Assembly: GCA_040218145.1 (NCBI GenBank)
Contig: JAVJQK010000128.1
Span: forward strand, 1 to 64,000
Reading direction: 5' to 3'
DNA length: 64,000 bases
From: Sandaracinaceae bacterium
GTDB taxonomy: Bacteria > Myxococcota_A > Polyangia > Polyangiales > Sandaracinaceae
Shown here: positions 1-64,000 of the stretch, piece by piece
Layout of the letters: the number at the start of each line of letters is the position of its first letter
Position numbering within the stretch: position 1 is the first letter of the stretch
The notes under the pieces: model-generated
Database searches by the model: none
The model's input: the letters and a program-made list of their open reading frames with translations, nothing else
Told to the model about the DNA's origin: nothing
Position numbers and translations under genes: made by a program

Positions 1-364
1 AGACCAGCTGCGCGGCGGAGTTCACGAGCCGCATGTGATGGCTCCGCCCATCCCCGAACACGCGCGCCGGCGCCTCGAAGCCGTGCTCCTTCAGGAACGC
101 CTTGACGAACTTGGAGACCTCGCCGTGGAACAGGCGCTTGAAGTCCGGCAGGTTCGCCTTCGTCACCGTCACCGTGTCGTGCATGTGATTCGGCTCGATG
201 GTGATCTGGTGCAGCAGCGCGTTCGTCTTCCGCTGCGCCGCGCCCAGGGCGTAGAGGATCCCCTCGTGCAGCTCGGGCGCGAACGGCGTCAGGAAGAGCT
301 TCCGGAACGCGCACCGCACGGTCAGGCCGTACGTCCCCGCCGCGTGGATCGACGGTGGGCTCAC
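1..364 (-). CDS. IS200/Y1-like (RAYT-type) transposase, N-terminal part, cut by window edge
   Basis: The frame is open from a GTG at 364 to the window edge, about 121 residues. AGAGAGGG lies 5 bases before the GTG and fixes the start. Residues 15-27 read TVRCAFRKLFLTP, like the TxRC..R.F beginning of the small myxobacterial REP-associated Y1 transposases. NHMH at residues 59-62 fits the metal-binding HUH motif (His-hydrophobe-His). Such proteins nick single-stranded DNA through a later Tyr, which lies outside the window. It may be a domesticated RAYT rather than an active element; no flanking ends are visible here. Fairly sure of the family, not of activity. Confidence 0.6.
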   Translation of the reverse strand, partial: MSPPSIHAAGTYGLTVRCAFRKLFLTPFAPELHEGILYALGAAQRKTNALLHQITIEPNHMHDTVTVTKANLPDFKRLFHGEVSKFVKAFLKEHGFEAPARVFGDGRSHHMRLVNSAAQLV

Positions 365-547
365 GAGGTCCCTCTCTCGGCGCTGGCGGACACACCGGCG
401 AGCACCGCAAGCCGCGATCCGGATCACCCAGCATGTGATTTCGCGGACTTACAGCCGCGGATCGGCGGGGGTGGCGGGCGGAGGGGTGGCGGACGCCGGC
501 CCAGAGGGGGCTCCGAGCCGCGCTGCCTGCTTCCCCGCGGATGCGCT
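365..547. other. Intergenic gap, no gene seen
   Basis: This stretch lies between the transposase start and the stop of the M14 peptidase gene. I see no credible gene or strong hairpin. The motif GCATGTGAT occurs here (431-439) and also inside the neighbouring transposase gene. Confidence 0.4.
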
Positions 548-1408
548 CTAGAGCGCCGCGGAGATGGCGTCGACGAGGTCCACGTGCGGGCGGATGCGCG
601 CCTCGGCGTCGGGGTCGCGCCATGAGCTCTCGAGCACGAGCTCGGGGATCCCGCGCTCCTCGGAGTAGCGGATCGTCGCCATCATGCCGAGCGTCGCGGC
701 CCACGCGGCGTGCACGGCGCGGCTCACCGCGCTCGAGGCGGAGAGGCCCGGCGGGTCGAGGCGCAGGCCGAAGTAGTCGCGCGTCGCGAGCTCGGTGCCC
801 CCGGCCTCCATCGCCGCGAGCCCGCGCGCGACGAGCGCGCTTTCGACGTGCCGGTTGGCGAAGACGAAGGTCGCGTCCTGTGGCCCCTCGTGGAGCGAGA
901 TCACGAAGTCCGGGGCTTCGCGTTCGTAGAGCGCGCGCACCACCCGCGCTTCCTCGGTCTCGAAGCGCACGAAGTCGCGGTTGATGTCGTAGCCATCCGC
1001 GTTGAAGCGCGAGAGCGCCGCCGCGCCGACCGGGTTCGTCGGCGTGAGCACGACCAGGCGCACGCCGCGGCTCGGATCGAAGCGCTCGAGGATCCGGGGC
1101 ACCGCGAGCAAGCCCGCGCGCTCGTTGCCGTGAATGCCCGCCATGACGAAGAGGGTGCGCTCGGCCTCCGCGCGCGAGCGCAGCGAGACCATCCGGTGCA
1201 CGCGCCCCGCGTAGTCCAGGCGCGCCTCCTCACGCACCTCGAAGTCGTCTTCGAACGTCGCGAGGTCGGCGAGGTAGCCGTCGAGGTCGAAGCCGAGCTC
1301 CACGAGCCCGAGCTCCTCCTCGCGCGCGGGGTGGCGCTCGGTCGGGTGCCTGAGGTGGTACTTGGCGAAGAGCGCGAGGTCCTTCGGCAGGGTGGAGAGC
1401 GAGGGCAT
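548..1408 (-). CDS. M14-family zinc carboxypeptidase / succinylglutamate desuccinylase-like
   Basis: 286 residues. A Zn-ligand pair is visible as GIHGNERAG (His93, Glu96) and a third ligand as SLHEG (His173). DINRDF (141-146) is the substrate-binding Asn-Arg motif of this group. Glu260 in VLESSW is a plausible catalytic base. The layout matches M14 enzymes of the AstE/aspartoacylase-like branch, which remove a C-terminal residue or an acyl group; the substrate cannot be told. No signal peptide is seen, so it is probably cytoplasmic. The start at 1408 follows GGAGGTGAGGTGACC; an upstream in-frame start at 1462 would run into a tandem 14-base repeat and is less likely. Confidence 0.85.
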   Translation of the reverse strand: MPSLSTLPKDLALFAKYHLRHPTERHPAREEELGLVELGFDLDGYLADLATFEDDFEVREEARLDYAGRVHRMVSLRSRAEAERTLFVMAGIHGNERAGLLAVPRILERFDPSRGVRLVVLTPTNPVGAAALSRFNADGYDINRDFVRFETEEARVVRALYEREAPDFVISLHEGPQDATFVFANRHVESALVARGLAAMEAGGTELATRDYFGLRLDPPGLSASSAVSRAVHAAWAATLGMMATIRYSEERGIPELVLESSWRDPDAEARIRPHVDLVDAISAAL

Positions 1409-1444
1409 GGTCACCTCACCTCCGAGCGTAGCGTGACAGCGGCC

Positions 1445-1472
1445 GCAATCTGCATGTGGCAATCTGCATGTG
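1445..1472. repeat. Perfect tandem 14-base repeat, two copies
   Basis: GCAATCTGCATGTG occurs at 1445-1458 and again at 1459-1472. It directly abuts the duplicated Hsp70 tail, so it may mark the junction of that rearrangement. Confidence 0.8.
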
Positions 1473-1474
1473 CC

Positions 1475-1668
1475 TTACTCGACGAGGACGAGGATCGTCG
1501 GCCTCGAGCTCGGCGACATCGCGCACCATGGTGACCCAGCTCGCGGGGGCCTGGTGGGCCTCGAGGCGCGCGAAGACATCCTCGCGGAACTCGTCGGAGA
1601 TGTCGCGCTGCCGGTCTCCGGTCTTGCGGCAGAGCAGGGTGACGGCGAAGGTGGCGTTCTCGCTCTGG
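1475..1668 (-). pseudogene. Duplicated 3'-end fragment of the Hsp70-family gene at 4483-7287
   Basis: On the minus strand this piece reads SENATFAVTLLCRKTGDRQR, then more sequence matching the last ~75 residues of the 934-residue Hsp70 gene downstream (its copy spans 4483-4711). DNA identity is very high by eye. About 30 bases near the end are missing, shifting the frame so that the copied stop (TAA here, TAG in the parent) is read out of frame. There is no start codon or domain of its own. Homology ends abruptly at CTCTGG (about 1668) and near the tandem repeat at 1472. It is a decayed partial duplication, not a gene. Confidence 0.85.
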
Positions 1669-1770
1669 GGACTGCCCCGAGCCTTGCCTGCCTCCAATCC
1701 CGGGTGCTCTCTGGCGTCGCTTCTCATTCGACCGCGGCGCGGAACCGGTAGGCTCTGGGCCGAGGCCGAC

Positions 1771-2469
1771 ATGCGACGCAAGACCAAGAAGCAGAGACAG
1801 GACGAGCTGCGGGCCCTGGTGCGCGACGCGTATGGGCTCTCGACCGACGCGTTCCGCGCGAGGGCGCACGCGATCACCGACTTCGACGTGCCCATCGGCC
1901 GCGACTCCCTGCTCGAGAGGGTCGTCGCCGACGCGCAGCCCGAGAAGGTGCGCATCCTGCTCGACCTCGGCTTGTCCATCGACGCCGACGCCCTGCGCGC
2001 CGCCGCCTCGGGGGCGCCGGGTCGGGAGGAGGCCGCGCTCGAGGTGTTCGAGATGCTCATCGACCACGGCGCCGATCCGAACCTCATCGATCGCCATCAA
2101 CTCACCGCCCTGAGCTCGGCGTGCGACACCAGCAACTGGTCGCGCGAGACCCGCGCGCGCGTCGTCGAGCGCCTGCTGGACGCGGGCGCCGTCCCCGACA
2201 TCGCCAACAAGCAGGGCGCCACCCCCCTCCACTTCGCGGTCTACGCGCGTCAGGAGCGCGTCGTCGAGCTGCTCGTCCAGGCGGGCGCCGACGTGCACGC
2301 CAAGAGCACCGGCGCGTCGCACCACGTGGTCCGCAAGGGCGACACCCCCCTCTCGATGGCGCGCCAGATGGTGGAGCGCCTCGAGAAGCCGAGCGATCTC
2401 GTCCACGCCGAGGCCGTGCTCGCGATCCTCGAGGCCGCCGCGCAGGAGACCGGGGTGGCGCCGACGTGA
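1771..2469 (+). CDS. Ankyrin-repeat protein
   Basis: 232 residues and probably cytoplasmic: a basic N-terminus (MRRKTKKQRQ) and no signal peptide. Ankyrin units are clear, with the loop signatures LIDHGADPN (about 95-103), LLDAGAVPDIANKQGATPLH (about 130-150) and LVQAGADVHAKS; four to five repeats fill most of the chain. These are protein-binding scaffolds and the partner is unknown. A TAGGCT box at 1749-1754 may be its -10 element, giving a short leader. The gene is convergent with the lipoprotein gene ending at 2550, with a hairpin between them. Confidence 0.8.
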   Translation: MRRKTKKQRQDELRALVRDAYGLSTDAFRARAHAITDFDVPIGRDSLLERVVADAQPEKVRILLDLGLSIDADALRAAASGAPGREEAALEVFEMLIDHGADPNLIDRHQLTALSSACDTSNWSRETRARVVERLLDAGAVPDIANKQGATPLHFAVYARQERVVELLVQAGADVHAKSTGASHHVVRKGDTPLSMARQMVERLEKPSDLVHAEAVLAILEAAAQETGVAPT

Positions 2470-2522
2470 CTCGGCGCCCGGAGCTCGTGGCCAAGACTTC
2501 GTGGCGGGCTCGAGATCGACGT

Positions 2523-2547
2523 GAGCCTCCGCGGCCGGGCGAGGCTC
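2523..2547. terminator. Candidate bidirectional terminator hairpin
   Basis: GAGCCTC (2523-2529) pairs with GAGGCTC (2541-2547), a 7-bp stem with an 11-base GC-rich loop. It sits between two convergent genes (stops at 2469 and 2550). There is no T-tract, as is common in such GC-rich genomes. Confidence 0.4.
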
Positions 2548-2549
2548 CG

Positions 2550-4223
2550 TCAGAAGAGCGGGGGCACGCACGTGCCAGCCACGCACTCGAGCGGGGCGCA
2601 GCACTGCGAGCTGTCGGTGCACGAGGTGCACTCCCCGGCGATGCACGCCTGGTTGCCGCAGTCGCGGCAGGAGGTGCAGCCGCCGCCGGGCTCGTCCGGG
2701 CAGTCGCCTCCCAGGGTGGCGGCGGCCGCGTCGTAGTGGATCGTCGTCGAGGCGGTGTTGTGGAAGTCGCCGGCGAAGAGGGCGCCGTACATCTCGAGCG
2801 ACGAGGTCGATGAGACGACGCCGTAGGGCGCGTAGAAGAGGCCCGCGAGATCCACGTCGCTCGTCAGATCGACCGAGCGCGGGGGATCGAAGCTCGTGTC
2901 CACGCCGCCCACGTAGAAGCGCACGTTCCGAGGGTACGCGGGCGATCCGACGCGCAGCGACGCCGACGCGCTCAGCGTCCCCGCGACGTAGACGTCGAGG
3001 GTCGCCCCCGGATCGACGACGAACGCCATGGCCGAGCCGGCGCGCACGTCGCCGCTCACGAAGAGCGCGGTGCGACCGTGCGCCGCGATGGTGACGGCGC
3101 CGTCGACCTCCTCGAGGTGGTAGTAGCCGCAGGGCAGGTCGAGGCGACGCGGGCCGCCGGACGTCGTGAACACGTCGGGGGAGAGGCCGATCAGCGCGTT
3201 GTCGTTGTTCGCGGGCATGGCGTGGTGCGCCACGATCTCGGCGATGGGGATCAGGTCCGCCGCCGAGCACGCGCAGGGCTCGGGCACCGTCACGGGCCCC
3301 GCCACGCAGCTCGCGCTCGACACGCTCCCCGGCACGGCGCCGCACTCCGGGACGTGGAGGTCCCCGGCGATCTCGATGGTGCCGTTCAGCTCGCCCCCCA
3401 CGAACGCGTCCTCGCCGACGCGCGCGGTCTCGGCGGTGCGCAGGTCGTCGGCCGCGTGCACCTCCTGACCGATCGTCGTGTCGGCCGAGTCCAGGCCGCC
3501 CACCCCAGCGACGCGCACGTCACCGGAGACGTCGAGCTCGGACGTCGTGATGCGGCCGTTCGCCGCCATGCCGCCGCCCGAGCCGCCGGGCGCATAGGGC
3601 CCCGCCGCGCTGTCGAACGCGTCGATCTCGGTCTGCGAGCTCAGACGGGGGAGGCCGATGTCGTTGCAGGAGCAGAGGCCCCAGGTGAAGGAGATCGCGG
3701 CGGTCCGGTCCGCGCAGGCCCCCTCCGCGGCGGGCGCGTCGCGGATCACGATGGGCGGGCCACCGCCCTCGCACTTGTCCGGCGCGGGCCCGAGCGGGAC
3801 GGTGGGGACGCAGCTGCCCATGCATCCTTCGTCGGGGCCGCAGGCCGCGCCGCATGCGCCGCAGTGCGCGCTGTCGGTCGCGGTGTCCACGCACGCCCGG
3901 TCACACATCGTGAGGCCCGGCGGGCACGAGTCGACGCACCCTCCCGAGACGCACGCCTGAGAGGCGCCGCAGACCACGCCGCAGGCGCCGCAGTGATCGG
4001 GATCGACCGTCGTCACCACGCACTCCGCGCCGCAGCGCGTGGTGAGCCCGGAGCAGCCGGAGCCCGCGTCGCCGACCGCCCCGTCGGGGCCGCCGTCGGC
4101 GGTCGCGCCGTCGAGCCCCGACGCGTCCAGCGTGGATCCGTCGGGGAGGGCTCCCTCTCCGTCGCCGCACGCCGTGGCGAGCGAGAGGGTGAGGGCGAGG
4201 AGCGTGGAGGCGATCGAGCGCAT
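2550..4223 (-). CDS. Cys-rich lipoprotein with polymer-forming/DUF7305-like region
   Basis: 557 residues. It has a lipobox signal peptide (ATAC, Cys19), then an Asp/Gly-rich linker, then two Cys-rich units with the myxobacterial CGACG signature (about 50-125). The middle and C-terminal part (about 150-510) is beta-rich, with phrases such as ALFVSGDVRAG and GLFYAPYGVV that resemble the DUF7305 beta-solenoid seen in surface proteins. A final Cys cluster (CTSCRDCGNQAC) follows. It is probably outer-membrane anchored with the solenoid outside. GGAAGGGAG before ATG 4223 supports the start; an open frame extends upstream but carries no signal peptide. Function unknown. Confidence 0.75.
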   Translation of the reverse strand: MRSIASTLLALTLSLATACGDGEGALPDGSTLDASGLDGATADGGPDGAVGDAGSGCSGLTTRCGAECVVTTVDPDHCGACGVVCGASQACVSGGCVDSCPPGLTMCDRACVDTATDSAHCGACGAACGPDEGCMGSCVPTVPLGPAPDKCEGGGPPIVIRDAPAAEGACADRTAAISFTWGLCSCNDIGLPRLSSQTEIDAFDSAAGPYAPGGSGGGMAANGRITTSELDVSGDVRVAGVGGLDSADTTIGQEVHAADDLRTAETARVGEDAFVGGELNGTIEIAGDLHVPECGAVPGSVSSASCVAGPVTVPEPCACSAADLIPIAEIVAHHAMPANNDNALIGLSPDVFTTSGGPRRLDLPCGYYHLEEVDGAVTIAAHGRTALFVSGDVRAGSAMAFVVDPGATLDVYVAGTLSASASLRVGSPAYPRNVRFYVGGVDTSFDPPRSVDLTSDVDLAGLFYAPYGVVSSTSSLEMYGALFAGDFHNTASTTIHYDAAAATLGGDCPDEPGGGCTSCRDCGNQACIAGECTSCTDSSQCCAPLECVAGTCVPPLF

Positions 4224-4300
4224 CGAGTGGTCTCCCTTCCCGACCGCGCGGGCCGGTGGAACGAACGCGGAGCGAGCTCGGGCCGCCGTGATCGCGATCG

Positions 4301-4318
4301 GCTCACCTCGGGGTGAGC
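4301..4318. promoter_or_regulatory. Perfect hairpin GCTCACC-TCGG-GGTGAGC
   Basis: A 7-bp perfect stem with a TCGG tetraloop, 78 bases upstream of the lipoprotein start at 4223 and about 165 bases downstream of the Hsp70 stop. It could be a terminator for the Hsp70 gene or an operator. There is no T-tract. Confidence 0.35.
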
Positions 4319-4482
4319 TCACGCGGCGGCGGCGCGGCTCGGGGGATGAGTCACGGCTCGGCGGCTAGGCGATTAAAAAAGAAGACGTCGCGACGCGCGT
4401 CGACCCCACGCGTCAGTCCGCCGCACCACCTCGGCCTCGAGGTCCCTCGCCCCGGCAGCGAGCTCGCGAGGCGGCGGCGGCG

Positions 4483-7287
<2,805 letters not shown>

Positions 7288-7368
7288 GTCGGGGCGCGGA
7301 GTATCGCCAAAGCCGCGCGCCGCCGCCACCCGCGTCGTGTCTCGATTGCTCGTGGCCGCCCGATGCGG

Positions 7369-7374
7369 TACCCG
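7369..7374 (+). promoter_or_regulatory. Candidate -10 box (TACCCG) 5 bases before start
   Basis: TACCCG ends 5 bases before ATG 7380 and there is no Shine-Dalgarno. It fits the leaderless pattern seen elsewhere in the window, though the sixth base is not T. Confidence 0.35.
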
Positions 7375-7379
7375 GCCGC

Positions 7380-8645
7380 ATGCGCTGGACGTGTCTGCTC
7401 GCGCTCGTCGTCGTCATCGGCTGCGACTCCGTCGCCTCGCTCGACGGCGGCACCGACGCCGCGTTCCGTCCGACCGGCGACGACGACGGCGACGGAATCG
7501 CCAACCTGTGGGAGGGCGAGGACCGCGACAGCGACGCCGACGGCACGCCGGACCGGCTCGACCTCGACAGCGACGACGACGGCGTGAGCGACGCGATCGA
7601 GGGCGCGGGCAGCACCGCGCGTGTGCCTCCGCCCGACAGCGACGGAGACGGGCGCGCGGACTTCGTCGACCCCGACAGCGACGACAACGGGATCCTGGAC
7701 AGCGACGAGCGCGACGCGGACACCGACGGCGACGGCCGCGTCGACCGCGTGGACGAGGACGACGACGGCGACCTCTTGCCCGACGCGCGCGAGCTCGAGC
7801 ATCCGGAGGCGCGCGAGGACACCGACGGCGACGGCCTCGTCGGGCTGCGCGATCCGGACAGCGACGGAGACACGATCCGCGACGGCGACGAGCCCGTCGA
7901 CGCCTTCGAGGACGGCACGTGGGACCTGTACCAGCTCGACAGCGACGCGGACGGCTTCCCCGACGCGGAGGAGGCGGGCGACGCCGATCTGGGCACCGCC
8001 CCCGCCGACTCGGACGGAGACGGCGTGGCCGACTTCTGGGACCTCGACAGCGACGCCGACGGGCTCCTCGACGCCGACGAGCGCGCGCTGGGGACGCGAC
8101 GCGATCTCGGAGACACCGACGCGGACGGCTACGACGACCGGACCGAGGTGCGCGCGTGCCCGAGCTTCGACGCCAGCTGCGCGAGCGACGCGACCGATCC
8201 GACGCGGACCCCGATGGGGCGAGTCGCGGACGCGGTCGTCGTCGCGCGCGGCGCGGCGCCCGATCCGGATCGCGTCACCTTCGTGTTCGAGCTCGCGGCC
8301 GCGGCGAGCGAGCTGCGGGTGGTCTACGCGGACGGCGAGCGCGATCCGGTCGACACGCGCGCGGCCTTCGTGGATCACGTCGCGCTCCGCACGGACGCGG
8401 GGCCGTTCGGCTGCGAGGCCTTCGGGGCGGCGGACACCGACGCCGACGGACACGTGGACACGTTCCGCGGCGCGCCGGCCGGCGCCACCGTCTGCGTCGA
8501 GCTGGTCGCCGCGCCCAACGACTCCGTCGCGCCGGGCAGCGACGCGAGCCAGATCTTCCTCGGGTTCGTGCGCCTCGTGGACGGCGCGGGCGACGGCGTC
8601 GACTACCAGGGCGTGGCCTTCCGCGTCCCGCGCGCCGGCTCCTGA
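7380..8645 (+). CDS. Lipoprotein with thrombospondin type-3 (Asp-rich, Ca-binding) repeats
   Basis: 421 residues with a lipobox VVIGC (Cys15). Residues about 35-250 are nearly all Asp-rich units of the type DSDGDGRADFVDPDSDDNG, which bind Ca2+ in thrombospondin type-3 and OmpA-linked stalk proteins. A compact C-terminal domain follows (about 260-421) with two Cys that may pair (CEAF and VCVEL). Probably a surface stalk or adhesin. It is divergent from the Hsp70 gene with only 92 bases between starts. I see no OmpA peptidoglycan-binding domain. Confidence 0.8.
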   Translation: MRWTCLLALVVVIGCDSVASLDGGTDAAFRPTGDDDGDGIANLWEGEDRDSDADGTPDRLDLDSDDDGVSDAIEGAGSTARVPPPDSDGDGRADFVDPDSDDNGILDSDERDADTDGDGRVDRVDEDDDGDLLPDARELEHPEAREDTDGDGLVGLRDPDSDGDTIRDGDEPVDAFEDGTWDLYQLDSDADGFPDAEEAGDADLGTAPADSDGDGVADFWDLDSDADGLLDADERALGTRRDLGDTDADGYDDRTEVRACPSFDASCASDATDPTRTPMGRVADAVVVARGAAPDPDRVTFVFELAAAASELRVVYADGERDPVDTRAAFVDHVALRTDAGPFGCEAFGAADTDADGHVDTFRGAPAGATVCVELVAAPNDSVAPGSDASQIFLGFVRLVDGAGDGVDYQGVAFRVPRAGS

Positions 8646-8663
8646 CAGCCCGCCTCGGCTACC

Positions 8664-9305
8664 TCACTCGCGCACGCGGCTCATGAGATAGAACATCTCC
8701 GCTGCGATCTGGAGGCTCCGCGCGTCGTAGCGCGCCGTCTCCTCCGGGGTGTCGTCCGCTTCCTTCGGATCGATGTACGGGATGGAGACCCGCAGCGCGG
8801 CGCCGTCGACGATGGGGCACGCCTCGTCCGCGGCCGAGCAGGTCATGACCGCCGCGAAGCCCTCGCGCGGGTTCGGGGACTCGGAGGTGACCTTGGAGAA
8901 GCAGGTCAGCGGCGGCGCGTCGGGTCCGAAGCGCACGCGGTAGCGTGGGTTGTCACCGCCCGGGTTCGCGATCTCGAAGCCGGCGCGCTCGAGCGCGGCG
9001 ACCGCGCGCGGGTTGAACGCCGTGGCCTCCGTCCCGCCGGAGTACGTCTCCACGCCCTCGATCCCGTACCAGGCCGCGGCGGTCGCGGCCCAGACCTGCG
9101 CCATGTGGCTGCGGCGCGAGTTGTGGGTGCAGATGAAGGTCAGCCGCGCGGGCTCGCCCGCGTCGATCCGGTTCCGCACGAAGGTCGAGAGCCGCCGCAG
9201 CGCAGTTCGGCGCTCGGGAGGGACGGCCTCCATCGTGGGGAGCACCCGCGCGGAGAGGGTGTCCTCGAGCGCCTCGTGAAGACCGGTTCGAACCTCTTCC
9301 GCCAC
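8664..9305 (-). CDS. Low-molecular-weight protein-tyrosine phosphatase / arsenate reductase-like
   Basis: 213 residues. The phosphatase P-loop CTHNSRRS (Cys59, Arg65) has the CX5R(S) form. The segment SGGTEATAFNPRAV (89-102) and the end IPYIDPKEADDTPEE (175-189, general-acid Asp region) match the bacterial LMW-PTP/arsenate-reductase subgroup that reads CTHNSRRS. It acts in the cytoplasm on phosphotyrosine or on arsenate. No ars genes are adjacent, so the phosphatase role is as likely as arsenate reduction. The GTG start at 9305 is preceded by GGAGAGGAG; an ATG at 9356 has no ribosome site. Confidence 0.82.
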   Translation of the reverse strand: MAEEVRTGLHEALEDTLSARVLPTMEAVPPERRTALRRLSTFVRNRIDAGEPARLTFICTHNSRRSHMAQVWAATAAAWYGIEGVETYSGGTEATAFNPRAVAALERAGFEIANPGGDNPRYRVRFGPDAPPLTCFSKVTSESPNPREGFAAVMTCSAADEACPIVDGAALRVSIPYIDPKEADDTPEETARYDARSLQIAAEMFYLMSRVRE

Positions 9306-9373
9306 CGCTCGCTCCTCTCCAGATCCTCGCTTACTCGGATTCGTGCACCCGCGCATGCGACGGTCGAGTGACG

Positions 9374-10537
9374 TCAGAGGTCGCGTCGCTCGACACGCCA
9401 GGCCCGCTCGCCGAGGCCGGTGTCCCACCCCCCGACGATCAGGCCGCGGGCGTCGAGCGCCGCGGCCGTCGCCTCCGCCGATCCGAGTTCGGGCTCGAGC
9501 GTGTCGGCCCAGAGCAGCGCCCCGTCCGCGAGCGATCTGCGCTCGACCCGCCAGAGGGAGACGAGCGTTCGGGGGTCGACCCGCTCGTGCCCGACCACGA
9601 AGAGCCCCCGCTCGTCCATCACGACGGCGCGCGCGACGCCCGCCACGCCCGTCACCGCCCAGAGCAGGGATCCGTCCGCCGGGTCGCGTCGCTCGATCCG
9701 CCACACGGACTCGGTCATGCGGTGCTCCGTGCCGATCGCCACCAGGGATCCGTCGTGGGCGGCCAGGTCGTTCAGCGGCTCCCAGCGAGGTGACGGGTTG
9801 GACGTCACCTCCCACTGCAGCGCGCCGGTGGCGCCGTCGTGCGCCTGGAGTCGCCAGCTGCCGTCCTGTGAGTCGCGGTCGTGGTCGGTCCCGCCGACGA
9901 ACACCACGCCGTCACCGACGTCCACCGCGCGGGGCCGATTGTCGAACTCCTCGTGCTCCGCCTCCCAGCTCCACACGACCTCGCCGTCCTCGAGGCCGCG
10001 CTTCTCGACGCGCCAGAGATCGAAGCGCATGGGCTGCGCGATCCCGACCGCGTAGACACCCGTCGCGTCGACCGCGAGATCCGTGGGCTGCTCCCGATCG
10101 TCGGCGCTCGAGAAGCGTCGCGACCACACGAGCGCGTCGTCCGCCGCGGCGCGCCGCTCGACGCGCCACTCGAGGTCGTCGGCCACCCCGGTGGGCTCGT
10201 GGGAGGCGACGTAGAGCGCGTCCCCGCGGAGCGCGAGGCTCGCGACGCGGTCGTCGCCCGGGCTGGGATTCTCGGAGCGCGTCCACGCCCGCGCCCGATC
10301 GGGGCGGATGCGCTCGACCCTCCAGGACAGATCCCGGGGGTCGGGCTCTTGAGTCGTTCCGTCGACGCCCGCGACCACGAGATCGTCTCCCGCGGAGGCG
10401 AGCGCCACGACGTAATCGTTGTGGGCCGAGAGGTCCTCTCGAAGCTCCCAGGTCACCGGAGGAGGCGCTTCTTCGGCGGCGCTCTCACATCCGAGCGCCG
10501 TGATCAGGCCGAGGACGCAGATGAGCTGGATTCGCAC
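9374..10537 (-). CDS. Beta-propeller lipoprotein (PQQ-like repeats)
   Basis: 387 residues with a lipobox ALGC (Cys17). It has about seven repeats, each carrying a W-R-V-E-R/K-R strand (for example LSWRVERIRP, DLWRVEKRGLEDGEVVW, SVWRIERRDPADGSLLW), as expected for a seven-bladed propeller. This resembles the outer-membrane PQQ-like quinoprotein or delta-60 type propellers used as scaffolds; no enzyme site is visible. The start is GTG 10537 with GGGGAGG eight bases upstream, and that site lies in the 3' arm of a hairpin (10546-10569), so translation may be controlled. The upstream lipoprotein gene (10589) is codirectional, 51 bases away. Confidence 0.75.
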   Translation of the reverse strand: MRIQLICVLGLITALGCESAAEEAPPPVTWELREDLSAHNDYVVALASAGDDLVVAGVDGTTQEPDPRDLSWRVERIRPDRARAWTRSENPSPGDDRVASLALRGDALYVASHEPTGVADDLEWRVERRAAADDALVWSRRFSSADDREQPTDLAVDATGVYAVGIAQPMRFDLWRVEKRGLEDGEVVWSWEAEHEEFDNRPRAVDVGDGVVFVGGTDHDRDSQDGSWRLQAHDGATGALQWEVTSNPSPRWEPLNDLAAHDGSLVAIGTEHRMTESVWRIERRDPADGSLLWAVTGVAGVARAVVMDERGLFVVGHERVDPRTLVSLWRVERRSLADGALLWADTLEPELGSAEATAAALDARGLIVGGWDTGLGERAWRVERRDL

Positions 10538-10545
10538 ACGTCATT

Positions 10546-10569
10546 CCTCCCCGCACCCAGCTGGGGAGG
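10546..10569 (-). promoter_or_regulatory. Hairpin sequestering the ribosome-binding site
   Basis: On the minus-strand RNA, CCTCCCC (10569 down to 10563) pairs perfectly with GGGGAGG (10552 down to 10546) across a 10-base loop. GGGGAGG is the Shine-Dalgarno of the GTG start at 10537. It may limit translation, or be a terminator for the gene ending at 10589. Confidence 0.45.
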
Positions 10570-10588
10570 ATAACGCTCGAACGCCGGA

Positions 10589-11596
10589 TCAGCGACAGAC
10601 GGTGATGCCCTCGTCGAGCCAGGGCTCGCGGGTGAAGTCGGTCCAGGTCTCCTCGAGGCGCCAGATGGACTTGTCGTCCTCGAAGAGCGTCACGTCGGTG
10701 TTGTCGCCGCTCGCGTATGCACCCCAGTGCCACTGGCAGATGTCGGTGCTCGGGCGGGTGAATGTGGCATGCAAGACGCTCTGCCCGTCCTGCCACACGT
10801 GCATGTCGCCGGAGTGGTAGTTGATGTAGACGCTGACCCGCACCCACTGGCGCAGCGGCACCGAGGGGGCGCCGGCCTCGAACATCACCCGCCCGCCCGT
10901 GGTCTCGATGTGGGCGGGGGTGAGGCGGCGGCCGGCGTTCTCGAGGCCGAGCGTGATCACGCGCTCGGACCAGTCGCAGGAGCCGTTCGTGGTCCAGAGG
11001 CTGAGCCAGCGTCCGCTGCCGAAGTCGTAGCTCGCGTCGAGCCAGATCCAGAACGTGTTGACCACGCCGTGGGGGGCCTCGATGCCCGACCCGGTGTTGG
11101 TGTAGCCCGGCAGGGGAGTGTCGCCGGCGAACTGCACGCCGCCGTAGCCGCGGTGCACGTCCGTGTGGCTCGGGCACGTGATGGTGGAGCGGTTCGCGAA
11201 GCGGCCGGAGCGGGCTCGCTCGGTGGTGACGCTCGTCTGCTGACAGTCGGTGCCCCAGCCGCCGCCGTAGTCGCGGCCCGTCCACATCGCGTAGTCGCCG
11301 GACTCGAAGCCGTCCGACCAGAGCTGCCGCGCGTTCACGCACGCGGTCGGTCCGGGATCGGTGGGCTCGGTGGGCGCGGGCTCGGTGGGCTCGGGCTCGG
11401 TGGGCTCGGTCGGCGCAGGCTCGGTCGGACCGGGGTCGACGATGGGCGGGGGCTCGGTCGGGACGTCGCCCGCGTCCCCCATGAGAGCGCCCGCGTCACC
11501 GGCGGTCTGTCCTCCCTGGGTGGGAGGCGGGGTGACGACGACGCGGCCCTGACAGGCGACGAGGGAGAGGCTCAGGAGGAGATGGTGTACGCGCAT
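10589..11596 (-). CDS. Lipoprotein with polysaccharide-lyase-like jelly-roll domain
   Basis: 335 residues with a lipobox LVAC (Cys15). Residues about 45-85 are a Pro-Thr-Glu repeat linker (TEPEPTEPAPTEP), then a beta-rich domain begins at LWSDGFESGDYAMWTG and runs to the end. The opening GFESGD-W, the WIWLDASYDFG strand and the ending resemble concanavalin-like heparin/alginate lyase folds. Catalytic residues cannot be assigned by eye, so it could also be a carbohydrate-binding domain. Surface exposed by inference. ATG 11596 has only a weak, distant AGAGGTG upstream. Confidence 0.65.
   Translation of the reverse strand: MRVHHLLLSLSLVACQGRVVVTPPPTQGGQTAGDAGALMGDAGDVPTEPPPIVDPGPTEPAPTEPTEPEPTEPAPTEPTDPGPTACVNARQLWSDGFESGDYAMWTGRDYGGGWGTDCQQTSVTTERARSGRFANRSTITCPSHTDVHRGYGGVQFAGDTPLPGYTNTGSGIEAPHGVVNTFWIWLDASYDFGSGRWLSLWTTNGSCDWSERVITLGLENAGRRLTPAHIETTGGRVMFEAGAPSVPLRQWVRVSVYINYHSGDMHVWQDGQSVLHATFTRPSTDICQWHWGAYASGDNTDVTLFEDDKSIWRLEETWTDFTREPWLDEGITVCR
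11355..11440. repeat. Short tandem repeat coding a Thr-Glu-Pro linker
   Basis: Repeats of GGTGGGCTCGG-like 9-12 base units encode the PTEP linker of the lipoprotein at 10589-11596. It is a likely site of length variation. Confidence 0.6.
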
Positions 11597-11709
11597 TGCG
11601 CAATGGTCTAACGGCACCTCTCGCACGACGAAAGAGGGGAGATGCCTTACGTGGCAGAGGGCCACGCGACCTGGCGCGCTCCGTCGCGAATCGCTTCATC
11701 CGCGTTCGG

Positions 11710-12093
11710 TCACGTGTCGTCGTCCACACCTTTGGGTACGACTTTGATGCGCTTGAATTTCTTGATGCGCACCTGCCCGCGCGGCGCGCCCTTCTCCTTG
11801 GAGACGTTGGCGGCCTGGCAGTGATGCACCTCGGCGCGAGGGGCGCCACGCGCTTTGCTATACCACGCCGCCAGCTCCGCCGCGCGCTCAAGCACGTGCT
11901 GCGGCACGGGCGCGCCCTCGGGGTTCTGCACCACCACGTGGCTGCCGGCGATCCCGCCCGCCGCGTGCAGCCACAGGTCGCGCGGCTTCGCGACCTTGAA
12001 GCTGAGGTAGTCGTTGTCGGCGGCGCTGCGCCCGACCAGGATGTTCCAGCCGTCGAGCTCCACCGTTCGGTACGGTCGTCCCTTGCTCGCCAT
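11710..12093 (-). CDS. Stand-alone NFACT-R (DUF814) RNA-binding domain protein
   Basis: 127 residues. The chain aligns with the C-terminal NFACT-R domain of RqcH/NEMF: ILVGRSAADNDYLSFK (18-33) then DLWLHAAGGIAGSHVVV (39-55), with the basic end KEKGAPRGQVRIKKFKRIKV. In RqcH this domain contacts tRNA/60S-50S complexes during stalled-peptide tagging. Here the N-terminal FbpA part, hairpins and coiled coil are absent and the gene has its own ATG (12093), so it is a single-domain form rather than a truncation. It sits 15 bases after the stop of the MopE/lectin gene. Cytoplasmic; role unknown. Confidence 0.8.
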   Translation of the reverse strand: MASKGRPYRTVELDGWNILVGRSAADNDYLSFKVAKPRDLWLHAAGGIAGSHVVVQNPEGAPVPQHVLERAAELAAWYSKARGAPRAEVHHCQAANVSKEKGAPRGQVRIKKFKRIKVVPKGVDDDT

Positions 12094-12108
12094 CAGATCT
12101 CCGGGGCG

Positions 12109-13641
12109 CTACGGACCGGCTTCGCAGACGAAGCGCTTGGTCTCGTCGCAGGGCACGTCGTTCCAGCTCCCGAGCGTCCCCATCACGGTCTCGGACGGGT
12201 CCATCTCGGCGCAGTCGCCGCTGTCGTTCGGCTGGCCCGGTCGCCAGTTCGTGTAGGTGGCGGCGGTGAGGTCGGCCGCCCAGTACCAGACGGCCGACAT
12301 GTAGTCGCTCAGGCCGATCCACCAGTCGTTGCCGGCGGAGATCGCGGCCATCTCGGCCGCGATGAACGCGTTCTCCGCCGCGGTCTCGATCTTCACCATC
12401 GAGTAGCCTTCTGCGGCGCAGAACCTCGCCGCGTCGAGGAAGGAGAGGCGGTCGCCACCGGCGCCGCAGAAGAGGTAGCTGCGGCCGCCGCGGCCGACGC
12501 GGGTGCACGGGCAGCCCGCACCCTCGTCGATGGCTCCGTCGCAGTCCTCGTCCGTGCCGTCGCAGGTCTCGACGCTGTCCCCGGTCATGTCGCCGCAGGT
12601 GATGACGCCGCCGCCGCACGTCGACGCGCCCTCGAGGCACATGTCGGCGTCCGAGCCGTCGCAGCGCACGCCGACCCCGGGATCGTCGGAGCCGTCCGCG
12701 GTGGCCGGGTTGCAGTCGTCGTCGATGCCGTTGCAGAGGTCGGCCGTGTCGCCCGTCGCGTCGCTGCAGACGAGCGCTCCGCCCACGCACGAGCGGGTGC
12801 CTTCGTTGCAGAGGTCGGCGTCCGGGCCGTCACACATCGCGCCCACGCCGGGGTCGTCGGCGCCGTCGGCGGTGGCCGGGTTGCAGTCGTCGTCCATGCC
12901 GTTGCAGAGCTCGAGCGCGTCGCCCGTGGTGTCGCCGCAGACGATCGCCCCCGAGATGCAAGACGTCGTGCCTTCCTGGCAGAGGTCCGCGTCGGCTCCG
13001 TCGCAGGCCACGCCGACCCCGGGGTCGCCCGAGCCATCGACGGTGGCCGGGTTGCAGTCGTCGTCCACGCCGTTGCAGAGGTCGGGCGCCGGGGCGGGCG
13101 CGTCCTCGCAGCGCAGCGTCCCCGCGTCGCACACCTGCGCGCCGTCGGCGCAGAGATCGACGTCGTCGCCGTCGCAGGCCGCGCCGAGCGTCGGCTCGCT
13201 CGCGCCGTCCGCGGTGCTCGGATCGCAGTCGTCGTCGAGCCCGTTGCAGAGCTCGACCTCGTCGGGCTGATCTCCGTCGTCCTCGCAGACGAGCGATCCG
13301 TCGACGCACGCGATGACGCCCTCCTCACAGAGGTCGACGTCGTCGCCGTCGCAGGTCGCGCCGAGCGTCGCCTCGTCCGCGCCGTCTGGCGTGGCCGGAT
13401 CGCAGTCGTCGTCGACGCCGTTGCAGAGCTCGGGCCCAGGCGTGCACCCGTCGACGCCGGAGTCGCGCCCCGCGTCGTCATCGATCACCTGTCCATCGAT
13501 CACCTGTCCGTCGCGCCCGATCTCGGCGTCGAACGGCGGCGTCGCGCCGTCCGCCGGCGCCAGGCCGCTGCGCTCGAGCGCGCATCCCGCCAGGAGCAAC
13601 GCGCCCGAGATCAGGAGCCGAAGCCCACTCCGTGAAGTCAT
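12109..13641 (-). CDS. MopE-type repeat lipoprotein with C-terminal C-type lectin domain
   Basis: 510 residues with a lipobox LLAGC (Cys20). Residues 72-379 hold five full repeats of 57-59 residues plus a part, each starting LCNGxDDDCxPAT; this is the MopE-like putative metal-binding motif with paired Cys and Asp. The C-terminus (about 385-510) is a C-type lectin domain: YSMVKIETAAENAFI, DWWIGLSD, then NDSGDCAEM, GSWNDVPC and RFVCEAG, with the expected Cys pairs and WND Ca/sugar loop. This looks like a stalk presenting a sugar- or surface-binding head outside the cell. ATG 13641. Repeat number may vary between strains. Confidence 0.88.
   Translation of the reverse strand: MTSRSGLRLLISGALLLAGCALERSGLAPADGATPPFDAEIGRDGQVIDGQVIDDDAGRDSGVDGCTPGPELCNGVDDDCDPATPDGADEATLGATCDGDDVDLCEEGVIACVDGSLVCEDDGDQPDEVELCNGLDDDCDPSTADGASEPTLGAACDGDDVDLCADGAQVCDAGTLRCEDAPAPAPDLCNGVDDDCNPATVDGSGDPGVGVACDGADADLCQEGTTSCISGAIVCGDTTGDALELCNGMDDDCNPATADGADDPGVGAMCDGPDADLCNEGTRSCVGGALVCSDATGDTADLCNGIDDDCNPATADGSDDPGVGVRCDGSDADMCLEGASTCGGGVITCGDMTGDSVETCDGTDEDCDGAIDEGAGCPCTRVGRGGRSYLFCGAGGDRLSFLDAARFCAAEGYSMVKIETAAENAFIAAEMAAISAGNDWWIGLSDYMSAVWYWAADLTAATYTNWRPGQPNDSGDCAEMDPSETVMGTLGSWNDVPCDETKRFVCEAGP
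12568..13428 (-). repeat. Tandem 171-base coding repeats (MopE units)
   Basis: Five units of about 171-177 bases encode the LCNGxDDDC repeats; the last three are almost identical. It is a coding tandem array, not a CRISPR array. Confidence 0.8.
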
Positions 13642-13687
13642 GCTTCAGCCTATCGCGCGCGTCCGCGGATGTCAGTTTCGGCCGCGC

Positions 13688-14407
13688 TCAGAAGCGGATC
13701 GCGAGTGTCTCGACTTGCCCCAGGTAGCCGCCTGGCAGCTGGCTCTCCTCGTGGACGCCGACCCCGATGGCGACGCCGATCCCGACGGCGAGGGCGGCGC
13801 CGATCACCAGCCCGACGATGAGCGGGGTGTCGTCCGAGCCGGGGCGCGTGTCGCCCGGCGCCGCCGGCTCGCCCGCGCGCGGCTGGACGATCTGGAGGAC
13901 CTGTCGCTCTCCGCTTCGCACGTCGATGTCCCGCTCCTGCTGCGCGCCGTCCGGGAAGACGATGGTCACCGTGTTGCGGGGCGGCATCAGGTAGAAGCGC
14001 GCCGGGTCGACCTCGCGCCCGTCGATCAGGATCCGCGTCTCCGGCAGCTCGACCTGCACGGTGAGGATCCCGACCTCGTCGAGGAGCTCGCGCCGGAGCG
14101 TCTCGACCTCCGCGCGGCGCGCGTCCGGCAGCGGGCCGTGCGTGCCTGCGAGCAGCGCGTCCACGTGGGTCAGCGCGGTCGGCGCCTCGCCCGCGCGGCG
14201 CGCGCTGAGGGCCGCGTTGAACGCGGCGGCCGCCGTCGGGTGCAGCGAGAGCGAGCGCTCGAAGAGCCGGAGCGCGTCCTCGTGTCGGCCGTCGTCCGCC
14301 GCGGACCGCCCTGCGTCGAACAGGGCGCGCGCCTCGAGCTGGTCGGGGGGCGTCTGCGCGGCGGCGGGGCTCGCGGCCCACATCAGCATCACGAACAGCG
14401 CTCTCAT
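13688..14407 (-). CDS. Secreted TPR/PEGA-like protein coupled to Ser/Thr kinase
   Basis: 239 residues with a cleavable signal peptide (MRALFVMLMWAASPAAAQ). A TPR-like helical part follows (LFDAGRSAADDGRHEDALRL, about 31-50), then a PEGA-like strand segment (RILIDGREVDPARFYL), and a hydrophobic segment near residues 190-215 that could anchor it. ATG 14407 overlaps the kinase stop by ATGA and has GGGAG 5 bases upstream, so the two are translated together. It is probably a periplasmic partner or sensor for the kinase (inference). Confidence 0.7.
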   Translation of the reverse strand: MRALFVMLMWAASPAAAQTPPDQLEARALFDAGRSAADDGRHEDALRLFERSLSLHPTAAAAFNAALSARRAGEAPTALTHVDALLAGTHGPLPDARRAEVETLRRELLDEVGILTVQVELPETRILIDGREVDPARFYLMPPRNTVTIVFPDGAQQERDIDVRSGERQVLQIVQPRAGEPAAPGDTRPGSDDTPLIVGLVIGAALAVGIGVAIGVGVHEESQLPGGYLGQVETLAIRF

Positions 14408-15906
14408 GGCCACTCCCACATCTCGCGGCCCTCGTCGCCCGCGCGCGATGGCGCGGGCCTCGCGCCGCGCCGGGTCGCTCGCCGGACGGCGGGCCGCGTC
14501 GAGGGCGCGGGCGGCTCGGCCTGCTCATCGGCCCGCTCATCGGCCTGCTCATCGGCCCGCGCGGAAGTGGACTGGGTGTCTGGCGCCGCGATGTCCGGCT
14601 CCAGCTCAGCGGCAGGCGTCGCGATGGCGGGGGCGCGCGCCGTCTCCGGGGGAGCGGCCGGCTCGACGGTGGGGGAGGGGATCGCCGCCGGGGAGGCCGA
14701 CGTCGCCGTGGAGGCGGGGGGCGGCGCGGGCTCGGAGAGCCAGAGCCAGCTCCCCAGCGCGAGCGCGACTCCAGCGGCCAGCGCCAGCGCGGGGATCCAC
14801 CTCGGCCGGCGCCGCGGTGCAGGCGGCGCGGTCGGCAGCGGGGTCGCCTCGGCCCGCGCGATGGCGGCCGCGCGCCGGGTCCGCGCCTCGGCTCGCTGCG
14901 TCGCGAAGTGCTCCTCCACGAAGTCGCGCAGCTCGATCACCTCACCGTCGTGCTCGACCTCGCGCAGGATCTCCCCGAGCCGGAGCGCGACCTCGTGCGC
15001 GTTCGCCGGTCGGTCCTCGCGGCGCTTCGCGAGCAGGTCGAAGAGGAGCTCGGTCAGCGCGGGCGGCGCGTCCTGTCGCGTCATCTCGATGTCCGGGGGA
15101 GGTCCGTCGAGGATCTCTCGCGCCACGTGCTCGATGCCGTCGTCCCGGCCCGGGTAGAGCCGCTCGCACGCGAGCAGCTCGTAGAGCACGACGCCGATCG
15201 CCCAGAGGTCCGAGCGCCGGTCGAGCGACTCGAAGCGGAGCTGCTCGGGCGACATGTAGCCGAGCTTGCCCTTGAGGGCGTCCGCGCTCGACTCGTGCCG
15301 GCCCGCGCCCAGCGCCTTGGCCAGCCCGAAATCGGTCACCCGCGCGATGCCCTCGAAGTCGAGCAGGATGTTTTGCGGAGACACATCGCGGTGCACGAGC
15401 GAGACCGGGGCTCCATCGTGATCGCGCAGCTCGTGCGCCGCGTGCAGCCCCTCGGCGATCTGCTTCCCGAGCGTGAGGCAGACCTGCAGCGGGATCAGCT
15501 CGCCCTCCGCGCGGAAGCGGGCGATCACCTTGGCGAGGCTCAGCCCCTCCACGAAGTCCATGAGCAGGTAGGGCCCCGCGTCGTCCTCCCCCACGTCGAG
15601 CACGCTGACGACGTTGGGGTGTCGGAGCAGCCCGGCGAGGGTGGCCTCGCGGAGGAAGCTCGCCCGGAACTCGTCCGCCCGCTCGTGCGCCCCGTGCGGC
15701 CGCTTGCGCGCGTACAGCCGGCGGAAGTCGCCCTCGCGCCGCAGCACGAGCTCGACGCTCCCCATCCCCCCGCGGGCGAGGGGCGCGACCGCCACGTACG
15801 GCGATCGCCTCGTGCTCGCAGCCGACGACCCCACGGCGCCCAGCCTATCAGCTGCCCTGCGCCCCTCCACGCGGGTCGTCTCTTCGAGCTGGCGCGCGGC
15901 GGACAC
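14404..15906 (-). CDS. Transmembrane Ser/Thr protein kinase
   Basis: 500 residues. Protein kinase domain about 37-315: Gly-loop LARGGMGS (43-50), Lys68, catalytic VHRDVSPQN (171-179, Asp174), DFG (192-194), and activation-segment end YMSPEQ. The HRDVSPQN form is typical of myxobacterial eukaryote-like kinases. One membrane helix (about 370-390) is followed by an Ala/Pro/Glu-rich outer tail with a short ADEQADERADEQ repeat. It phosphorylates cytoplasmic targets; the tail may sense the envelope. The GTG start at 15906 lacks a ribosome site but has TACCTT 8 bases upstream; later GTGs are possible. The stop overlaps the next gene's ATG. Confidence 0.88.
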   Translation of the reverse strand: MSAARQLEETTRVEGRRAADRLGAVGSSAASTRRSPYVAVAPLARGGMGSVELVLRREGDFRRLYARKRPHGAHERADEFRASFLREATLAGLLRHPNVVSVLDVGEDDAGPYLLMDFVEGLSLAKVIARFRAEGELIPLQVCLTLGKQIAEGLHAAHELRDHDGAPVSLVHRDVSPQNILLDFEGIARVTDFGLAKALGAGRHESSADALKGKLGYMSPEQLRFESLDRRSDLWAIGVVLYELLACERLYPGRDDGIEHVAREILDGPPPDIEMTRQDAPPALTELLFDLLAKRREDRPANAHEVALRLGEILREVEHDGEVIELRDFVEEHFATQRAEARTRRAAAIARAEATPLPTAPPAPRRRPRWIPALALAAGVALALGSWLWLSEPAPPPASTATSASPAAIPSPTVEPAAPPETARAPAIATPAAELEPDIAAPDTQSTSARADEQADERADEQAEPPAPSTRPAVRRATRRGARPAPSRAGDEGREMWEWP

Positions 15907-15914
15907 GACCGGGG

Positions 15915-15920
15915 AAGGTA
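15915..15920 (-). promoter_or_regulatory. Candidate -10 box for the Ser/Thr kinase gene
   Basis: TACCTT on the minus strand ends 8 bases before GTG 15906. There is no Shine-Dalgarno, so the mRNA may be leaderless or nearly so. Confidence 0.35.
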
Positions 15921-15933
15921 GTGCAGGTCGGGG

Positions 15934-15952
15934 CCCGCGTCCGTGACGCGGG
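15934..15952 (-). terminator. Candidate terminator hairpin
   Basis: CCCGCGT/ACGCGGG form a perfect 7-bp stem with a 5-base loop, 10 bases after the stop of the gene ending at 15963. There is no T-tract. Confidence 0.4.
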
Positions 15953-15962
15953 TTGCGCGGGT

Positions 15963-17555
15963 CTACAGCCCGAGCAGGTGCAGGGTGGTCTCGCGTCGCT
16001 CCACCGCGGCGCCCGAGGCGAAGACGGCGACCGACGCGTCGAAGGGCGCGGCCGCGCTCACGCCGGCGAAGAAGGGGTAGGAGAGGCGCGCGTCGGCGTC
16101 GAGCGCGTGGGTGAAGCGGCGCTCGAGCGCGTCGGCGCGGAGCACGGCGCCGCGGGTCCCGCGCGCGAGCAGCGCCACCGATCCGATCGCGATCCAGTCG
16201 CGGGGGGCCGCGGGCGAGCGCACCGAGGCGAGGGTCTCCGGCGTCGCCGCGCTGGTGCTGCCGACCTCGAGCGCGTCGTCGTGGACGGTCGCGCCGAACG
16301 CGCCGAGGTCGAGCGCGATGAGCTGCGCGTGGCTCGCGTTGCTGGACGGCGCGCCGGCGCGGACCTCGAGCGCGAAGCGGGCCTCGGCGCCGGCCGCGAG
16401 GGACGGCGCGCGCGCGAGGAAGAACGACTGCCGGTCCAGGCTCGCCCCCGCGAGGTGCGGCGGGGTTCCGGTCGCCATCGGCCAGCTCTCCCCGCCCGCG
16501 TCGACCCGCACCCCGACCGCGTCGGTGGCCGGCATCGTCGTGGCGCTCACGTGCGCGAGCACGAGGTGGCGCCCGGCGCTGGACGGCGTGAAGCGCAGCT
16601 CGGCCAGGCCGACCCACCCCTCGGCCTGGGTGAAGAAGCGGTTCTCGAGCGCCGCGTCGCGGTAGGCCGCGCCCGGGATGGGGAACGCGACGAGCCGCAG
16701 ATCGCGCAGCGTCGCCGTCGCGCCGCTCAGCCCCTGGAGCTCCACGTCCACCTGGCGGGTCCCGCCCGCGTCGAGGAACGCGATGGCCGACCACGGTCCG
16801 CCGCCGCTGCTGCCGCTGCGCGTCACCTCGGCGCCGTCGACCGTCAGCCGCGCTTCGGCCCGCTGGGCGCCCGCGACGTCCGCGCTGAGCGCGCCGCTCG
16901 CGAGCACGAGCCAGGCGCCGTCGCGCGCGTCGATGGAGAGCGCGCCCCCGAGCGCGCTGGCGAAGCCGCCGCCCTGCGACGCGGTGGGCACGTGGCGCTG
17001 GACGAAGGCCGGGCTGGCGGCGCCGCCGTCGGGCGGGTCGGCGTCAGGGTCGTCCGGCCTGGCGTCGCGGGGGCCGCCGTCGTCGGCGCCGCCGTCGGGC
17101 GCGTCGACGCAGCGATCGCCCGTGCTCGTGATGCACGCGTCCGCGCAGACCCCGCCGCGGCAGGTGGTCGCGCCCGTGCACGCGAGGCCCGCGTCGCAGC
17201 CCTCCGTGAACCTCAGGACGATCTGGAAGGCGGCGCCCGCGACGTAGCCGCCGTTCACCGCCACCCGTGCGACCGGCGCTCCGTCCGCGTCGAGCAGGCG
17301 CCCGATGACCGTGAAGCGCCGCGCCGCGTCGCCAGCGCGAGGGCGCAGCCGCACCGCGACCGGGAGCGAGCTGAGCGACTCGTCCACCTCGAGCACGGTG
17401 TCCACCTCGAGCACGGTGTCCCCCTCGGTGCTGAAGACGCGCACCTCGATGCGGGCCGCGGCCGCCTCGAGCGCGGGGTCGGCGGTGAACAGCACGTCGA
17501 CCCGCGTCGGGTCCGCGCAGCCGAGGATCAAAAGGCCGAGGAGGGCACGCCTCAT
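15963..17555 (-). CDS. Lipoprotein with N-terminal lipoprotein module and beta-rich domain
   Basis: 530 residues with a lipobox LILGC (Cys13). Residues 14-130 form a beta-rich domain ending in a Cys cluster (CDAGLACTGATTCRGGVC) that recalls the N-terminal modules of the lipoproteins at 24210-25433 and 51962-53893, though it is more divergent. An Asp/Gly/Ala linker follows (about 150-185), then about 340 residues with no Cys, rich in beta-type sequence. Residues DTVLEV are repeated because of an exact 18-base duplication (17383-17418). The start is ATG 17555 with TACCCT seven bases upstream and no ribosome site. Function unknown; surface location inferred. Confidence 0.7.
   Translation of the reverse strand: MRRALLGLLILGCADPTRVDVLFTADPALEAAAARIEVRVFSTEGDTVLEVDTVLEVDESLSSLPVAVRLRPRAGDAARRFTVIGRLLDADGAPVARVAVNGGYVAGAAFQIVLRFTEGCDAGLACTGATTCRGGVCADACITSTGDRCVDAPDGGADDGGPRDARPDDPDADPPDGGAASPAFVQRHVPTASQGGGFASALGGALSIDARDGAWLVLASGALSADVAGAQRAEARLTVDGAEVTRSGSSGGGPWSAIAFLDAGGTRQVDVELQGLSGATATLRDLRLVAFPIPGAAYRDAALENRFFTQAEGWVGLAELRFTPSSAGRHLVLAHVSATTMPATDAVGVRVDAGGESWPMATGTPPHLAGASLDRQSFFLARAPSLAAGAEARFALEVRAGAPSSNASHAQLIALDLGAFGATVHDDALEVGSTSAATPETLASVRSPAAPRDWIAIGSVALLARGTRGAVLRADALERRFTHALDADARLSYPFFAGVSAAAPFDASVAVFASGAAVERRETTLHLLGL
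17383..17418. repeat. Perfect 18-base tandem duplication inside a coding region
   Basis: TCCACCTCGAGCACGGTG occurs twice in a row (17383-17400, 17401-17418), adding six residues in frame. Confidence 0.8.
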
Positions 17556-17774
17556 CCCCGGCAGGGTACCGCGTCGAGGCGCCCGAGGGCTTCAGCCGGC
17601 TCCACTCCGTCCCTTCCGCTCCCGCACGCGTCTCCCCCGCTCGGCCAGGCGCGAGTCGGCCGAGCCCCGGCGTTGCAAGGGCCGCAGCCGCTTCGGCCCG
17701 AGCGACGACGGCCTCTGCCCCCGCTGCCGTGGCGCGCTCGCGGAGGACTGATCGGCGCCGCGAGCTCCCCTGGC
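17556..17774. other. Gap holding a possible remnant of a zinc-ribbon reading frame
   Basis: On the plus strand 17662-17751 reads a short Cys-containing end, RRCKGRSRFGPSDDGLCPRC, with no suitable start codon. It could be a decayed or unusual small gene; I do not call it. The rest holds only the promoter region of the 17555 gene. Confidence 0.25.
17563..17568 (-). promoter_or_regulatory. Candidate -10 box (TACCCT), leaderless type
   Basis: TACCCT lies 7 bases before ATG 17555 and no Shine-Dalgarno is present. No recognisable -35 was found. Confidence 0.45.
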
Positions 17775-18788
17775 TCAGGGCCTCGCTCCGACGAGATCCT
17801 CGGTGACGCGGAGGGCGACGGCGGATTGGTTGTAGCCGACGCCGGAGCCGACGAGGACGACCTTGTCGCCGACCGAGAGGCGGCCCTCGGCGAGGGCGTC
17901 GTGGAGCGCCATGGGGATGCAGGCGGAGCCCGTATAACCCCACTTTTGCATGATGTAGTGGGTGCGATCGGCGCCGAGGCCGAGGCCCTCGGCCACGCGC
18001 ATGATCTGGCTGCGCCGCACCTGGGTGAAGATGCCGAGGTCGACCTCGTCGACCTTCCAGCCGGCGCGATCGCAGACGGTGCGGAAGAGCATCGGCCAGC
18101 CCTCCTCGTTGATCTCGCGCGGGTACTTCTCGACCATTCGCACCTTCGTGCGGCCCGCGTCGATCGACGCGTGGGTGGCGGGCTCGCGGGTGCCGCCGCT
18201 CTGGATGAGCCACTGGTGCGCGTGGGCGCCGTTCGCCCGGAAGGCGCTCGCCACCAGGCCTTGCTGCTCCGAGGCGCGCACCACCGCCGCCCCCGCGCCG
18301 TCGCCGTAGAAGAAGAACATCGGGTCGTCGGGATCCGCGAGGCGGTGCATCAGGTAGGCGCCGATCACGAGCACGTTCCGGATCGACGGGTTGGTCGCGA
18401 TGAGCCCGGACGCGGTGGCGAGCGCGGTGGGGAAGCTCGCGCAGGCGCAGCCCACGTCGAAGGTCCCCGCGCGCTCCGCTCCGAGGCGGTGCTGCACGAT
18501 CACCGACGTCGACGGCGTCAGATGATCGGGCGTGTCGGTGCCGACGATCACGAGATCGACGTCGCGCGCGTCGAGCCCGGCCGCCTGGAGCGCGGCGCGA
18601 CCCGCCTTGGCCGCGAGGTCGCTGGTCGCCTCGTCGTCGGCCGCGTGGAAGCGGGTCGTGATGCCGCTCGGCGCCTCGACCTTGTCGACGAACTCCGGGT
18701 AGCGCTCCCGGAGCGCGGCGTTGGGGACCTCGTTCGAGGGGACGAACATGCCCGTGGATACGAGCGCTGAGAATGTCTGACGGGTCAT
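17775..18788 (-). CDS. 3-oxoacyl-ACP synthase III (KAS III)-like, variant active site
   Basis: 337 residues, thiolase fold of the FabH/OleA type. The nucleophile is visible in DVGCACASF (Cys116). The canonical His (HQAN/HQVG) is replaced by Thr255 in IFTQVRRSQ, and the canonical Asn (GNTSAAS) by Tyr285 in KWGYTGSACIP. I recall a KAS III subfamily with this TQV/GYTGSACIP pattern, so it may be a conserved variant that transfers or hydrolyses acyl groups rather than doing ordinary decarboxylative condensation. It starts 4 bases after the beta-barrel gene stop, so the two are cotranscribed. ATG 18788. Substrate unknown. Confidence 0.82.
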   Translation of the reverse strand: MTRQTFSALVSTGMFVPSNEVPNAALRERYPEFVDKVEAPSGITTRFHAADDEATSDLAAKAGRAALQAAGLDARDVDLVIVGTDTPDHLTPSTSVIVQHRLGAERAGTFDVGCACASFPTALATASGLIATNPSIRNVLVIGAYLMHRLADPDDPMFFFYGDGAGAAVVRASEQQGLVASAFRANGAHAHQWLIQSGGTREPATHASIDAGRTKVRMVEKYPREINEEGWPMLFRTVCDRAGWKVDEVDLGIFTQVRRSQIMRVAEGLGLGADRTHYIMQKWGYTGSACIPMALHDALAEGRLSVGDKVVLVGSGVGYNQSAVALRVTEDLVGARP

Positions 18789-18792
18789 CGAC

Positions 18793-20139
18793 CTATGGCC
18801 TCCGTCCCGTCTGCCCGACGCCGCCGAGCATACCCCGAAGCGTCAGGTACGCACGGTGTTCCTCGTTCACGCCGCAGGTCCAGTCCTCGCAGCCGCTCGA
18901 GAAGCCGTAGCGCGCGTCGATCCACACGCCCTCGATGAACGAGAAGCTCGCGCCCGCGTTGACGAAGTGGCGCTGCTGGAGGGTCCCGTTGCCCTGCTGC
19001 TCCCGGACCCAGACGTACTGCCCGCCCACGCCGAAGGTGGGGAGGATGTTCACGTCGAGCCCACCCCCCGCGGTGACGGCCTCGTAACACTCGTCCGAGA
19101 GCGTCCCGAGGTCGGTCGGGTCGACGACGTCGTTGTGCACGCGCGAGACGTTCGCGAAGGGGCGGATGCGGCCGTCCCAGAAGCGTCCCTCCACGCCGGC
19201 CCGCAGGTTGTAGCCGTCGATGTGCGCGTCGGCGCTGCTCCCCGTGTTGGTGTTCGCGTCGAAGTACTGGAACGCGGCCTGGGCCCGCACGTACTCGTGC
19301 TCGAAGGTCACCGAGGGCGAGAGCAAGACGACGTGGAAGGAGCTGGTCGGGAAGCCGCGCGCGTCCCGGCCGACGTTCGACCACGGCACCTCGTAGAAGC
19401 GCGCGAAGGGCGGGAAGGTGCCGCCGATCATCACCGTCCCGGTGGTGCTGGTCGGGTTGCCTGCGTTGACGGTGAAGCCGAGGTGGAGGCCCTCGAAGAG
19501 CTCGTAGCGGGCGAGCACGCCGTTGCCGCGGTTGAAGCCGCTGACGAGCAGCGGGAAGCGCGTCAGGTCGTCGGTGAGCAGCATGTTCGCGACGTACGCG
19601 GAGAAGTAGTCGAGGCTCGCCGGATCGGTGATGCGGCCGACGTCGACCTGCAGCCCCTCGTACTCGAGCCGCAAGAGCTGGTTGCGCACCTGGATCGCCG
19701 CCTGGCCCTCCCACACGCTCGTGCCGTAGGGGCCCGCGTTCAGCTCGAGCTCGCTGACGAGGGTGACGTGTCGACCCCAGCGCGCGCGCAGGCCGATGCG
19801 GGTGAGCGCGACGGTGGTGAAGCGGTCCTCGCGGTCGTCGGGGATGTCCGAGCGGTTCATGATGAACTGCCCGTACGCGCCGCCGACGATGGTGGCGTAG
19901 GGCTCGACGCTCAGCCGCTCGCCGAGCACGTCGAGGCCAGGCTCTTCGGTCGCGGCGTCCTCGGTGGCCGCCGGGGCGTCGGGCGAAGAGGAGGCCTCCG
20001 ACGCCGCGCCCTCCGGGATGGGAGAAGACGCGGCGTCCGAGGCCGCGGTAGGGGCGGGATGGTCCGCCGACGCGGGCTGCGCGGCGGCGCCCACGGGGAA
20101 GCAGAGGCAGAGCGCGAGCAGCGCGTGGGCGGTCCGCAT
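18793..20139 (-). CDS. Outer-membrane beta-barrel (porin-like) protein
   Basis: 448 residues with signal peptide MRTAHALLALCLCFPVGAAA. An Ala/Ser/Pro-rich linker follows (about 22-65), then a long run of amphipathic alternating strands (for example TRIGLRARWGRHVTLVSELE, LLRLEYEGLQVDVGRI, SVTFEHEYVRAQAAFQYF), typical of a 14-18 strand porin. The end does not carry the classical terminal Phe, so barrel closure is unsure. It lies between a hydrolase lipoprotein (3-base gap) and the KAS III variant (4-base gap), suggesting uptake of a lipid or ester substrate (inference). Confidence 0.75.
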   Translation of the reverse strand: MRTAHALLALCLCFPVGAAAQPASADHPAPTAASDAASSPIPEGAASEASSSPDAPAATEDAATEEPGLDVLGERLSVEPYATIVGGAYGQFIMNRSDIPDDREDRFTTVALTRIGLRARWGRHVTLVSELELNAGPYGTSVWEGQAAIQVRNQLLRLEYEGLQVDVGRITDPASLDYFSAYVANMLLTDDLTRFPLLVSGFNRGNGVLARYELFEGLHLGFTVNAGNPTSTTGTVMIGGTFPPFARFYEVPWSNVGRDARGFPTSSFHVVLLSPSVTFEHEYVRAQAAFQYFDANTNTGSSADAHIDGYNLRAGVEGRFWDGRIRPFANVSRVHNDVVDPTDLGTLSDECYEAVTAGGGLDVNILPTFGVGGQYVWVREQQGNGTLQQRHFVNAGASFSFIEGVWIDARYGFSSGCEDWTCGVNEEHRAYLTLRGMLGGVGQTGRRP

Positions 20140-20142
20140 CGG

Positions 20143-21294
20143 TCAGCCCCCGATGCCGAGGGCCTGGCGCACGACGTCCAGGGCCGCCTCACTGCGCGCC
20201 GCGCCGTAGTGGTTGCGGAAGAGCCCGCAGAAGAAGTAGTTGCTCTCGTCGACGTCGTTCAGCCCGATGGTGCGGTTGTCGGCGCCGCGGAGCGCGGAGC
20301 TGGCCTCGGAGACGAACAGGTCCTGTTGCTCCCCGCCCGGCAGGTCCTCCATGACGATCGTCGTGTAGCGGACGGCGTTGTCGCCGCAGGCGCCCGCTCG
20401 GCCGAACGCCGTCTGGCCGTCCGCGCAGGGCGTCTCGTGCTCGCCCATCGCGCCGTTGAGGGGGAGCAGGAACTCGGTGGGCGCGAACGCGGCGCGGTTG
20501 CCCATCTGACACGCCACCCGGCCGCGCATGGTGGGGTTGCTGCCGCAGAGCGCGAAGCTCGACACGCCGTGGTTCGCGCCCGCCATGTAGATCGCGTGGT
20601 CGAGGCGGGAGAAGACGTCGAAGCCCTCGTTGACCGAGAGTCGACGCAGCGCGTCGCGCGTGACGGTCACGCCCAGCGAGAAGCCGACCACGACGAAGCG
20701 ACGATCGGGGTGCGCCTCCATCGCGGCGCGGATGAAGTGCTGGGTGATCGGGACTGCCCAGCCGTGGTCCATGTTCTTGGCCGCGTTCTCGGTGTCGTTG
20801 TTGGTGGCCGGGTCGTCCACCTGATCGAAGCGCAGATCCACCGCGTAGGTGCGCACTCCCGCGCTGGTCAGGCGCTCGGCGAGCATCGGCGCGCCCTCGG
20901 TGGCGCCCACCCGCGGGTTGCCGGCGTCGTCGGTGCAAGGGGGCTCGGGGGTGTGGGCCATCCAGGAGTGCGGGGCGTCCGAGTTGCCGTGCACGAGGAG
21001 CACGATCGGCGCGCCGGCCGCCTCCGTCCCGCCGAGCTCCGTCAGGAAGTCGCGCGCCGCGCAGCGATAGCCCGGCAGCTCCGCGGCGGGGTAGGCGAGG
21101 CCGTCGGTGGTGCACCCGGGATGCGCCGCGAGGTCGTCGCGGTACATCACCGAGGGCGCGTCGCTCGGGTCGGTGGTCGATCCCGTCTGGGTGCCCGCGT
21201 CGTCCATGGGAGCCGTCATCGGGGCGGTCGGGGTACACCCCAGGAGCGCGAGGGCGCAGATCACCCTCCACGCACGAGTCGTCGTCGTGTTCAT
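20143..21294 (-). CDS. Alpha/beta-hydrolase lipoprotein
   Basis: 383 residues with a lipobox LLGC (Cys20). The alpha/beta hydrolase signature is clear: LLVHGNSD (99-106, oxyanion region) and nucleophile elbow GFSLG (204-208, Ser206). NHYG near residues 364-367 could hold the catalytic His. Several Cys suggest disulfides, fitting an outside location. Probably an esterase or lipase acting at the cell surface. ATG 21294 follows AAAGGGA at good spacing. First gene of a tight three-gene run with the porin-like protein and KAS III variant. Confidence 0.82.
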   Translation of the reverse strand: MNTTTTRAWRVICALALLGCTPTAPMTAPMDDAGTQTGSTTDPSDAPSVMYRDDLAAHPGCTTDGLAYPAAELPGYRCAARDFLTELGGTEAAGAPIVLLVHGNSDAPHSWMAHTPEPPCTDDAGNPRVGATEGAPMLAERLTSAGVRTYAVDLRFDQVDDPATNNDTENAAKNMDHGWAVPITQHFIRAAMEAHPDRRFVVVGFSLGVTVTRDALRRLSVNEGFDVFSRLDHAIYMAGANHGVSSFALCGSNPTMRGRVACQMGNRAAFAPTEFLLPLNGAMGEHETPCADGQTAFGRAGACGDNAVRYTTIVMEDLPGGEQQDLFVSEASSALRGADNRTIGLNDVDESNYFFCGLFRNHYGAARSEAALDVVRQALGIGG

Positions 21295-21387
21295 GTCCAA
21301 TCCCTTTCTCGAGGGCGGCGCGCTCATCCATGGGCGCCGCGAGGTTCGAGATACGAGACCGCGCGCCTCGCGTCGACGACGGCGCGG

Positions 21388-22866
21388 TTACCCGGGTTGC
21401 GCGGGTCGACGCCGGAGCCGGCTGAGCGTGGGCTCGGCGAACGTGGTGTCTTCCACGACGTACTGCACGCGGCGGCCGTCCTTCTCCACGCGCGCCGCCC
21501 CGTCGTCGACGAGCTGTTTCAGGGCGAGTTGCACGGTGCGGAGCGGGACCCGCACGCGCTGCGCGATCTCCCGGGCGCCGCCGGATCCGGTAGCGAGCGC
21601 GGACAGGATGCGTTGCTCGGCGGGCCGAGCGCAGCGCGGGTCGGGCACCAGCAGCGGGCGATGGGCGCGGAGGGTGAGCGTGTAGCCGTCGCGCTCGATC
21701 TCTCCCGCGTCGCCGAGCAAGCTTCGCGCGCGGTGGAGCAGCGTGCGCATGACCGCGTCGTGCTTGGCGCTCGTGAAGGCGAAGCCGTACACGGCGGCGA
21801 ACGCGTCGTCGAGCTCCATCGGGCCTTCGAGCGCGAGCACGGAGAGCAGGGTCAGCGAGCGTTGCTCGCGGAGATCGGTCGGCGCCCAGGCCGCGCGCTC
21901 CGTGAAGCCGCGGCCGGCGTCCAGGATGCGGGTCGCGTCTCCCTTTGCGAGCCACACGTGGGCCACCGGGCCTTCGTCCTCGGCCGGGTCGACCACGCCG
22001 TGCGGCGAGAGGGCGTCGGCGCCGCGCTCGAACGCGCTCCGCGAGGGCGCGTCCGGGTCGAGCGCGCTCGCGATGGCGAGCACCTCCGCTTCGAAGGGCG
22101 CGAAGCCGCGCGCGCGCCGCAGGCACGCCTCTCGCGCGCCGTCGAACGCGGCTCGATCTCCCGCCCGCGCCGCGTCGAAGAGCGCGCCGAGCGCGCCGTC
22201 GCGACCCCCGGCGAGCGCCCGCTCGTAGGCGAGCCACGGCTGCCAGGGCGTGGGGGCGACCGCGCTGAGCTGCTCGAGGATGCGCGTGGCGAGGTGGGGC
22301 GCGCCGGCGTGGCGACGCACCCGCGCGAGCACCAGGTTCGCCAGGTACTCCGACTGGAGCAGCCCCTCGGTGCGCGCGATCCGGCTCGCGCGGCGCGCCC
22401 GCGCGACGGCGTCCTCGCGGTCTCCCGCCGCGAGCGCGGCGAGCGCGGCCCACGCGGCCGCGTCCGCCACCACGCTCGGGGCGTCGGAGCGCTTACGCAG
22501 CGCGTCGAAGCGTCTCAGCGCGCCGGCTGCGTCTCCCTCGGCGAGCGCGCGCAGCGCCGCGTGCTCGTCCGCGAGGTCCGCCGCCAGGCCCGTGGCGTCT
22601 GCCGCGGCGGGCGCGAACGACGCGTGCGCGCGCCAGTCCATCTCGAGCAGCGCGCGCCTCGCCCGCTGCGCCAGCACGATCGCGCGGGCGTCGGGATCTC
22701 CGCCCACGGGCGGCTCGGGCGCGGACAGCGCGTCGGGCGCGGCCATCCAGCAGACCGCGCGCAGCGCCTCGCGCCAGCCGTCGGCGGGCTCCCCGTCGAG
22801 CAGCCGCTCCGCGGGCAGGTAGTCGCCGGCCAGCGCGCGGGTCCAGGCTTGTCGGTGCGCGTCCAA
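21388..22866 (-). CDS. TPR-rich protein with C-terminal winged-helix (transcription regulator)
   Basis: 492 residues, very Ala-rich, helical TPR-like repeats through most of the chain (for example AWAALAALAAGDREDAVARA). The C-terminal part has OmpR-like wing text (ALEGPMELDDAF, IERDGYTLTL) and then an IclR/MarR-like helix-turn-helix: AREIAQRVRVPLRTVQLALK (about 433-452) followed by DDGAARVEKDGRRVQYVVED. It probably senses through the TPRs and binds DNA. The start is TTG 22866, six bases after the esterase stop, so it is cotranscribed with it. It may regulate the esterase or the downstream lipid genes (inference). Confidence 0.72.
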   Translation of the reverse strand: MDAHRQAWTRALAGDYLPAERLLDGEPADGWREALRAVCWMAAPDALSAPEPPVGGDPDARAIVLAQRARRALLEMDWRAHASFAPAAADATGLAADLADEHAALRALAEGDAAGALRRFDALRKRSDAPSVVADAAAWAALAALAAGDREDAVARARRASRIARTEGLLQSEYLANLVLARVRRHAGAPHLATRILEQLSAVAPTPWQPWLAYERALAGGRDGALGALFDAARAGDRAAFDGAREACLRRARGFAPFEAEVLAIASALDPDAPSRSAFERGADALSPHGVVDPAEDEGPVAHVWLAKGDATRILDAGRGFTERAAWAPTDLREQRSLTLLSVLALEGPMELDDAFAAVYGFAFTSAKHDAVMRTLLHRARSLLGDAGEIERDGYTLTLRAHRPLLVPDPRCARPAEQRILSALATGSGGAREIAQRVRVPLRTVQLALKQLVDDGAARVEKDGRRVQYVVEDTTFAEPTLSRLRRRPAQPG

Positions 22867-22872
22867 GGACCT

Positions 22873-24114
22873 TCAGGCCAGGGTCCGTCGACCGCGCGCG
22901 AAGAGCAAGAGGCCGAGCCCGAGAGGCAGCGCGATCCAGGGTGATGGCGCGCGCCCGGGCGCCGCCGCGCAGCCGCAGAGGTGCTGCATGTCCGGGGAGA
23001 CCACGCCGCCGCCCGCGTCCACGCCCGGGCCGGTGGGCGATCCTCCGTCGCGGTCCGCCCAGGTCCACCCGCCGCCGTCGGCCGGGGTCGGCGCCGGGCC
23101 TCCGTCCGGCAGCGTGGCCGGGCCCGCGTCCCGTCGCGGAGGGGGGATGGCGGGCGCGCCGCTCAGGCCGAAGAACGCCGCCATGTGTCGCACGGCGCAG
23201 ATGTCGGCGTCGCTCACGTAGGCCGCGGTCGCGCCGCAGCCCGACTCGGGATCGATGAACGTCGCGTGCCCGCCGCGCGCCACCTCCCAGCTCTCGATCA
23301 GCACGCGGCCGCCGTCGGAGAAGGTCTGGCGCTGCTGTCCGTCCACCGTCTCGGTCGCCGTCGGCTCGCGGCCGATCCCCAGCGTCGCCGTCCACTGGTC
23401 GAGCACCTCGCGCTGGTTCGCGGGCACGACGATCCCGTCGTTGGTCCCGTGCCACAGCGACAGCCGAGGCCACGGCCCGGCGTGGGGCGACGCGTCGCGC
23501 ACGAGCGAGGCCCACTCCATCGGGCTCCGGTCCACGCCCGGGCTCTGACAAGAGAACGCGCCCGACACCGAGGTCGCGCAGCGAAAAGGGATCCCCGCGA
23601 TGACGCCGCCGGCCTCGAAGCGCTCGGGCCAGGTCGAGAGCAGGACCATCGCCATCGCCGCGCCCGCCGAGTGCCCCATCACGTAGGCGCCGCTCACCTC
23701 GTGGTCGGCCTCCATCCGGTCGAGCATCGAGATGAGGGAGCGGTTCTCGCCCTCGCCGCGGCGGAGGTTCGCCTCGTCGCCGTACTCGCCCGCCCAGTTG
23801 AAGCACGAGACGGGGTTGTTGGCCGAGGTCTGCGCCGGGTAGACGACGTAGAAGCCCAGCTCGTCCGCCAGCGGCTCCCAGCCCGTGTTGCGAAACGTCG
23901 CGACGTTCTGCGTGCAGCCGTGCAGCGCGAAGACGACCGGCGCGGGCCCGCTCGGCGCCGGGCTCGGGGTGTAGCGGTGCATCTCGAGGCCCCCCGGGTT
24001 CGCCCCGAAGGCGCTCACCCGTTCGAGCGTGCCCGCTCCGGGTTGGGCGAGGGCGAGGGCGGGCGCGACGGTGAGCGTCGAGAGCGCGGCGAGGGCGAGG
24101 AGCGAGCGCGTCAT
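22873..24114 (-). CDS. Secreted PHB-depolymerase-family esterase with MYXO-CTERM-like tail
   Basis: 413 residues with a cleaved signal peptide ending ALALAQP. The catalytic domain shows FALHGCTQN (62-70, oxyanion) and lipase box MGHSAGAAM (Ser149), matching the LpqC/PHB depolymerase esterase family that cleaves polyhydroxybutyrate or similar esters. A Pro/Gly linker leads to CGCAAAP, a hydrophobic helix and terminal Arg residues, a layout like the MYXO-CTERM sorting tail. GGAGGTACTC before ATG 24114 fixes the start. Likely acts outside the cell, tethered until sorted. Confidence 0.85.
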   Translation of the reverse strand: MTRSLLALAALSTLTVAPALALAQPGAGTLERVSAFGANPGGLEMHRYTPSPAPSGPAPVVFALHGCTQNVATFRNTGWEPLADELGFYVVYPAQTSANNPVSCFNWAGEYGDEANLRRGEGENRSLISMLDRMEADHEVSGAYVMGHSAGAAMAMVLLSTWPERFEAGGVIAGIPFRCATSVSGAFSCQSPGVDRSPMEWASLVRDASPHAGPWPRLSLWHGTNDGIVVPANQREVLDQWTATLGIGREPTATETVDGQQRQTFSDGGRVLIESWEVARGGHATFIDPESGCGATAAYVSDADICAVRHMAAFFGLSGAPAIPPPRRDAGPATLPDGGPAPTPADGGGWTWADRDGGSPTGPGVDAGGGVVSPDMQHLCGCAAAPGRAPSPWIALPLGLGLLLFARGRRTLA

Positions 24115-24209
24115 GAGTACCTCCAGCAGTGCACGACGACGTGATAGCGCGCCGCGCGCCCGCTTCGGCCACGCGCGCAAGCCCCGTCACACGTTCCGCT
24201 CGAGGGCCG

Positions 24210-25433
24210 TCACGGACAGGCGTCGCAGCCCGCGCCGGTCGACGTGCACCCGGATCCGCTCTCGCATCCGGGGCGGCACATGACGGTGGCGCACGCGCTG
24301 CCCGTGCAGCCGACGTCGCAGGCGCAGGCGGCGCGGCAGTCGACCGCCTGGCACGCCGTGTCGCCGCAGGTGATCGCGCAGTCGCCTTCGCAGATGATGC
24401 CCGCGCACGAGCCCACGCCCTCGCACGCGATCTCGCAGGTGCCGTCCGGGGGGCAGGTCACGCGGTTGCAGTCGTCGTCCTCGCGGCACGCGACGGTGCA
24501 GCGGCCCGTGCCGCACCGGATGTCGGGGCAGCCGCGGAACGAGTCGCACTGCACGTCGCAGTCGCTCGAGGCGCCGCACTCGACGACGCCCCGGCAGCCT
24601 CCGAGCCCGACGCACTCCACCGTGCAGGGCGCGTCGCCGCAGAAGACGCCGCCGCGGCACTCGTTCACCGAGCAGCGGACGCGACAAGGCACCCCGTCCG
24701 GGCAGCGCGCGGTCCGCTCGTTGATGATCTCGCACACCCCGGCCACGCACTCCCCCGGGCAGACCGCCGCGCAGTCCGCCGAGCCGGCGTCCGGCGTCCC
24801 CGCGTCGAGCCCGGCGTCGAGGCCGGCGTCGGGCGCGCCCACGCAGCCCACGCGCGGATCGCAGCGCCCCTCGCACCGAGCGTCGTCGCCGCGCAACCCG
24901 CACGAGCCGGCCAGGCAGACGGGCGCCGCGCACGGGACGGAGCCCGCGGAGCACTCCGAGTCCGCGACGCACTCGGGCGGCGGGCAGGCCTCCGGGGTCT
25001 CCGGGGTGCACTCGGGCGAGACACAGACGCCGCCGACGCAAGACGTCGCGGCGGGGTCGCCCGCGCCCGGACAGCGGACCCCCTCGCAGCTTCGCGTCAT
25101 CACGACCGTGATCGCGCGCGCGTCCCGGGTCTGGACGGCGACGACGCGGCTCGCGATCGACGCCTCGCCTCGCTCGAGCGTGACGCGCACGAAGAGCACG
25201 TCGCTGGGGACGGTCAGCTCCGCCAGGCGCGTCGGGGTCACGAGGCTGTCGCGCAGCGAGACGTCCTCACGCGCCGAGGCGAGGGGCGCCGCGAAGTCAT
25301 CGCTCCTCGCGACGTCGACGCGCGCGTGGGTCACCTCGAGGCCGGGCGCGTAGTCGGACCGCAGGCTCACGAGGAGCAGCGGCTCCGGCTCGCATCCGGC
25401 GATCAACAGCAGGAGGATCCAGGCGCCTCGCAC
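24210..25433 (-). CDS. Cys-rich lipoprotein with repeated Cys solenoid
   Basis: 407 residues with a lipobox LIAGC (Cys14). The N-terminal module (15-130) is close to that of the lipoprotein at 51962-53893, sharing a beta domain ending TVVMTRSCEGVRCPGAGDPA and the CVGGVCVSPEC Cys cluster. An Ala-Gly-Asp linker (DAGLDAGLDAGTPDAG) follows, then about 170 residues with a Cys roughly every 4-7 residues (CAGIICEGDCAITCGDTAC), a regular pattern like a disulfide-stapled beta-helix. The start is GTG 25433 with TAGCGT seven bases upstream; GTG 25442 overlaps that box. Function unknown; secreted surface role inferred. Confidence 0.75.
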   Translation of the reverse strand: MRGAWILLLLIAGCEPEPLLLVSLRSDYAPGLEVTHARVDVARSDDFAAPLASAREDVSLRDSLVTPTRLAELTVPSDVLFVRVTLERGEASIASRVVAVQTRDARAITVVMTRSCEGVRCPGAGDPAATSCVGGVCVSPECTPETPEACPPPECVADSECSAGSVPCAAPVCLAGSCGLRGDDARCEGRCDPRVGCVGAPDAGLDAGLDAGTPDAGSADCAAVCPGECVAGVCEIINERTARCPDGVPCRVRCSVNECRGGVFCGDAPCTVECVGLGGCRGVVECGASSDCDVQCDSFRGCPDIRCGTGRCTVACREDDDCNRVTCPPDGTCEIACEGVGSCAGIICEGDCAITCGDTACQAVDCRAACACDVGCTGSACATVMCRPGCESGSGCTSTGAGCDACP

Positions 25434-25440
25434 GGGCGCC

Positions 25441-25446
25441 ACGCTA
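25441..25446 (-). promoter_or_regulatory. Candidate -10 box (TAGCGT), leaderless type
   Basis: TAGCGT lies 7 bases before GTG 25433, with no ribosome site. It helps choose GTG 25433 over GTG 25442. Confidence 0.45.
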
Positions 25447-25468
25447 CCGCGTTTGGCCGTCGAGTGGA

Positions 25469-26383
25469 TCAGCGGGCGCGGGCGTCGGCCTCGCGGCCCT
25501 CTTCGAGCACGCGCTCGGGCACGCCCTTGAGGTTCCAGACGATGCCGAGCTTCTCGAGGCCGAGGAGCACGTAGTAGGTCAGGTCGACCTCGCCGCGGTA
25601 GAAGCCCATGCGCGCGCTGTTCATGTAGCGGTGGTGGTTGTTGTGCCAGCCCTCGCCCATCGTCGCGAGCGCGATCCAGAGGTTGTTCCGGCTGTCGTCC
25701 CTGGTCTTGAAGCGGCGCTTGCCCCAGACGTGGGCGAGCGAGTTCACCAGGAAGGTCGAGTGCCAGACCAGCACGCGGCTCGCCGCGAAGCCGATGAAGA
25801 GCCCGGGCCAACCCCAGAGCGACCACACGAGGAAGCTCGAGACGACGGGCACGATGAGCCAGTACTTGTCGAGCCAGCGCAGCTCCGGATACTTCGCGAG
25901 ATCCTTCACGCGCTTCATGTCGGTCTCCGCGTTGCCCGCGAAGAGCCAGCCGAAGTGGCTGTGCCAGAAGCCGTCGACGACCGGGGAGTGGAGGTCCTTC
26001 TCCGTGTCCGAGTGGAGGTGGTGCGAGCGGTGGTGCGCCGCCCACCAGAGCGGGCCGCGCTGGATCGTCATCGTGGCGAGCACCGCGAGCACGAACTGGA
26101 ACCAGCGGCTCGTCTCGTACGCCCGGTGCGCGAAGTAGCGGTGGTAGCCGCCGGTCACGCCGAACATGCCGACGAAGTAGAGGACGGCGCAGACCGCGAC
26201 CGACTGCCAGGTGACCCCGGACCAGAGCGCCCCGAACATCACGAGGTGCGAAAGCGCGAAGGGGATCCAGCCGAGTCGTTCGTAGCGATGGCGTCTGCGA
26301 CGGCGTACGTCTCGTTGCGGGCGGGAGGGCGCCGCGACGGGCGCGACCGAGAGGGCGGAGGATGCTGCCTGGTCCACTCTCAT
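25469..26383 (-). CDS. Membrane fatty acid (acyl-CoA/acyl-lipid) delta-9-type desaturase
   Basis: 304 residues with hydrophobic segments near 40-75, 95-110 and 175-205. The three His boxes are intact: HRYFAHR (81-87), HHRSHH (117-122) and HNNHH (247-251). This is the diiron stearoyl-CoA-desaturase/DesC type that puts a cis double bond into saturated acyl chains in the membrane. Basic N-terminus RRRRRHRY faces the cytoplasm. ATG 26383. It is divergent from the FG-GAP lipoprotein gene, with an AT-richer 130-base promoter region. Confidence 0.88.
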   Translation of the reverse strand: MRVDQAASSALSVAPVAAPSRPQRDVRRRRRHRYERLGWIPFALSHLVMFGALWSGVTWQSVAVCAVLYFVGMFGVTGGYHRYFAHRAYETSRWFQFVLAVLATMTIQRGPLWWAAHHRSHHLHSDTEKDLHSPVVDGFWHSHFGWLFAGNAETDMKRVKDLAKYPELRWLDKYWLIVPVVSSFLVWSLWGWPGLFIGFAASRVLVWHSTFLVNSLAHVWGKRRFKTRDDSRNNLWIALATMGEGWHNNHHRYMNSARMGFYRGEVDLTYYVLLGLEKLGIVWNLKGVPERVLEEGREADARAR

Positions 26384-26478
26384 GACGGTAGGCACAGGCC
26401 CGGAAACGCGGACCACCGACATGTCACCGTTATGTAATTCTTTTGTCTCCGCCTTCGGCGGGGCGGCGCTGCGGGGCG

Positions 26479-26507
26479 TTGTCGAGGGCTCGCGCGCCCG
26501 GTAGCGT
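26479..26507 (+). promoter_or_regulatory. Sigma70-type promoter, leaderless (TTGTCG-17-TAGCGT)
   Basis: TTGTCG at 26479-26484 and TAGCGT at 26502-26507 are separated by 17 bases; ATG 26514 follows after 6 bases and no Shine-Dalgarno is present. This is the best example of the leaderless pattern in the window. Confidence 0.65.
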
Positions 26508-26513
26508 CGAGCC

Positions 26514-28952
26514 ATGCGCTTCGTCTGCTTGCTCTCATTGTCTCTCCTCTGGCTCGCCGGATGTGACTGCGAAGGCCCGACCGAGTCCTGCGCCGTCGAC
26601 GGCGAGTGCGCCGCGGGCGAGCGCTGCCAGGACGGGCGCTGCGTGCCCCGCCCCGACGGCGGCGAGGACGACCTGGACGCGGGCCGCGACGGCGGCGGGC
26701 GACCGGACGCCGGGATGCGCTGCAGCCGCGACGAGGAGTGCGGAGACGGCGTGTGCCTGGACGGCGCGTGCTGCGCGTCGGAGGAGGCGGTCTGCGGCGC
26801 GCAGTGCTGCGGCGGGGGCGAGACCTGCTTCGGCGGCGCGTGCGTCGTGCCCGGCGACACCTGCATCACCAACCGCGACTGCGCGACGGGGGAGTACTGC
26901 GAGCCCGGGCTCGGCGAGGGCGGCGGCGGGAGCGACGGAGGCGTGCCCGACGGCGGCGTCTCGGGCTGCGGTCCCGTGCGCGGGGCGGGGCGCTGCCTGG
27001 CCTTGCCGCCTTCCTGCGACGAGGCCGCGCCCGGCGAGCCCTGCGTGAGCGCGAGCTGCGAGTTCCGGCCGCCCGTCGAGGATCTGAACGCGGTGCCGCA
27101 GTGGCGCTGGGATCCCACCACCGCGGTCGAGCAGCCGGACCGCGTGGACGTCTGGTCCACCCCGATGGTCGGGCGCATCTTCGACTCCAACTGCGACGGC
27201 GCGATCGACGAGCTGGATCCGTCGGCCATCGTCTTCGTCTCCAACGACGTGCGGGCCGGCGCCTGCCACGGGCCCGATCTCTGCCGCCGCGGGGTGCTGC
27301 GGGCGCTCGACGGGGCCACGGGCCGGGAGCTCTGGTCGCTCGACGCGGCGGAGCCGGGCTCGGTCGGCTTCAGCGGCGTGTCCCTCGCGCTCGGCGACCT
27401 CGACGACGACGGCGTGATGGACATCGTCGCGATCACGGGCGAGCGGAGGCTCGCGGCGATCCGCGGCGACGGCACGGTGATGGCGGTCGGCGCCGACATC
27501 CTCCCCGTCCCGACCGAGACCGGCCTCGGGTGGGGCGGCGGCCTCGCGCTCGGCGACCTCGAGGGGGACGGCGATCCCGAGGTGGCGTGGCGAGGCGCGG
27601 TCTACACGTGGTCTGGCGGCACCTTCAGCCTGCGCTTCGACGTGCCGAGCGCGCGCGGCGGCTGGCCCCACGGGACCGTCACCACGTCGACGAGCTTCTT
27701 CGCCAACCTGGACGCCGACCCCGAGCTCGAGGTGCTCGCGGGTCGCACCGCGATCGACACCGACGGCAGCATCCTCTGGCAGCGCCTCGACCTGACCGAG
27801 GGCTTCGCGGCGCTGGGCGACTTCGACATGGCGAGCCCGTCGACGCCCGAGGTGGTGCTCGTGGGCGGCGGTGAGGTCGTGCTGCTCGACGCCGCGACGG
27901 GGGCCACGGTGCTGGGCCCGGTGTCCATCGGCGGGACCGGCGCGGGCGGGCCGCCGACGGTGGCCGACTTCGACGGCGACGGCGCGCCCGAGATCGGCGT
28001 CGCGCAGGCGAGCGTCTACGCGATGCTGAAGCCCGACTTCGCGGGCGGCACGATCGAGCGCGTCTGGACGGCGACCAATCACGACAACAGCTCTTCCGTG
28101 ACAGGGTCGACCGTCTTCGACTTCGAGGGCGACGGTGTGGCCGAGGTCATCTACAACGACGAGTGCTACATGTGGGTCTACGACGGGCCCACCGGCGCGG
28201 TGCGCTTCGCGGCGCCGACCAACTCCTTCACCGGCACCGAGGCCTCGCTGGTCGCCGACGTGGACGCGGACGGGCACGCGGAGATGGTCATGATCTCCAC
28301 CGGCGCCAACCCCGACAGCTGGCACTGCAACCACCACATGGGCGGCGCGGGCGGCTACCCGGCCTGGACGGCGCCGAGCTACGGCCGGGCGTGGCGCGGC
28401 ATCTCGGTCTTCCGGGACGCGGCCAACGCGTGGGTCGGCACGCGGACGATGTGGACCCAGCACGCCTACCACGTCACCAACACGTGCGATGATGCGGACA
28501 CGGCGTGCGATCCGGCGGGCGGCTACGGGGAGATCCCGCGCCGCCCCCGCGACAACTGGTCGCTGCCCTGGCTCAACAACTTCCGGCAGAACGTGCAGGA
28601 GGGCGGCATCTTCGACGCGCCCGACGCGGTGCTCGCGTTGCGGGTCGTCTGCACCGACCCGGTCCGCCTCGTCGCGTCGCTCCGCAACCAGGGCCGCGCG
28701 CTCTTGCCGCCGGGCGTGGTCGTGGCGTTCTTCCAGCGCGGCGCGCCGGACGTGGAGCTCGGCCGGGTGACGTCGACCGAGCCCGTGTTCCCCGGGCGCG
28801 TGCTCGAGCTGACCCTCGAGGCCCCGGCCGGCGTGCTGCCGACCGAGACCTTCTTCGCGCGGGTGATCGTCGATCCCGAGACGGCGACCTTCCGTGAGTG
28901 CCGCGAGGACAACAACGACAGCGAGGACGCGACCGGGCGCTGCCTGGAGTGA
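26514..28952 (+). CDS. Large FG-GAP/VCBS-repeat lipoprotein
   Basis: 812 residues with a lipobox LAGC (Cys17). The N-terminal 180 residues are Cys-rich (CAVDGECAAGERCQDGRCV type) with Asp/Gly linkers. The middle (about 200-600) has FG-GAP/VCBS Ca-binding blades (ALGDLDDDGVMDIVAITG, VADFDGDGAPEIGVAQ, VFDFEGDGVAEVIY), an integrin-like propeller. The final ~130 residues look like a CARDB-type Ig domain (RLVASLRNQGRALLPPGVVV). A His/Trp-rich patch (WHCNHHMGG) stands out. It is probably a surface adhesion or binding protein. Leaderless promoter upstream; convergent with the dodecin gene. Confidence 0.82.
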   Translation: MRFVCLLSLSLLWLAGCDCEGPTESCAVDGECAAGERCQDGRCVPRPDGGEDDLDAGRDGGGRPDAGMRCSRDEECGDGVCLDGACCASEEAVCGAQCCGGGETCFGGACVVPGDTCITNRDCATGEYCEPGLGEGGGGSDGGVPDGGVSGCGPVRGAGRCLALPPSCDEAAPGEPCVSASCEFRPPVEDLNAVPQWRWDPTTAVEQPDRVDVWSTPMVGRIFDSNCDGAIDELDPSAIVFVSNDVRAGACHGPDLCRRGVLRALDGATGRELWSLDAAEPGSVGFSGVSLALGDLDDDGVMDIVAITGERRLAAIRGDGTVMAVGADILPVPTETGLGWGGGLALGDLEGDGDPEVAWRGAVYTWSGGTFSLRFDVPSARGGWPHGTVTTSTSFFANLDADPELEVLAGRTAIDTDGSILWQRLDLTEGFAALGDFDMASPSTPEVVLVGGGEVVLLDAATGATVLGPVSIGGTGAGGPPTVADFDGDGAPEIGVAQASVYAMLKPDFAGGTIERVWTATNHDNSSSVTGSTVFDFEGDGVAEVIYNDECYMWVYDGPTGAVRFAAPTNSFTGTEASLVADVDADGHAEMVMISTGANPDSWHCNHHMGGAGGYPAWTAPSYGRAWRGISVFRDAANAWVGTRTMWTQHAYHVTNTCDDADTACDPAGGYGEIPRRPRDNWSLPWLNNFRQNVQEGGIFDAPDAVLALRVVCTDPVRLVASLRNQGRALLPPGVVVAFFQRGAPDVELGRVTSTEPVFPGRVLELTLEAPAGVLPTETFFARVIVDPETATFRECREDNNDSEDATGRCLE

Positions 28953-28972
28953 GCGATCCGCTGGAGGTGGGA

Positions 28973-29176
28973 TCACTCCTCGATCGTGAACCCCACCGCG
29001 ACCCGCACCTGCCAGTGCTGGATGCGCCCCTCGCGGATGTCGCCGCGCGTCTCCTCGACCGTGAACCACCGCATGTGTCGCAGGCTCTCCTTCGCCCGCT
29101 GGAGCGCGTTGGTCACGGCGTCCTCGATGCCCTGCTCCGAGGTCCCCACGAGTTGAACGATCTTGTATGCGTGCAT
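28973..29176 (-). CDS. Dodecin-family flavin-binding protein
   Basis: 67 residues, the usual dodecin length. It shows [18 protein letters not shown] at the start, the aromatic flavin-stacking position in [12 protein letters not shown], and [14 protein letters not shown] at the end. Dodecins form dodecameric shells that store riboflavin, FMN or coenzyme A-bound flavin. ATG 29176 follows GGGGGGAG. Convergent with the FG-GAP gene (20-base gap), divergent from the molybdoenzyme gene. Confidence 0.88.
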
Positions 29177-29345
29177 GGCTCCCCCCAGCCCTCGCCTCTC
29201 TCTCCACGAGTACGCCCCGTGTCTCGCCAGGCAACGCGCCGCCTCGAGGCGTGACCGAGAGCGGCGTCCGCGGGCCGACGCGCGCGCGAGGAGACGTCGG
29301 CTGACCGTCATGAGCCCGATGCCCGCCCTGCCGCGGGCGACGCAG

Positions 29346-29351
29346 TAGACT
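29346..29351 (+). promoter_or_regulatory. Candidate -10 box (TAGACT), leaderless type
   Basis: TAGACT ends 5 bases before GTG 29357 and 8 before ATG 29360; no Shine-Dalgarno. No -35 was recognised. Confidence 0.4.
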
Positions 29352-29356
29352 CGCGC

Positions 29357-31564
29357 GTGATGGACACGCATCGGACTTTCTGTCGCATCTGTGAGGCGCT
29401 CTGCGGGCTCGAGGTGGACGTCGAGGGCGGGCGCGTGGCGGCGATCCGACCCGACGCAGCTCACGTCGCGACGGAGGGCTTCTCGTGCGTGAAAGGTCTC
29501 AAGCAGCACCGCATGTACGACTCCCCGGATCGGCTGACACGACCGCGGCTGAAGACGTCGAATGGGCACCGCGAGGCGAGCTGGGACGAGGCCCTCGCGG
29601 CGGTCGGCGACCGCGTGAAGCGCATCCGAGACGCGCACGGGCCGGACGCGATCGCGATGTACGTCGGGACGGCCGCCGGCTTCAGCATCCTGCACCCCAT
29701 CTTCGCGCAGGGCTTCATGCACGGGGTGGGCAGCCGCAGCATGTACTCGAGCGCCACCCAGGACTGCTCCAACAAGTTCGCGGTCGCGAGGCAGATCTAC
29801 GGCCACCCCTTCGTGCAGCCCTTCCCCGACGTCGAGCGCGTGGAGTGCCTGATCGTCGTCGGCGCCAACCCGGTCGTGAGCAAGTGGAGCTTCCTCCAGG
29901 TGCCGAACCCGGCCAGGAAGCTCAAGGCCATCGCCGCCCGCGGGCGCGTGTTCTTCGTCGACCCGCGCAAGACCGAGAGCGCGAAGGTCGCGGGCGAGCA
30001 CGTCGCCATCCGCCCTGGCACCGACGTCTGGTTCTACCTCTCGTTCCTCGAGGCGGTGATCGCGCGCGGCGGCGTCGACGCGAATCGCGTGCGGCGTCAC
30101 GCGCGGGGCTTCGGGCGGGTTCGGGCGCTGGCGCGCGAGTGGCCGGCCGAGCGCACGGCGGCGGTGACCGGGATCCCCCCGGAGACCCTACGCGAGATGG
30201 TGCGCGCGTATCTCGCGGCCGACGGCGCCGCGCTCTACTGCTCGACCGGGGTCAACATGGGCGGCCACGGCGCGCTCTCGTTCTGGCTGCAGGAGACGAT
30301 CAACTTCGTCACCGGCAACCTCGACCGACGGGGCGGCACGCTCGTCGGCAAGGGCATCTTCGACTTCCCCCGCTTCGGCGTGCGCACGGGCACCCTGATG
30401 AGCGCCGAGCGCTCGCGGGTGGGAGGCATCGACTCGGTCAACGACGCCTTCGCCGGAGGGCTGCTCGCGGACGAGATCCTCACGCCGGGTGACGGGCAGA
30501 TCCGCGCGCTCTTCGTCACGGGTGGAAACCCGCTGATCACGATGGCCGGCGCGGGGAGGCTGCGCGAGGCGTTCGAGAAGCTCGAGCTGCTCGTGGTCCT
30601 CGACATCCTGCCCAACGAGACCGCCGCGATCGCCGACGTGGTCTTGCCGTGCACCTCGCCGATGCAGCGCCCCGACCTGCCGTTCGTCTTCCCGCTGTGG
30701 CTGGGCATGCAGACGCGCCCGTACCTCCAGGCGACGCGCGCGGTGATCCCGCCGGTGGGTGAGCAGCGGGACGAGGCGACGATCTACACGCAGCTCGCTC
30801 GCGCCTGCGGGGCGCCGCTCTTCGGCTCGTGGGCGGTGCAGCTGGCGGCGGAGGCGGCGATGAAGGTGCACTCGCGCGGCGGAGCGCCCCGGCTGCCGCT
30901 CGAGTCGATCCTCTCGCTGATGCTGCGCGTGACCGGCCAGCCCGGCTTCGACGCGATCGCCGACGGCCACGGCGCGCTGCGACCCGACCACGCGGGCGGC
31001 GACTTCCTCGGGGAGCGCGTGGTGACCGAGGACGGCAAGCTCCACCTCGACCCGGACGCGCTGGTGGAGGCGGCGAGGGCGCTCGACGCGGACTTCTCGG
31101 AGCAGAAGCGGGAGCGCGGGCGTCTCCGGCTCATCACCAAGCGCGCGGTCACGACGCACAACAGCTGGACCCACAACCTCGAGGACTTCGTGCAAGGCGA
31201 CCGCGGCACGAACTATCTCTACCTCCACCCCGACGACCTCGCGCGGCTCGGCCTGAAGGAGGGCGACCTCGCCGACGTCGAGAGCGACACCGCCCGGGTC
31301 CGGGTCCCCGTCCGCCGCTCGGCCGACCTGATGCCCGGCACCGTCGCCTTGCCTCACGGCTGGGGCCACCAGCGCGCGCGCGGCCTGAGCGTCGCCTCGA
31401 AGACCCGAGGCGTGAACGTCAACTTGCTCGCCGCGAGCGGGCCCGGCACCGTCGATCCGCTGAGCGGCATGTCCACCCTGACCGGCATCCGCGTCGACGT
31501 CCGCCGGGCGGACGGCCCACAGGATCCCGAAGACTGGTCGGGCCTGCCGCCTACTGCTCCCTGA
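29357..31564 (+). CDS. Molybdopterin (bis-MGD) oxidoreductase with 4Fe-4S cluster
   Basis: 735 residues of the DMSO-reductase/formate dehydrogenase superfamily. Cluster ligands are C-x2-C-x3-C-x27-C (Cys9, 12, 16, 44). Molybdopterin domains follow: [15 protein letters not shown], the dinucleotide-binding ends [11 protein letters not shown] and [10 protein letters not shown], and the C-terminal cap domain beginning near residue 590 ([15 protein letters not shown]). No Tat signal, so cytoplasmic. The 4Fe-4S type with no obvious partner subunit resembles the stand-alone, substrate-unknown branch. GTG 29357 or ATG 29360 may start it. It overlaps the convergent Hsp70 gene by 14 bases. Confidence 0.85.
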
Positions 31565-33383
31565 CGTCGAGCTCGACCTTCCAGCGGCGGTCGCCCTCGC
31601 GCGGGATCGCCTCGAGCCGGAGCGTGCCGACCTCGGTCACCCGGGCCTGGAGGCGCACCGGCACGACGTCGCCGGGGGTCTTGCCTTCGGCGGGGAGGGT
31701 GGCCTGGATCTCGGGCAGCTCCTCGAGCGCGCCGTCGTCCCAGCGCTCCAGCATGGAGCCGACGCGGTCGTCGCGGCGCACGGAGCTGCCGAAGAAGCGG
31801 AACGAGACGGGCTCGCCGACCACGAGGCCGAGCTCCTGCGGCGCCGGATCGCACTCGGTGCCCTCCTCGATGCCGAAGGGCGCGACGCACATCGCGGTGA
31901 TGGGCGGCTCCATGCCGGGCACGGCGGGCATCGCGGCCTCCACGCCGACGTAGTACGCCTGCGCGGTGCCGCCGCGGATGCGGACGCCCTCGCCGCGCCG
32001 CACGTAGGCGTAGTACGCGGCGCCGCGCGCGACGGCGACGTCGAGGCTCGCGCCGTCGAGAACGCGGGCTCGCTCGGCGCCCTCGGCCTCGAGCCAGTCC
32101 CCGATGACGTCGGAGACGCGGTCCGCGAGCAGGCTCGAGTTGAACACGCCGCCGTTGAACAGGATGGCCGTCGGGTGCAGGAACGTCGCGCCCTCGGGCA
32201 GCGAGAAGCCGTCGAGCTCCTCCGTCGCGGCGACCTGCTTGGCGAGGAAGGCCGCGAGGTGGCGCGTGATGGCCGCGTCCTGCGCGTACGGCAGGCCGAG
32301 CTGCGTCAGCGCGGCGCGGGCCCGGCTCTTCGGCCGCTCGGACGCCTCGACCTTGGGGAAGAAGCCCTCGACGAGGATCTGCGTGACCTCGGCCCGGCTC
32401 AGCTCGGTGCGGATCGAGCCGCCGACGAGCTTGCTGCCGCGGCTGGGCACGACGATCGGCACGCTCTCCGCGTCGGGATCACCGAGGAGCTTCTCCTTGG
32501 CGCTGCGGCACCCGTGGGTGAGCGCGCCGAGCTGCCAGGCGTCGAGCTTCTTGCCTTCCTTCTCGAGCTTCGCGCGCACGGTCATCGCGAGCGCGAGATC
32601 CATGTTGTCGCCGCCGAGCAGGATGTGGTCGCCGACCGCGACGCGATGCAGCTCGAGCGCGCCGCCGTCGTCGGCCACCGCGATGAGCGAGAGGTCCGTC
32701 GTCCCGCCGCCGACGTCGACCACGAGGATCACGTCGCCCGGCTTCACCTGCTCGCGCCAGGCGCCGTCGGTGCTCTGGAGCCACGAGTAGAGCGCGGCCT
32801 GCGGCTCCTCGAGCAGCACCATGTCCTCGAGCCCCGCCTCGCGCGCGGCCTCGGCGGTGAGCTCGCGCGCGGCCGGGTCGAAGGAGGCCGGCACCGTGAT
32901 GACGACCTCTTGCTCCTCGAGCGGCGCGTCGGGGTGCTTGGCGTTCCACGCGTCGCGGAGGTGCTCGAGGTAGAGGATGCTCGCCTGGAGCGGCGAGATC
33001 TGCGGGACCTCCTCGGGCGCGTTCGGCGGCAGGATGGGCGCGCGTCGATCGACGCCGCCGTGGCAGAGCCAGCTCTTGGCGCTCGAGACGACGCGGATGG
33101 GCGTCTTGACGCCGAGCCCGCGCGCGACCTCGCCCACGCCGAAGGCGGGCTTGCCGTCCCAGGGGAGGGTGAGCGCGTCCTCGGACAGCTCGCCTCCCTT
33201 GGGCAGGTAGAGGAACGAGGGGAGCAGGTCGAGCTCCTCCACGTTGCCGGGGCTGGTGACCTGGGGCACGCGGAGCACGTGCTGCGCGACCTCCTCGCCC
33301 TCGCTGAGGTCGAGGTCCACGTACGACAGCGCGCAGTGGGTGGTCCCGAGGTCGATGCCGATGGCGTAGGAGGCGTCGCTCAC
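31551..33383 (-). CDS. Hsp70-family protein (short form)
   Basis: 610 residues. The ATPase motifs are intact: GIDLGTTHCALSYVD (9-23), VVDVGGGTTDLSLI (about 222-235) and LFNGGVFNSS (about 410). The C-terminal ~100 residues are beta-rich and shorter than a full DnaK substrate domain, without a lid. GTG 33383 overlaps the DUF2760 stop (GTGA), so the two are coupled. As I recall, DUF2760, this short Hsp70 and a DUF3731-type Hsp70 (here at 4483-7287) usually form one operon, but here the third member is 24 kb away. Cytoplasmic; clients unknown. Confidence 0.85.
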   Translation of the reverse strand: MSDASYAIGIDLGTTHCALSYVDLDLSEGEEVAQHVLRVPQVTSPGNVEELDLLPSFLYLPKGGELSEDALTLPWDGKPAFGVGEVARGLGVKTPIRVVSSAKSWLCHGGVDRRAPILPPNAPEEVPQISPLQASILYLEHLRDAWNAKHPDAPLEEQEVVITVPASFDPAARELTAEAAREAGLEDMVLLEEPQAALYSWLQSTDGAWREQVKPGDVILVVDVGGGTTDLSLIAVADDGGALELHRVAVGDHILLGGDNMDLALAMTVRAKLEKEGKKLDAWQLGALTHGCRSAKEKLLGDPDAESVPIVVPSRGSKLVGGSIRTELSRAEVTQILVEGFFPKVEASERPKSRARAALTQLGLPYAQDAAITRHLAAFLAKQVAATEELDGFSLPEGATFLHPTAILFNGGVFNSSLLADRVSDVIGDWLEAEGAERARVLDGASLDVAVARGAAYYAYVRRGEGVRIRGGTAQAYYVGVEAAMPAVPGMEPPITAMCVAPFGIEEGTECDPAPQELGLVVGEPVSFRFFGSSVRRDDRVGSMLERWDDGALEELPEIQATLPAEGKTPGDVVPVRLQARVTEVGTLRLEAIPREGDRRWKVELDVREQ

Positions 33384-33982
33384 GACAGCTCGACCTCGGC
33401 CGGCGCGATCACGTGGGGGTCGTGCCCTTCGCTCATCTTGGGGAGCTCCACCTGCTCGCAGCGCCAGCCGCGGTGGGCCAGCTCACCCTCGAACGGGGGC
33501 TCGCCGACGACGTTGCCGGTGAGCCGGATCTCGTGGGCGTCGAAGCCCTCCTCGACCTTCACGCGCTCGCCCTCTTCCTTGGTGTGGATGGGCGAGATGG
33601 TGAAGTGCTCGTCGAGCGCCTTGCGGCAGCCCTCGTGCACGACGCGCGCGGCGGCGCCGATGTCGGCGTCGTCGGCCTCGGCGATGTCCTCGCGCACGAA
33701 GTCGATGAAGCGACCCTCCCGCTGGAGGAGGCCGAGGAGCTGGAGCGCCGCCTCGGGGCCGGCCGTCTTGAGGACGGTCGGCGTCTCGACCTTCTTGGGG
33801 GCCTTCTTCTTCTTCGCCTTCTCGGGCTTCGCCTCCGGCTCCTCCTTCGGGGGAGGCAGGGCGGGGCCCCCTTCGCGCAGGCGGACCACGCCGGCCGCGA
33901 AGTCGGCGTCGAACAGGGTTCGGAAGTAGGCGGCCCACGCGAGGAAGAGGCGGGCGAAGAACGAGGGCTTCGGGTCGCTCAA
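33380..33982 (-). CDS. DUF2760 family protein, Hsp70 partner
   Basis: 200 residues. N-terminal helical segment (FFARLFLAWAAYFRTLFDAD) then a Lys/Pro-rich linker (EAKPEKAKKKKAPKKVE), then a conserved domain with ALQLLGLLQREGRFIDF and EDIAEADDADIGAAARVVHE, ending in VELS. The order and its overlap with the Hsp70 gene identify it as DUF2760. Function unknown, presumably a chaperone cofactor. The start is TTG 33982 with GGAAGGA upstream; a GTG at 34018 would add 12 residues. Confidence 0.75.
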   Translation of the reverse strand: MSDPKPSFFARLFLAWAAYFRTLFDADFAAGVVRLREGGPALPPPKEEPEAKPEKAKKKKAPKKVETPTVLKTAGPEAALQLLGLLQREGRFIDFVREDIAEADDADIGAAARVVHEGCRKALDEHFTISPIHTKEEGERVKVEEGFDAHEIRLTGNVVGEPPFEGELAHRGWRCEQVELPKMSEGHDPHVIAPAEVELS

Positions 33983-34028
33983 GGCAGGAGTCCTTCCGTC
34001 GGGGCGGACTCCTAGCACATCGACCGGG

Positions 34029-34523
34029 TCAGGTCGCTTCCACCGCCTCGGGGTCCACCGCGTCCTCCACCGCGTCCTGCATCGGGTCGTCCACCGCGTC
34101 GATCGGGGTGGGCGCGGCGTCGAGGTCCTCGCAGGCAGTCAGGTCCACGAAGGCGCGCCGCTCGTCGTGCTCACAGCGCGCGCGGAACTCCGCCGCCGCC
34201 GCCTCGCCGTCGGCCTCCTGGGTCACGCGCACGAGCGCGCCCTGGATGGCCTCGTCGCTGGTCTCGGCGAAGGGCCGCGCGCCGTCGGGGCAGGTGAGCG
34301 TGGCGCGGAGCTGCGCCGGGGCGGCCTCGATGCCGCAGGCGGGCAACGGGGAGTCCCGGCTCCAGCCGATGGCGTCGTCGGCGGAGGCGCCGTCGGTGGA
34401 GGCGCTGACCGGCGCGCGCTGAACGGCGTGCTGGGGGGCTGCGGGGCGAGGCCGCGACGGGGCGCCGCACGCGGCGGCGCACCCGAGGCTCACCGCGATG
34501 AGAGCGAGACGGTGGAGCGACAT
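34029..34523 (-). CDS. Small lipoprotein of unknown function
   Basis: 164 residues with signal peptide MSLHRLALIAVSLGCAAACG; Cys15 or Cys19 can be the lipidated residue. A Pro/Ala linker precedes a small acidic domain with three further Cys (ACGIEAAPAQ, TLTCPDG, RARCEHDERR, LTACEDL). The end is rich in Asp/Ala. ATG 34523 follows AGGAG. No family recognised. Divergent from the VWA lipoprotein gene. Confidence 0.7.
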   Translation of the reverse strand: MSLHRLALIAVSLGCAAACGAPSRPRPAAPQHAVQRAPVSASTDGASADDAIGWSRDSPLPACGIEAAPAQLRATLTCPDGARPFAETSDEAIQGALVRVTQEADGEAAAAEFRARCEHDERRAFVDLTACEDLDAAPTPIDAVDDPMQDAVEDAVDPEAVEAT

Positions 34524-34640
34524 GGGCTTTCTCCTGCGGGAGAAGAGCGCAAATGCCATACCGCTCGCCGGTCGCCACCGCTCCGGCCGATCCGTCCGTG
34601 GCGTCCCGCCTCGATCGAGGGAGAAGTCACCGGGCCGGCG

Positions 34641-34669
34641 TTGTGCGCTCCCACGGATTGTCGGATGAT
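34641..34669 (+). promoter_or_regulatory. Candidate sigma70-type promoter (TTGTGC-17-GATGAT)
   Basis: TTGTGC at 34641-34646 and GATGAT at 34664-34669 have a 17-base spacer; ATG 34679 follows 9 bases later without a clear ribosome site. Confidence 0.4.
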
Positions 34670-34678
34670 GGCGGCAAC

Positions 34679-36751
34679 ATGACTCGTCATTACGTGTGGG
34701 CCATCGCCCTGCTTTCACTGGTCACGGCCGGTTGTGAATGTGACGCGCCGCCCGCCGGCGGCCCGGACGGCGGCGGGGGCGTGGACGCGACCGTCGACGC
34801 CAGCGTCGACGACGGCTGCGAGGTCGGCGAAGACGACGACCTCGACGGCCTGGACAACGCCACCGAGTGCGAGCTCGGGCTCGATCCGCAGAACCCGGAC
34901 GGGGACGGAGACGGGCTCCGCGACGGCGTCGAGGTGAACTATCCGCGCATCTGCGTGGCCGCCGATCCGGCGATGCAGCGCCGCGACCCTCTCCCGAGCT
35001 GCGTGAGCGACGCCGACTGCATGGCCGGCGAGACCTGCAACGGCCTCGACCCGCGCTCGCCCGACTCGGACGGCGACGGCGTCAATGACGCGGACGAGGA
35101 CCGCAACGGGGACGGCGTGATCGATCCGTCGCGCGGCGAGACGGATCCGCGGCTGCGCGACACGGACGGCGACGGCACCCCCGACGACGAAGAGGGCATC
35201 GCGGTGTGCCGGCCCGACGGGCTCGCCATGCCGGACATCCACCTCATCCCGATGGGCGAGGGGCAGCTGGCGCTCGACGACGAGTGGGGCGCGCCGCGGC
35301 CGCTGCCGGGCATCGGGCTGGTCTTCGACGACGCGGTGGCCGAGGTGGCGGGCTTCGTCTTCGAGCGCCCGACCGCCGCGGGAGACGCGACCGGCGAGGC
35401 GATGGCGGTCGAGGCGACGATCACCGGCGCGCTCGGCGGCGTCACCCCCGTGCTCGTCGGGCGCAGCGTGACCGTGCACGACGGCCGCGAGGCGATCACC
35501 AGCTTCTACCGCTACGCGTCCGGCGCGGCGAACGCGGCCGCCTCCCGGGACGCGGCCGCGGCGGCCCTCGCGGGCGGGGCGCCCGCGGCCAGCACGGAGA
35601 CCTGGCGTGACGTCCCCGAGCTCTTCCTCGAGGTGATGACCGTCCTGAACACGATGAGCGGCTCGACCTCCGTGCTCTTCGCCATCGCGCCCGCGGACGC
35701 GTTCGACGACACCGCGCGCGACACCGCGATCCGGGTGCGCGACCTGACCAACGCGACCGGCCTGGCGGCGAGCGGGCGCGAGCTCGACTTCAACTGCGAG
35801 ATGTGGGTGACCGAGAGCGATCCCAGCGCGGACTTCCTCTGGCTCGTCGACACGTCGGGCTCGATGAACGACGACCAGGAGCGGCTCGGCAACGTCGCGG
35901 GGCGGTTCTTCTCGACCCTGAACGACGCCGGCGTGGACTTCCGGGTCGGCGTGTTCGAGGCGGCGTGGTCCTCCATCGACTTCGACGCGGTGCAGCCCGG
36001 GTGGCCGAGCGGCTTCCAGTGGGTCGAAGGCAGCGACCCGATGGGCGTGCAGGAGCTCCAGTACCGCGTGACGCGCGGCGCCTACATGGGCATGGGCGGC
36101 GACACGGTCCGGCCGTTCGATCTCGGCGGCAGCGGCGAGGAGCCCGTCTCGGCCGGCGTCCTGACCATCGAGGAGTTCGAGCGGCGCGCGGCGATGGGCT
36201 CGACCGATCCCAACCGCACCCTCCGCCCCGACACGCAGGTCGTGACCTTCTTCGTGACCGACGAGCCGGGCACGAACGACGACGGCCGGTACTTCAGCAA
36301 CGACGCGGCGCGCTGGGGCACGACGCCGGAGATGCGCATCATGAGCGCGACGCAGTTCTATGCCGACCGCGAGGTGCTGACCTTCGGTCTCGTGCGCGAC
36401 TTCGGCGAGATGTGCCCGGCCCAGCGCGACTTCCCCAAGTGCACCATCGCGGGCAACGGCGGCGCGTTCATCCCGATCACCACCGCCACCGATGACGAGG
36501 TGCGGATCGCCATGGACCGGATCGTCGAGGCGGTCGCGGGCGCGGCGTCGCGCTTCGTGTTCACGCAGACCCCGATCAGCGCGACCATCCGCGTGCGGGT
36601 CGACGGAGTGGACGTGCCCCGCAGCCGCGCCGACGGCTTCGACTACGACGGCGCGTCCAACTCCATCGTCTTCCGGGGCCGCACCTTCCGCCCCACCATC
36701 GGCTCCGAGGTGGTCGTGAGCTACCGCGTCTGGGGCTCCGGCGTCATGTGA
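34679..36751 (+). CDS. VWA-domain lipoprotein with Ca-binding Asp repeats
   Basis: 690 residues with a lipobox TAGC (Cys19). Residues 35-180 have thrombospondin type-3 Asp units (DLDGLDNATECELGLDPQN, SDGDGVNDADEDRNGDGV). The C-terminal half (about 385-600) is a von Willebrand factor A domain with the MIDAS motif DTSGS (from Asp391) and the downstream VVTFFVTDEPG strand. It ends in beta strands (VRVDGVDVPRSR). Such proteins bind metal-dependent ligands on the surface. Codirectional, 77 bases from the sensor kinase start. Confidence 0.83.
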   Translation: MTRHYVWAIALLSLVTAGCECDAPPAGGPDGGGGVDATVDASVDDGCEVGEDDDLDGLDNATECELGLDPQNPDGDGDGLRDGVEVNYPRICVAADPAMQRRDPLPSCVSDADCMAGETCNGLDPRSPDSDGDGVNDADEDRNGDGVIDPSRGETDPRLRDTDGDGTPDDEEGIAVCRPDGLAMPDIHLIPMGEGQLALDDEWGAPRPLPGIGLVFDDAVAEVAGFVFERPTAAGDATGEAMAVEATITGALGGVTPVLVGRSVTVHDGREAITSFYRYASGAANAAASRDAAAAALAGGAPAASTETWRDVPELFLEVMTVLNTMSGSTSVLFAIAPADAFDDTARDTAIRVRDLTNATGLAASGRELDFNCEMWVTESDPSADFLWLVDTSGSMNDDQERLGNVAGRFFSTLNDAGVDFRVGVFEAAWSSIDFDAVQPGWPSGFQWVEGSDPMGVQELQYRVTRGAYMGMGGDTVRPFDLGGSGEEPVSAGVLTIEEFERRAAMGSTDPNRTLRPDTQVVTFFVTDEPGTNDDGRYFSNDAARWGTTPEMRIMSATQFYADREVLTFGLVRDFGEMCPAQRDFPKCTIAGNGGAFIPITTATDDEVRIAMDRIVEAVAGAASRFVFTQTPISATIRVRVDGVDVPRSRADGFDYDGASNSIVFRGRTFRPTIGSEVVVSYRVWGSGVM

Positions 36752-36792
36752 GCCATCGCAGATTCCGCAACGATTTGGAGCACCTCCCCATA

Positions 36793-36820
36793 TTGTGAGG
36801 CGGCCTGCCGCGGCTAGTGC
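36793..36820 (+). promoter_or_regulatory. Candidate promoter (TTGTGA-16-TAGTGC), leaderless type
   Basis: TTGTGA at 36793-36798 and TAGTGC at 36815-36820, spacer 16; GTG 36829 lies 8 bases downstream. It argues against the in-frame GTG at 36817, which is inside the box. Confidence 0.45.
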
Positions 36821-36828
36821 CCCAGGAG

Positions 36829-38919
36829 GTGGACCAGGCCGACCATCCCAGGTCCGACGCCGACCGGCTGCGGAGCTTTCTCGGTCACCTCATCGCGGGG
36901 TGCGCCGTGGCCGTGATCGGCTACCTCGTCGTCGGGATCCCGCTCCAGAGCGCGCCGATCCTCTACACCGCGGCGGTCACCATGGCGCTGGGCGGCGTGG
37001 TCTGGTGGGCGCGTCGGCGGGCCCAGCGAGGGCACACCGAGCACGCCGCGACCACGGTGGCGATCGGCATGTTGCTCGTCGCGCTCCTCGTCGCCCCCGT
37101 CTTCGGCTTCCTCTACCCGACTCTGGTGCTCGTGTGCCTGCTCGCGGTCGTCATCGCCATCCCCTACGTGGACCGGGCGCTGCTCCGCGTGCTCGTCCCC
37201 TCCGCCGTGGTCGCCGCGTTCGTGGTCAGCGTGGTCGGCCTCTGGCAGGACGCGCTGACGCCCGTGCCGCTGTGGGCCGAGCAGACGCTCCTCGTCGTGA
37301 CCTCGACCATCTCCGTGTACCTGAACATCACCATGATGGTGCAGGTGCACCGCCGGCTCCGGGAGACGCTCCAGTTCGAGCGGGAGGCGACCGAGGAGCT
37401 GGGGCGGGTCAACCGACAGCTCGAGGTCATCGTCGAGAGCTCCCCCGCGGCCATCCTCCTGCTCCGCCTCGATGGCACCGTGCTGTGGGTCAACCCGGCC
37501 TTCGAGCAGGTCTTCGGCTGGCGGACGGAGGATCTGGTCGGGCAGAAGCCCTCGCCCGTCACCGAGGAGACCGAGCCCGAGTTCCGGGCGAACATGGAGA
37601 AGCTCGCCGCGGGAGAGACCCTCAGGGGCGTCGAGGTCCGTCGGAAGCACAAGGACGGGCGCTGGGTGGACACGCAGGTCTGGGCCGCGCCGGTGCAGAT
37701 GCCCGAGGGTGACACCGCGGTCCTCTCGGTGATCGTCGACGTCACGGCGCGCAAGGAGGCGGAGCGGCGACTCGAGCAGGAGCGCTCGCGCGCGGAGGAG
37801 GCGTCGCAGGCGGCGCGGGTGGCTGAGCGCCGCAAGGACGAGTTCCTGGCCATGCTGGGGCACGAGCTGCGCAACCCGCTCGCCCCCATCACCACCGCGC
37901 TCGAGGTGGTGAAGATGAGCGGCGACGCGACGCACGAGCGCGAGCACGCGATCATCGCGCGGCACGTCCGGCACATGACGCGGCTCGTGGACGATCTCCT
38001 CGACGTCTCGCGGATCACCCGCGGCAAGCTCCAGCTCCGTCGGCGGAAGATCGATCTGCGCGGCGCGATCGATCAGGCGGTCGAGATGACCGCGCCGCTC
38101 TTCGAGGAGAAGCGCCATCGGCTCGAGCTCGATGTCCCGAACGGCTTCACGGTGAAGGGAGATCCCACGCGCCTGGCGCAGATCTTCTCCAACCTCCTGT
38201 CGAACGCGGCGAAGTACTCCGAGCCGGAGGGGGTCGTCACGGTGCGCGCGACGGCCGTCAGCGGCTCGGTGAAGGTCACCGTCGCCGACGAAGGGATCGG
38301 CATGAGCGAGGAGCTCGCCGCGTCCGTGTTCGACCTCTTCGTCCAGGCCGAGCAGGCGATCGACCGTGCGTCCGGAGGGCTCGGCCTCGGGCTGACCCTG
38401 GTGCGTAGCCTGACGCGGCTGCACGACGGAGAGGTCACCGCGAGCAGCCCGGGGCCGGGGCGCGGCAGCACGTTCGAGGTCCGGCTGCCGCTCGCGATGG
38501 GGGTGCTCGACTCGGTCGACAGCCTCCCGCCTCAGGAGATCGACCTCCCCTCGGTGCGCCGCGTGCTCGTCGTCGACGACAACGAAGACGCGGCGGAGCT
38601 GCTCGCGCACGGCCTGCGCCGTCGCGGCTTCGAGGTGGAGCTCGCGTTCGACGGACCGAGCGCGATCGACGTGGCCCGGGAGTTCTTGCCGGACGCGGCC
38701 ATCCTCGACATCGGCTTGCCGGTGATGGACGGCTACGAGCTCGCGGGGCGCCTGACGGGTCAGCTCGCCGAGCGCCCGCGGCTCGTCGCGGTGACCGGGT
38801 ACGGGCAGCAGAGCGATCGCGACAAGAGCGCGGCGGCGGGCTTCGACGTGCACCTCGTCAAGCCGGTCCAGATGAAGCAGGTGCTCGACGCGTTGAAGAA
38901 GGAGCGCCCGAGTCCCTGA
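36829..38919 (+). CDS. Hybrid sensor histidine kinase (PAS, HisKA, HATPase, receiver)
   Basis: 696 residues. About five membrane helices (20-160), a PAS domain (about 200-310: SSPAAILLLRLDGTVLWVNP), coiled coil, then HisKA H-box FLAMLGHELRNPL (His345), N-box FSNLLSNAAKY, G-box DEGIGMS and GGLGLGLTLV. A receiver domain closes the chain: VLVVDDNED, phospho-acceptor in ILDIGLPVMDGYE (Asp627), LVKPV. It senses in the membrane and passes phosphate His to Asp. No output regulator is adjacent. The GTG start is chosen by promoter position. Codirectional with malic enzyme. Confidence 0.9.
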   Translation: MDQADHPRSDADRLRSFLGHLIAGCAVAVIGYLVVGIPLQSAPILYTAAVTMALGGVVWWARRRAQRGHTEHAATTVAIGMLLVALLVAPVFGFLYPTLVLVCLLAVVIAIPYVDRALLRVLVPSAVVAAFVVSVVGLWQDALTPVPLWAEQTLLVVTSTISVYLNITMMVQVHRRLRETLQFEREATEELGRVNRQLEVIVESSPAAILLLRLDGTVLWVNPAFEQVFGWRTEDLVGQKPSPVTEETEPEFRANMEKLAAGETLRGVEVRRKHKDGRWVDTQVWAAPVQMPEGDTAVLSVIVDVTARKEAERRLEQERSRAEEASQAARVAERRKDEFLAMLGHELRNPLAPITTALEVVKMSGDATHEREHAIIARHVRHMTRLVDDLLDVSRITRGKLQLRRRKIDLRGAIDQAVEMTAPLFEEKRHRLELDVPNGFTVKGDPTRLAQIFSNLLSNAAKYSEPEGVVTVRATAVSGSVKVTVADEGIGMSEELAASVFDLFVQAEQAIDRASGGLGLGLTLVRSLTRLHDGEVTASSPGPGRGSTFEVRLPLAMGVLDSVDSLPPQEIDLPSVRRVLVVDDNEDAAELLAHGLRRRGFEVELAFDGPSAIDVAREFLPDAAILDIGLPVMDGYELAGRLTGQLAERPRLVAVTGYGQQSDRDKSAAAGFDVHLVKPVQMKQVLDALKKERPSP

Positions 38920-38986
38920 GAGCCCTGTCTCCTCGGGCACGACCCGAGCGGGTGATGCGGGCGCCTCCCGCGCTTACGTAGGAGGC

Positions 38987-41263
<2,277 letters not shown>

Positions 41264-41272
41264 GCTCGACCG

Positions 41273-42940
41273 GTGGAGACGGAGGGGGCGACCGCCACCG
41301 AGCGCTGGCTCGGCGGCGCGCAGACGTCGGTGCCCGGCTCGGCGGCCGACACGCTGCTCGAGCTGAACCGCCGCGCCGACCTGGCGCGCGGCGGCGCGTG
41401 GCTCTCGGCGCCCGCGGCCCTCGCCCTCGGCGGCGCCCGCTTCATGGTGGAGGGCGCGGCCTCCTGGGTCGGCGTGCTCCTCGTGACCAGCGCGGTCGCG
41501 TTCTTCTCCATCGGGTGGCTCCATCGGGGCCGGGCGGCCGGGAGGAGCGCCGGCCTGTCGGTCAGCGCCGTCGCGCTGCTGACCTTGACCGGGATGGCGT
41601 GGCTCGACGGTGGCCTGTGGTCGGACGGCGCGCTGTGGCTGCCATTCGTGCCCCTCGTCGCGGTGCTCCTCTGCCGCCGGAGGGTCGCGCTCGGCGTGGC
41701 CGCGCTCGCGGGCGGCGGCGCGATCGCGCTCGTGGGCGCGCACGCGCTCGACGTCCTCTCCGTGCCCCCCGGGGCGCAGCTCCTCTTGCGAGGCCCGGCG
41801 ATCCTCGGGGCCCTCGCGTTCGCCACCGCGCTCGGCGACCTCTACGAGCGCGCGCGGCGGGTCTCGGCGGCCGAGAAGCACCGGCGCGAGACGCGCCTGC
41901 GCATCCTGCTCGAGGGGATCCCCGACGCGCTCGTGCGGATCGACGCCGGCGGGGTGGTGCTCGACTATCGCGACACCGACCTGACCCCGCTCCATCTCCC
42001 CGCGGATGCGGTGGGTCAGCCCCTCGACGCGTTCCTCCCGGAGGACGCGGCGCAGGCGGTCCGCCGACAGATGACCGAGTCGCTCGAGGGGGCGCTCATC
42101 GCGCGCGAGCACCGCTGGCCGCACCGCGAGGGCGGGATGCGCGACGTCGAGGTGCGCACCCTGCCGCTACAGGGCGAGGTCGTCGCGCTGATCCGCGACG
42201 TGACGGAGATGCGCGCCGCGGAGCGCCTGCGCGACGAGTTCGTCGCCGCGGTCAGCCACGAGCTGCGCACGCCGCTCACCTCCATCGAGGGCTCGCTCAA
42301 GCTCCTGAGCGGCGGCATCGGTGGGCGCGTCGAGGGCAAGGGCGCGGAGCTGCTCGAGCTCGGCCTCCGGAACGCGACGCGGCTCCGCAGCCTGATCGAC
42401 GACCTGCTCGACGTGCGCAAGATCGCCGAGGGGCAGTTCTCACTGGAGCTGCGGGAGGTGCAGGTCGACGAGGTGGTGGCGCGTCTCGAGCAGCTCCATC
42501 GGGCGGCGGCGGAGGCGCGGGGCCTGCGCCTGGTCACGCGGGTGGAGGCGACCGGTCTGGTGCTGGCGGACCCGGAGCGGCTCGTCCAGGCGATCTCCAA
42601 TCTCCTGTCGAACGCGATGCAGCACTCGCCCGAAGGCGGCCGCGTGACCCTGGTGGCGCGAAACGCCGAGGGCGCCATCCGCATCGCGGTCGAGGACGAA
42701 GGCGAGGGCGTCGCGCCGCGTGACCGTCAACGTATATTTCGACCGTTCGAGCAGGCGGTCGCCAAGCGACACGGCGTGGGCACCGGGCTCGGGCTCCACA
42801 TCGCGCGCGAGCTCGTCGAGCGCATGAACGGGCGCATCGGCGTCGAGGAGGCGCCCGACGGCGGGGCGGCGTTCTTCGTGGAGCTCCGCCGCGTCGAGGT
42901 GGTCGAGCCCGCCTCATCCCGCAGCGCCACCCGGACGTGA
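41273..42940 (+). CDS. Membrane sensor histidine kinase with PAS domain
   Basis: 555 residues. Five or six membrane helices (about 38-195), a PAS-like domain (about 208-310: ILLEGIPDALVRIDAGGVVL), then HisKA FVAAVSHELRTPL (His329), N-box ISNLLSNAMQHS, G1 EDEGEGV and G2 GTGLGLHIAREL, ending in basic residues. It autophosphorylates on His in response to an unknown membrane or cytoplasmic cue; no receiver domain is attached. It starts 9 bases after malic enzyme. Convergent with the MATE gene (4 bases apart). Confidence 0.88.
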   Translation: METEGATATERWLGGAQTSVPGSAADTLLELNRRADLARGGAWLSAPAALALGGARFMVEGAASWVGVLLVTSAVAFFSIGWLHRGRAAGRSAGLSVSAVALLTLTGMAWLDGGLWSDGALWLPFVPLVAVLLCRRRVALGVAALAGGGAIALVGAHALDVLSVPPGAQLLLRGPAILGALAFATALGDLYERARRVSAAEKHRRETRLRILLEGIPDALVRIDAGGVVLDYRDTDLTPLHLPADAVGQPLDAFLPEDAAQAVRRQMTESLEGALIAREHRWPHREGGMRDVEVRTLPLQGEVVALIRDVTEMRAAERLRDEFVAAVSHELRTPLTSIEGSLKLLSGGIGGRVEGKGAELLELGLRNATRLRSLIDDLLDVRKIAEGQFSLELREVQVDEVVARLEQLHRAAAEARGLRLVTRVEATGLVLADPERLVQAISNLLSNAMQHSPEGGRVTLVARNAEGAIRIAVEDEGEGVAPRDRQRIFRPFEQAVAKRHGVGTGLGLHIARELVERMNGRIGVEEAPDGGAAFFVELRRVEVVEPASSRSATRT

Positions 42941-42944
42941 TCCC

Positions 42945-44243
42945 TCACGCGCGGAGCGGCCCGCCGCCGAGCCAGTAGCGCCAGCCCAGCGTCAGCGCGC
43001 GCGCCACCAGCAGCGCGAGCATCGCCCACCAGACGCCGTTCAGGCCCCAGCCCATCGGGAGCACGAGGGCGAGGATGCCGCAGGCCGTGAGCGCGCTGAC
43101 GATCATCTGCACCGCGAGGAAGCGGAAGTCCTGCGCGCCCTGGAACAGGCCGTCCCAGACGAAGACGAGCGCGCCGATGGGCTGGCTGACGACGACGAAG
43201 ACGTACACGTCCGCGACCCGCGCGATGACGTCGGCTTCGTCCGTGAACAGGCGCGGGAGCGGGTGGGCGAGCAGGGCGAAGAGGGCGGCGAGCGCGAGCC
43301 CGAGGCCGAGGCCCCAGCGCAGCAGCATGTTCGCGACGTGGCGGGCCTCGGCGCGGTCACCGCGGCCCAGCGCGCTGCCCACCAGCGCCTGGCCAGCCAC
43401 GGCGAGCGCGTCGACGACGAGGGAGAGGAACAGCCAGATCTGCGCCGCGACCTGGTGCGCCGCGACGTCCAGCGTGCCGAGCCGCGCCGCGACCGCGGTG
43501 GCGTAGGTGAAGACGAGCAGGAGCGAGAGCGTGCGCAGCGCGAGCGCGCCCCCGACGCGCGCGAGGTGGGTGACGTCGGCGAGCCGGGGCCACGCCCGCT
43601 CGATGCCGAGCGTCTCCCGCGCCCGGAAGAGCAGGAGCCAGACGAAGACGAGCGCGCCGGCCCACTGCGCGAGGGTGGTCGCCCACGCTGCGCCCGCGAT
43701 GCCCCAGCCGAGCCCGAAGATCAGCAACGGATCGAGCGCGAGGTTGACGAGGTTCAGGCCCAGCGTGACCCACAGCGGCGTGCGCGTGTCGTGGTAGCCG
43801 CGGAAGACGCCGTGCCCGACCGTGACCAGGAGCACGGCCGGCGCCGCGAGCGCGCGCACGCGGAGGTAGGCGAGGGCGGGAGCCCGGAGCTCACCGCTCG
43901 CGCCCATGAGCGAGAGGATCGGCTCGGCGGCCAGCTCGAGCACCAGCGCCGCGCCGACGCCGGCCACGACCGCCAGGCTGAGCGCGCTCATCGTCACGCG
44001 GCTCGCCGCCGAACGGTCCCCCCGGCCCACGGCGTCGGCGACGAGCGGCGTCGTCCCCGTGGCGAGGAAGTTGAACACGAAGAAGGCGAGCCCGAACACG
44101 CTCGCGCACACCCCGAGGGCGCCGAGCTGCGCGGGCCCGAGCCGCCCGACGAAGGCGGTGTCGACCAGCGACACGAGCGGATCGGCGGCCAGGGCGCCGA
44201 GCGCCGGGATCGCGAGGCTCAGCGCTGTCTTCGCTCGGCTCAT
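42945..44243 (-). CDS. MATE-family efflux transporter (DinF/NorM type)
   Basis: 432 residues with 12 predicted membrane helices. The MatE signature appears twice: LVSLVDTAFVGRLGP (N half) and AHQVAAQIWLFLSLVVDA (C half), plus GHGVFRGYHDTRTPL. Such proteins export drugs or metabolites by H+ or Na+ antiport. ATG 44243 is the first start before the helix block; upstream in-frame starts lack a signal. Ribosome site weak. Divergent from the zinc-ribbon gene. Confidence 0.87.
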   Translation of the reverse strand: MSRAKTALSLAIPALGALAADPLVSLVDTAFVGRLGPAQLGALGVCASVFGLAFFVFNFLATGTTPLVADAVGRGDRSAASRVTMSALSLAVVAGVGAALVLELAAEPILSLMGASGELRAPALAYLRVRALAAPAVLLVTVGHGVFRGYHDTRTPLWVTLGLNLVNLALDPLLIFGLGWGIAGAAWATTLAQWAGALVFVWLLLFRARETLGIERAWPRLADVTHLARVGGALALRTLSLLLVFTYATAVAARLGTLDVAAHQVAAQIWLFLSLVVDALAVAGQALVGSALGRGDRAEARHVANMLLRWGLGLGLALAALFALLAHPLPRLFTDEADVIARVADVYVFVVVSQPIGALVFVWDGLFQGAQDFRFLAVQMIVSALTACGILALVLPMGWGLNGVWWAMLALLVARALTLGWRYWLGGGPLRA

Positions 44244-44329
44244 CTCGCGCCGGCTTGGCACCGACGGTCTCCGGGGACAAGGCCGTTCGATGCCCGGAAG
44301 GGACGGCCGTGGCTCGGTGTTCCGCCTCC

Positions 44330-45121
44330 ATGCGCTTCGTGGGTCCATACACGTGTCTCGAGTGCGCCGCGCAGAGCGACGTACAGGTGTCGTGCCCCCG
44401 GTGCGGGGGCGCGATGTGTGACGTCGACGGCAGGCCGCCCGCGCGGCCCCGCCGCTTCGATGCGCGCGTGCTCGGGGGCGCCGTCTCGCGCGGGGCGGCC
44501 ACCCTCGGAGCGTCGGTGTGGCTCATCGCGGCCACCGTCACCTTCGGCTTGCTGATCAATCGCGGGCACCGCGCCGTCGGTCAGCCGGTCTCCGACGCCG
44601 CCACCCTCTCGCTCGTCCTGCTCGCCCTCGTCGTGGCCGCGGCGGTGGCCGTGGGCGCGCTGGTGGGGGGCCGGGGGCGTCGCTGGCGGGCCTGGTGTCG
44701 GGCGGAAGGGGAGCGGCTCGCGGCGCGTCGTCGAGATGGCCGGCGGGTGGCGCGCATCGCCGATCTCCGGGATTCCGAGCCCGTTCGTTTCGTCGGCGCG
44801 GTCCGCGTCCTCGAGCCGGCGCGCGGCGTCCCGGGCCTCGCGGCCCTCCACGACCTCGACGACGATCGCGCGGGCGGCGTCTACCTGGTCGAGGGCGGCT
44901 CGGGCGCGGCGCTCGTCGATCTGGACTGCTTCGAGCTGTGGTCGCCGGCCGAGGAGCCGGCCGCGCTCGCGCTCCGCGAAGGCGCGCAGGTCGAGGTCAT
45001 CGGATCCGGCCGCTGGGCGCCCGCGCGCGGGAGGGTCGAGGGAGGCTACCGCGACGCCCGTGTGTTCCTACTCGCCGGCGCGCCGGACGAGCCGCTCCAT
45101 CTGAAGCTGCTGCAGGATTGA
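44330..45121 (+). CDS. Zinc-ribbon membrane protein
   Basis: 263 residues. N-terminal zinc ribbon YTCLECAAQSDVQVSCPRCG (Cys pairs C..C and C..C), then a Pro/Arg segment, two membrane helices (about 70-95 and 108-130), a basic Arg loop, then a soluble C-terminal domain rich in beta type (RFVGAVRVLEPARG, YLVEGGSGAALVD). It resembles the GIDE/E3-like membrane proteins only loosely; no function is assigned. ATG 44330 chosen; GTG 44309 is possible. Convergent with the TPR lipoprotein gene. Confidence 0.65.
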   Translation: MRFVGPYTCLECAAQSDVQVSCPRCGGAMCDVDGRPPARPRRFDARVLGGAVSRGAATLGASVWLIAATVTFGLLINRGHRAVGQPVSDAATLSLVLLALVVAAAVAVGALVGGRGRRWRAWCRAEGERLAARRRDGRRVARIADLRDSEPVRFVGAVRVLEPARGVPGLAALHDLDDDRAGGVYLVEGGSGAALVDLDCFELWSPAEEPAALALREGAQVEVIGSGRWAPARGRVEGGYRDARVFLLAGAPDEPLHLKLLQD

Positions 45122-45129
45122 CGGGCCCA

Positions 45130-46425
45130 TCACGGCGCGACGGAGTGCGGGTCGATCGCGCGCGCCGCGGCTTCCTGCTCGGCGGCCGCGGTGCTTTCGC
45201 CCGCCGCGCGGTAGATCTCCGCCGCGGTCGCGTGCAGCTCCGCCGTCTCGTAGGCGGAGGCGAGCGCCTCCTCGATCCGCGCCTGCGCGTCGGCCAACCG
45301 GTCGCTGCGCAGGAGGGCCTGCGCGAGCTTGACGGTGGCCTCGCCCCCCGGCCGGAGGGCGTGATTCGCCTCGGCCAGCTCGAGCGCCCGGGCCGGGTCG
45401 CCGTAGGCGAGGAAATGATCGAGGGCGTGCCCGTACGCGGCCTCGGGCAGCAGCTCGAGCTGAGCCTCGAACGCCGCCTCGGCGCGGGCTCGCCAGGTGG
45501 CCGCTTCCTCCTCCTCGCCGCGCGCGATCAGGACGTCGGCGAGCGCGTCCATCAGCTCCGGGCTCTCGGTGCGCTCCACCACGGCGCGATACGCGATCTC
45601 GGCGCGCGTCAGGTCGCCGCGCAGGGCGTGGATCTCGGCGATGTGCTCGTCCACGAGCCACCAGCCCGAGAAGACCTCGCGGGCGGCCTGATAGTGCGCG
45701 AGCGCCTCGTCCCATCGGCCTCGGTCGAGGTCGACGAGGCCCATCTGCAGGTGGGTCCAGGCGCGGCCCTGATCGGCGTCTCCGACGACGCGCCCGAGCG
45801 AGGTCGTCAGCCAGCTCTCGGCCTCCTCGAAGCGCCCGGTCTGCCAGAGGTCGTAGGCGATGCGGAACGCGCCGGAGCTGGACGCCCAGCTCTCGTCGGC
45901 CTGCCGGTGCAGACGCTCGGCCTCCTCGTAGCGCCCGGAGTGGAAGGCCACGTCGCCGCGGATCTGCATGACGCCCAGCCGGGTGGTGTCGGGCACGATG
46001 ACGCCGCGCTCGATCCGGTCGAGGTCCGCGGACGCCTCGTCCAGGCGGTGAAGGGTGAAGTGCAAGTTGGCGCGGGTCAGGAGCGGTCCCGAGCCCTCGC
46101 GCGCGAGGTCGAAGGCGCGCGAGAGCGCCGCTTCGGCCCGCAGATAGTCTTGGAGGTCGCCGGTGAGCTGGGCGCGGGCCGCGTAGAGGGCCGCCACGGT
46201 CTCCAGCCGGGACCAGTCGTCGTCGAATCGGGTCGCGGCGACTTCCGCCGCCTCGAGGCGGGTCGTGAGGTCGTGGACCGCGCGATCGTAGTCGGTCTCT
46301 CCGGGCGTCGCGGAGCTCGCGCGCTCGTCGCTCGGCTCGAGCGGCGCTTCGCCCACGGGGTTGCCGCAACCGCATCCGACGGTGGCGAGCAGGGCGAGCA
46401 AGAAGAGAGGGCTGCGGTGGCGCAT
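45130..46425 (-). CDS. TPR lipoprotein, third gene of DUF4331 operon
   Basis: 431 residues with a lipobox VGCGC (Cys18). About eight TPR units fill the chain (LRAEAALSRAFDLAREGSG, DRGRWDEALAHYQAAREVF, LADAQARIEEALASAYETAE). Probably a periplasmic or outer-membrane scaffold. It follows two DUF4331 genes in the same direction with a 94-base gap that holds a strong hairpin. I recall TPR proteins next to DUF4331 genes in other genomes, but the role is unknown. Confidence 0.75.
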   Translation of the reverse strand: MRHRSPLFLLALLATVGCGCGNPVGEAPLEPSDERASSATPGETDYDRAVHDLTTRLEAAEVAATRFDDDWSRLETVAALYAARAQLTGDLQDYLRAEAALSRAFDLAREGSGPLLTRANLHFTLHRLDEASADLDRIERGVIVPDTTRLGVMQIRGDVAFHSGRYEEAERLHRQADESWASSSGAFRIAYDLWQTGRFEEAESWLTTSLGRVVGDADQGRAWTHLQMGLVDLDRGRWDEALAHYQAAREVFSGWWLVDEHIAEIHALRGDLTRAEIAYRAVVERTESPELMDALADVLIARGEEEEAATWRARAEAAFEAQLELLPEAAYGHALDHFLAYGDPARALELAEANHALRPGGEATVKLAQALLRSDRLADAQARIEEALASAYETAELHATAAEIYRAAGESTAAAEQEAAARAIDPHSVAP

Positions 46426-46472
46426 GAGAAGTGACCCGGGAACGAGAAGGGATCGGGGAACGAGAGCGATGG

Positions 46473-46510
46473 AGCGTGGCGGGCGGAGCGCGAGCCCTGC
46501 CCGCCACGCT
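46473..46510 (-). terminator. Strong hairpin, 12-bp perfect stem
   Basis: AGCGTGGCGGGC (46473-46484) pairs with GCCCGCCACGCT (46499-46510); the loop is 14 bases. It lies 9 bases after the stop of the DUF4331-like lipoprotein gene and upstream of the TPR gene, so it is a terminator or an attenuator inside the operon. It is followed by a C/T-rich run with TCTCGTTCCC twice. Confidence 0.55.
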
Positions 46511-46519
46511 GGGGTGTGG

Positions 46520-47677
46520 CTACGGCGCGTGCGGCGCGGCCAGGTAGGGGAACGTGTCGAGGAACGCCGCGTCGTTCGCGGCGGGGTTCAGCACCCCGAC
46601 GAACGTGGTGGCGTCCTGTCCGGGCGCCGAGAGGTCCAGCAACACGACCGCGAGGGTCACGTCGATGACGGGGTCGGGGAGCGTGCGGCCGTTCGGGAAC
46701 CCGGCCGGGGCGCTCGTGTCGAGCGTCAGCGTGTCGGGGATGATGAGGGGCGCGCCCTGAGCGACGCAGGACCCACCGGCGCCGCCCGTGCACGGGACCA
46801 GACCCAGACCGAGGAGGTCGTCGTCCAGCGCCGCGTGGAGGCCGTCGATGTTCGCGACAAGCTCTGGCACGAAGGTGCCAGCCGCGTCGTCGACCGGGTC
46901 GCCGTCGTTGTAGGCGTTCTTGTTCGTGCCCGCGAGGTCGTTGATGAGCGCGGTGGCGACCGCCGGCATGCCCATGCGGTCGACGCGGGTGTAGTCGCCC
47001 GGATCGTCCGTCCGGAAGGCCCAGCCGCCGACGCACACGCCGCCGCCATCTGCGCCCGCGTGCGGGCAGTGGGTGCCGGTGTCGTCGCTGCGGATGGCGA
47101 CCCCGAGGTGGTAGAGGCGGCACTGAACGGTGTCGCCGTCGACGTCCCCGATGGTGCCGCTCGTGTCGAGCGCGCCGCATGCGGTCATGCAGTCGCCCAT
47201 GCTGGCGTACTGCGCGTTGTCGCCGGTGCAGACGCTCATGACCGTGCCGCAGTAGTTCTCGCACCACGTGCCGCAGACGTTGGCGCCGGTCTCACCCGCG
47301 TGCGGGCAGTGCATGACCGGATCCTCGCCGGCCGGGGCGCCGCCGTGATAGGTGCGGCAGCCGATGGAGTTTCCGTCGGCGGGGCCGCTGGCGCGGACCG
47401 GGTCACCGGCCTCCCAGCCGGCGCTGGTGCACACGTCGAGGCACTCGTCGCGATCGGCGTAGAGGGCGTTGTCGCCGGTGCAGGTCATGCCGACCGTGTC
47501 GCAGTACGCTTCACAGGTCGGGGTGTCACCCATGGGGGCGTCCGGCACGTCCATGCCGGTGTCGGGGTCGTCCATGCCGGAGTCCGCCGGCATCTCGCCG
47601 TCGTCGCAGCCGACCGCGGTGACGGAGAGCGCGAGCGCGATGCCGAGCCAGAGCTTGCTGTTGCTGCGCATGATCAT
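46520..47677 (-). CDS. Lipoprotein: Cys-rich modules plus DUF4331 C-terminal-like part
   Basis: 385 residues with a lipobox VGC (Cys24). Two similar Cys-rich units (about 52-125 and 135-205), each with CTGDNA.YA...DC...C and CPHAG, are followed by about 180 residues recalling the C-terminal half of DUF4331 proteins (YTRVDRMGMPAVATALIND, TLPDPVIDVTLAVVLLDLS). ATG 47677 overlaps the upstream DUF4331 stop by ATGA. DUF4331 is usually one long chain; here it appears split over two genes. Function unknown, outside the inner membrane. Confidence 0.75.
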   Translation of the reverse strand: MIMRSNSKLWLGIALALSVTAVGCDDGEMPADSGMDDPDTGMDVPDAPMGDTPTCEAYCDTVGMTCTGDNALYADRDECLDVCTSAGWEAGDPVRASGPADGNSIGCRTYHGGAPAGEDPVMHCPHAGETGANVCGTWCENYCGTVMSVCTGDNAQYASMGDCMTACGALDTSGTIGDVDGDTVQCRLYHLGVAIRSDDTGTHCPHAGADGGGVCVGGWAFRTDDPGDYTRVDRMGMPAVATALINDLAGTNKNAYNDGDPVDDAAGTFVPELVANIDGLHAALDDDLLGLGLVPCTGGAGGSCVAQGAPLIIPDTLTLDTSAPAGFPNGRTLPDPVIDVTLAVVLLDLSAPGQDATTFVGVLNPAANDAAFLDTFPYLAAPHAP

Positions 47678-48333
47678 GCTCCGATCCGCGAGGTGGTGGC
47701 CCAGACCTCGAGGGTGGTGCCGCCGAGGTCTTCGGTCTCGAGCTCGATCACGATCGCGCTGATGTTCTTCTGGGCGAAGAAGTCACGATCGTTGACGAAG
47801 CTCACGGTGCCCGTGGAGAGCGTCTCCTGGAACCCGGTGAGGTCGAAGAAGAAGGGATCCTCGCGGAGGCCCGCCCAGAAGAAGCCGTCGGTCACGCCGT
47901 CGATGCCGTTCTGGACCGCGACGGGGCCGGCCTGTATGCCCGGGTCACCGCCGGGGATGCCCTCGACCTGCATGCCCCAGTTGCCCGAGGCGTTCTGCGC
48001 GAAGCGCACGTAGAGGTCGTGGTCGGCGAGGTTGTCGCCGTCGTTGTCGATGTGGATGCCGTAGAGCACGTCCGGGTCGTACGTCGCGGTCTGTCCCGCG
48101 ACCGGATCCACGGGGCCGGCGTAGGTCAGCACCAGGACGGTCTTGCCCGACTCGTTGGTCCAGGCGTAGAGGTCCGCGATGTCGGCGGCGCGGTCGCCAT
48201 CGACGACGCGGTCCGGCGGGTCATTGTGATCGGCTGCCTCGGCGCGTTCCGGCGTGGTGGTCCCAAGCCATGCGACGCTGCCCAGAAGGCCGAGCGTCGC
48301 TGCACCGATGAGCACTCTCTTGGTGTGTCTCAT
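47674..48333 (-). CDS. DUF4331 N-terminal-like secreted protein
   Basis: 219 residues with a signal peptide (KRVLIGAATLGLLGSVAWLG). It then reads ADHNDPP, the typical opening of DUF4331 proteins (they begin with DH.D.P and Asp-rich Ca-like loops), with ADIADLYAWTNES and VLVLTYAGPVDPV, GIHIDNDGDNLADHDLYV, and an end VIELETEDL. GGAGAAGAG precedes ATG 48333. It overlaps the next gene by 4 bases. First gene of a three-gene run. Confidence 0.8.
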   Translation of the reverse strand: MRHTKRVLIGAATLGLLGSVAWLGTTTPERAEAADHNDPPDRVVDGDRAADIADLYAWTNESGKTVLVLTYAGPVDPVAGQTATYDPDVLYGIHIDNDGDNLADHDLYVRFAQNASGNWGMQVEGIPGGDPGIQAGPVAVQNGIDGVTDGFFWAGLREDPFFFDLTGFQETLSTGTVSFVNDRDFFAQKNISAIVIELETEDLGGTTLEVWATTSRIGA

Positions 48334-48376
48334 CTCTTCTCCAAGTTCGTTCTTGCCCGAATCGGTCCGGACGCTC

Positions 48377-48400
48377 GACATACGAGCGCGCGGCCCAATC
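48377..48400 (-). promoter_or_regulatory. Motif GATTG-N10-TCGTATGTC upstream of DUF4331 operon
   Basis: On the minus strand GATTG, 10 bases, then TCGTATGTC lies 44 bases upstream of ATG 48333. A near copy (N11) lies upstream of the gene starting at 61036. Either a promoter or an operator; its sigma class is unclear. The TCGTATGTC region is also part of the imperfect palindrome GCTCGTATGTCGAGC. Confidence 0.3.
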
Positions 48401-48554
48401 GGGTCGATCGGAAGTGCGACGAAGGCCTCAGGCCCCGTTTCCCCCCCGAATGAGGCGCGAGTCTAGGCACACCCCCGAGAAAAAGACCATGGATCTGCAG
48501 GAGCGCGTCGAGGCCGCTCGTCAGGCCCCATCGTCCGCGCCTGGCTCCGGCTGG

Positions 48555-48560
48555 TAGGCT
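48555..48560 (+). promoter_or_regulatory. Candidate -10 box (TAGGCT), leaderless type
   Basis: TAGGCT ends 6 bases before GTG 48567; no Shine-Dalgarno is present. Confidence 0.45.
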
Positions 48561-48566
48561 CCGCCG

Positions 48567-50666
48567 GTGGCTCGGGGCACCACGCGGGAGGTCTCACCGG
48601 GGCGCCCGCACCCGATCGGAGCGAGCGTCGAGGCCGACGGCGTGAACTTCGTCGTCTTCTCGAAGCACGGGACCGGCGTGGATCTCCTGCTCTACGACCA
48701 CGCCGACGACGCCTCGCCGGCGCGGGTGATCGGCCTCGACCCCGGAGCCCACCGGACGAACCACTACTGGCACGCGTTCGTGCCGGACGTGGGGCCGGGC
48801 CAGATCTACGGCTACCGCGTGCGCGGCCCCTGGGCGCCCGAGCGCGGCATGCGCTTCGACCCGGACAAGGTGCTGCTCGACCCCTATGGCCGCGCCGTCG
48901 CCGTGCCTGCGGCGTACGACCGGGGCGCCGCGTGCCGACCCGGGCGCAACGACGCGCACGCGATGAAGAGCGTGGTGGCCGACGTCTCGCTCTACGACTG
49001 GGAGGGAGACCTGCCGCTGCACCGCCCGTTCTCGCAGACGGTGATCTACGAGCTGCACGTGCGCGGCTTCACCCGTCACCCGAGCTCGGGCGTGAGCGAG
49101 GCGAAGCGCGGGACCTACGCCGGGTTGATCGAGAAGCTCCCTCACCTGGTGGAGCTGGGCGTCACGGCGATCGAGCTGCTGCCCGTCTTCCAGTACGACC
49201 CAGAGGACGCGCCCGAGGGGCTCACGAACTACTGGGGATACTCACCCGTCTCGTTCTTCGCGCCCCACGTCCAGTACAGCTCGCGCCGCGATCTCCTCGG
49301 TCCGCTCGACGAGCTGCGCGACCTGATCAAGGCCGCGCACCGCGCGGGCCTCGAGGTGATCCTCGACGTCGTCTACAACCACACCGCGGAGGGGGATCAC
49401 CGCGGACCCACGCAGAGCCTCAGGGGCTTCGCGAACACGACCTACTACGCGTCGACGGACGGCGGCGCGACCTACGCCAACTATTCGGGCACGGGCAACA
49501 CCCTCAACGCGAACCGCTCGGTGGTGCGCCGCCTGATCATGGACAGCCTGCGCTACTGGGTGCGGGAGATGCACGTGGACGGGTTCCGGTTCGATCTCGC
49601 GGCCATCCTGTCGCGCGACGAGCAGGGGCAGCCGCAGCCCGAGCCGCCGCTCCTCTGGGACATCGACACCGACCCCGTGCTCTGTGGGACCAAGCTCATC
49701 GCCGAGGCCTGGGACGCGGCGGGGCTCTATCAGGTGGGCTCGTTCGTCGGCGACTTCTGGAAGGAGTGGAACGGGAAGTTTCGCGACGACGTCCGCGCGT
49801 TCGTCCGGGGGGACGAGGGGCTGGTGCCGCGGATCGCCGACCGCCTCCTGGGCAGCCCCGACCTCTACGGGAGCCACCCCCGCCAGCCGGAGCAGAGCAT
49901 CAACTTCGTGACCGCGCACGATGGCTTCACGCTCGCCGACCTCGTCTCCTACGAGCGCAAGCACAACGAGGCCAACCTGGAGGGCAACCGCGACGGAGAG
50001 AACCACAACCTGAGCTGGAACCACGGCGTCGAGGGCCCGACCGACGACCCCGAGATCGAGGCGCTCCGCAATCGCCAGATCAAGAACATGCTCGCGATCA
50101 CGCTCCTGTCGCTCGGCGCCCCCATGATCGGGATGGGCGACGAGATGCGCCGGAGTCAGGGGGGAAACAACAACGCCTACTGTCAGGACAACGAGGTATC
50201 CTGGCTGGACTGGCGTCTGCTCGAGCGGCACGCGGACGTCCACCGCTTCGTCCGCGAGCTCATCCGCTTGCGCTGGCTCCGGGACCACGTGCGAGAGGGC
50301 GGCCGCATGACGCTCGCCGAGATGCGCGAGGGGGCGCGGGTGCGGCTGCACGGAGTGCGACCCGGGCAGCCCGACCTCGGCCACGCCTCGCACAGCCTCG
50401 CCCTGACCGCCTCGAACCTCTCGGGCAGCCTTCACATGTACTTCGCGCTGAACGCGTGGAGAGAGCCGCTGGAGCTCGAGCTCCCGCCGCCTCCCAACGG
50501 CTCGGGCCCGTGGCGCCGGGTCGTGGACACGCAGCGCGCGCCGCCCGACGAGATCTCGCCGCTCGCCGAGGCGCCCATCGTCGAGACCGCGAGCTACGTG
50601 ATCGGACCACGCTCGCTCCTCGCGTTGATGGTGGAGGACGCCGAGGTGGCGCTCCGCGGCGCGTGA
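48567..50666 (+). CDS. glgX: Glycogen debranching enzyme GlgX (isoamylase-type, GH13)
   Basis: 699 residues. The CBM48 N-terminal domain begins at HPIGASVEADGVNFVVFS. The GH13 barrel has YELHVRGFT, DVVYNHTAEG, and the catalytic set Asp343 (DGFRFDLA), Glu380 (AEAWD) and Asp452 (TAHDGFTL). The GlgX features NYWGYSP and NHNLSWNHGVEG are present. It removes alpha-1,6 branches left by glycogen phosphorylase. Cytoplasmic. GTG 48567 follows a leaderless-type box. No other glycogen genes adjoin. Confidence 0.93.
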   Translation: MARGTTREVSPGRPHPIGASVEADGVNFVVFSKHGTGVDLLLYDHADDASPARVIGLDPGAHRTNHYWHAFVPDVGPGQIYGYRVRGPWAPERGMRFDPDKVLLDPYGRAVAVPAAYDRGAACRPGRNDAHAMKSVVADVSLYDWEGDLPLHRPFSQTVIYELHVRGFTRHPSSGVSEAKRGTYAGLIEKLPHLVELGVTAIELLPVFQYDPEDAPEGLTNYWGYSPVSFFAPHVQYSSRRDLLGPLDELRDLIKAAHRAGLEVILDVVYNHTAEGDHRGPTQSLRGFANTTYYASTDGGATYANYSGTGNTLNANRSVVRRLIMDSLRYWVREMHVDGFRFDLAAILSRDEQGQPQPEPPLLWDIDTDPVLCGTKLIAEAWDAAGLYQVGSFVGDFWKEWNGKFRDDVRAFVRGDEGLVPRIADRLLGSPDLYGSHPRQPEQSINFVTAHDGFTLADLVSYERKHNEANLEGNRDGENHNLSWNHGVEGPTDDPEIEALRNRQIKNMLAITLLSLGAPMIGMGDEMRRSQGGNNNAYCQDNEVSWLDWRLLERHADVHRFVRELIRLRWLRDHVREGGRMTLAEMREGARVRLHGVRPGQPDLGHASHSLALTASNLSGSLHMYFALNAWREPLELELPPPPNGSGPWRRVVDTQRAPPDEISPLAEAPIVETASYVIGPRSLLALMVEDAEVALRGA

Positions 50667-50696
50667 CGCCCTGGAGCGTGGGGATCGAGGCCGGCG

Positions 50697-50725
50697 ACGA
50701 CATTCGACCGATCCGGAGGTAGGCT
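50697..50725 (+). promoter_or_regulatory. Candidate promoter (ACGACA-17-TAGGCT), leaderless type
   Basis: ACGACA (50697-50702, GACA core) and TAGGCT (50720-50725) are 17 bases apart; GTG 50733 starts 7 bases later, with no ribosome site. Confidence 0.45.
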
Positions 50726-50732
50726 ACGCGGC

Positions 50733-51959
50733 GTGAATCGCGAGCTCTTGGCGTCGCTGGTCCTGGCGACGAGCCTCTTCTCATCGTCGTGCGCGGTGGA
50801 CGACGTGTCCCTGGTGGGAAAGCTCTGCCCCTGCGAGCGCGAGGGCTACCTCTGCGTGGCCGGGACCTGCCAGCCCGAGGGTAGCTGCGGCGGGGGCGGG
50901 CTCTACCAGGTGGGCGACCTGGAGGCGGAGTGGACGACGCCTCACGTGGTGCACTGGACCTGGAGTCGGTTGGACGACACGGACCCCAGTCCCCTCGAGG
51001 CGGTCGAGATCATCGTGGGTACGGCCGAGGAGAACGCCTTCGCGGTCGAGCGCTGCGCGTGCCGAAGAGCGTTGGGGCAGGACTGCGACCCCGCCTCGGG
51101 GGTTCGCGTGATCGGCCCCGCAGAGTATCGAGAGCTCGCCTTCGACAAGCTGCTGGGCAACACGATGGACGCGCACAACGTGCGCGAGGTGGCCACGCTC
51201 GGGCTCGAGCCCGACACGCGTCATGCGGCCGTGCTCGTCAGCCGGGATCGGAGCCTCGCGGGCGATCGGCCCCTCACGAGCGTGAGCAACGTCGCTTTCG
51301 CGCGGACCCAACCGATGCCGCGCGATCTCATCACCGTGTTCGATGAGGTGACGCCGCCTTCGTTCGGAGCCACCTATCCCGACGCTAGCTGCAATCCCCA
51401 CGTCGACGGGCTCGGCTATCGCCATCAGGTGGCCTGTCCGCCGCGTCCGGATCTGCGCGGGCGTTGCAAGACCGACGAGGAGCCGTGCCCGGAGTCGTGG
51501 CCGGGAGACGATATCGACGCCTGGTTGTGCGAGCCGGACATCCACCCGGAGCCCGAGTCGGCGTGCTGGATCAGCTTCCGCTGGCAGGGACTCGACGTCC
51601 CCGTCTCGCCGAGGCCGCTCCGCCCCGGGCGCTTCGAGACGGCCTACTACGAGATCACGGCCACGATGACGAGCGATCTCGACCTGGACTACGTCGAGTT
51701 CGAGACGCGGCTCACCGACGAGGTCGCGCGCGATTGGGAGGAGTTCGGGCGCGGCGGCCTGCGCATGCGCGGAGACGGGGTCGAGCACGTGTACGAGATC
51801 CCGCTGCGATCGCTGATCGACAAGGTGGAAGAAGGCGTATTCCTACCCCACACGCCCGAAGATCTGGCGGCGGAGCAGGCGCTGACGTGGCTCCGCATCG
51901 GCTCGAACTTCGCCCACGGCGCCGATCTCCACATCCGCTCGATACGCCTCCGCTTCTGA
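50733..51959 (+). CDS. Lipoprotein of unknown function
   Basis: 408 residues with a lipobox SSSC (Cys20). A short Cys-rich stretch (CPCEREGYLCVAGTCQPEGSC) resembles EGF-like stalks; the rest is a mixed beta domain with YQVGDLEAEWTTPHVVHWTW and several Cys pairs. No enzyme motif is visible. It is followed 2 bases from its stop by a convergent beta-helix lipoprotein gene. Surface location inferred. Confidence 0.65.
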   Translation: MNRELLASLVLATSLFSSSCAVDDVSLVGKLCPCEREGYLCVAGTCQPEGSCGGGGLYQVGDLEAEWTTPHVVHWTWSRLDDTDPSPLEAVEIIVGTAEENAFAVERCACRRALGQDCDPASGVRVIGPAEYRELAFDKLLGNTMDAHNVREVATLGLEPDTRHAAVLVSRDRSLAGDRPLTSVSNVAFARTQPMPRDLITVFDEVTPPSFGATYPDASCNPHVDGLGYRHQVACPPRPDLRGRCKTDEEPCPESWPGDDIDAWLCEPDIHPEPESACWISFRWQGLDVPVSPRPLRPGRFETAYYEITATMTSDLDLDYVEFETRLTDEVARDWEEFGRGGLRMRGDGVEHVYEIPLRSLIDKVEEGVFLPHTPEDLAAEQALTWLRIGSNFAHGADLHIRSIRLRF

Positions 51960-51961
51960 GC

Positions 51962-53893
51962 TCAGGGCTCCGCGGCGCCGATCGTGTCGGTGCTCCGAGC
52001 GCGCCCGAGCACGTCGTCGGGCGGGGACTCGCTCGGGTCCGCCGCGCCGACCGCCGGGCCGTCGGCCGCGGGGAGCCCGGACCGGCGCACCGCGCCCTCG
52101 AAGACCTCGCAGATGGTCGTCGAGCCGTCGGCGAAGCGCGTCCCATCCCACGTCGGCAAGGGGCTGGAGCTCACCGCGCCGAGCATCGGGTCGGCGAGCA
52201 CGGCCGACGCGTCGTCGCTCGGGTTCAGCGCCTGCGCGGGGTCCTCCGGGACCGTCACGCCGCCGTTGTAGTAGAGGTTCGAGCCGATCCTGGGGGACGA
52301 GACGTGCTCGGGCGCGATCACGCCGAGGCGCGTCATCGCGCCGCCCGGGCTCGACCAGATGTTGTTGAAGAAGGACAGCCCGTCGCCCCCCAGCCCGCGC
52401 CCCGCGTCGTCGACGTAGAACCCGAACGCCTCGCCTGGGAATTCCCCGACGAGTGTGTTGTTCCGGAACACGACGTCCGACGCGCCGCGGACGCTGAAGG
52501 GAGCACGCATCGGAACCGGGGAGGTCCCGAGCACGAGGTTGTTTTCGACCGTGACCCCGGTCGGGCGGCGCACCTCGATGAAGCTGCCCGTCGGCCGTCC
52601 CTCCCAGTGCATGAAGACGTTCCCGCGGATCGTGTGCTGCATCGCGCCGAACCCGTTGTCCTCCGAGAGCACCATCGAGTCGCTCGTGTCGGTCGCGCGA
52701 CCCGCAGCGCCGAGGTCCTGGAAGAAGACGTTGCGCTCCACGACGAGGTCGGGGCCATCGGCGATGTGGGCGAGCTGGCTCGACGAGTTGTAGAAGAGGT
52801 TCCCTTCGATCCGGACGGTGTTCGCGTCGTCGTTGCAGCGGAGCAGCGCGCCCGTGAAGGCGTCGTGGAGGATGTTGTTCCGCAGGACGATCCGGAGCGG
52901 GACCCCTCGCACGCCGCTCGTGATGTGAACCACGCTCGCGATCGGCGAATCCGGCTCCTGCGAGATGTCGAAGCCCTCGAACGTCACGCCGGAGAGGCCG
53001 AAGACCCGGATGACCGCGCCCGAGTTGCGGAGCGCGGCCCGGTAGGGGACCTCCGAGCGCACGACGATGCCCTCGTCGAAGCGGCGGCTCGGGTCGATCA
53101 CGCCTTCGTACAGGCCAGGCCCGACCAGGACGGTCGACGCGTCCGGCACGCTCAGCACGGCGTGGGTGATCGAGGCCCAGGGGCGGTCCGGAGATCCATC
53201 GCCCGCGTCGTCGTCCCCGTCGGTGGCCACGTGGAAGACGGCCCCCGTGGGCGGGTCGTAGGCGCAGTCCGAGGAGGGCGGCACCCTCGAGAGGCAGCCG
53301 TCTTCGGGGTGGCAGTACTGGGTCGGGCCGCAGAGCGCGCCGTCCGCGTAGAGGCACGCGCCCGCTTCGCAGCGCGCCACCGCGCAGGCGTCCCGCGTCG
53401 GGCAGTCGGCGGCGCTCGCGCAGGCGGGCTCGGGGCACGCGCTGGGGTTCTCCACCGAGCAGGCCTCGTCCACGCAGGCGCCGCCCAGGCACGCGGTGGC
53501 GCTGGCCGGGTCGCCGGGGCCGGGGCAGGTCGCCGCGACGCAGTCGCGGGTGATCACCACGGTGACCGCGGTCGGACCTCGGACGTCCACCAGCACGGGC
53601 CGGCTCACCACGATCACGCCCTCGCGCATCACGTCGAGCTCGACGCGGTGAGGACCGAGCTCGAGCTCCTCGAAGCTGGCGAGGCGCTGACCGCCGACGT
53701 ACTCGAGGCTCGCGTCGACCTCGTGGAGTCGCTCGACGCCCCCGTCGAGACGGACCCGCACCGCGTCGAACTCGATGTCCGGCACCAGGTCCGTTCGCAT
53801 GTCGACGATCAGCTCCGCTCGCCCCGGGCCACACGCTGCGAGCGCGCAGAGCGCGTGGGCGGCGAGCGAGAGCCGAGCGGCGGAGCGTGTCAC
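51962..53893 (-). CDS. Beta-helix lipoprotein with N-terminal lipoprotein module
   Basis: 643 residues with a lipobox LAAC (Cys21). The N-terminal module (22-185) parallels that of 24210-25433: a beta domain ending AVTVVITRDC, then CPGPGDPASATACLGGACV and a Cys cluster. Residues 215 onward are a right-handed parallel beta-helix: FHVATDGDDDAGDGSPDRPW, the DUF1565-type start, then repeats such as VRIEGNLFYNSSSQ, VVERNVFFQDLG and VVFRNNTLVGEF. Such folds bind or cleave polysaccharide. GTG 53893 with TATCCT six bases upstream and no ribosome site. Confidence 0.83.
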   Translation of the reverse strand: MTRSAARLSLAAHALCALAACGPGRAELIVDMRTDLVPDIEFDAVRVRLDGGVERLHEVDASLEYVGGQRLASFEELELGPHRVELDVMREGVIVVSRPVLVDVRGPTAVTVVITRDCVAATCPGPGDPASATACLGGACVDEACSVENPSACPEPACASAADCPTRDACAVARCEAGACLYADGALCGPTQYCHPEDGCLSRVPPSSDCAYDPPTGAVFHVATDGDDDAGDGSPDRPWASITHAVLSVPDASTVLVGPGLYEGVIDPSRRFDEGIVVRSEVPYRAALRNSGAVIRVFGLSGVTFEGFDISQEPDSPIASVVHITSGVRGVPLRIVLRNNILHDAFTGALLRCNDDANTVRIEGNLFYNSSSQLAHIADGPDLVVERNVFFQDLGAAGRATDTSDSMVLSEDNGFGAMQHTIRGNVFMHWEGRPTGSFIEVRRPTGVTVENNLVLGTSPVPMRAPFSVRGASDVVFRNNTLVGEFPGEAFGFYVDDAGRGLGGDGLSFFNNIWSSPGGAMTRLGVIAPEHVSSPRIGSNLYYNGGVTVPEDPAQALNPSDDASAVLADPMLGAVSSSPLPTWDGTRFADGSTTICEVFEGAVRRSGLPAADGPAVGAADPSESPPDDVLGRARSTDTIGAAEP

Positions 53894-53899
53894 CCGGGC

Positions 53900-53905
53900 A
53901 GGATA
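53900..53905 (-). promoter_or_regulatory. Candidate -10 box (TATCCT), leaderless type
   Basis: TATCCT lies 6 bases before GTG 53893; no Shine-Dalgarno is present. It is a good match to TATAAT-type boxes. Confidence 0.5.
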
Positions 53906-53918
53906 CGCCGTGGAGCGG

Positions 53919-55874
53919 CTACATGTCGGGCGCGACGATGCCGAACGCGCCTTCGAGCGCGAAGCGGCCGTCGATCGCGCTCACGCTCGGGGACAGCGTG
54001 CCGAGCACCGTGTTGGGGGTGACGCCGTAGGCCTCGAAGTCGGTCGTCGTCGCGATGGACCCGATGGGGAGCGCGGGGCCCGCGTCGTTGAGCGCGAAGG
54101 ACGCCATGTGCCACGCCATCAAGACCAGCACCTCCCGGAGGCTCGCGCGGTCGGCGACGGAGAGGTCTTCGTTCGTCCCGAACGCGAGCTCGGTGACGGC
54201 GAGGCTCCCGATGGTCGGGTCCGCCGCTTCGGTGGTCACGGTGCCGCGGACCGTCGCCGCCATGCGGACGTGCACGCCGGTGGGGAACACGCCTCCGCCC
54301 GCCGGGATGGTCATCTCGACGCCGCCGAACATCACCGTGACGCCGCCGTCGGCGCTCGTCGTCGCCACCGCGGGGAGCGCGCTCTCGACCTGGATCATGT
54401 CGGGGGCGACGATCATGTCGGGGGCGACGATCCCCTGGAAGCCGCCGGCCCGCCATTGCTGGTGCAAGAGCAGGTTCACGACGTTGGTCGACACGAGGTT
54501 GCCGACGTCGGACGTCAGCGCCGTCGTGCCGGACGGCGCGTCCGGGATGGCCACGCCGAGGGTGGCCGGCGGGGAGCCGAGGACCCCGGCCGCGTATCCG
54601 GTGCCGAGCACGAAGGTCAGCCCATCGGTCGAGGGGCGCACCTCGTCGTAGCGAGACGAGAAGCTCAAGGCGATGGTGCTCCCGTCGAGCCCGGGCGAGT
54701 CGAACGCGTCGGGCAGCGAGCGCACGGAGATGGTCGACAGGAGCCGGTCGAGCAGGTTCGAGATCCCGCCCGCGAGGAAGTTGCTGATGCCGGAGCGGAT
54801 GTCGTCGCCGCTCGGGCCGTCGATGTGCGAGCTGACGCCGCGCTCGACCTCCTCGCGCAGGGTGCGGCCCGTCGGGAGGGGATCCTCGGCCACCATCGGG
54901 AAGTCGGCGGTCACCGCGCCCGTGAGCACGTCGTTGACCGAGATGACCTCCGCCTCGAGCTCGCCGGCCGTGTTGGTGAAGATGCGGATGTCGATCTCGA
55001 GCTCCACGAAGGCGACCGAGATCGTGCCCGTGCTGTTCAGCGGCCGCGGCGGGCCGGTGGTGCGCTCCTCGCCGGTCAGGAGCACGTCCAGCTCGACGCC
55101 GTCGCCGCGGCCGCGGAAGCGGAGGCCCTCGGCGATGGGCGTCAGGGTCGAGGTGAAGGGCCCGATCACGCGGTTGTCGACGTAGTCGACCTCGGTCTCG
55201 ATGAGGCACGTGCCGCCGCTCGAGAAGTCGCAGCCGCGCGTCTTGATGTCGACCATCGGATCGCTGAAGCGCGTGTCGAGCTGCTCCTGCAGCAGCCCGC
55301 CCGCGAGCGCGGTCACGAAGATGTCGTTGATGCTGTCGAGCCCGTCGGTGGCGTCGCCGTCGTCGATCGCGGTCGGGCTGAGCGCCATCGTCGTCGCGGC
55401 GCCCAGGGTCTCGGTCTCGTCGCGAAAGCTCGGCGAGGCGAGCACGGAGCAGACCTCCGAGGAGATCGCGCCGAGGGTGTTCTCGGCCACGATCTCGACG
55501 TGGTTGATGCCGAAGCGCGCGGTCGACTCGATGCGCAGGAGGCCCAGGTCGTCCGGGGTCACCGCGGCGCCGTTGGCGGTGACGCTCACGAGCGAGGCCA
55601 TGTCCGAGACGAGCGCGTGCGTGACCAGCGTGTCGCCAGGCGCAGCGGTGACCATCGCGCCCGGCTCGGGGCTGATGCAGCGGATGCGCGGCCCCGGCGC
55701 GAGCGCGCCCCCGCCCCCGTCGTCGTCGGTCGCGCCGTCGACGCCCCCGTCGCCGGCCGCCGGCCCCGAGTCGAAGGTCGGAGGCGGAGGCGCGGGCGGG
55801 CGCCCTCCGTCGCATCCGGAGAGCGAGAGGGCGAGCGCGAAGGCGACGAGCGTCGAGACGTTCTGTGGATGCAT
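53919..55874 (-). CDS. Large lipoprotein with Ig-like domain and IVAPDM repeats
   Basis: 651 residues with a lipobox LSGC (Cys21). An Asp/Gly linker leads to an Ig-like (glucodextranase-type) domain at about 55-135 (RCISPEPGAMVTAAPGDTLV). The rest is a beta-rich domain of about 500 residues with no family recognised; VELEIDIRIFTNTAGELEAE and TLREEVERGVSSHI recall lipid-binding BPI-like chains only faintly. IVAPDM occurs twice in tandem (an exact 18-base repeat) and again at the very C-terminus. GGGGAG before ATG 55874. Divergent from the CheX-like gene. Confidence 0.68.
   Translation of the reverse strand: MHPQNVSTLVAFALALSLSGCDGGRPPAPPPPTFDSGPAAGDGGVDGATDDDGGGGALAPGPRIRCISPEPGAMVTAAPGDTLVTHALVSDMASLVSVTANGAAVTPDDLGLLRIESTARFGINHVEIVAENTLGAISSEVCSVLASPSFRDETETLGAATTMALSPTAIDDGDATDGLDSINDIFVTALAGGLLQEQLDTRFSDPMVDIKTRGCDFSSGGTCLIETEVDYVDNRVIGPFTSTLTPIAEGLRFRGRGDGVELDVLLTGEERTTGPPRPLNSTGTISVAFVELEIDIRIFTNTAGELEAEVISVNDVLTGAVTADFPMVAEDPLPTGRTLREEVERGVSSHIDGPSGDDIRSGISNFLAGGISNLLDRLLSTISVRSLPDAFDSPGLDGSTIALSFSSRYDEVRPSTDGLTFVLGTGYAAGVLGSPPATLGVAIPDAPSGTTALTSDVGNLVSTNVVNLLLHQQWRAGGFQGIVAPDMIVAPDMIQVESALPAVATTSADGGVTVMFGGVEMTIPAGGGVFPTGVHVRMAATVRGTVTTEAADPTIGSLAVTELAFGTNEDLSVADRASLREVLVLMAWHMASFALNDAGPALPIGSIATTTDFEAYGVTPNTVLGTLSPSVSAIDGRFALEGAFGIVAPDM
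54393..54428. repeat. Perfect 18-base tandem duplication coding IVAPDM
   Basis: ATCATGTCGGGGGCGACG occurs twice (54393-54410, 54411-54428). A related copy ends the same gene near 53931. Confidence 0.75.
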
Positions 55875-56033
55875 GATCTCCCCGGAGCGGACAGCGTACC
55901 TCTCCTTGCGTTCGACTTCACCGGCTCGTGGGCGGCGTCGCCGCTGCGACACGCGCGCGGGCCGATCGTCGCAACTGCCTCGAGGCGAGACAGTCCCCGG
56001 CGCCTCCTCGCCGACATCGGTCGCGCCGATGCT

Positions 56034-56049
56034 TGGCACGCGCCTTGAT
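56034..56049 (+). promoter_or_regulatory. Sigma54-like promoter (TGGCACG-N4-TTGAT)
   Basis: TGGCACG at 56034-56040 then CGCC and TTGAT at 56045-56049 nearly match the -24/-12 consensus TGGCACG-N4-TTGCA/T; only the C of TTGC is missing. The expected start of transcription is about 12 bases further, before ATG 56074. Confidence 0.45.
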
Positions 56050-56073
56050 GCTCGTCTGTGTGGAGACCCTGAG

Positions 56074-56553
56074 ATGTCTGCACTCGACGATGCGATTCGC
56101 GACGACCTCCTCGTGCTGTTCGACGGCTTCGAGCCCTCGAGAGCCACCGCCGACCCGACCGACGAGCGTGACCTGATCAGCGCGTGGACGGAGATCTCGT
56201 CGCCGAGCTGGACCGGCACCGTCGGGGTCTGCGGTTCGAAGAGCAGCCTGATCGCGACCGCCCCGCTGCGAGGCATCGATCCGCTCGACTGGGCGGGAGA
56301 GCTGGCGAACCTCGCGGCGGGTCGGCTGAAGTACGGGCTCCAGGTGCGCACGCGGGTCCTCGCCACGCAGGGCGTGCCCTCGGTCGCGCGTGGATCGCGG
56401 CTCCCGCGTCGCGCCTCCGCCCGCGTCATGACGCTGCGCGGGCCGGCCGGGACCCTCCGCGTCTGGGTCGATCTCGTCGACCGCCCCGGGAGTCACGGCG
56501 CCGTCGCCCGCGACCCAGGCCTCGCGCCGGGCGCGAGTCGCTTCTTCGACTGA
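56074..56553 (+). CDS. CheX-like (chemotaxis phosphatase family) protein
   Basis: 159 residues. The segment WTGTVGVCGSKSSL followed by DPLDWAGELANLAAGRLKYG and GVPSVARG matches the CheX/CheC helix ExxN (Glu/Asn catalytic pair within GELANLAAGRLK) and the following LPTV-type turn. CheX dephosphorylates CheY-P; stand-alone forms in myxobacteria may serve other two-component receivers. GGAG eight bases before ATG 56074. Convergent with the next gene, 1 base apart. No che genes adjoin. Confidence 0.72.
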   Translation: MSALDDAIRDDLLVLFDGFEPSRATADPTDERDLISAWTEISSPSWTGTVGVCGSKSSLIATAPLRGIDPLDWAGELANLAAGRLKYGLQVRTRVLATQGVPSVARGSRLPRRASARVMTLRGPAGTLRVWVDLVDRPGSHGAVARDPGLAPGASRFFD

Positions 56554-56554
56554 G

Positions 56555-57247
56555 CTACAGGAACGAGGGGATCAGCGCGCGCACGCGCTTGAAGCCGGGC
56601 TGGAACAGGTGCGTGCGGACGGCGTTCGCGGCGGTGCCGACGCCGCGCGGCAGGGCGCGGAACTCGATGTTGAGGTGCTCGTCGTCCGACTCGATGCCGT
56701 GCAGCGTGATCAGCGGCGTCACGACGCTCAGCGCCTGGCGCACCACGGGGTTGTCGCCGATCTTCGGCTCCCGCATCAGGTCGATGGAGAGCTTGTTGTC
56801 CTTCGCCTCCACGATGACCGGCGGCAGGTCCATGTACTTCGCCAGCTCCCCGGGCTTGCTCAGATCGAGCGCGCCGGAGCGCAGCAGCGCGGCCACGGGC
56901 GTGTGGCTGTCGCCGATGACCTCCATCCAGATCTCCTCGAGCCGGATGTCCATCCGGATCTGATCGGAGTCCAGGGTGACGCGATCGATGTAGACCACCG
57001 CCGACGCGCGCACCGGCGTCTTCATCAGGTCCACGCTCGCGGTGACCCGCAGCCCGGGCGGCACCTCGGTGATGACTGGATCTTCGATCTTCCCGCCCTT
57101 GGCCGCTTGCTCCATCAGCCAGCGCAGCGCGTCCACGGGCAGCCCGGCCCGGAGGCCGAGGAGGTTGCGGACGGCGCGGGAGATCTCTCCCGGGTGACGC
57201 CGGAGATATCCCGACGCGGCGGACAGGGCCCTGGATGCGATGGACAT
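56555..57247 (-). CDS. Conserved-looking hypothetical protein
   Basis: 230 residues, no signal peptide, slightly amphipathic N-terminus (SIASRALSAASGYLRRHPGE). The core reads LRVTASVDLMKTPVRASAVV, RMDIRLEEIWMEVIGD and LEAKDNKLSIDLMREP-like strands; possibly a lipid-binding or membrane-associated beta fold, but I do not recognise the family. ATG 57247 has TATGCT nine bases upstream (57257-57262) and a weak ribosome site. Divergent from the M12-like protease gene. Confidence 0.6.
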   Translation of the reverse strand: MSIASRALSAASGYLRRHPGEISRAVRNLLGLRAGLPVDALRWLMEQAAKGGKIEDPVITEVPPGLRVTASVDLMKTPVRASAVVYIDRVTLDSDQIRMDIRLEEIWMEVIGDSHTPVAALLRSGALDLSKPGELAKYMDLPPVIVEAKDNKLSIDLMREPKIGDNPVVRQALSVVTPLITLHGIESDDEHLNIEFRALPRGVGTAANAVRTHLFQPGFKRVRALIPSFL

Positions 57248-57256
57248 GGGTCCCGG

Positions 57257-57262
57257 AGCATA
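57257..57262 (-). promoter_or_regulatory. Candidate -10 box (TATGCT)
   Basis: TATGCT on the minus strand is 9 bases before ATG 57247, so the leader would be only a few bases. Confidence 0.35.
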
Positions 57263-57435
57263 ACCCAACGTCTCCGCTTTGGGATCTGAAGTGTTTCCGT
57301 GGCGTTTCGCATCGGCCCCCTCGAGTCCTCGGCCGCGCTGCCGTTCACCTGGTGCTGGAGGCCGCGGGCGGCGGCTCCGCGTCACGTCCGGTCGGGTAGC
57401 CAGGAAGGCTCGACGCCGGGCGCACCGGAGGTTCG

Positions 57436-59517
57436 ATGCGTTCTCTGCGCCCGCTCGCGCTCTGTCTCGTCCTGGTCGGCTGTAACGCCTCGACCACCGA
57501 CTTCGACCCCTCGTCGGCGGAGGCAGGACTCCTCGAGGCCGGCGACGTCGTCGCGCCGTTCCACGCGTCGGTGGTGCGCGCCCGCGAGGTGCGGCTGGCC
57601 TTCGACCCGACGGAAGGTGCCCGCTCCCCGGACGAGGGGACCCCGCGCCCGAGCCTCCGGCTCAATCTCTTCGCGGACGCGGTCTACGACGCGCGACTCG
57701 AGCGCATGCGCCGCCTCGAGCACGGCGTGGTGTGGGAGGGCGTCGTGGCCGGCGCCGAGGGCTCCTCGGTCGTCATCGCGGTCGACGACGGCGGCGCGAT
57801 CGCGGCCACGGTGCGGGTCGGCAACGCGCGGATCGGGCGCCGCCTGTTCTCGCTCACCCCGCGCGGCGGCGGGGTGCTCGCGGTCGAGTGGGACGAGTCC
57901 GCGGCGCCGCAGGATCACGCGTCGGTCACGCCCCGCGCGCTCGCGCCTTCGTTCCGGGTGCCGACCCGGCCGGAGCCGTCGCCCGACGCCGACGTGGAGG
58001 TCGACGTGCTCGTCGTGTACTCCGCGGAGGCCGCCCACGCGGCGGGGTCCGAGTCCGCGCTCCGCGCCACGGTCGAGCTGGCCGTGACCGAGGCCAACCG
58101 CGCGTTCGACGAGAGCGGCGTCGCGGGCCGCGTGGCGCTCGCCGGCTTCGAGCCGGTGGAGTACGACGAGACGGGCTTCGACTTCGAGCGCGCGCTGCGG
58201 GAGCTCTCCACGCCCGGCGACGGTCAGCTCGACGACGTCCAGGAGCTGCGCGACGCCTATGGCGCCGACCATGTCGTCTTCGTCATCGATCACGCGGGAC
58301 CGTACGCGGGCATCGGCTACCAGCTCACGGCGGGCAACGCGTCGTTCTTCGAGCCGGCCGCCTACGCCGTCGTCTCGCGCGACTACGCGGCCGGGCACTA
58401 CACGTTCGCGCACGAGCTGGGGCACAACTTCGGGGCCAACCACGACCCGGCGCACGCGTCGGACGGGTGGCGCGTCGACAGCCACGGGCACCAGGATCCG
58501 GCCCACGAGTTCCGCACCATCATGGCCTACAGCTGCGACGGCAGCTGGTGCGGCCGCGTCGGGCGCTGGAGCAACCCGGGGGCTCTCCACGAGGGTCACC
58601 CGACCGGCGTCGCGGGCGTCTCCGACAACGCGCGCACCCTGCGCGAGCGCATGGGCGTCAGCGCGGGTTACCGCGAGCGGCCCGTCCCGCCGCCCGACTT
58701 CGCCACCCTCGTCCAGCCCGTCGAGGGCGCGACCCTCCCCGCGGGCGAGGTCCGCTTCACCTGGAACGACGTCGGCGCGTCCGCCTACTACCTGATGCTC
58801 GGCGCCTCGCCGGGGGACGACCGCTACTACCGGGGCCACCTCGGAGGGGCCAGCACCACGCACGCGGTGCGCGACCTGCCCGAGGGCGGCGAGGCGATCT
58901 TCGCGCGGCTCTGGACCCTGAAGGACGGCGCGTGGCGCTTCAGCGATCACCGCTACATCGCGCACCGCGGCGCCTTCCGCGGCGCGCGCCTCGGCATGCC
59001 GGGTGACGGCGAGACCCTGTCCACGACCTGGTCCTGGTTCGGCTGGCGCACGGTCGACGGCGCGTCCGAGTACCGGCTCGAGGTGGGCACGGAGACGGAT
59101 CCCGGCCGCTACGCCGATCAGGCGCTCGGCCTCGAGACCTGGGCGCTCGTCGCGGGCCTGCCGGCCGACGGCTCGCAGATCGTCGCGCGCCTCTCCACAC
59201 GCGGCCCCTCGGGTTGGGTGGTCGAGGAGGCGCGGCTGACCGCCTGGCGCGCGCCCGAGCACGCGAGCGTGATCCTCGCGCCGCCGTCCGGGAGCACCCT
59301 CGACGCGTCGGTCGTCTTCGAGGTCAGCGAGAGCACCGCCTCCGCGCGCTGGATCGTCGTGCGCGACGCTCACAGCTTGCTCGCGGTGCAGCCCATCGCG
59401 GGCCGCGTGGTCCGGGTCGACGGCCTGCCCACCGACGGCCGCGCGCTGATCGCGCAGGTCTACTCGCTCGGCCCCGACGGCTGGGTGTCGACGACCGCCG
59501 CCTACCGGGCGCGTTGA
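57436..59517 (+). CDS. Lipoprotein zinc metalloprotease, reprolysin/M12B type
   Basis: 693 residues with a lipobox LVGC (Cys16). A propeptide-like region leads to the protease domain (about 180-415), with HELGHNFGANHD (326-337: metzincin HExxHxxGxxHD) and Met-turn TIMAYSCDG. About 260 residues of Ig/beta-sandwich repeats follow (YYLMLGASPGDDRYY, YRLEVGTETDPGRYA). It digests proteins at the surface. GGAGG before ATG 57436 supports the start. Convergent with the gene ending at 59570. Confidence 0.88.
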   Translation: MRSLRPLALCLVLVGCNASTTDFDPSSAEAGLLEAGDVVAPFHASVVRAREVRLAFDPTEGARSPDEGTPRPSLRLNLFADAVYDARLERMRRLEHGVVWEGVVAGAEGSSVVIAVDDGGAIAATVRVGNARIGRRLFSLTPRGGGVLAVEWDESAAPQDHASVTPRALAPSFRVPTRPEPSPDADVEVDVLVVYSAEAAHAAGSESALRATVELAVTEANRAFDESGVAGRVALAGFEPVEYDETGFDFERALRELSTPGDGQLDDVQELRDAYGADHVVFVIDHAGPYAGIGYQLTAGNASFFEPAAYAVVSRDYAAGHYTFAHELGHNFGANHDPAHASDGWRVDSHGHQDPAHEFRTIMAYSCDGSWCGRVGRWSNPGALHEGHPTGVAGVSDNARTLRERMGVSAGYRERPVPPPDFATLVQPVEGATLPAGEVRFTWNDVGASAYYLMLGASPGDDRYYRGHLGGASTTHAVRDLPEGGEAIFARLWTLKDGAWRFSDHRYIAHRGAFRGARLGMPGDGETLSTTWSWFGWRTVDGASEYRLEVGTETDPGRYADQALGLETWALVAGLPADGSQIVARLSTRGPSGWVVEEARLTAWRAPEHASVILAPPSGSTLDASVVFEVSESTASARWIVVRDAHSLLAVQPIAGRVVRVDGLPTDGRALIAQVYSLGPDGWVSTTAAYRAR

Positions 59518-59569
59518 GCGCGGTCATCGTCCCGCGAGGCGGTCAGGGCGGTGACCGAGTCGTCCATGG

Positions 59570-61036
59570 TCAGCTCTGACTGAAGGCGTCTTCTTCGAAG
59601 ACGTAGAGCACACCCGCCCCGAAGTTCAGCGCGCTCGACAGAGTCGCGGGCAACTGTCCCACGAAGCCCTCGGAGGCTCGTTCGCCCTGTAGCCAGGTCG
59701 GCGCACCCCCCAGGTAGCCCACCGAGAGGAGCGCGCGACGCGCGAGCGCGATGGCGCGTGCGACCTCCGGGGCGACACGGTCGCTGCAGTCGCCCGACTC
59801 GTCCCACCAGATGCCGTGGTCGAACACCGAACGAGCCACGTCGACCGGCACGCGATCGAGGGGCTGGGCGGGCCGGCGGCGGATCACCTCGGATCCCACG
59901 TCCGCGGGAAGCGGCTCGTCGCTCGGCGGCGCGGGCGGCGACCTGCGAACGCGAACACGGCCGGGCTCGAACGCGTGATCGAGGGCGATCAACGGGACGA
60001 AGATCGTGACCTGCTCGCCCGCACGGGTGAAGGTCGCCAGATGGTCGAGCCGGTCGTCTTCATCCCACTCCACGGGCGCGCCGCGAGTGAGCTCGTCCAG
60101 CGCCTCGCGCACGACGTCGCCGCGTGGCCAATCGCCGGCCGGAGGCGGGCCGAAGAGGCGGTCCTCGGGGACTGAGTCGGCCTCGGACCCGAGCGCGATC
60201 AGCTCGATTCGCACGGTGTCCCCGCCCGCGAGCGTGGTCGCCCGACGCAGGGCGCGCTGGGCTCGCAGGCGGTGGGTCGCGTACGCCAGGCTCGGCGCGG
60301 TCTGCCGAAGGCGCTGCATCCACTCCGCCTGGTTCGGGTCCGACTCCTGGAGAACGGACGCGAGGTCGCGAAGGCAGCGCGCGTCCTGTCGCGAGGGCTC
60401 GAGTCCCGCGAGCTCCACGCGCTCGAGGCGCTCCGCGAGCTCGGAGGAAGCGAAGCGCTCCGTCGCTTCGGCTGAGAAGACCTCGTCGTCCGACCCGACG
60501 AGACGCAGGGTGCGGAGCGCCGGCAACACGTGCGGATCGGAGAGGACCTCGAGCACCCGGTCGCCGCTGCCCGCCGCGACGAGCTCGAGCTCCTCGACGG
60601 CGGCGGAATTCGGGTCGCTGATGAGCAGCTCCAGTCCTCCGCTCCCGACCAGCGCCTCCTCGTCCCGGATCGCGCGCATCCAGGGAAGCAGTGGGTGGAA
60701 CATCCCTTCCCGCGCGCACTCGGGGCGGTGGGCCATGTCCACGCGGCGCTCGACCGGTTGCAGCGCATCGAGCTGCGGTCCGCAGAGCTCCCTGACGCGG
60801 CGCACGGCGTCGTCGGGGAGGTCCGGCAGCTCGTTCCCGACGATCTGGTGGAGTCGCTGCATGGGTGGATCGTGCGAGCCGAGCGCCGCGAGCTCGGCGC
60901 GAACGAGCTCCAGCCAGTCGGTGACGGGCGACGTGGGCTCGGGCACGGCCGCACCTCTTCGGAGGAGCCACCAGAGACCTCCGAGGGTGAGGACCAGAGC
61001 GAGAATGGCGAGCAGAGCGACAAAGGCTGCGGTCAT
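59570..61036 (-). CDS. Membrane-anchored protein with LRR-like part and DUF1963-like end
   Basis: 488 residues. One N-terminal membrane helix (AFVALLAILALVLTLGGLWW). The middle (about 130-215) looks leucine-rich-repeat-like with regular Leu spacing (ALRTLRLVGSDDEVF, LAERLERVELAGLEPS). The last ~50 residues (YLGGAPTWLQGERASEGFVG, GAGVLYVFEED) resemble the DUF1963/YwqG pattern GG.P.WLQ...F..Q...G..YVF. A repeat-companion architecture is likely but unproven. GGGGAGAG before ATG 61036; the upstream motif GATTG-N11-TCGTATGTC (61061-61085) is shared with the DUF4331 operon. Function unknown. Confidence 0.65.
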   Translation of the reverse strand: MTAAFVALLAILALVLTLGGLWWLLRRGAAVPEPTSPVTDWLELVRAELAALGSHDPPMQRLHQIVGNELPDLPDDAVRRVRELCGPQLDALQPVERRVDMAHRPECAREGMFHPLLPWMRAIRDEEALVGSGGLELLISDPNSAAVEELELVAAGSGDRVLEVLSDPHVLPALRTLRLVGSDDEVFSAEATERFASSELAERLERVELAGLEPSRQDARCLRDLASVLQESDPNQAEWMQRLRQTAPSLAYATHRLRAQRALRRATTLAGGDTVRIELIALGSEADSVPEDRLFGPPPAGDWPRGDVVREALDELTRGAPVEWDEDDRLDHLATFTRAGEQVTIFVPLIALDHAFEPGRVRVRRSPPAPPSDEPLPADVGSEVIRRRPAQPLDRVPVDVARSVFDHGIWWDESGDCSDRVAPEVARAIALARRALLSVGYLGGAPTWLQGERASEGFVGQLPATLSSALNFGAGVLYVFEEDAFSQS

Positions 61037-61060
61037 GGTCTCTCCCCTTTCCTCGCGACG

Positions 61061-61085
61061 GACATACGACCGCTACGTCGCAATC
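61061..61085 (-). promoter_or_regulatory. Motif GATTG-N11-TCGTATGTC
   Basis: Near copy of the motif upstream of the DUF4331 operon (48377-48400). It lies 24 bases before ATG 61036. Confidence 0.3.
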
Positions 61086-61224
61086 TCCCTCGACCGTGGC
61101 ACTCGAGTTGATCCGCTGTGGCGAAAGACTAGAGAGTTGACCCTTTCAGCACGTGACCGAGGAAGCAACGCGGTCCAGGATTCGTAGGGAGCGGCAGGCG
61201 ACGGGAGGTAAGCGGACCGCCTCT

Positions 61225-61387
61225 CTAGGACTACTTGGTCACATTCACGACGGCCCTCGCTCGTTCAGCGGCTACGGGCACGTCGCTCCTCCTCGAAGGG
61301 GCTAAAAGCCCCTCCTTCGTCGTCGCGGCGCGCCCGAAACCACTGTCCGTCGCGATCATCCGCCGACATGTGACCAAGTAGTCCTAG
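61225..61387. mobile_element. 163-base element with perfect 20-bp inverted ends (MITE-like)
   Basis: CTAGGACTACTTGGTCACAT (61225-61244) is repeated as its exact reverse complement at 61368-61387. In between, GGGGCT-AAA-AGCCCC (61298-61312) forms an inner hairpin. The right end supplies the TAG stop of the neighbouring protease gene (61384-61386). No coding capacity and no clear target duplication. It could be a MITE-like unit, a regulatory hairpin or a large bidirectional terminator. Confidence 0.55.
61298..61312. terminator. Inner hairpin GGGGCT-AAA-AGCCCC
   Basis: A 6-bp perfect stem with a 3-base loop, inside the inverted-repeat element and between the gluzincin stop (61384) and the upstream-facing end of the gene starting at 61036. 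Confidence 0.4.
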
Positions 61388-62838
61388 CGTCGCGCGAGGA
61401 AGGCGCGCAGCTGCGCTCCGTCCGCGCCGGGCACGAGACGCGACAGGATGTCTTCCGGGCGCCCGGCCTCGACCTCGGAGAACGCCTCGCGCACGCCGCG
61501 CGCCCCGCGACGCTCGAGGAGGAAGGCGAACATCGCCAGGCTCTGGTGGTAGGCGAGCCGGGCGTCGTCGGGGTCGTCGATCACGAGCAGCTGCCCCTCG
61601 AGCGAGGCGAAGGGGATCACCGCGCCCCGCTCGACCATGCGCTGCCACGAGCGCAGGACCGAGGACCGCGGAGGGCCCTCGAGGTGCTGGGCGAGGCCCT
61701 CGTTGAGCCAGTGGGGGATCGGGCCGTCGACCTCGGCGAGCTGCGCGTGCGTCGCCTCGTGCCGCGCCGTGCGCGCCCAGTCCGGCGCGGTGACGCCCTG
61801 CACGTCGAGGTGCAGCACGCCGTCGAAGATCCCGCCGCTCCACGCCGGCGCGCAGGTGGCGCGACGCATGTCGTCGCGGCTCGCCCAGATCACGACGGTG
61901 AGCGCGTCGCGCCGCCGCTCGCCCGTGAGGGTCGCGGTCTCCTCGAGCGCGTCCGTCAGCGCGCGCTGGACGCCGTCGACGCGCTCGGGTGTGACGCCCC
62001 GACGCGGCCATCGGAGGGTCACGCCGTCGAACGTGCGGCGCTCGAGCGCGCGCGCCATCTCGGCTCGCGCGTCCATCCGCTGGGTCCAGGTGGTCACGCG
62101 CGTGTCCTCGGGGACGAGGTCCAGGTAGCGCCGCCCGCGCGCGGCCGCGCCTTCGAAGTCGCCCGCGTCGCTCGCGGCCCGCGCCGCGGCGAGCGCGATC
62201 GCCGGCTCGTCGGGGGCCAGCGCGTAGGCCTGCTCGAGCGCGCGGCGCGCGTCGGCCCGCGCGTGCGCGCGCTCGGCCACCAGCGCCTCGAAGACGTGCG
62301 TGGCCTCGTCGTGAGGCGCCTCGCGCGCGAGCCACGCGGCGATCCGGTGCGCGGTCCGCGCCTCCTGACCGGCGAGCGCGCCCATGCCCATGTGCGTCGC
62401 GCCCGCCACGGCCACGTCGAACCCGTCTCGATCGCGGTCGGGCGCGCTCCGGAGCTGCTCGATGGCGTCGAGCGGATGCTCCCGCATGGCGCGCAGCCCC
62501 GCGCGCATGGGCTCGCTCGCGTCGCGCGAGAGCTGCGGCAGCCGATCCCGCAGCTCCTGCGTCCGGATCGACAGCACGTCCCACAGCGACGGGCGCACGA
62601 AGCCCGGCGGGTCCTCCTCGTCCTCCGGACACCCCGGCGGCGCGCCCGCCGACACGGGGGGCGGCGGCGCCGCGGTCGAGCTCTCGCGCGGGGCCTCGGC
62701 CGGCGGCTCCACGGCCTGGAGCTCGGCGACCGGCGCGGGCGCGGGCGTGCGCGCCGCGGGCGTCCGCTGCAGCGACCAGACGAGCGTCGCCCCGGCCAGC
62801 ATGGCCAGGACGAGCTGGATCACGCGCGTGCGCCTCAC
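61384..62838 (-). CDS. Gluzincin metalloprotease (peptidase-MA-like) with TPR and membrane anchor
   Basis: 484 residues. N-terminal signal anchor (VIQLVLAMLAGATLVW), a Pro/Ala linker, TPR-like helices (about 120-250), and a protease region ARHEATHAQLAEVDGPIPHW then LNEGLAQ: HExxH at 360-364 with the third ligand Glu380, the HExxH...E form of gluzincins. It probably cleaves proteins or peptides in the periplasm. GTG 62838; CATACC 6 bases upstream is a weak leaderless-type box. Its TAG stop comes from the inverted-repeat element. Confidence 0.75.
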   Translation of the reverse strand: MRRTRVIQLVLAMLAGATLVWSLQRTPAARTPAPAPVAELQAVEPPAEAPRESSTAAPPPPVSAGAPPGCPEDEEDPPGFVRPSLWDVLSIRTQELRDRLPQLSRDASEPMRAGLRAMREHPLDAIEQLRSAPDRDRDGFDVAVAGATHMGMGALAGQEARTAHRIAAWLAREAPHDEATHVFEALVAERAHARADARRALEQAYALAPDEPAIALAAARAASDAGDFEGAAARGRRYLDLVPEDTRVTTWTQRMDARAEMARALERRTFDGVTLRWPRRGVTPERVDGVQRALTDALEETATLTGERRRDALTVVIWASRDDMRRATCAPAWSGGIFDGVLHLDVQGVTAPDWARTARHEATHAQLAEVDGPIPHWLNEGLAQHLEGPPRSSVLRSWQRMVERGAVIPFASLEGQLLVIDDPDDARLAYHQSLAMFAFLLERRGARGVREAFSEVEAGRPEDILSRLVPGADGAQLRAFLARR

Positions 62839-62875
62839 CCGACCGGTATGGCGCCGTCGCGGCGCGAGCGAAAGC

Positions 62876-63256
62876 CTACCGACCGCCCGGCGCTTCACCT
62901 CGCGCGGATCGTCTCGCGCCCGGATCGTCGAGCGCGATGTGGGCTTCGCCGCCCGTCTCGGCGGTGGGGGACGCGCCCACCTCCGAGTCGAGACCGAGCA
63001 GGAGTCCGATGTCGCAGTCCACTTCGGGGCTGGAGCAGCGCTCGAGCACCTCCCGCCGACGCTCGGCCGTGCACGTGCGTCGCTCGCACACGCGGTCGAT
63101 CTCGGCGCGGAGCTCGAGCTCCCGGTCCATCTCCTCGGCCAGGTACTGCTGGTCCAGACCGGATCGGGGCGGGGGAGCGGAGGCGCACCCCGCCGCCAGG
63201 GCCAGGACACCGGCGAGCGCGGCGACGGGGGACGCGAAGATGTCGAGGTGGCGCAT
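62876..63256 (-). CDS. Small lipoprotein of unknown function
   Basis: 126 residues with signal peptide MRHLDIFASPVAALAGVLAL and lipobox AAGC (Cys24). The body is hydrophilic with four Cys after the lipid Cys (VCERRTC, ERCSS, VDCDIG), which may form two disulfides. GGAGG before ATG 63256. No family recognised. Upstream of the gluzincin gene with a 37-base gap, so possibly cotranscribed. Confidence 0.65.
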   Translation of the reverse strand: MRHLDIFASPVAALAGVLALAAGCASAPPPRSGLDQQYLAEEMDRELELRAEIDRVCERRTCTAERRREVLERCSSPEVDCDIGLLLGLDSEVGASPTAETGGEAHIALDDPGARRSARGEAPGGR

Positions 63257-63412
63257 GCCCACCTCCGCTTCACGGCGCGCGCCAGGTGCCGGGGGCCCGT
63301 GATCCGCTTGGCACGCCGCCCGGGTGTTGGTGAACCCCCCACACTCGTTGCGGGGCCGATCCCACACTCGCCGAGACCTCGACGCGCCCGAGGTTCGGGG
63401 GGACGATGAGGC

Positions 63413-64000
63413 ATGCTCGCTCGCTACCGTGCCCTGGCGGCCGCCTTCGCGTCGCTGTGCCTGTCTGCCCTGGTGTTGGTCGGCTGCTACCAATCCCACA
63501 CGGGCTCCGCGGCGTCGTGCGGCGGCGATGTCTGCTCCGAGTTCGAGCAGTGCTGCGCGACGTGCGAGCGCGGGCCGCGCTGTCAGTCGCTCGATCTGCC
63601 CTGCCCCGACGTGTCGGGCTGCGACGGGTGCAACGACGCCTCCGACTGCGGAGCTGGCGAGGTGTGCATCTTCGCGCCCGGCACCTGCGCCCCACTCGGC
63701 ACCTGTCTGCCACGCGAGGAGGGCTGCCCCCGCGACTGCCCCGGCGTCTGCGGTTGTGACGGCGAGGAGTACTGCAACGCCTGCGAGGCGCGCGGCCTGG
63801 GCGTGAGCGTCGCCATGCCCGGCCCGTGTGACGGGGAGCTCTGCGCAGGCGACGTGTTCTGCGGCGTCGGGGAGCGCTGCTGCGAGGGCTGCTTCGGAGA
63901 GGGCTTCTGCGTCGGCGCGGACGAGCCGTGCCCGGACATCTTCTGCCCGGGCTGCTTCAGCAACGCAGACTGCGCGCCCTTCGAGTGGTGCCTGCCCGAA
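63413..64000 (+). CDS. Cys-rich lipoprotein with Kazal-type domain (3'-truncated)
   Basis: 196 residues to the window edge; continues beyond it. Lipobox LVGC (Cys25). Many Cys, with units CSEFEQCCATCERGPRC and CDGCNDASDCGAGEVC, then PRDCPGVCGCDGEEYCNACE followed by ARGLGVSVAMPGPC, which has the Kazal serine-protease-inhibitor pattern (CGCDG.xY.NxCEA...GV....GPC). More Cys units follow (CGVGERCCEGCFGEGFC). Could protect the cell from its own or prey proteases (inference). ATG 63413 with GAGG just before it; an overlapping ATG at 63406 opens a shadow frame. Confidence 0.72.
   Translation, partial: MLARYRALAAAFASLCLSALVLVGCYQSHTGSAASCGGDVCSEFEQCCATCERGPRCQSLDLPCPDVSGCDGCNDASDCGAGEVCIFAPGTCAPLGTCLPREEGCPRDCPGVCGCDGEEYCNACEARGLGVSVAMPGPCDGELCAGDVFCGVGERCCEGCFGEGFCVGADEPCPDIFCPGCFSNADCAPFEWCLPE

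Follow-up and report, generated by a model that had tools for sequence, protein, structure and literature searches.

Candidate −10 boxes at gene starts in the window

The window analyzed here is a 64,000-nucleotide stretch (contig JAVJQK010000128.1, assembly GCA_040218145.1) of a Sandaracinaceae genome of 11,056,361 bases in 148 contigs; its GC content is about 73% (69 to 75% along its length). On the plus strand it carries an FG-GAP lipoprotein gene (26514..28952; Pfam FG-GAP_3, 2.5e-15; lipobox LAGC from the translation) that we predict to be leaderless. A candidate −10 box, TAGCGT (26502..26507, plus strand), stands before its ATG at a gap of 6, where “gap” denotes throughout the number of bases separating a TANNNT box and the start codon. 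A −35-like hexamer, TTGTCG (26479..26484, plus strand), precedes this box with the 17-base spacing that the initial annotation of this DNA had described. The encoded protein is 99.9% identical to one on SHBB01000189.1 from Sandaracinaceae bacterium MED-G138, a member of the Myxococcota lineage whose isolate name we take to suggest marine sampling.

Seven starts in the window (17555, 25433, 26514, 41273, 48567, 50733, and 53893) had been singled out as strong examples of this layout, and a TANNNT box is present at a gap of 6 or 7 before all seven. On the plus strand, the boxes besides that of 26514 are TAAGCT (41261..41266; gap 6 to GTG 41273), in which TAA is the stop codon of the gene at 38987-41263, TAGGCT (48555..48560; gap 6 to the GTG 48567 of an isoamylase-like gene), and a second TAGGCT (50720..50725; gap 7 to GTG 50733). 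On the minus strand, they are TACCCT (17563..17568; gap 7 to the ATG 17555 of a lipoprotein-like gene), TAGCGT (25441..25446; gap 7 to GTG 25433), and TATCCT (53900..53905; gap 6 to the GTG 53893 of a lipoprotein-like gene encoding a beta-helix protein). The same starts were said to lack a ribosome binding site. Six of them indeed have no Shine-Dalgarno-like stretch, and the exception, 50733, has a GGAGG 13 bases before its GTG, which is too distant for a usual Shine-Dalgarno site. Relatives of the genes at 50733 and 41273 are mostly distant once outside the species.

We called starts with our own simple gene caller, which scores coding potential and ignores upstream sequence, so that its choices are blind to the box. 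It agrees with the proposed start at 26514, 41273, 48567, and 53893. The starts at 17555, 25433, and 50733 are plausible alternatives with lower scores (−3.9, −1.1, and −2.8, respectively), and at 50733 the caller's own choice is GTG 50796. Among four sites that had been listed as weaker cases, the one that stands is 29357, with a full box (TAGACT, 29346..29351, plus strand) at a gap of 5 to GTG 29357, or of 8 to ATG 29360, of a molybdopterin oxidoreductase gene. The remaining three fall short: the sequence at 7380 is TACCCG, which lacks the final T; 15906 has TACCTT at a gap of 8, but this start is not among the plausible ones of its gene; and 36829 has TAGTGC, which is no TANNNT. The suggestion that the box picks between two in-frame GTG codons is accordingly divided in its outcome, being plausible at 25433, whose box overlaps the rival GTG 25442, and failing at 36829, which we rejected as an example.

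Two boxes on the minus strand had gone unremarked. TAGGCT (13647..13652) lies at a gap of 5 to the ATG 13641 of a lipoprotein-like gene for which the blind caller slightly favors TTG 13599, and TATGCT (57257..57262) lies at a gap of 9 to ATG 57247, a gene predicted either to be leaderless or to have a leader a few bases long. Allowing gaps of 4 to 10, 7 of the 42 window genes have a box at the blind start, and 6 more have one at a lower-scoring alternative start.

Enrichment and promoter-like features of the box

Counts beyond the window come mostly from 1.61 Mb of the same genome (GC content, 71.9%). A first sample of 1.21 Mb held 849 genes with 843 usable starts, and the larger sample of 1.61 Mb held 1157 genes with 1143 usable starts (1140 to 1142 in some counts); some of the stretches analyzed in this work were picked in part for holding relatives of the 26514 gene or of the 41273 kinase gene. 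At gaps 5 to 10, a box precedes 152 of 1142 starts; when the 40 bases upstream of each start were subjected to mononucleotide shuffling 200 times, 23.3 ± 4.3 starts had one (maximum, 35). The expectation that the box is commoner than chance before starts is thus borne out by a strong excess in the 1.61-Mb sample. Boxes at gaps 6, 7, 8, 9, and 10 numbered 62, 25, 16, 10, and 9 among the 843 starts of the first sample, and each position past gap 11 held 0 to 7. In the larger sample, gap 6 accounts for 70 of 1143 starts over a background of 2.77 per position, followed by a tail of 25, 13, and 10 boxes at gaps 8, 9, and 10, and the excess over gaps 5 to 10 corresponds to 11.9% of genes. As a control in the first sample, we used 15,020 ATG/GTG codons that are in frame but internal to genes; before these, the box occurs at a rate of about 0.02% per position (0 to 0.07%). 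When any plausible start was allowed, 218 of 1140 genes had a box at gaps 5 to 9, versus 43 of 1140 at gaps 20 to 24.

A stricter pattern, GGTANNNTCN4CRTG, occurs 58 times in the whole genome, compared with 9 times backward and 9 times with a gap 10 bases longer. Its 13 sites in the sample, where the backward control has 4, comprise 7 called starts, 2 alternative starts within 150 bases, 2 in-frame starts farther upstream (216 and 273 bases before the called one), and 2 intergenic sites. The strict motif also opens a 93-residue open reading frame outside the gene calls on the plus strand near position 7783 of L011 (G000:C30), a possible missed small gene. We considered in-frame stop codons as the origin of the TA and rejected this explanation because boxes of the form TA[CT]NNT make up 36 of the 62 at gap 6, and because gaps 7, 8, and 10 set the TA out of frame.

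Within the box, the first T, the A, and the last T are conserved and the middle is free; the variants TA...G, TA...C, and TA...A show a weak peak at gap 6 too. Of 170 box genes, 102 have a G at −14, the extended −10 position; among 477 genes lacking a box, 168 do. This G is present in 68% of the 62 gap-6 starts and in 40% of the 25 gap-7 starts, a small set in which the preference is absent. The TG extension follows the same comparison, with 35 of 170 box genes versus 31 of 477. C at −1 is mildly more frequent in the 62 gap-6 starts (65%) than in all starts (51%), and the purine at +1 is a consequence of the start codons being ATG or GTG. A −35 TTG at spacings of 16 to 18 occurs in 15 of 170 box genes, compared with about 1 per position elsewhere in the set. 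We rejected a strong general −35 element; a −35 is present, but it is rare and weak. TTG at matching places was also seen in 29 of the 477 genes without a full TANNNT, and these may be further leaderless promoters with imperfect −10 boxes. The share of genes with such starts is probably above the figure of about 12% once imperfect boxes and mis-called starts are counted.

The frequency of the box differs among gene contexts. A box precedes only 1 of 156 genes overlapping a same-strand neighbor upstream, versus 151 of 986 others (p = 1.4e-9), so that it is nearly absent where a promoter is least needed. Divergent genes have it in 78 of 428 cases, and co-directional genes in 19 of 137, 33 of 210, and 19 of 188 cases at distances of 0 to 29, 30 to 99, and more than 100 bases; contrary to expectation for a promoter, it is rarer in the last of these groups than at 0 to 29 bases. 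Start codons differ as well: the box precedes 89 of 660 ATG, 62 of 432 GTG, and 1 of 50 TTG starts, the last of which are possibly often mis-called. Use of ATG and GTG but hardly of TTG is expected if transcripts lacking a leader can be translated only from AUG or GUG; with the TTG calls less certain, we count this contrast as supporting evidence only. Shine-Dalgarno sites of 5 bases were found at 163 of 1142 starts, versus 36 in a control stretch, and coincide with a box at just 5 of these 1142 starts (odds ratio, 0.18; p = 4.6e-6). Neither signal (box at gaps 5 to 10 or 5-mer Shine-Dalgarno site) precedes 832 of the 1142 called starts; therefore, either the called starts are noisy or mis-called, or another mode of initiation is common.

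Gene families, related genomes, and stop codons inside boxes

The initial annotation had placed the box especially before lipoprotein genes. The larger sample does not bear this out: boxes precede 15 of its 116 lipoprotein-like genes and 127 of the remaining 1024 (Fisher p = 0.88), where “lipoprotein-like” rests on a home-made signal-peptide rule with strict and loose versions. The outcome is similar when any plausible start is counted (23 of 116 versus 195 of 1024; p = 0.80), when the comparison is confined to divergent genes and those at least 30 bases after their neighbor (12 of 91 versus 108 of 735; p = 0.87), and under the looser rule in the first sample (19 of 174 versus 99 of 668). The emphasis on lipoproteins is an impression from a small window, in which lipoprotein-like genes happen to follow four of the seven strong sites. 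A real and functional association with lipoproteins might still be read from the FG-GAP lipoprotein family, where 15 of 27 scorable members have a box, but six of nine FG-GAP paralogues in the sampled part of the genome are without one. Given also that neither version of the rule yields a lipoprotein excess in the sample, we regard such an association as very improbable.

The 26514 protein contains FG-GAP repeats, has 19 matches in its own genome, and has relatives matched in 10 of 10 family genomes searched, a set that includes its own genome and one genome of the same species. We scored the N termini of this family by eye, requiring a box at a gap of 6 to 9 before the lipobox-bearing start. 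A box is present in three genes of the genome itself (on contigs C128, C122, and C65) and in 12 fetched relatives (L023, L024, L071 to L075, and L081 to L085); L023 and L024, which are 67% and 63% identical to 26514, both have it at gap 6. It is absent from six genes of the genome itself (C41, C148, C44, C35, C36, and C33) and from six fetched relatives (L025, L026, L076, L077, L086, and L087). Excluded from the 27 were same-species copies (L022, L070, and L080), the C128 and C122 genes recovered again (L069 and L079), and sequences with a doubtful or no N terminus (L027, L078, and L088; the gap-7 box of L078 is likewise doubtful). For each genome we fetched the best matches, and these are mutually related, so that the set is not random. 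Many family members have Cys-Asp-Cys at the lipobox. In L076, from genome G001, a box near position 907 lies 16 bases before the ATG with a GGAGG between them; the arrangement may represent a short leader bearing a Shine-Dalgarno site, and a shift from a leaderless to a Shine-Dalgarno-led start.

In two other genomes, the excess over gaps 5 to 10 was 7.5% (G001; 312 starts) and 19.3% (G015; 99 starts), the latter figure being biased upward because the stretches were picked from pattern hits. In G104, with a GC content of 55%, the excess was 0.3% among 99 starts, a small sample of which the caller covered 70% as coding. We also counted the strict pattern in 38 genomes at the family and order level and in 143 of the phylum, our own genome being part of both sets. 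Forward counts clearly exceeded backward counts in, for example, G002 (54 versus 2), G004 (43 versus 7), G084 (35 versus 5), and G111 (43 versus 10). The distribution is patchy, and many genomes are near or below the control (e.g., G016, 26 versus 42); since the pattern was tuned to our own genome, equality elsewhere is no proof of absence. G028, a genome of the same order, behaves unlike most in that the control pattern with a gap of 16 occurs 41 times versus 7 backward, perhaps reflecting a repeat or another promoter layout.

At 41273 and four other starts among the 1157 sampled genes, the box opens with the stop codon of the preceding gene. A literature search on stop codons serving as promoter boxes listed papers on E. 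coli and, for the most part, on actinobacteria, and we claim no priority for this arrangement. At stop-to-start distances of 8 to 12 bases, a range chosen post hoc, TAA or TAG accounts for 14 of 31 stops, versus 16.2% overall (binomial p = 1.5e-4), and in the first sample all nine stops at distances of 9 to 10 bases are of these types. G001 has two stop-in-box cases in 316 genes, with TA-type stops in 2 of 8 cases at distances of 8 to 12 bases (p = 0.26); no such case occurs among 102 genes of G015. Across the whole genome, one pattern for TAA-type boxes occurred 14 times versus 11 backward, which is no clear excess. The stop-codon effect is thus small, and in this sample a need for some TA triplet near the right place would look the same as recruitment. 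We give roughly even weight to the proposal that some upstream stops have been co-opted to supply the TA(A/G) half of a leaderless −10 box for the gene that follows, one triplet ending translation of the first gene and starting transcription of the second, and that leaderless starts are gained and lost gene by gene, with families ranging from leaderless to Shine-Dalgarno-led between genera.

Predicted leaderless initiation

Based on these observations, we think it highly likely that the boxes are −10 elements of promoters for predicted leaderless genes, which would make up about 12% of sampled genes above background. From this position, a −10 element of the sigma-70 family (housekeeping type) would direct RNA polymerase to begin transcription on the start codon or no more than a few bases from it. 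Transcripts would then open with AUG or GUG and be translated without a Shine-Dalgarno site. As far as sequence can tell, the leaderless reading, already put forward in the initial annotation, is strongly supported by the position of the box, its gene context, the exclusion of Shine-Dalgarno sites, the choice of start codon, and the relatives. From these patterns we infer where transcription starts, which type of sigma factor acts, and that translation proceeds from a bare 5′ end. Given the usual spacing, the peak at gap 6 would have transcription begin with the first nucleotide of the start codon, and gaps 8 to 10 may represent leaders of 2 to 4 bases.

It is conceivable that the box acts in translation, as an A/U-rich contact for the ribosome or S1, instead of being a promoter element. 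It does lie at Shine-Dalgarno distance and tends to take the place of Shine-Dalgarno sites, and an AT-rich bias before starts is reported as a possible reflection of S1 binding in some phyla (PMC5397173). However, overlapping co-transcribed genes should need a translation signal too, and they are the genes from which the box is nearly missing; moreover, the fixed first T, A, and last T with variable bases between them, the preference for G at −14, and the excess of TTG at spacings of 16 to 18 are features of promoters. A role in translation therefore appears extremely unlikely. Somewhat better founded, though still unlikely in our judgment, is that the promoters are real but most transcripts carry a leader of 2 to 10 bases, or that expression comes mainly from a second promoter upstream with a normal leader. 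The tail of boxes at gaps 8 to 10 fits such leaders, as does the arrangement in L076 with its GGAGG between box and ATG, whereas the concentration of boxes at gap 6 favors initiation on the start codon itself.

Predicted leaderless genes of this kind resemble those of systems described previously. A TAnnnT leaderless signal was reported for high-GC genomes, including some delta-proteobacteria, of which 8 of 33 genomes had leaderless genes at an average of 15.8% (Zheng et al. 2011, PMC3160421). The genes described there share with ours the TAnnnT, the uninformative middle, and the high GC content; the main text of that paper names no Myxococc-, Sorangium, or Anaeromyxobacter, and the lineage studied here is Sandaracinaceae. 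In Mycobacterium tuberculosis, leaderless genes are reported to make up 26% of those with a primary start, with a TANNNT −10, no conserved −35, a preferred purine at +1, and C at −1 (Cortes et al. 2013, PMC3898074). That study differs from ours in phylum, in the higher share, and in having mapped 5′ ends, whereas our evidence is read from DNA. A leaderless start in mycobacteria is reported to require ATG or GTG (PMC4633059). In Deinococcus-Thermus, the −10 motif is likewise described as a TANNNT about 6 to 7 bases before the open reading frame, with no pathway bias reported and with the box exposing mis-annotated starts; the differences are that nearly one-third of genes have it there and that upstream sequences were reporter-tested (Zhong et al. 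2025, PMC12340547).

The phenomenon is thus already known in Actinobacteria, Deinococcota, and some delta-proteobacteria, and our results reveal no new mechanism. A literature search of titles and abstract openings returned no leaderless-gene paper for Myxococcus xanthus, Myxococcota, myxobacteria, Sandaracinus, or Sorangium cellulosum, and a search for genome-wide transcription start sites or 5′ untranslated regions in myxobacteria likewise found none. With these results, an uncultured marine Myxococcota lineage joins the bacteria with many probable leaderless genes. Because the box marks the start, it can aid start codon calls, and the ribosomes of this lineage are predicted to be adept at using AUG and GUG at the 5′ terminus. 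With its patchy pattern counts, the phylum lends itself to comparing how leaderless initiation is gained and lost.
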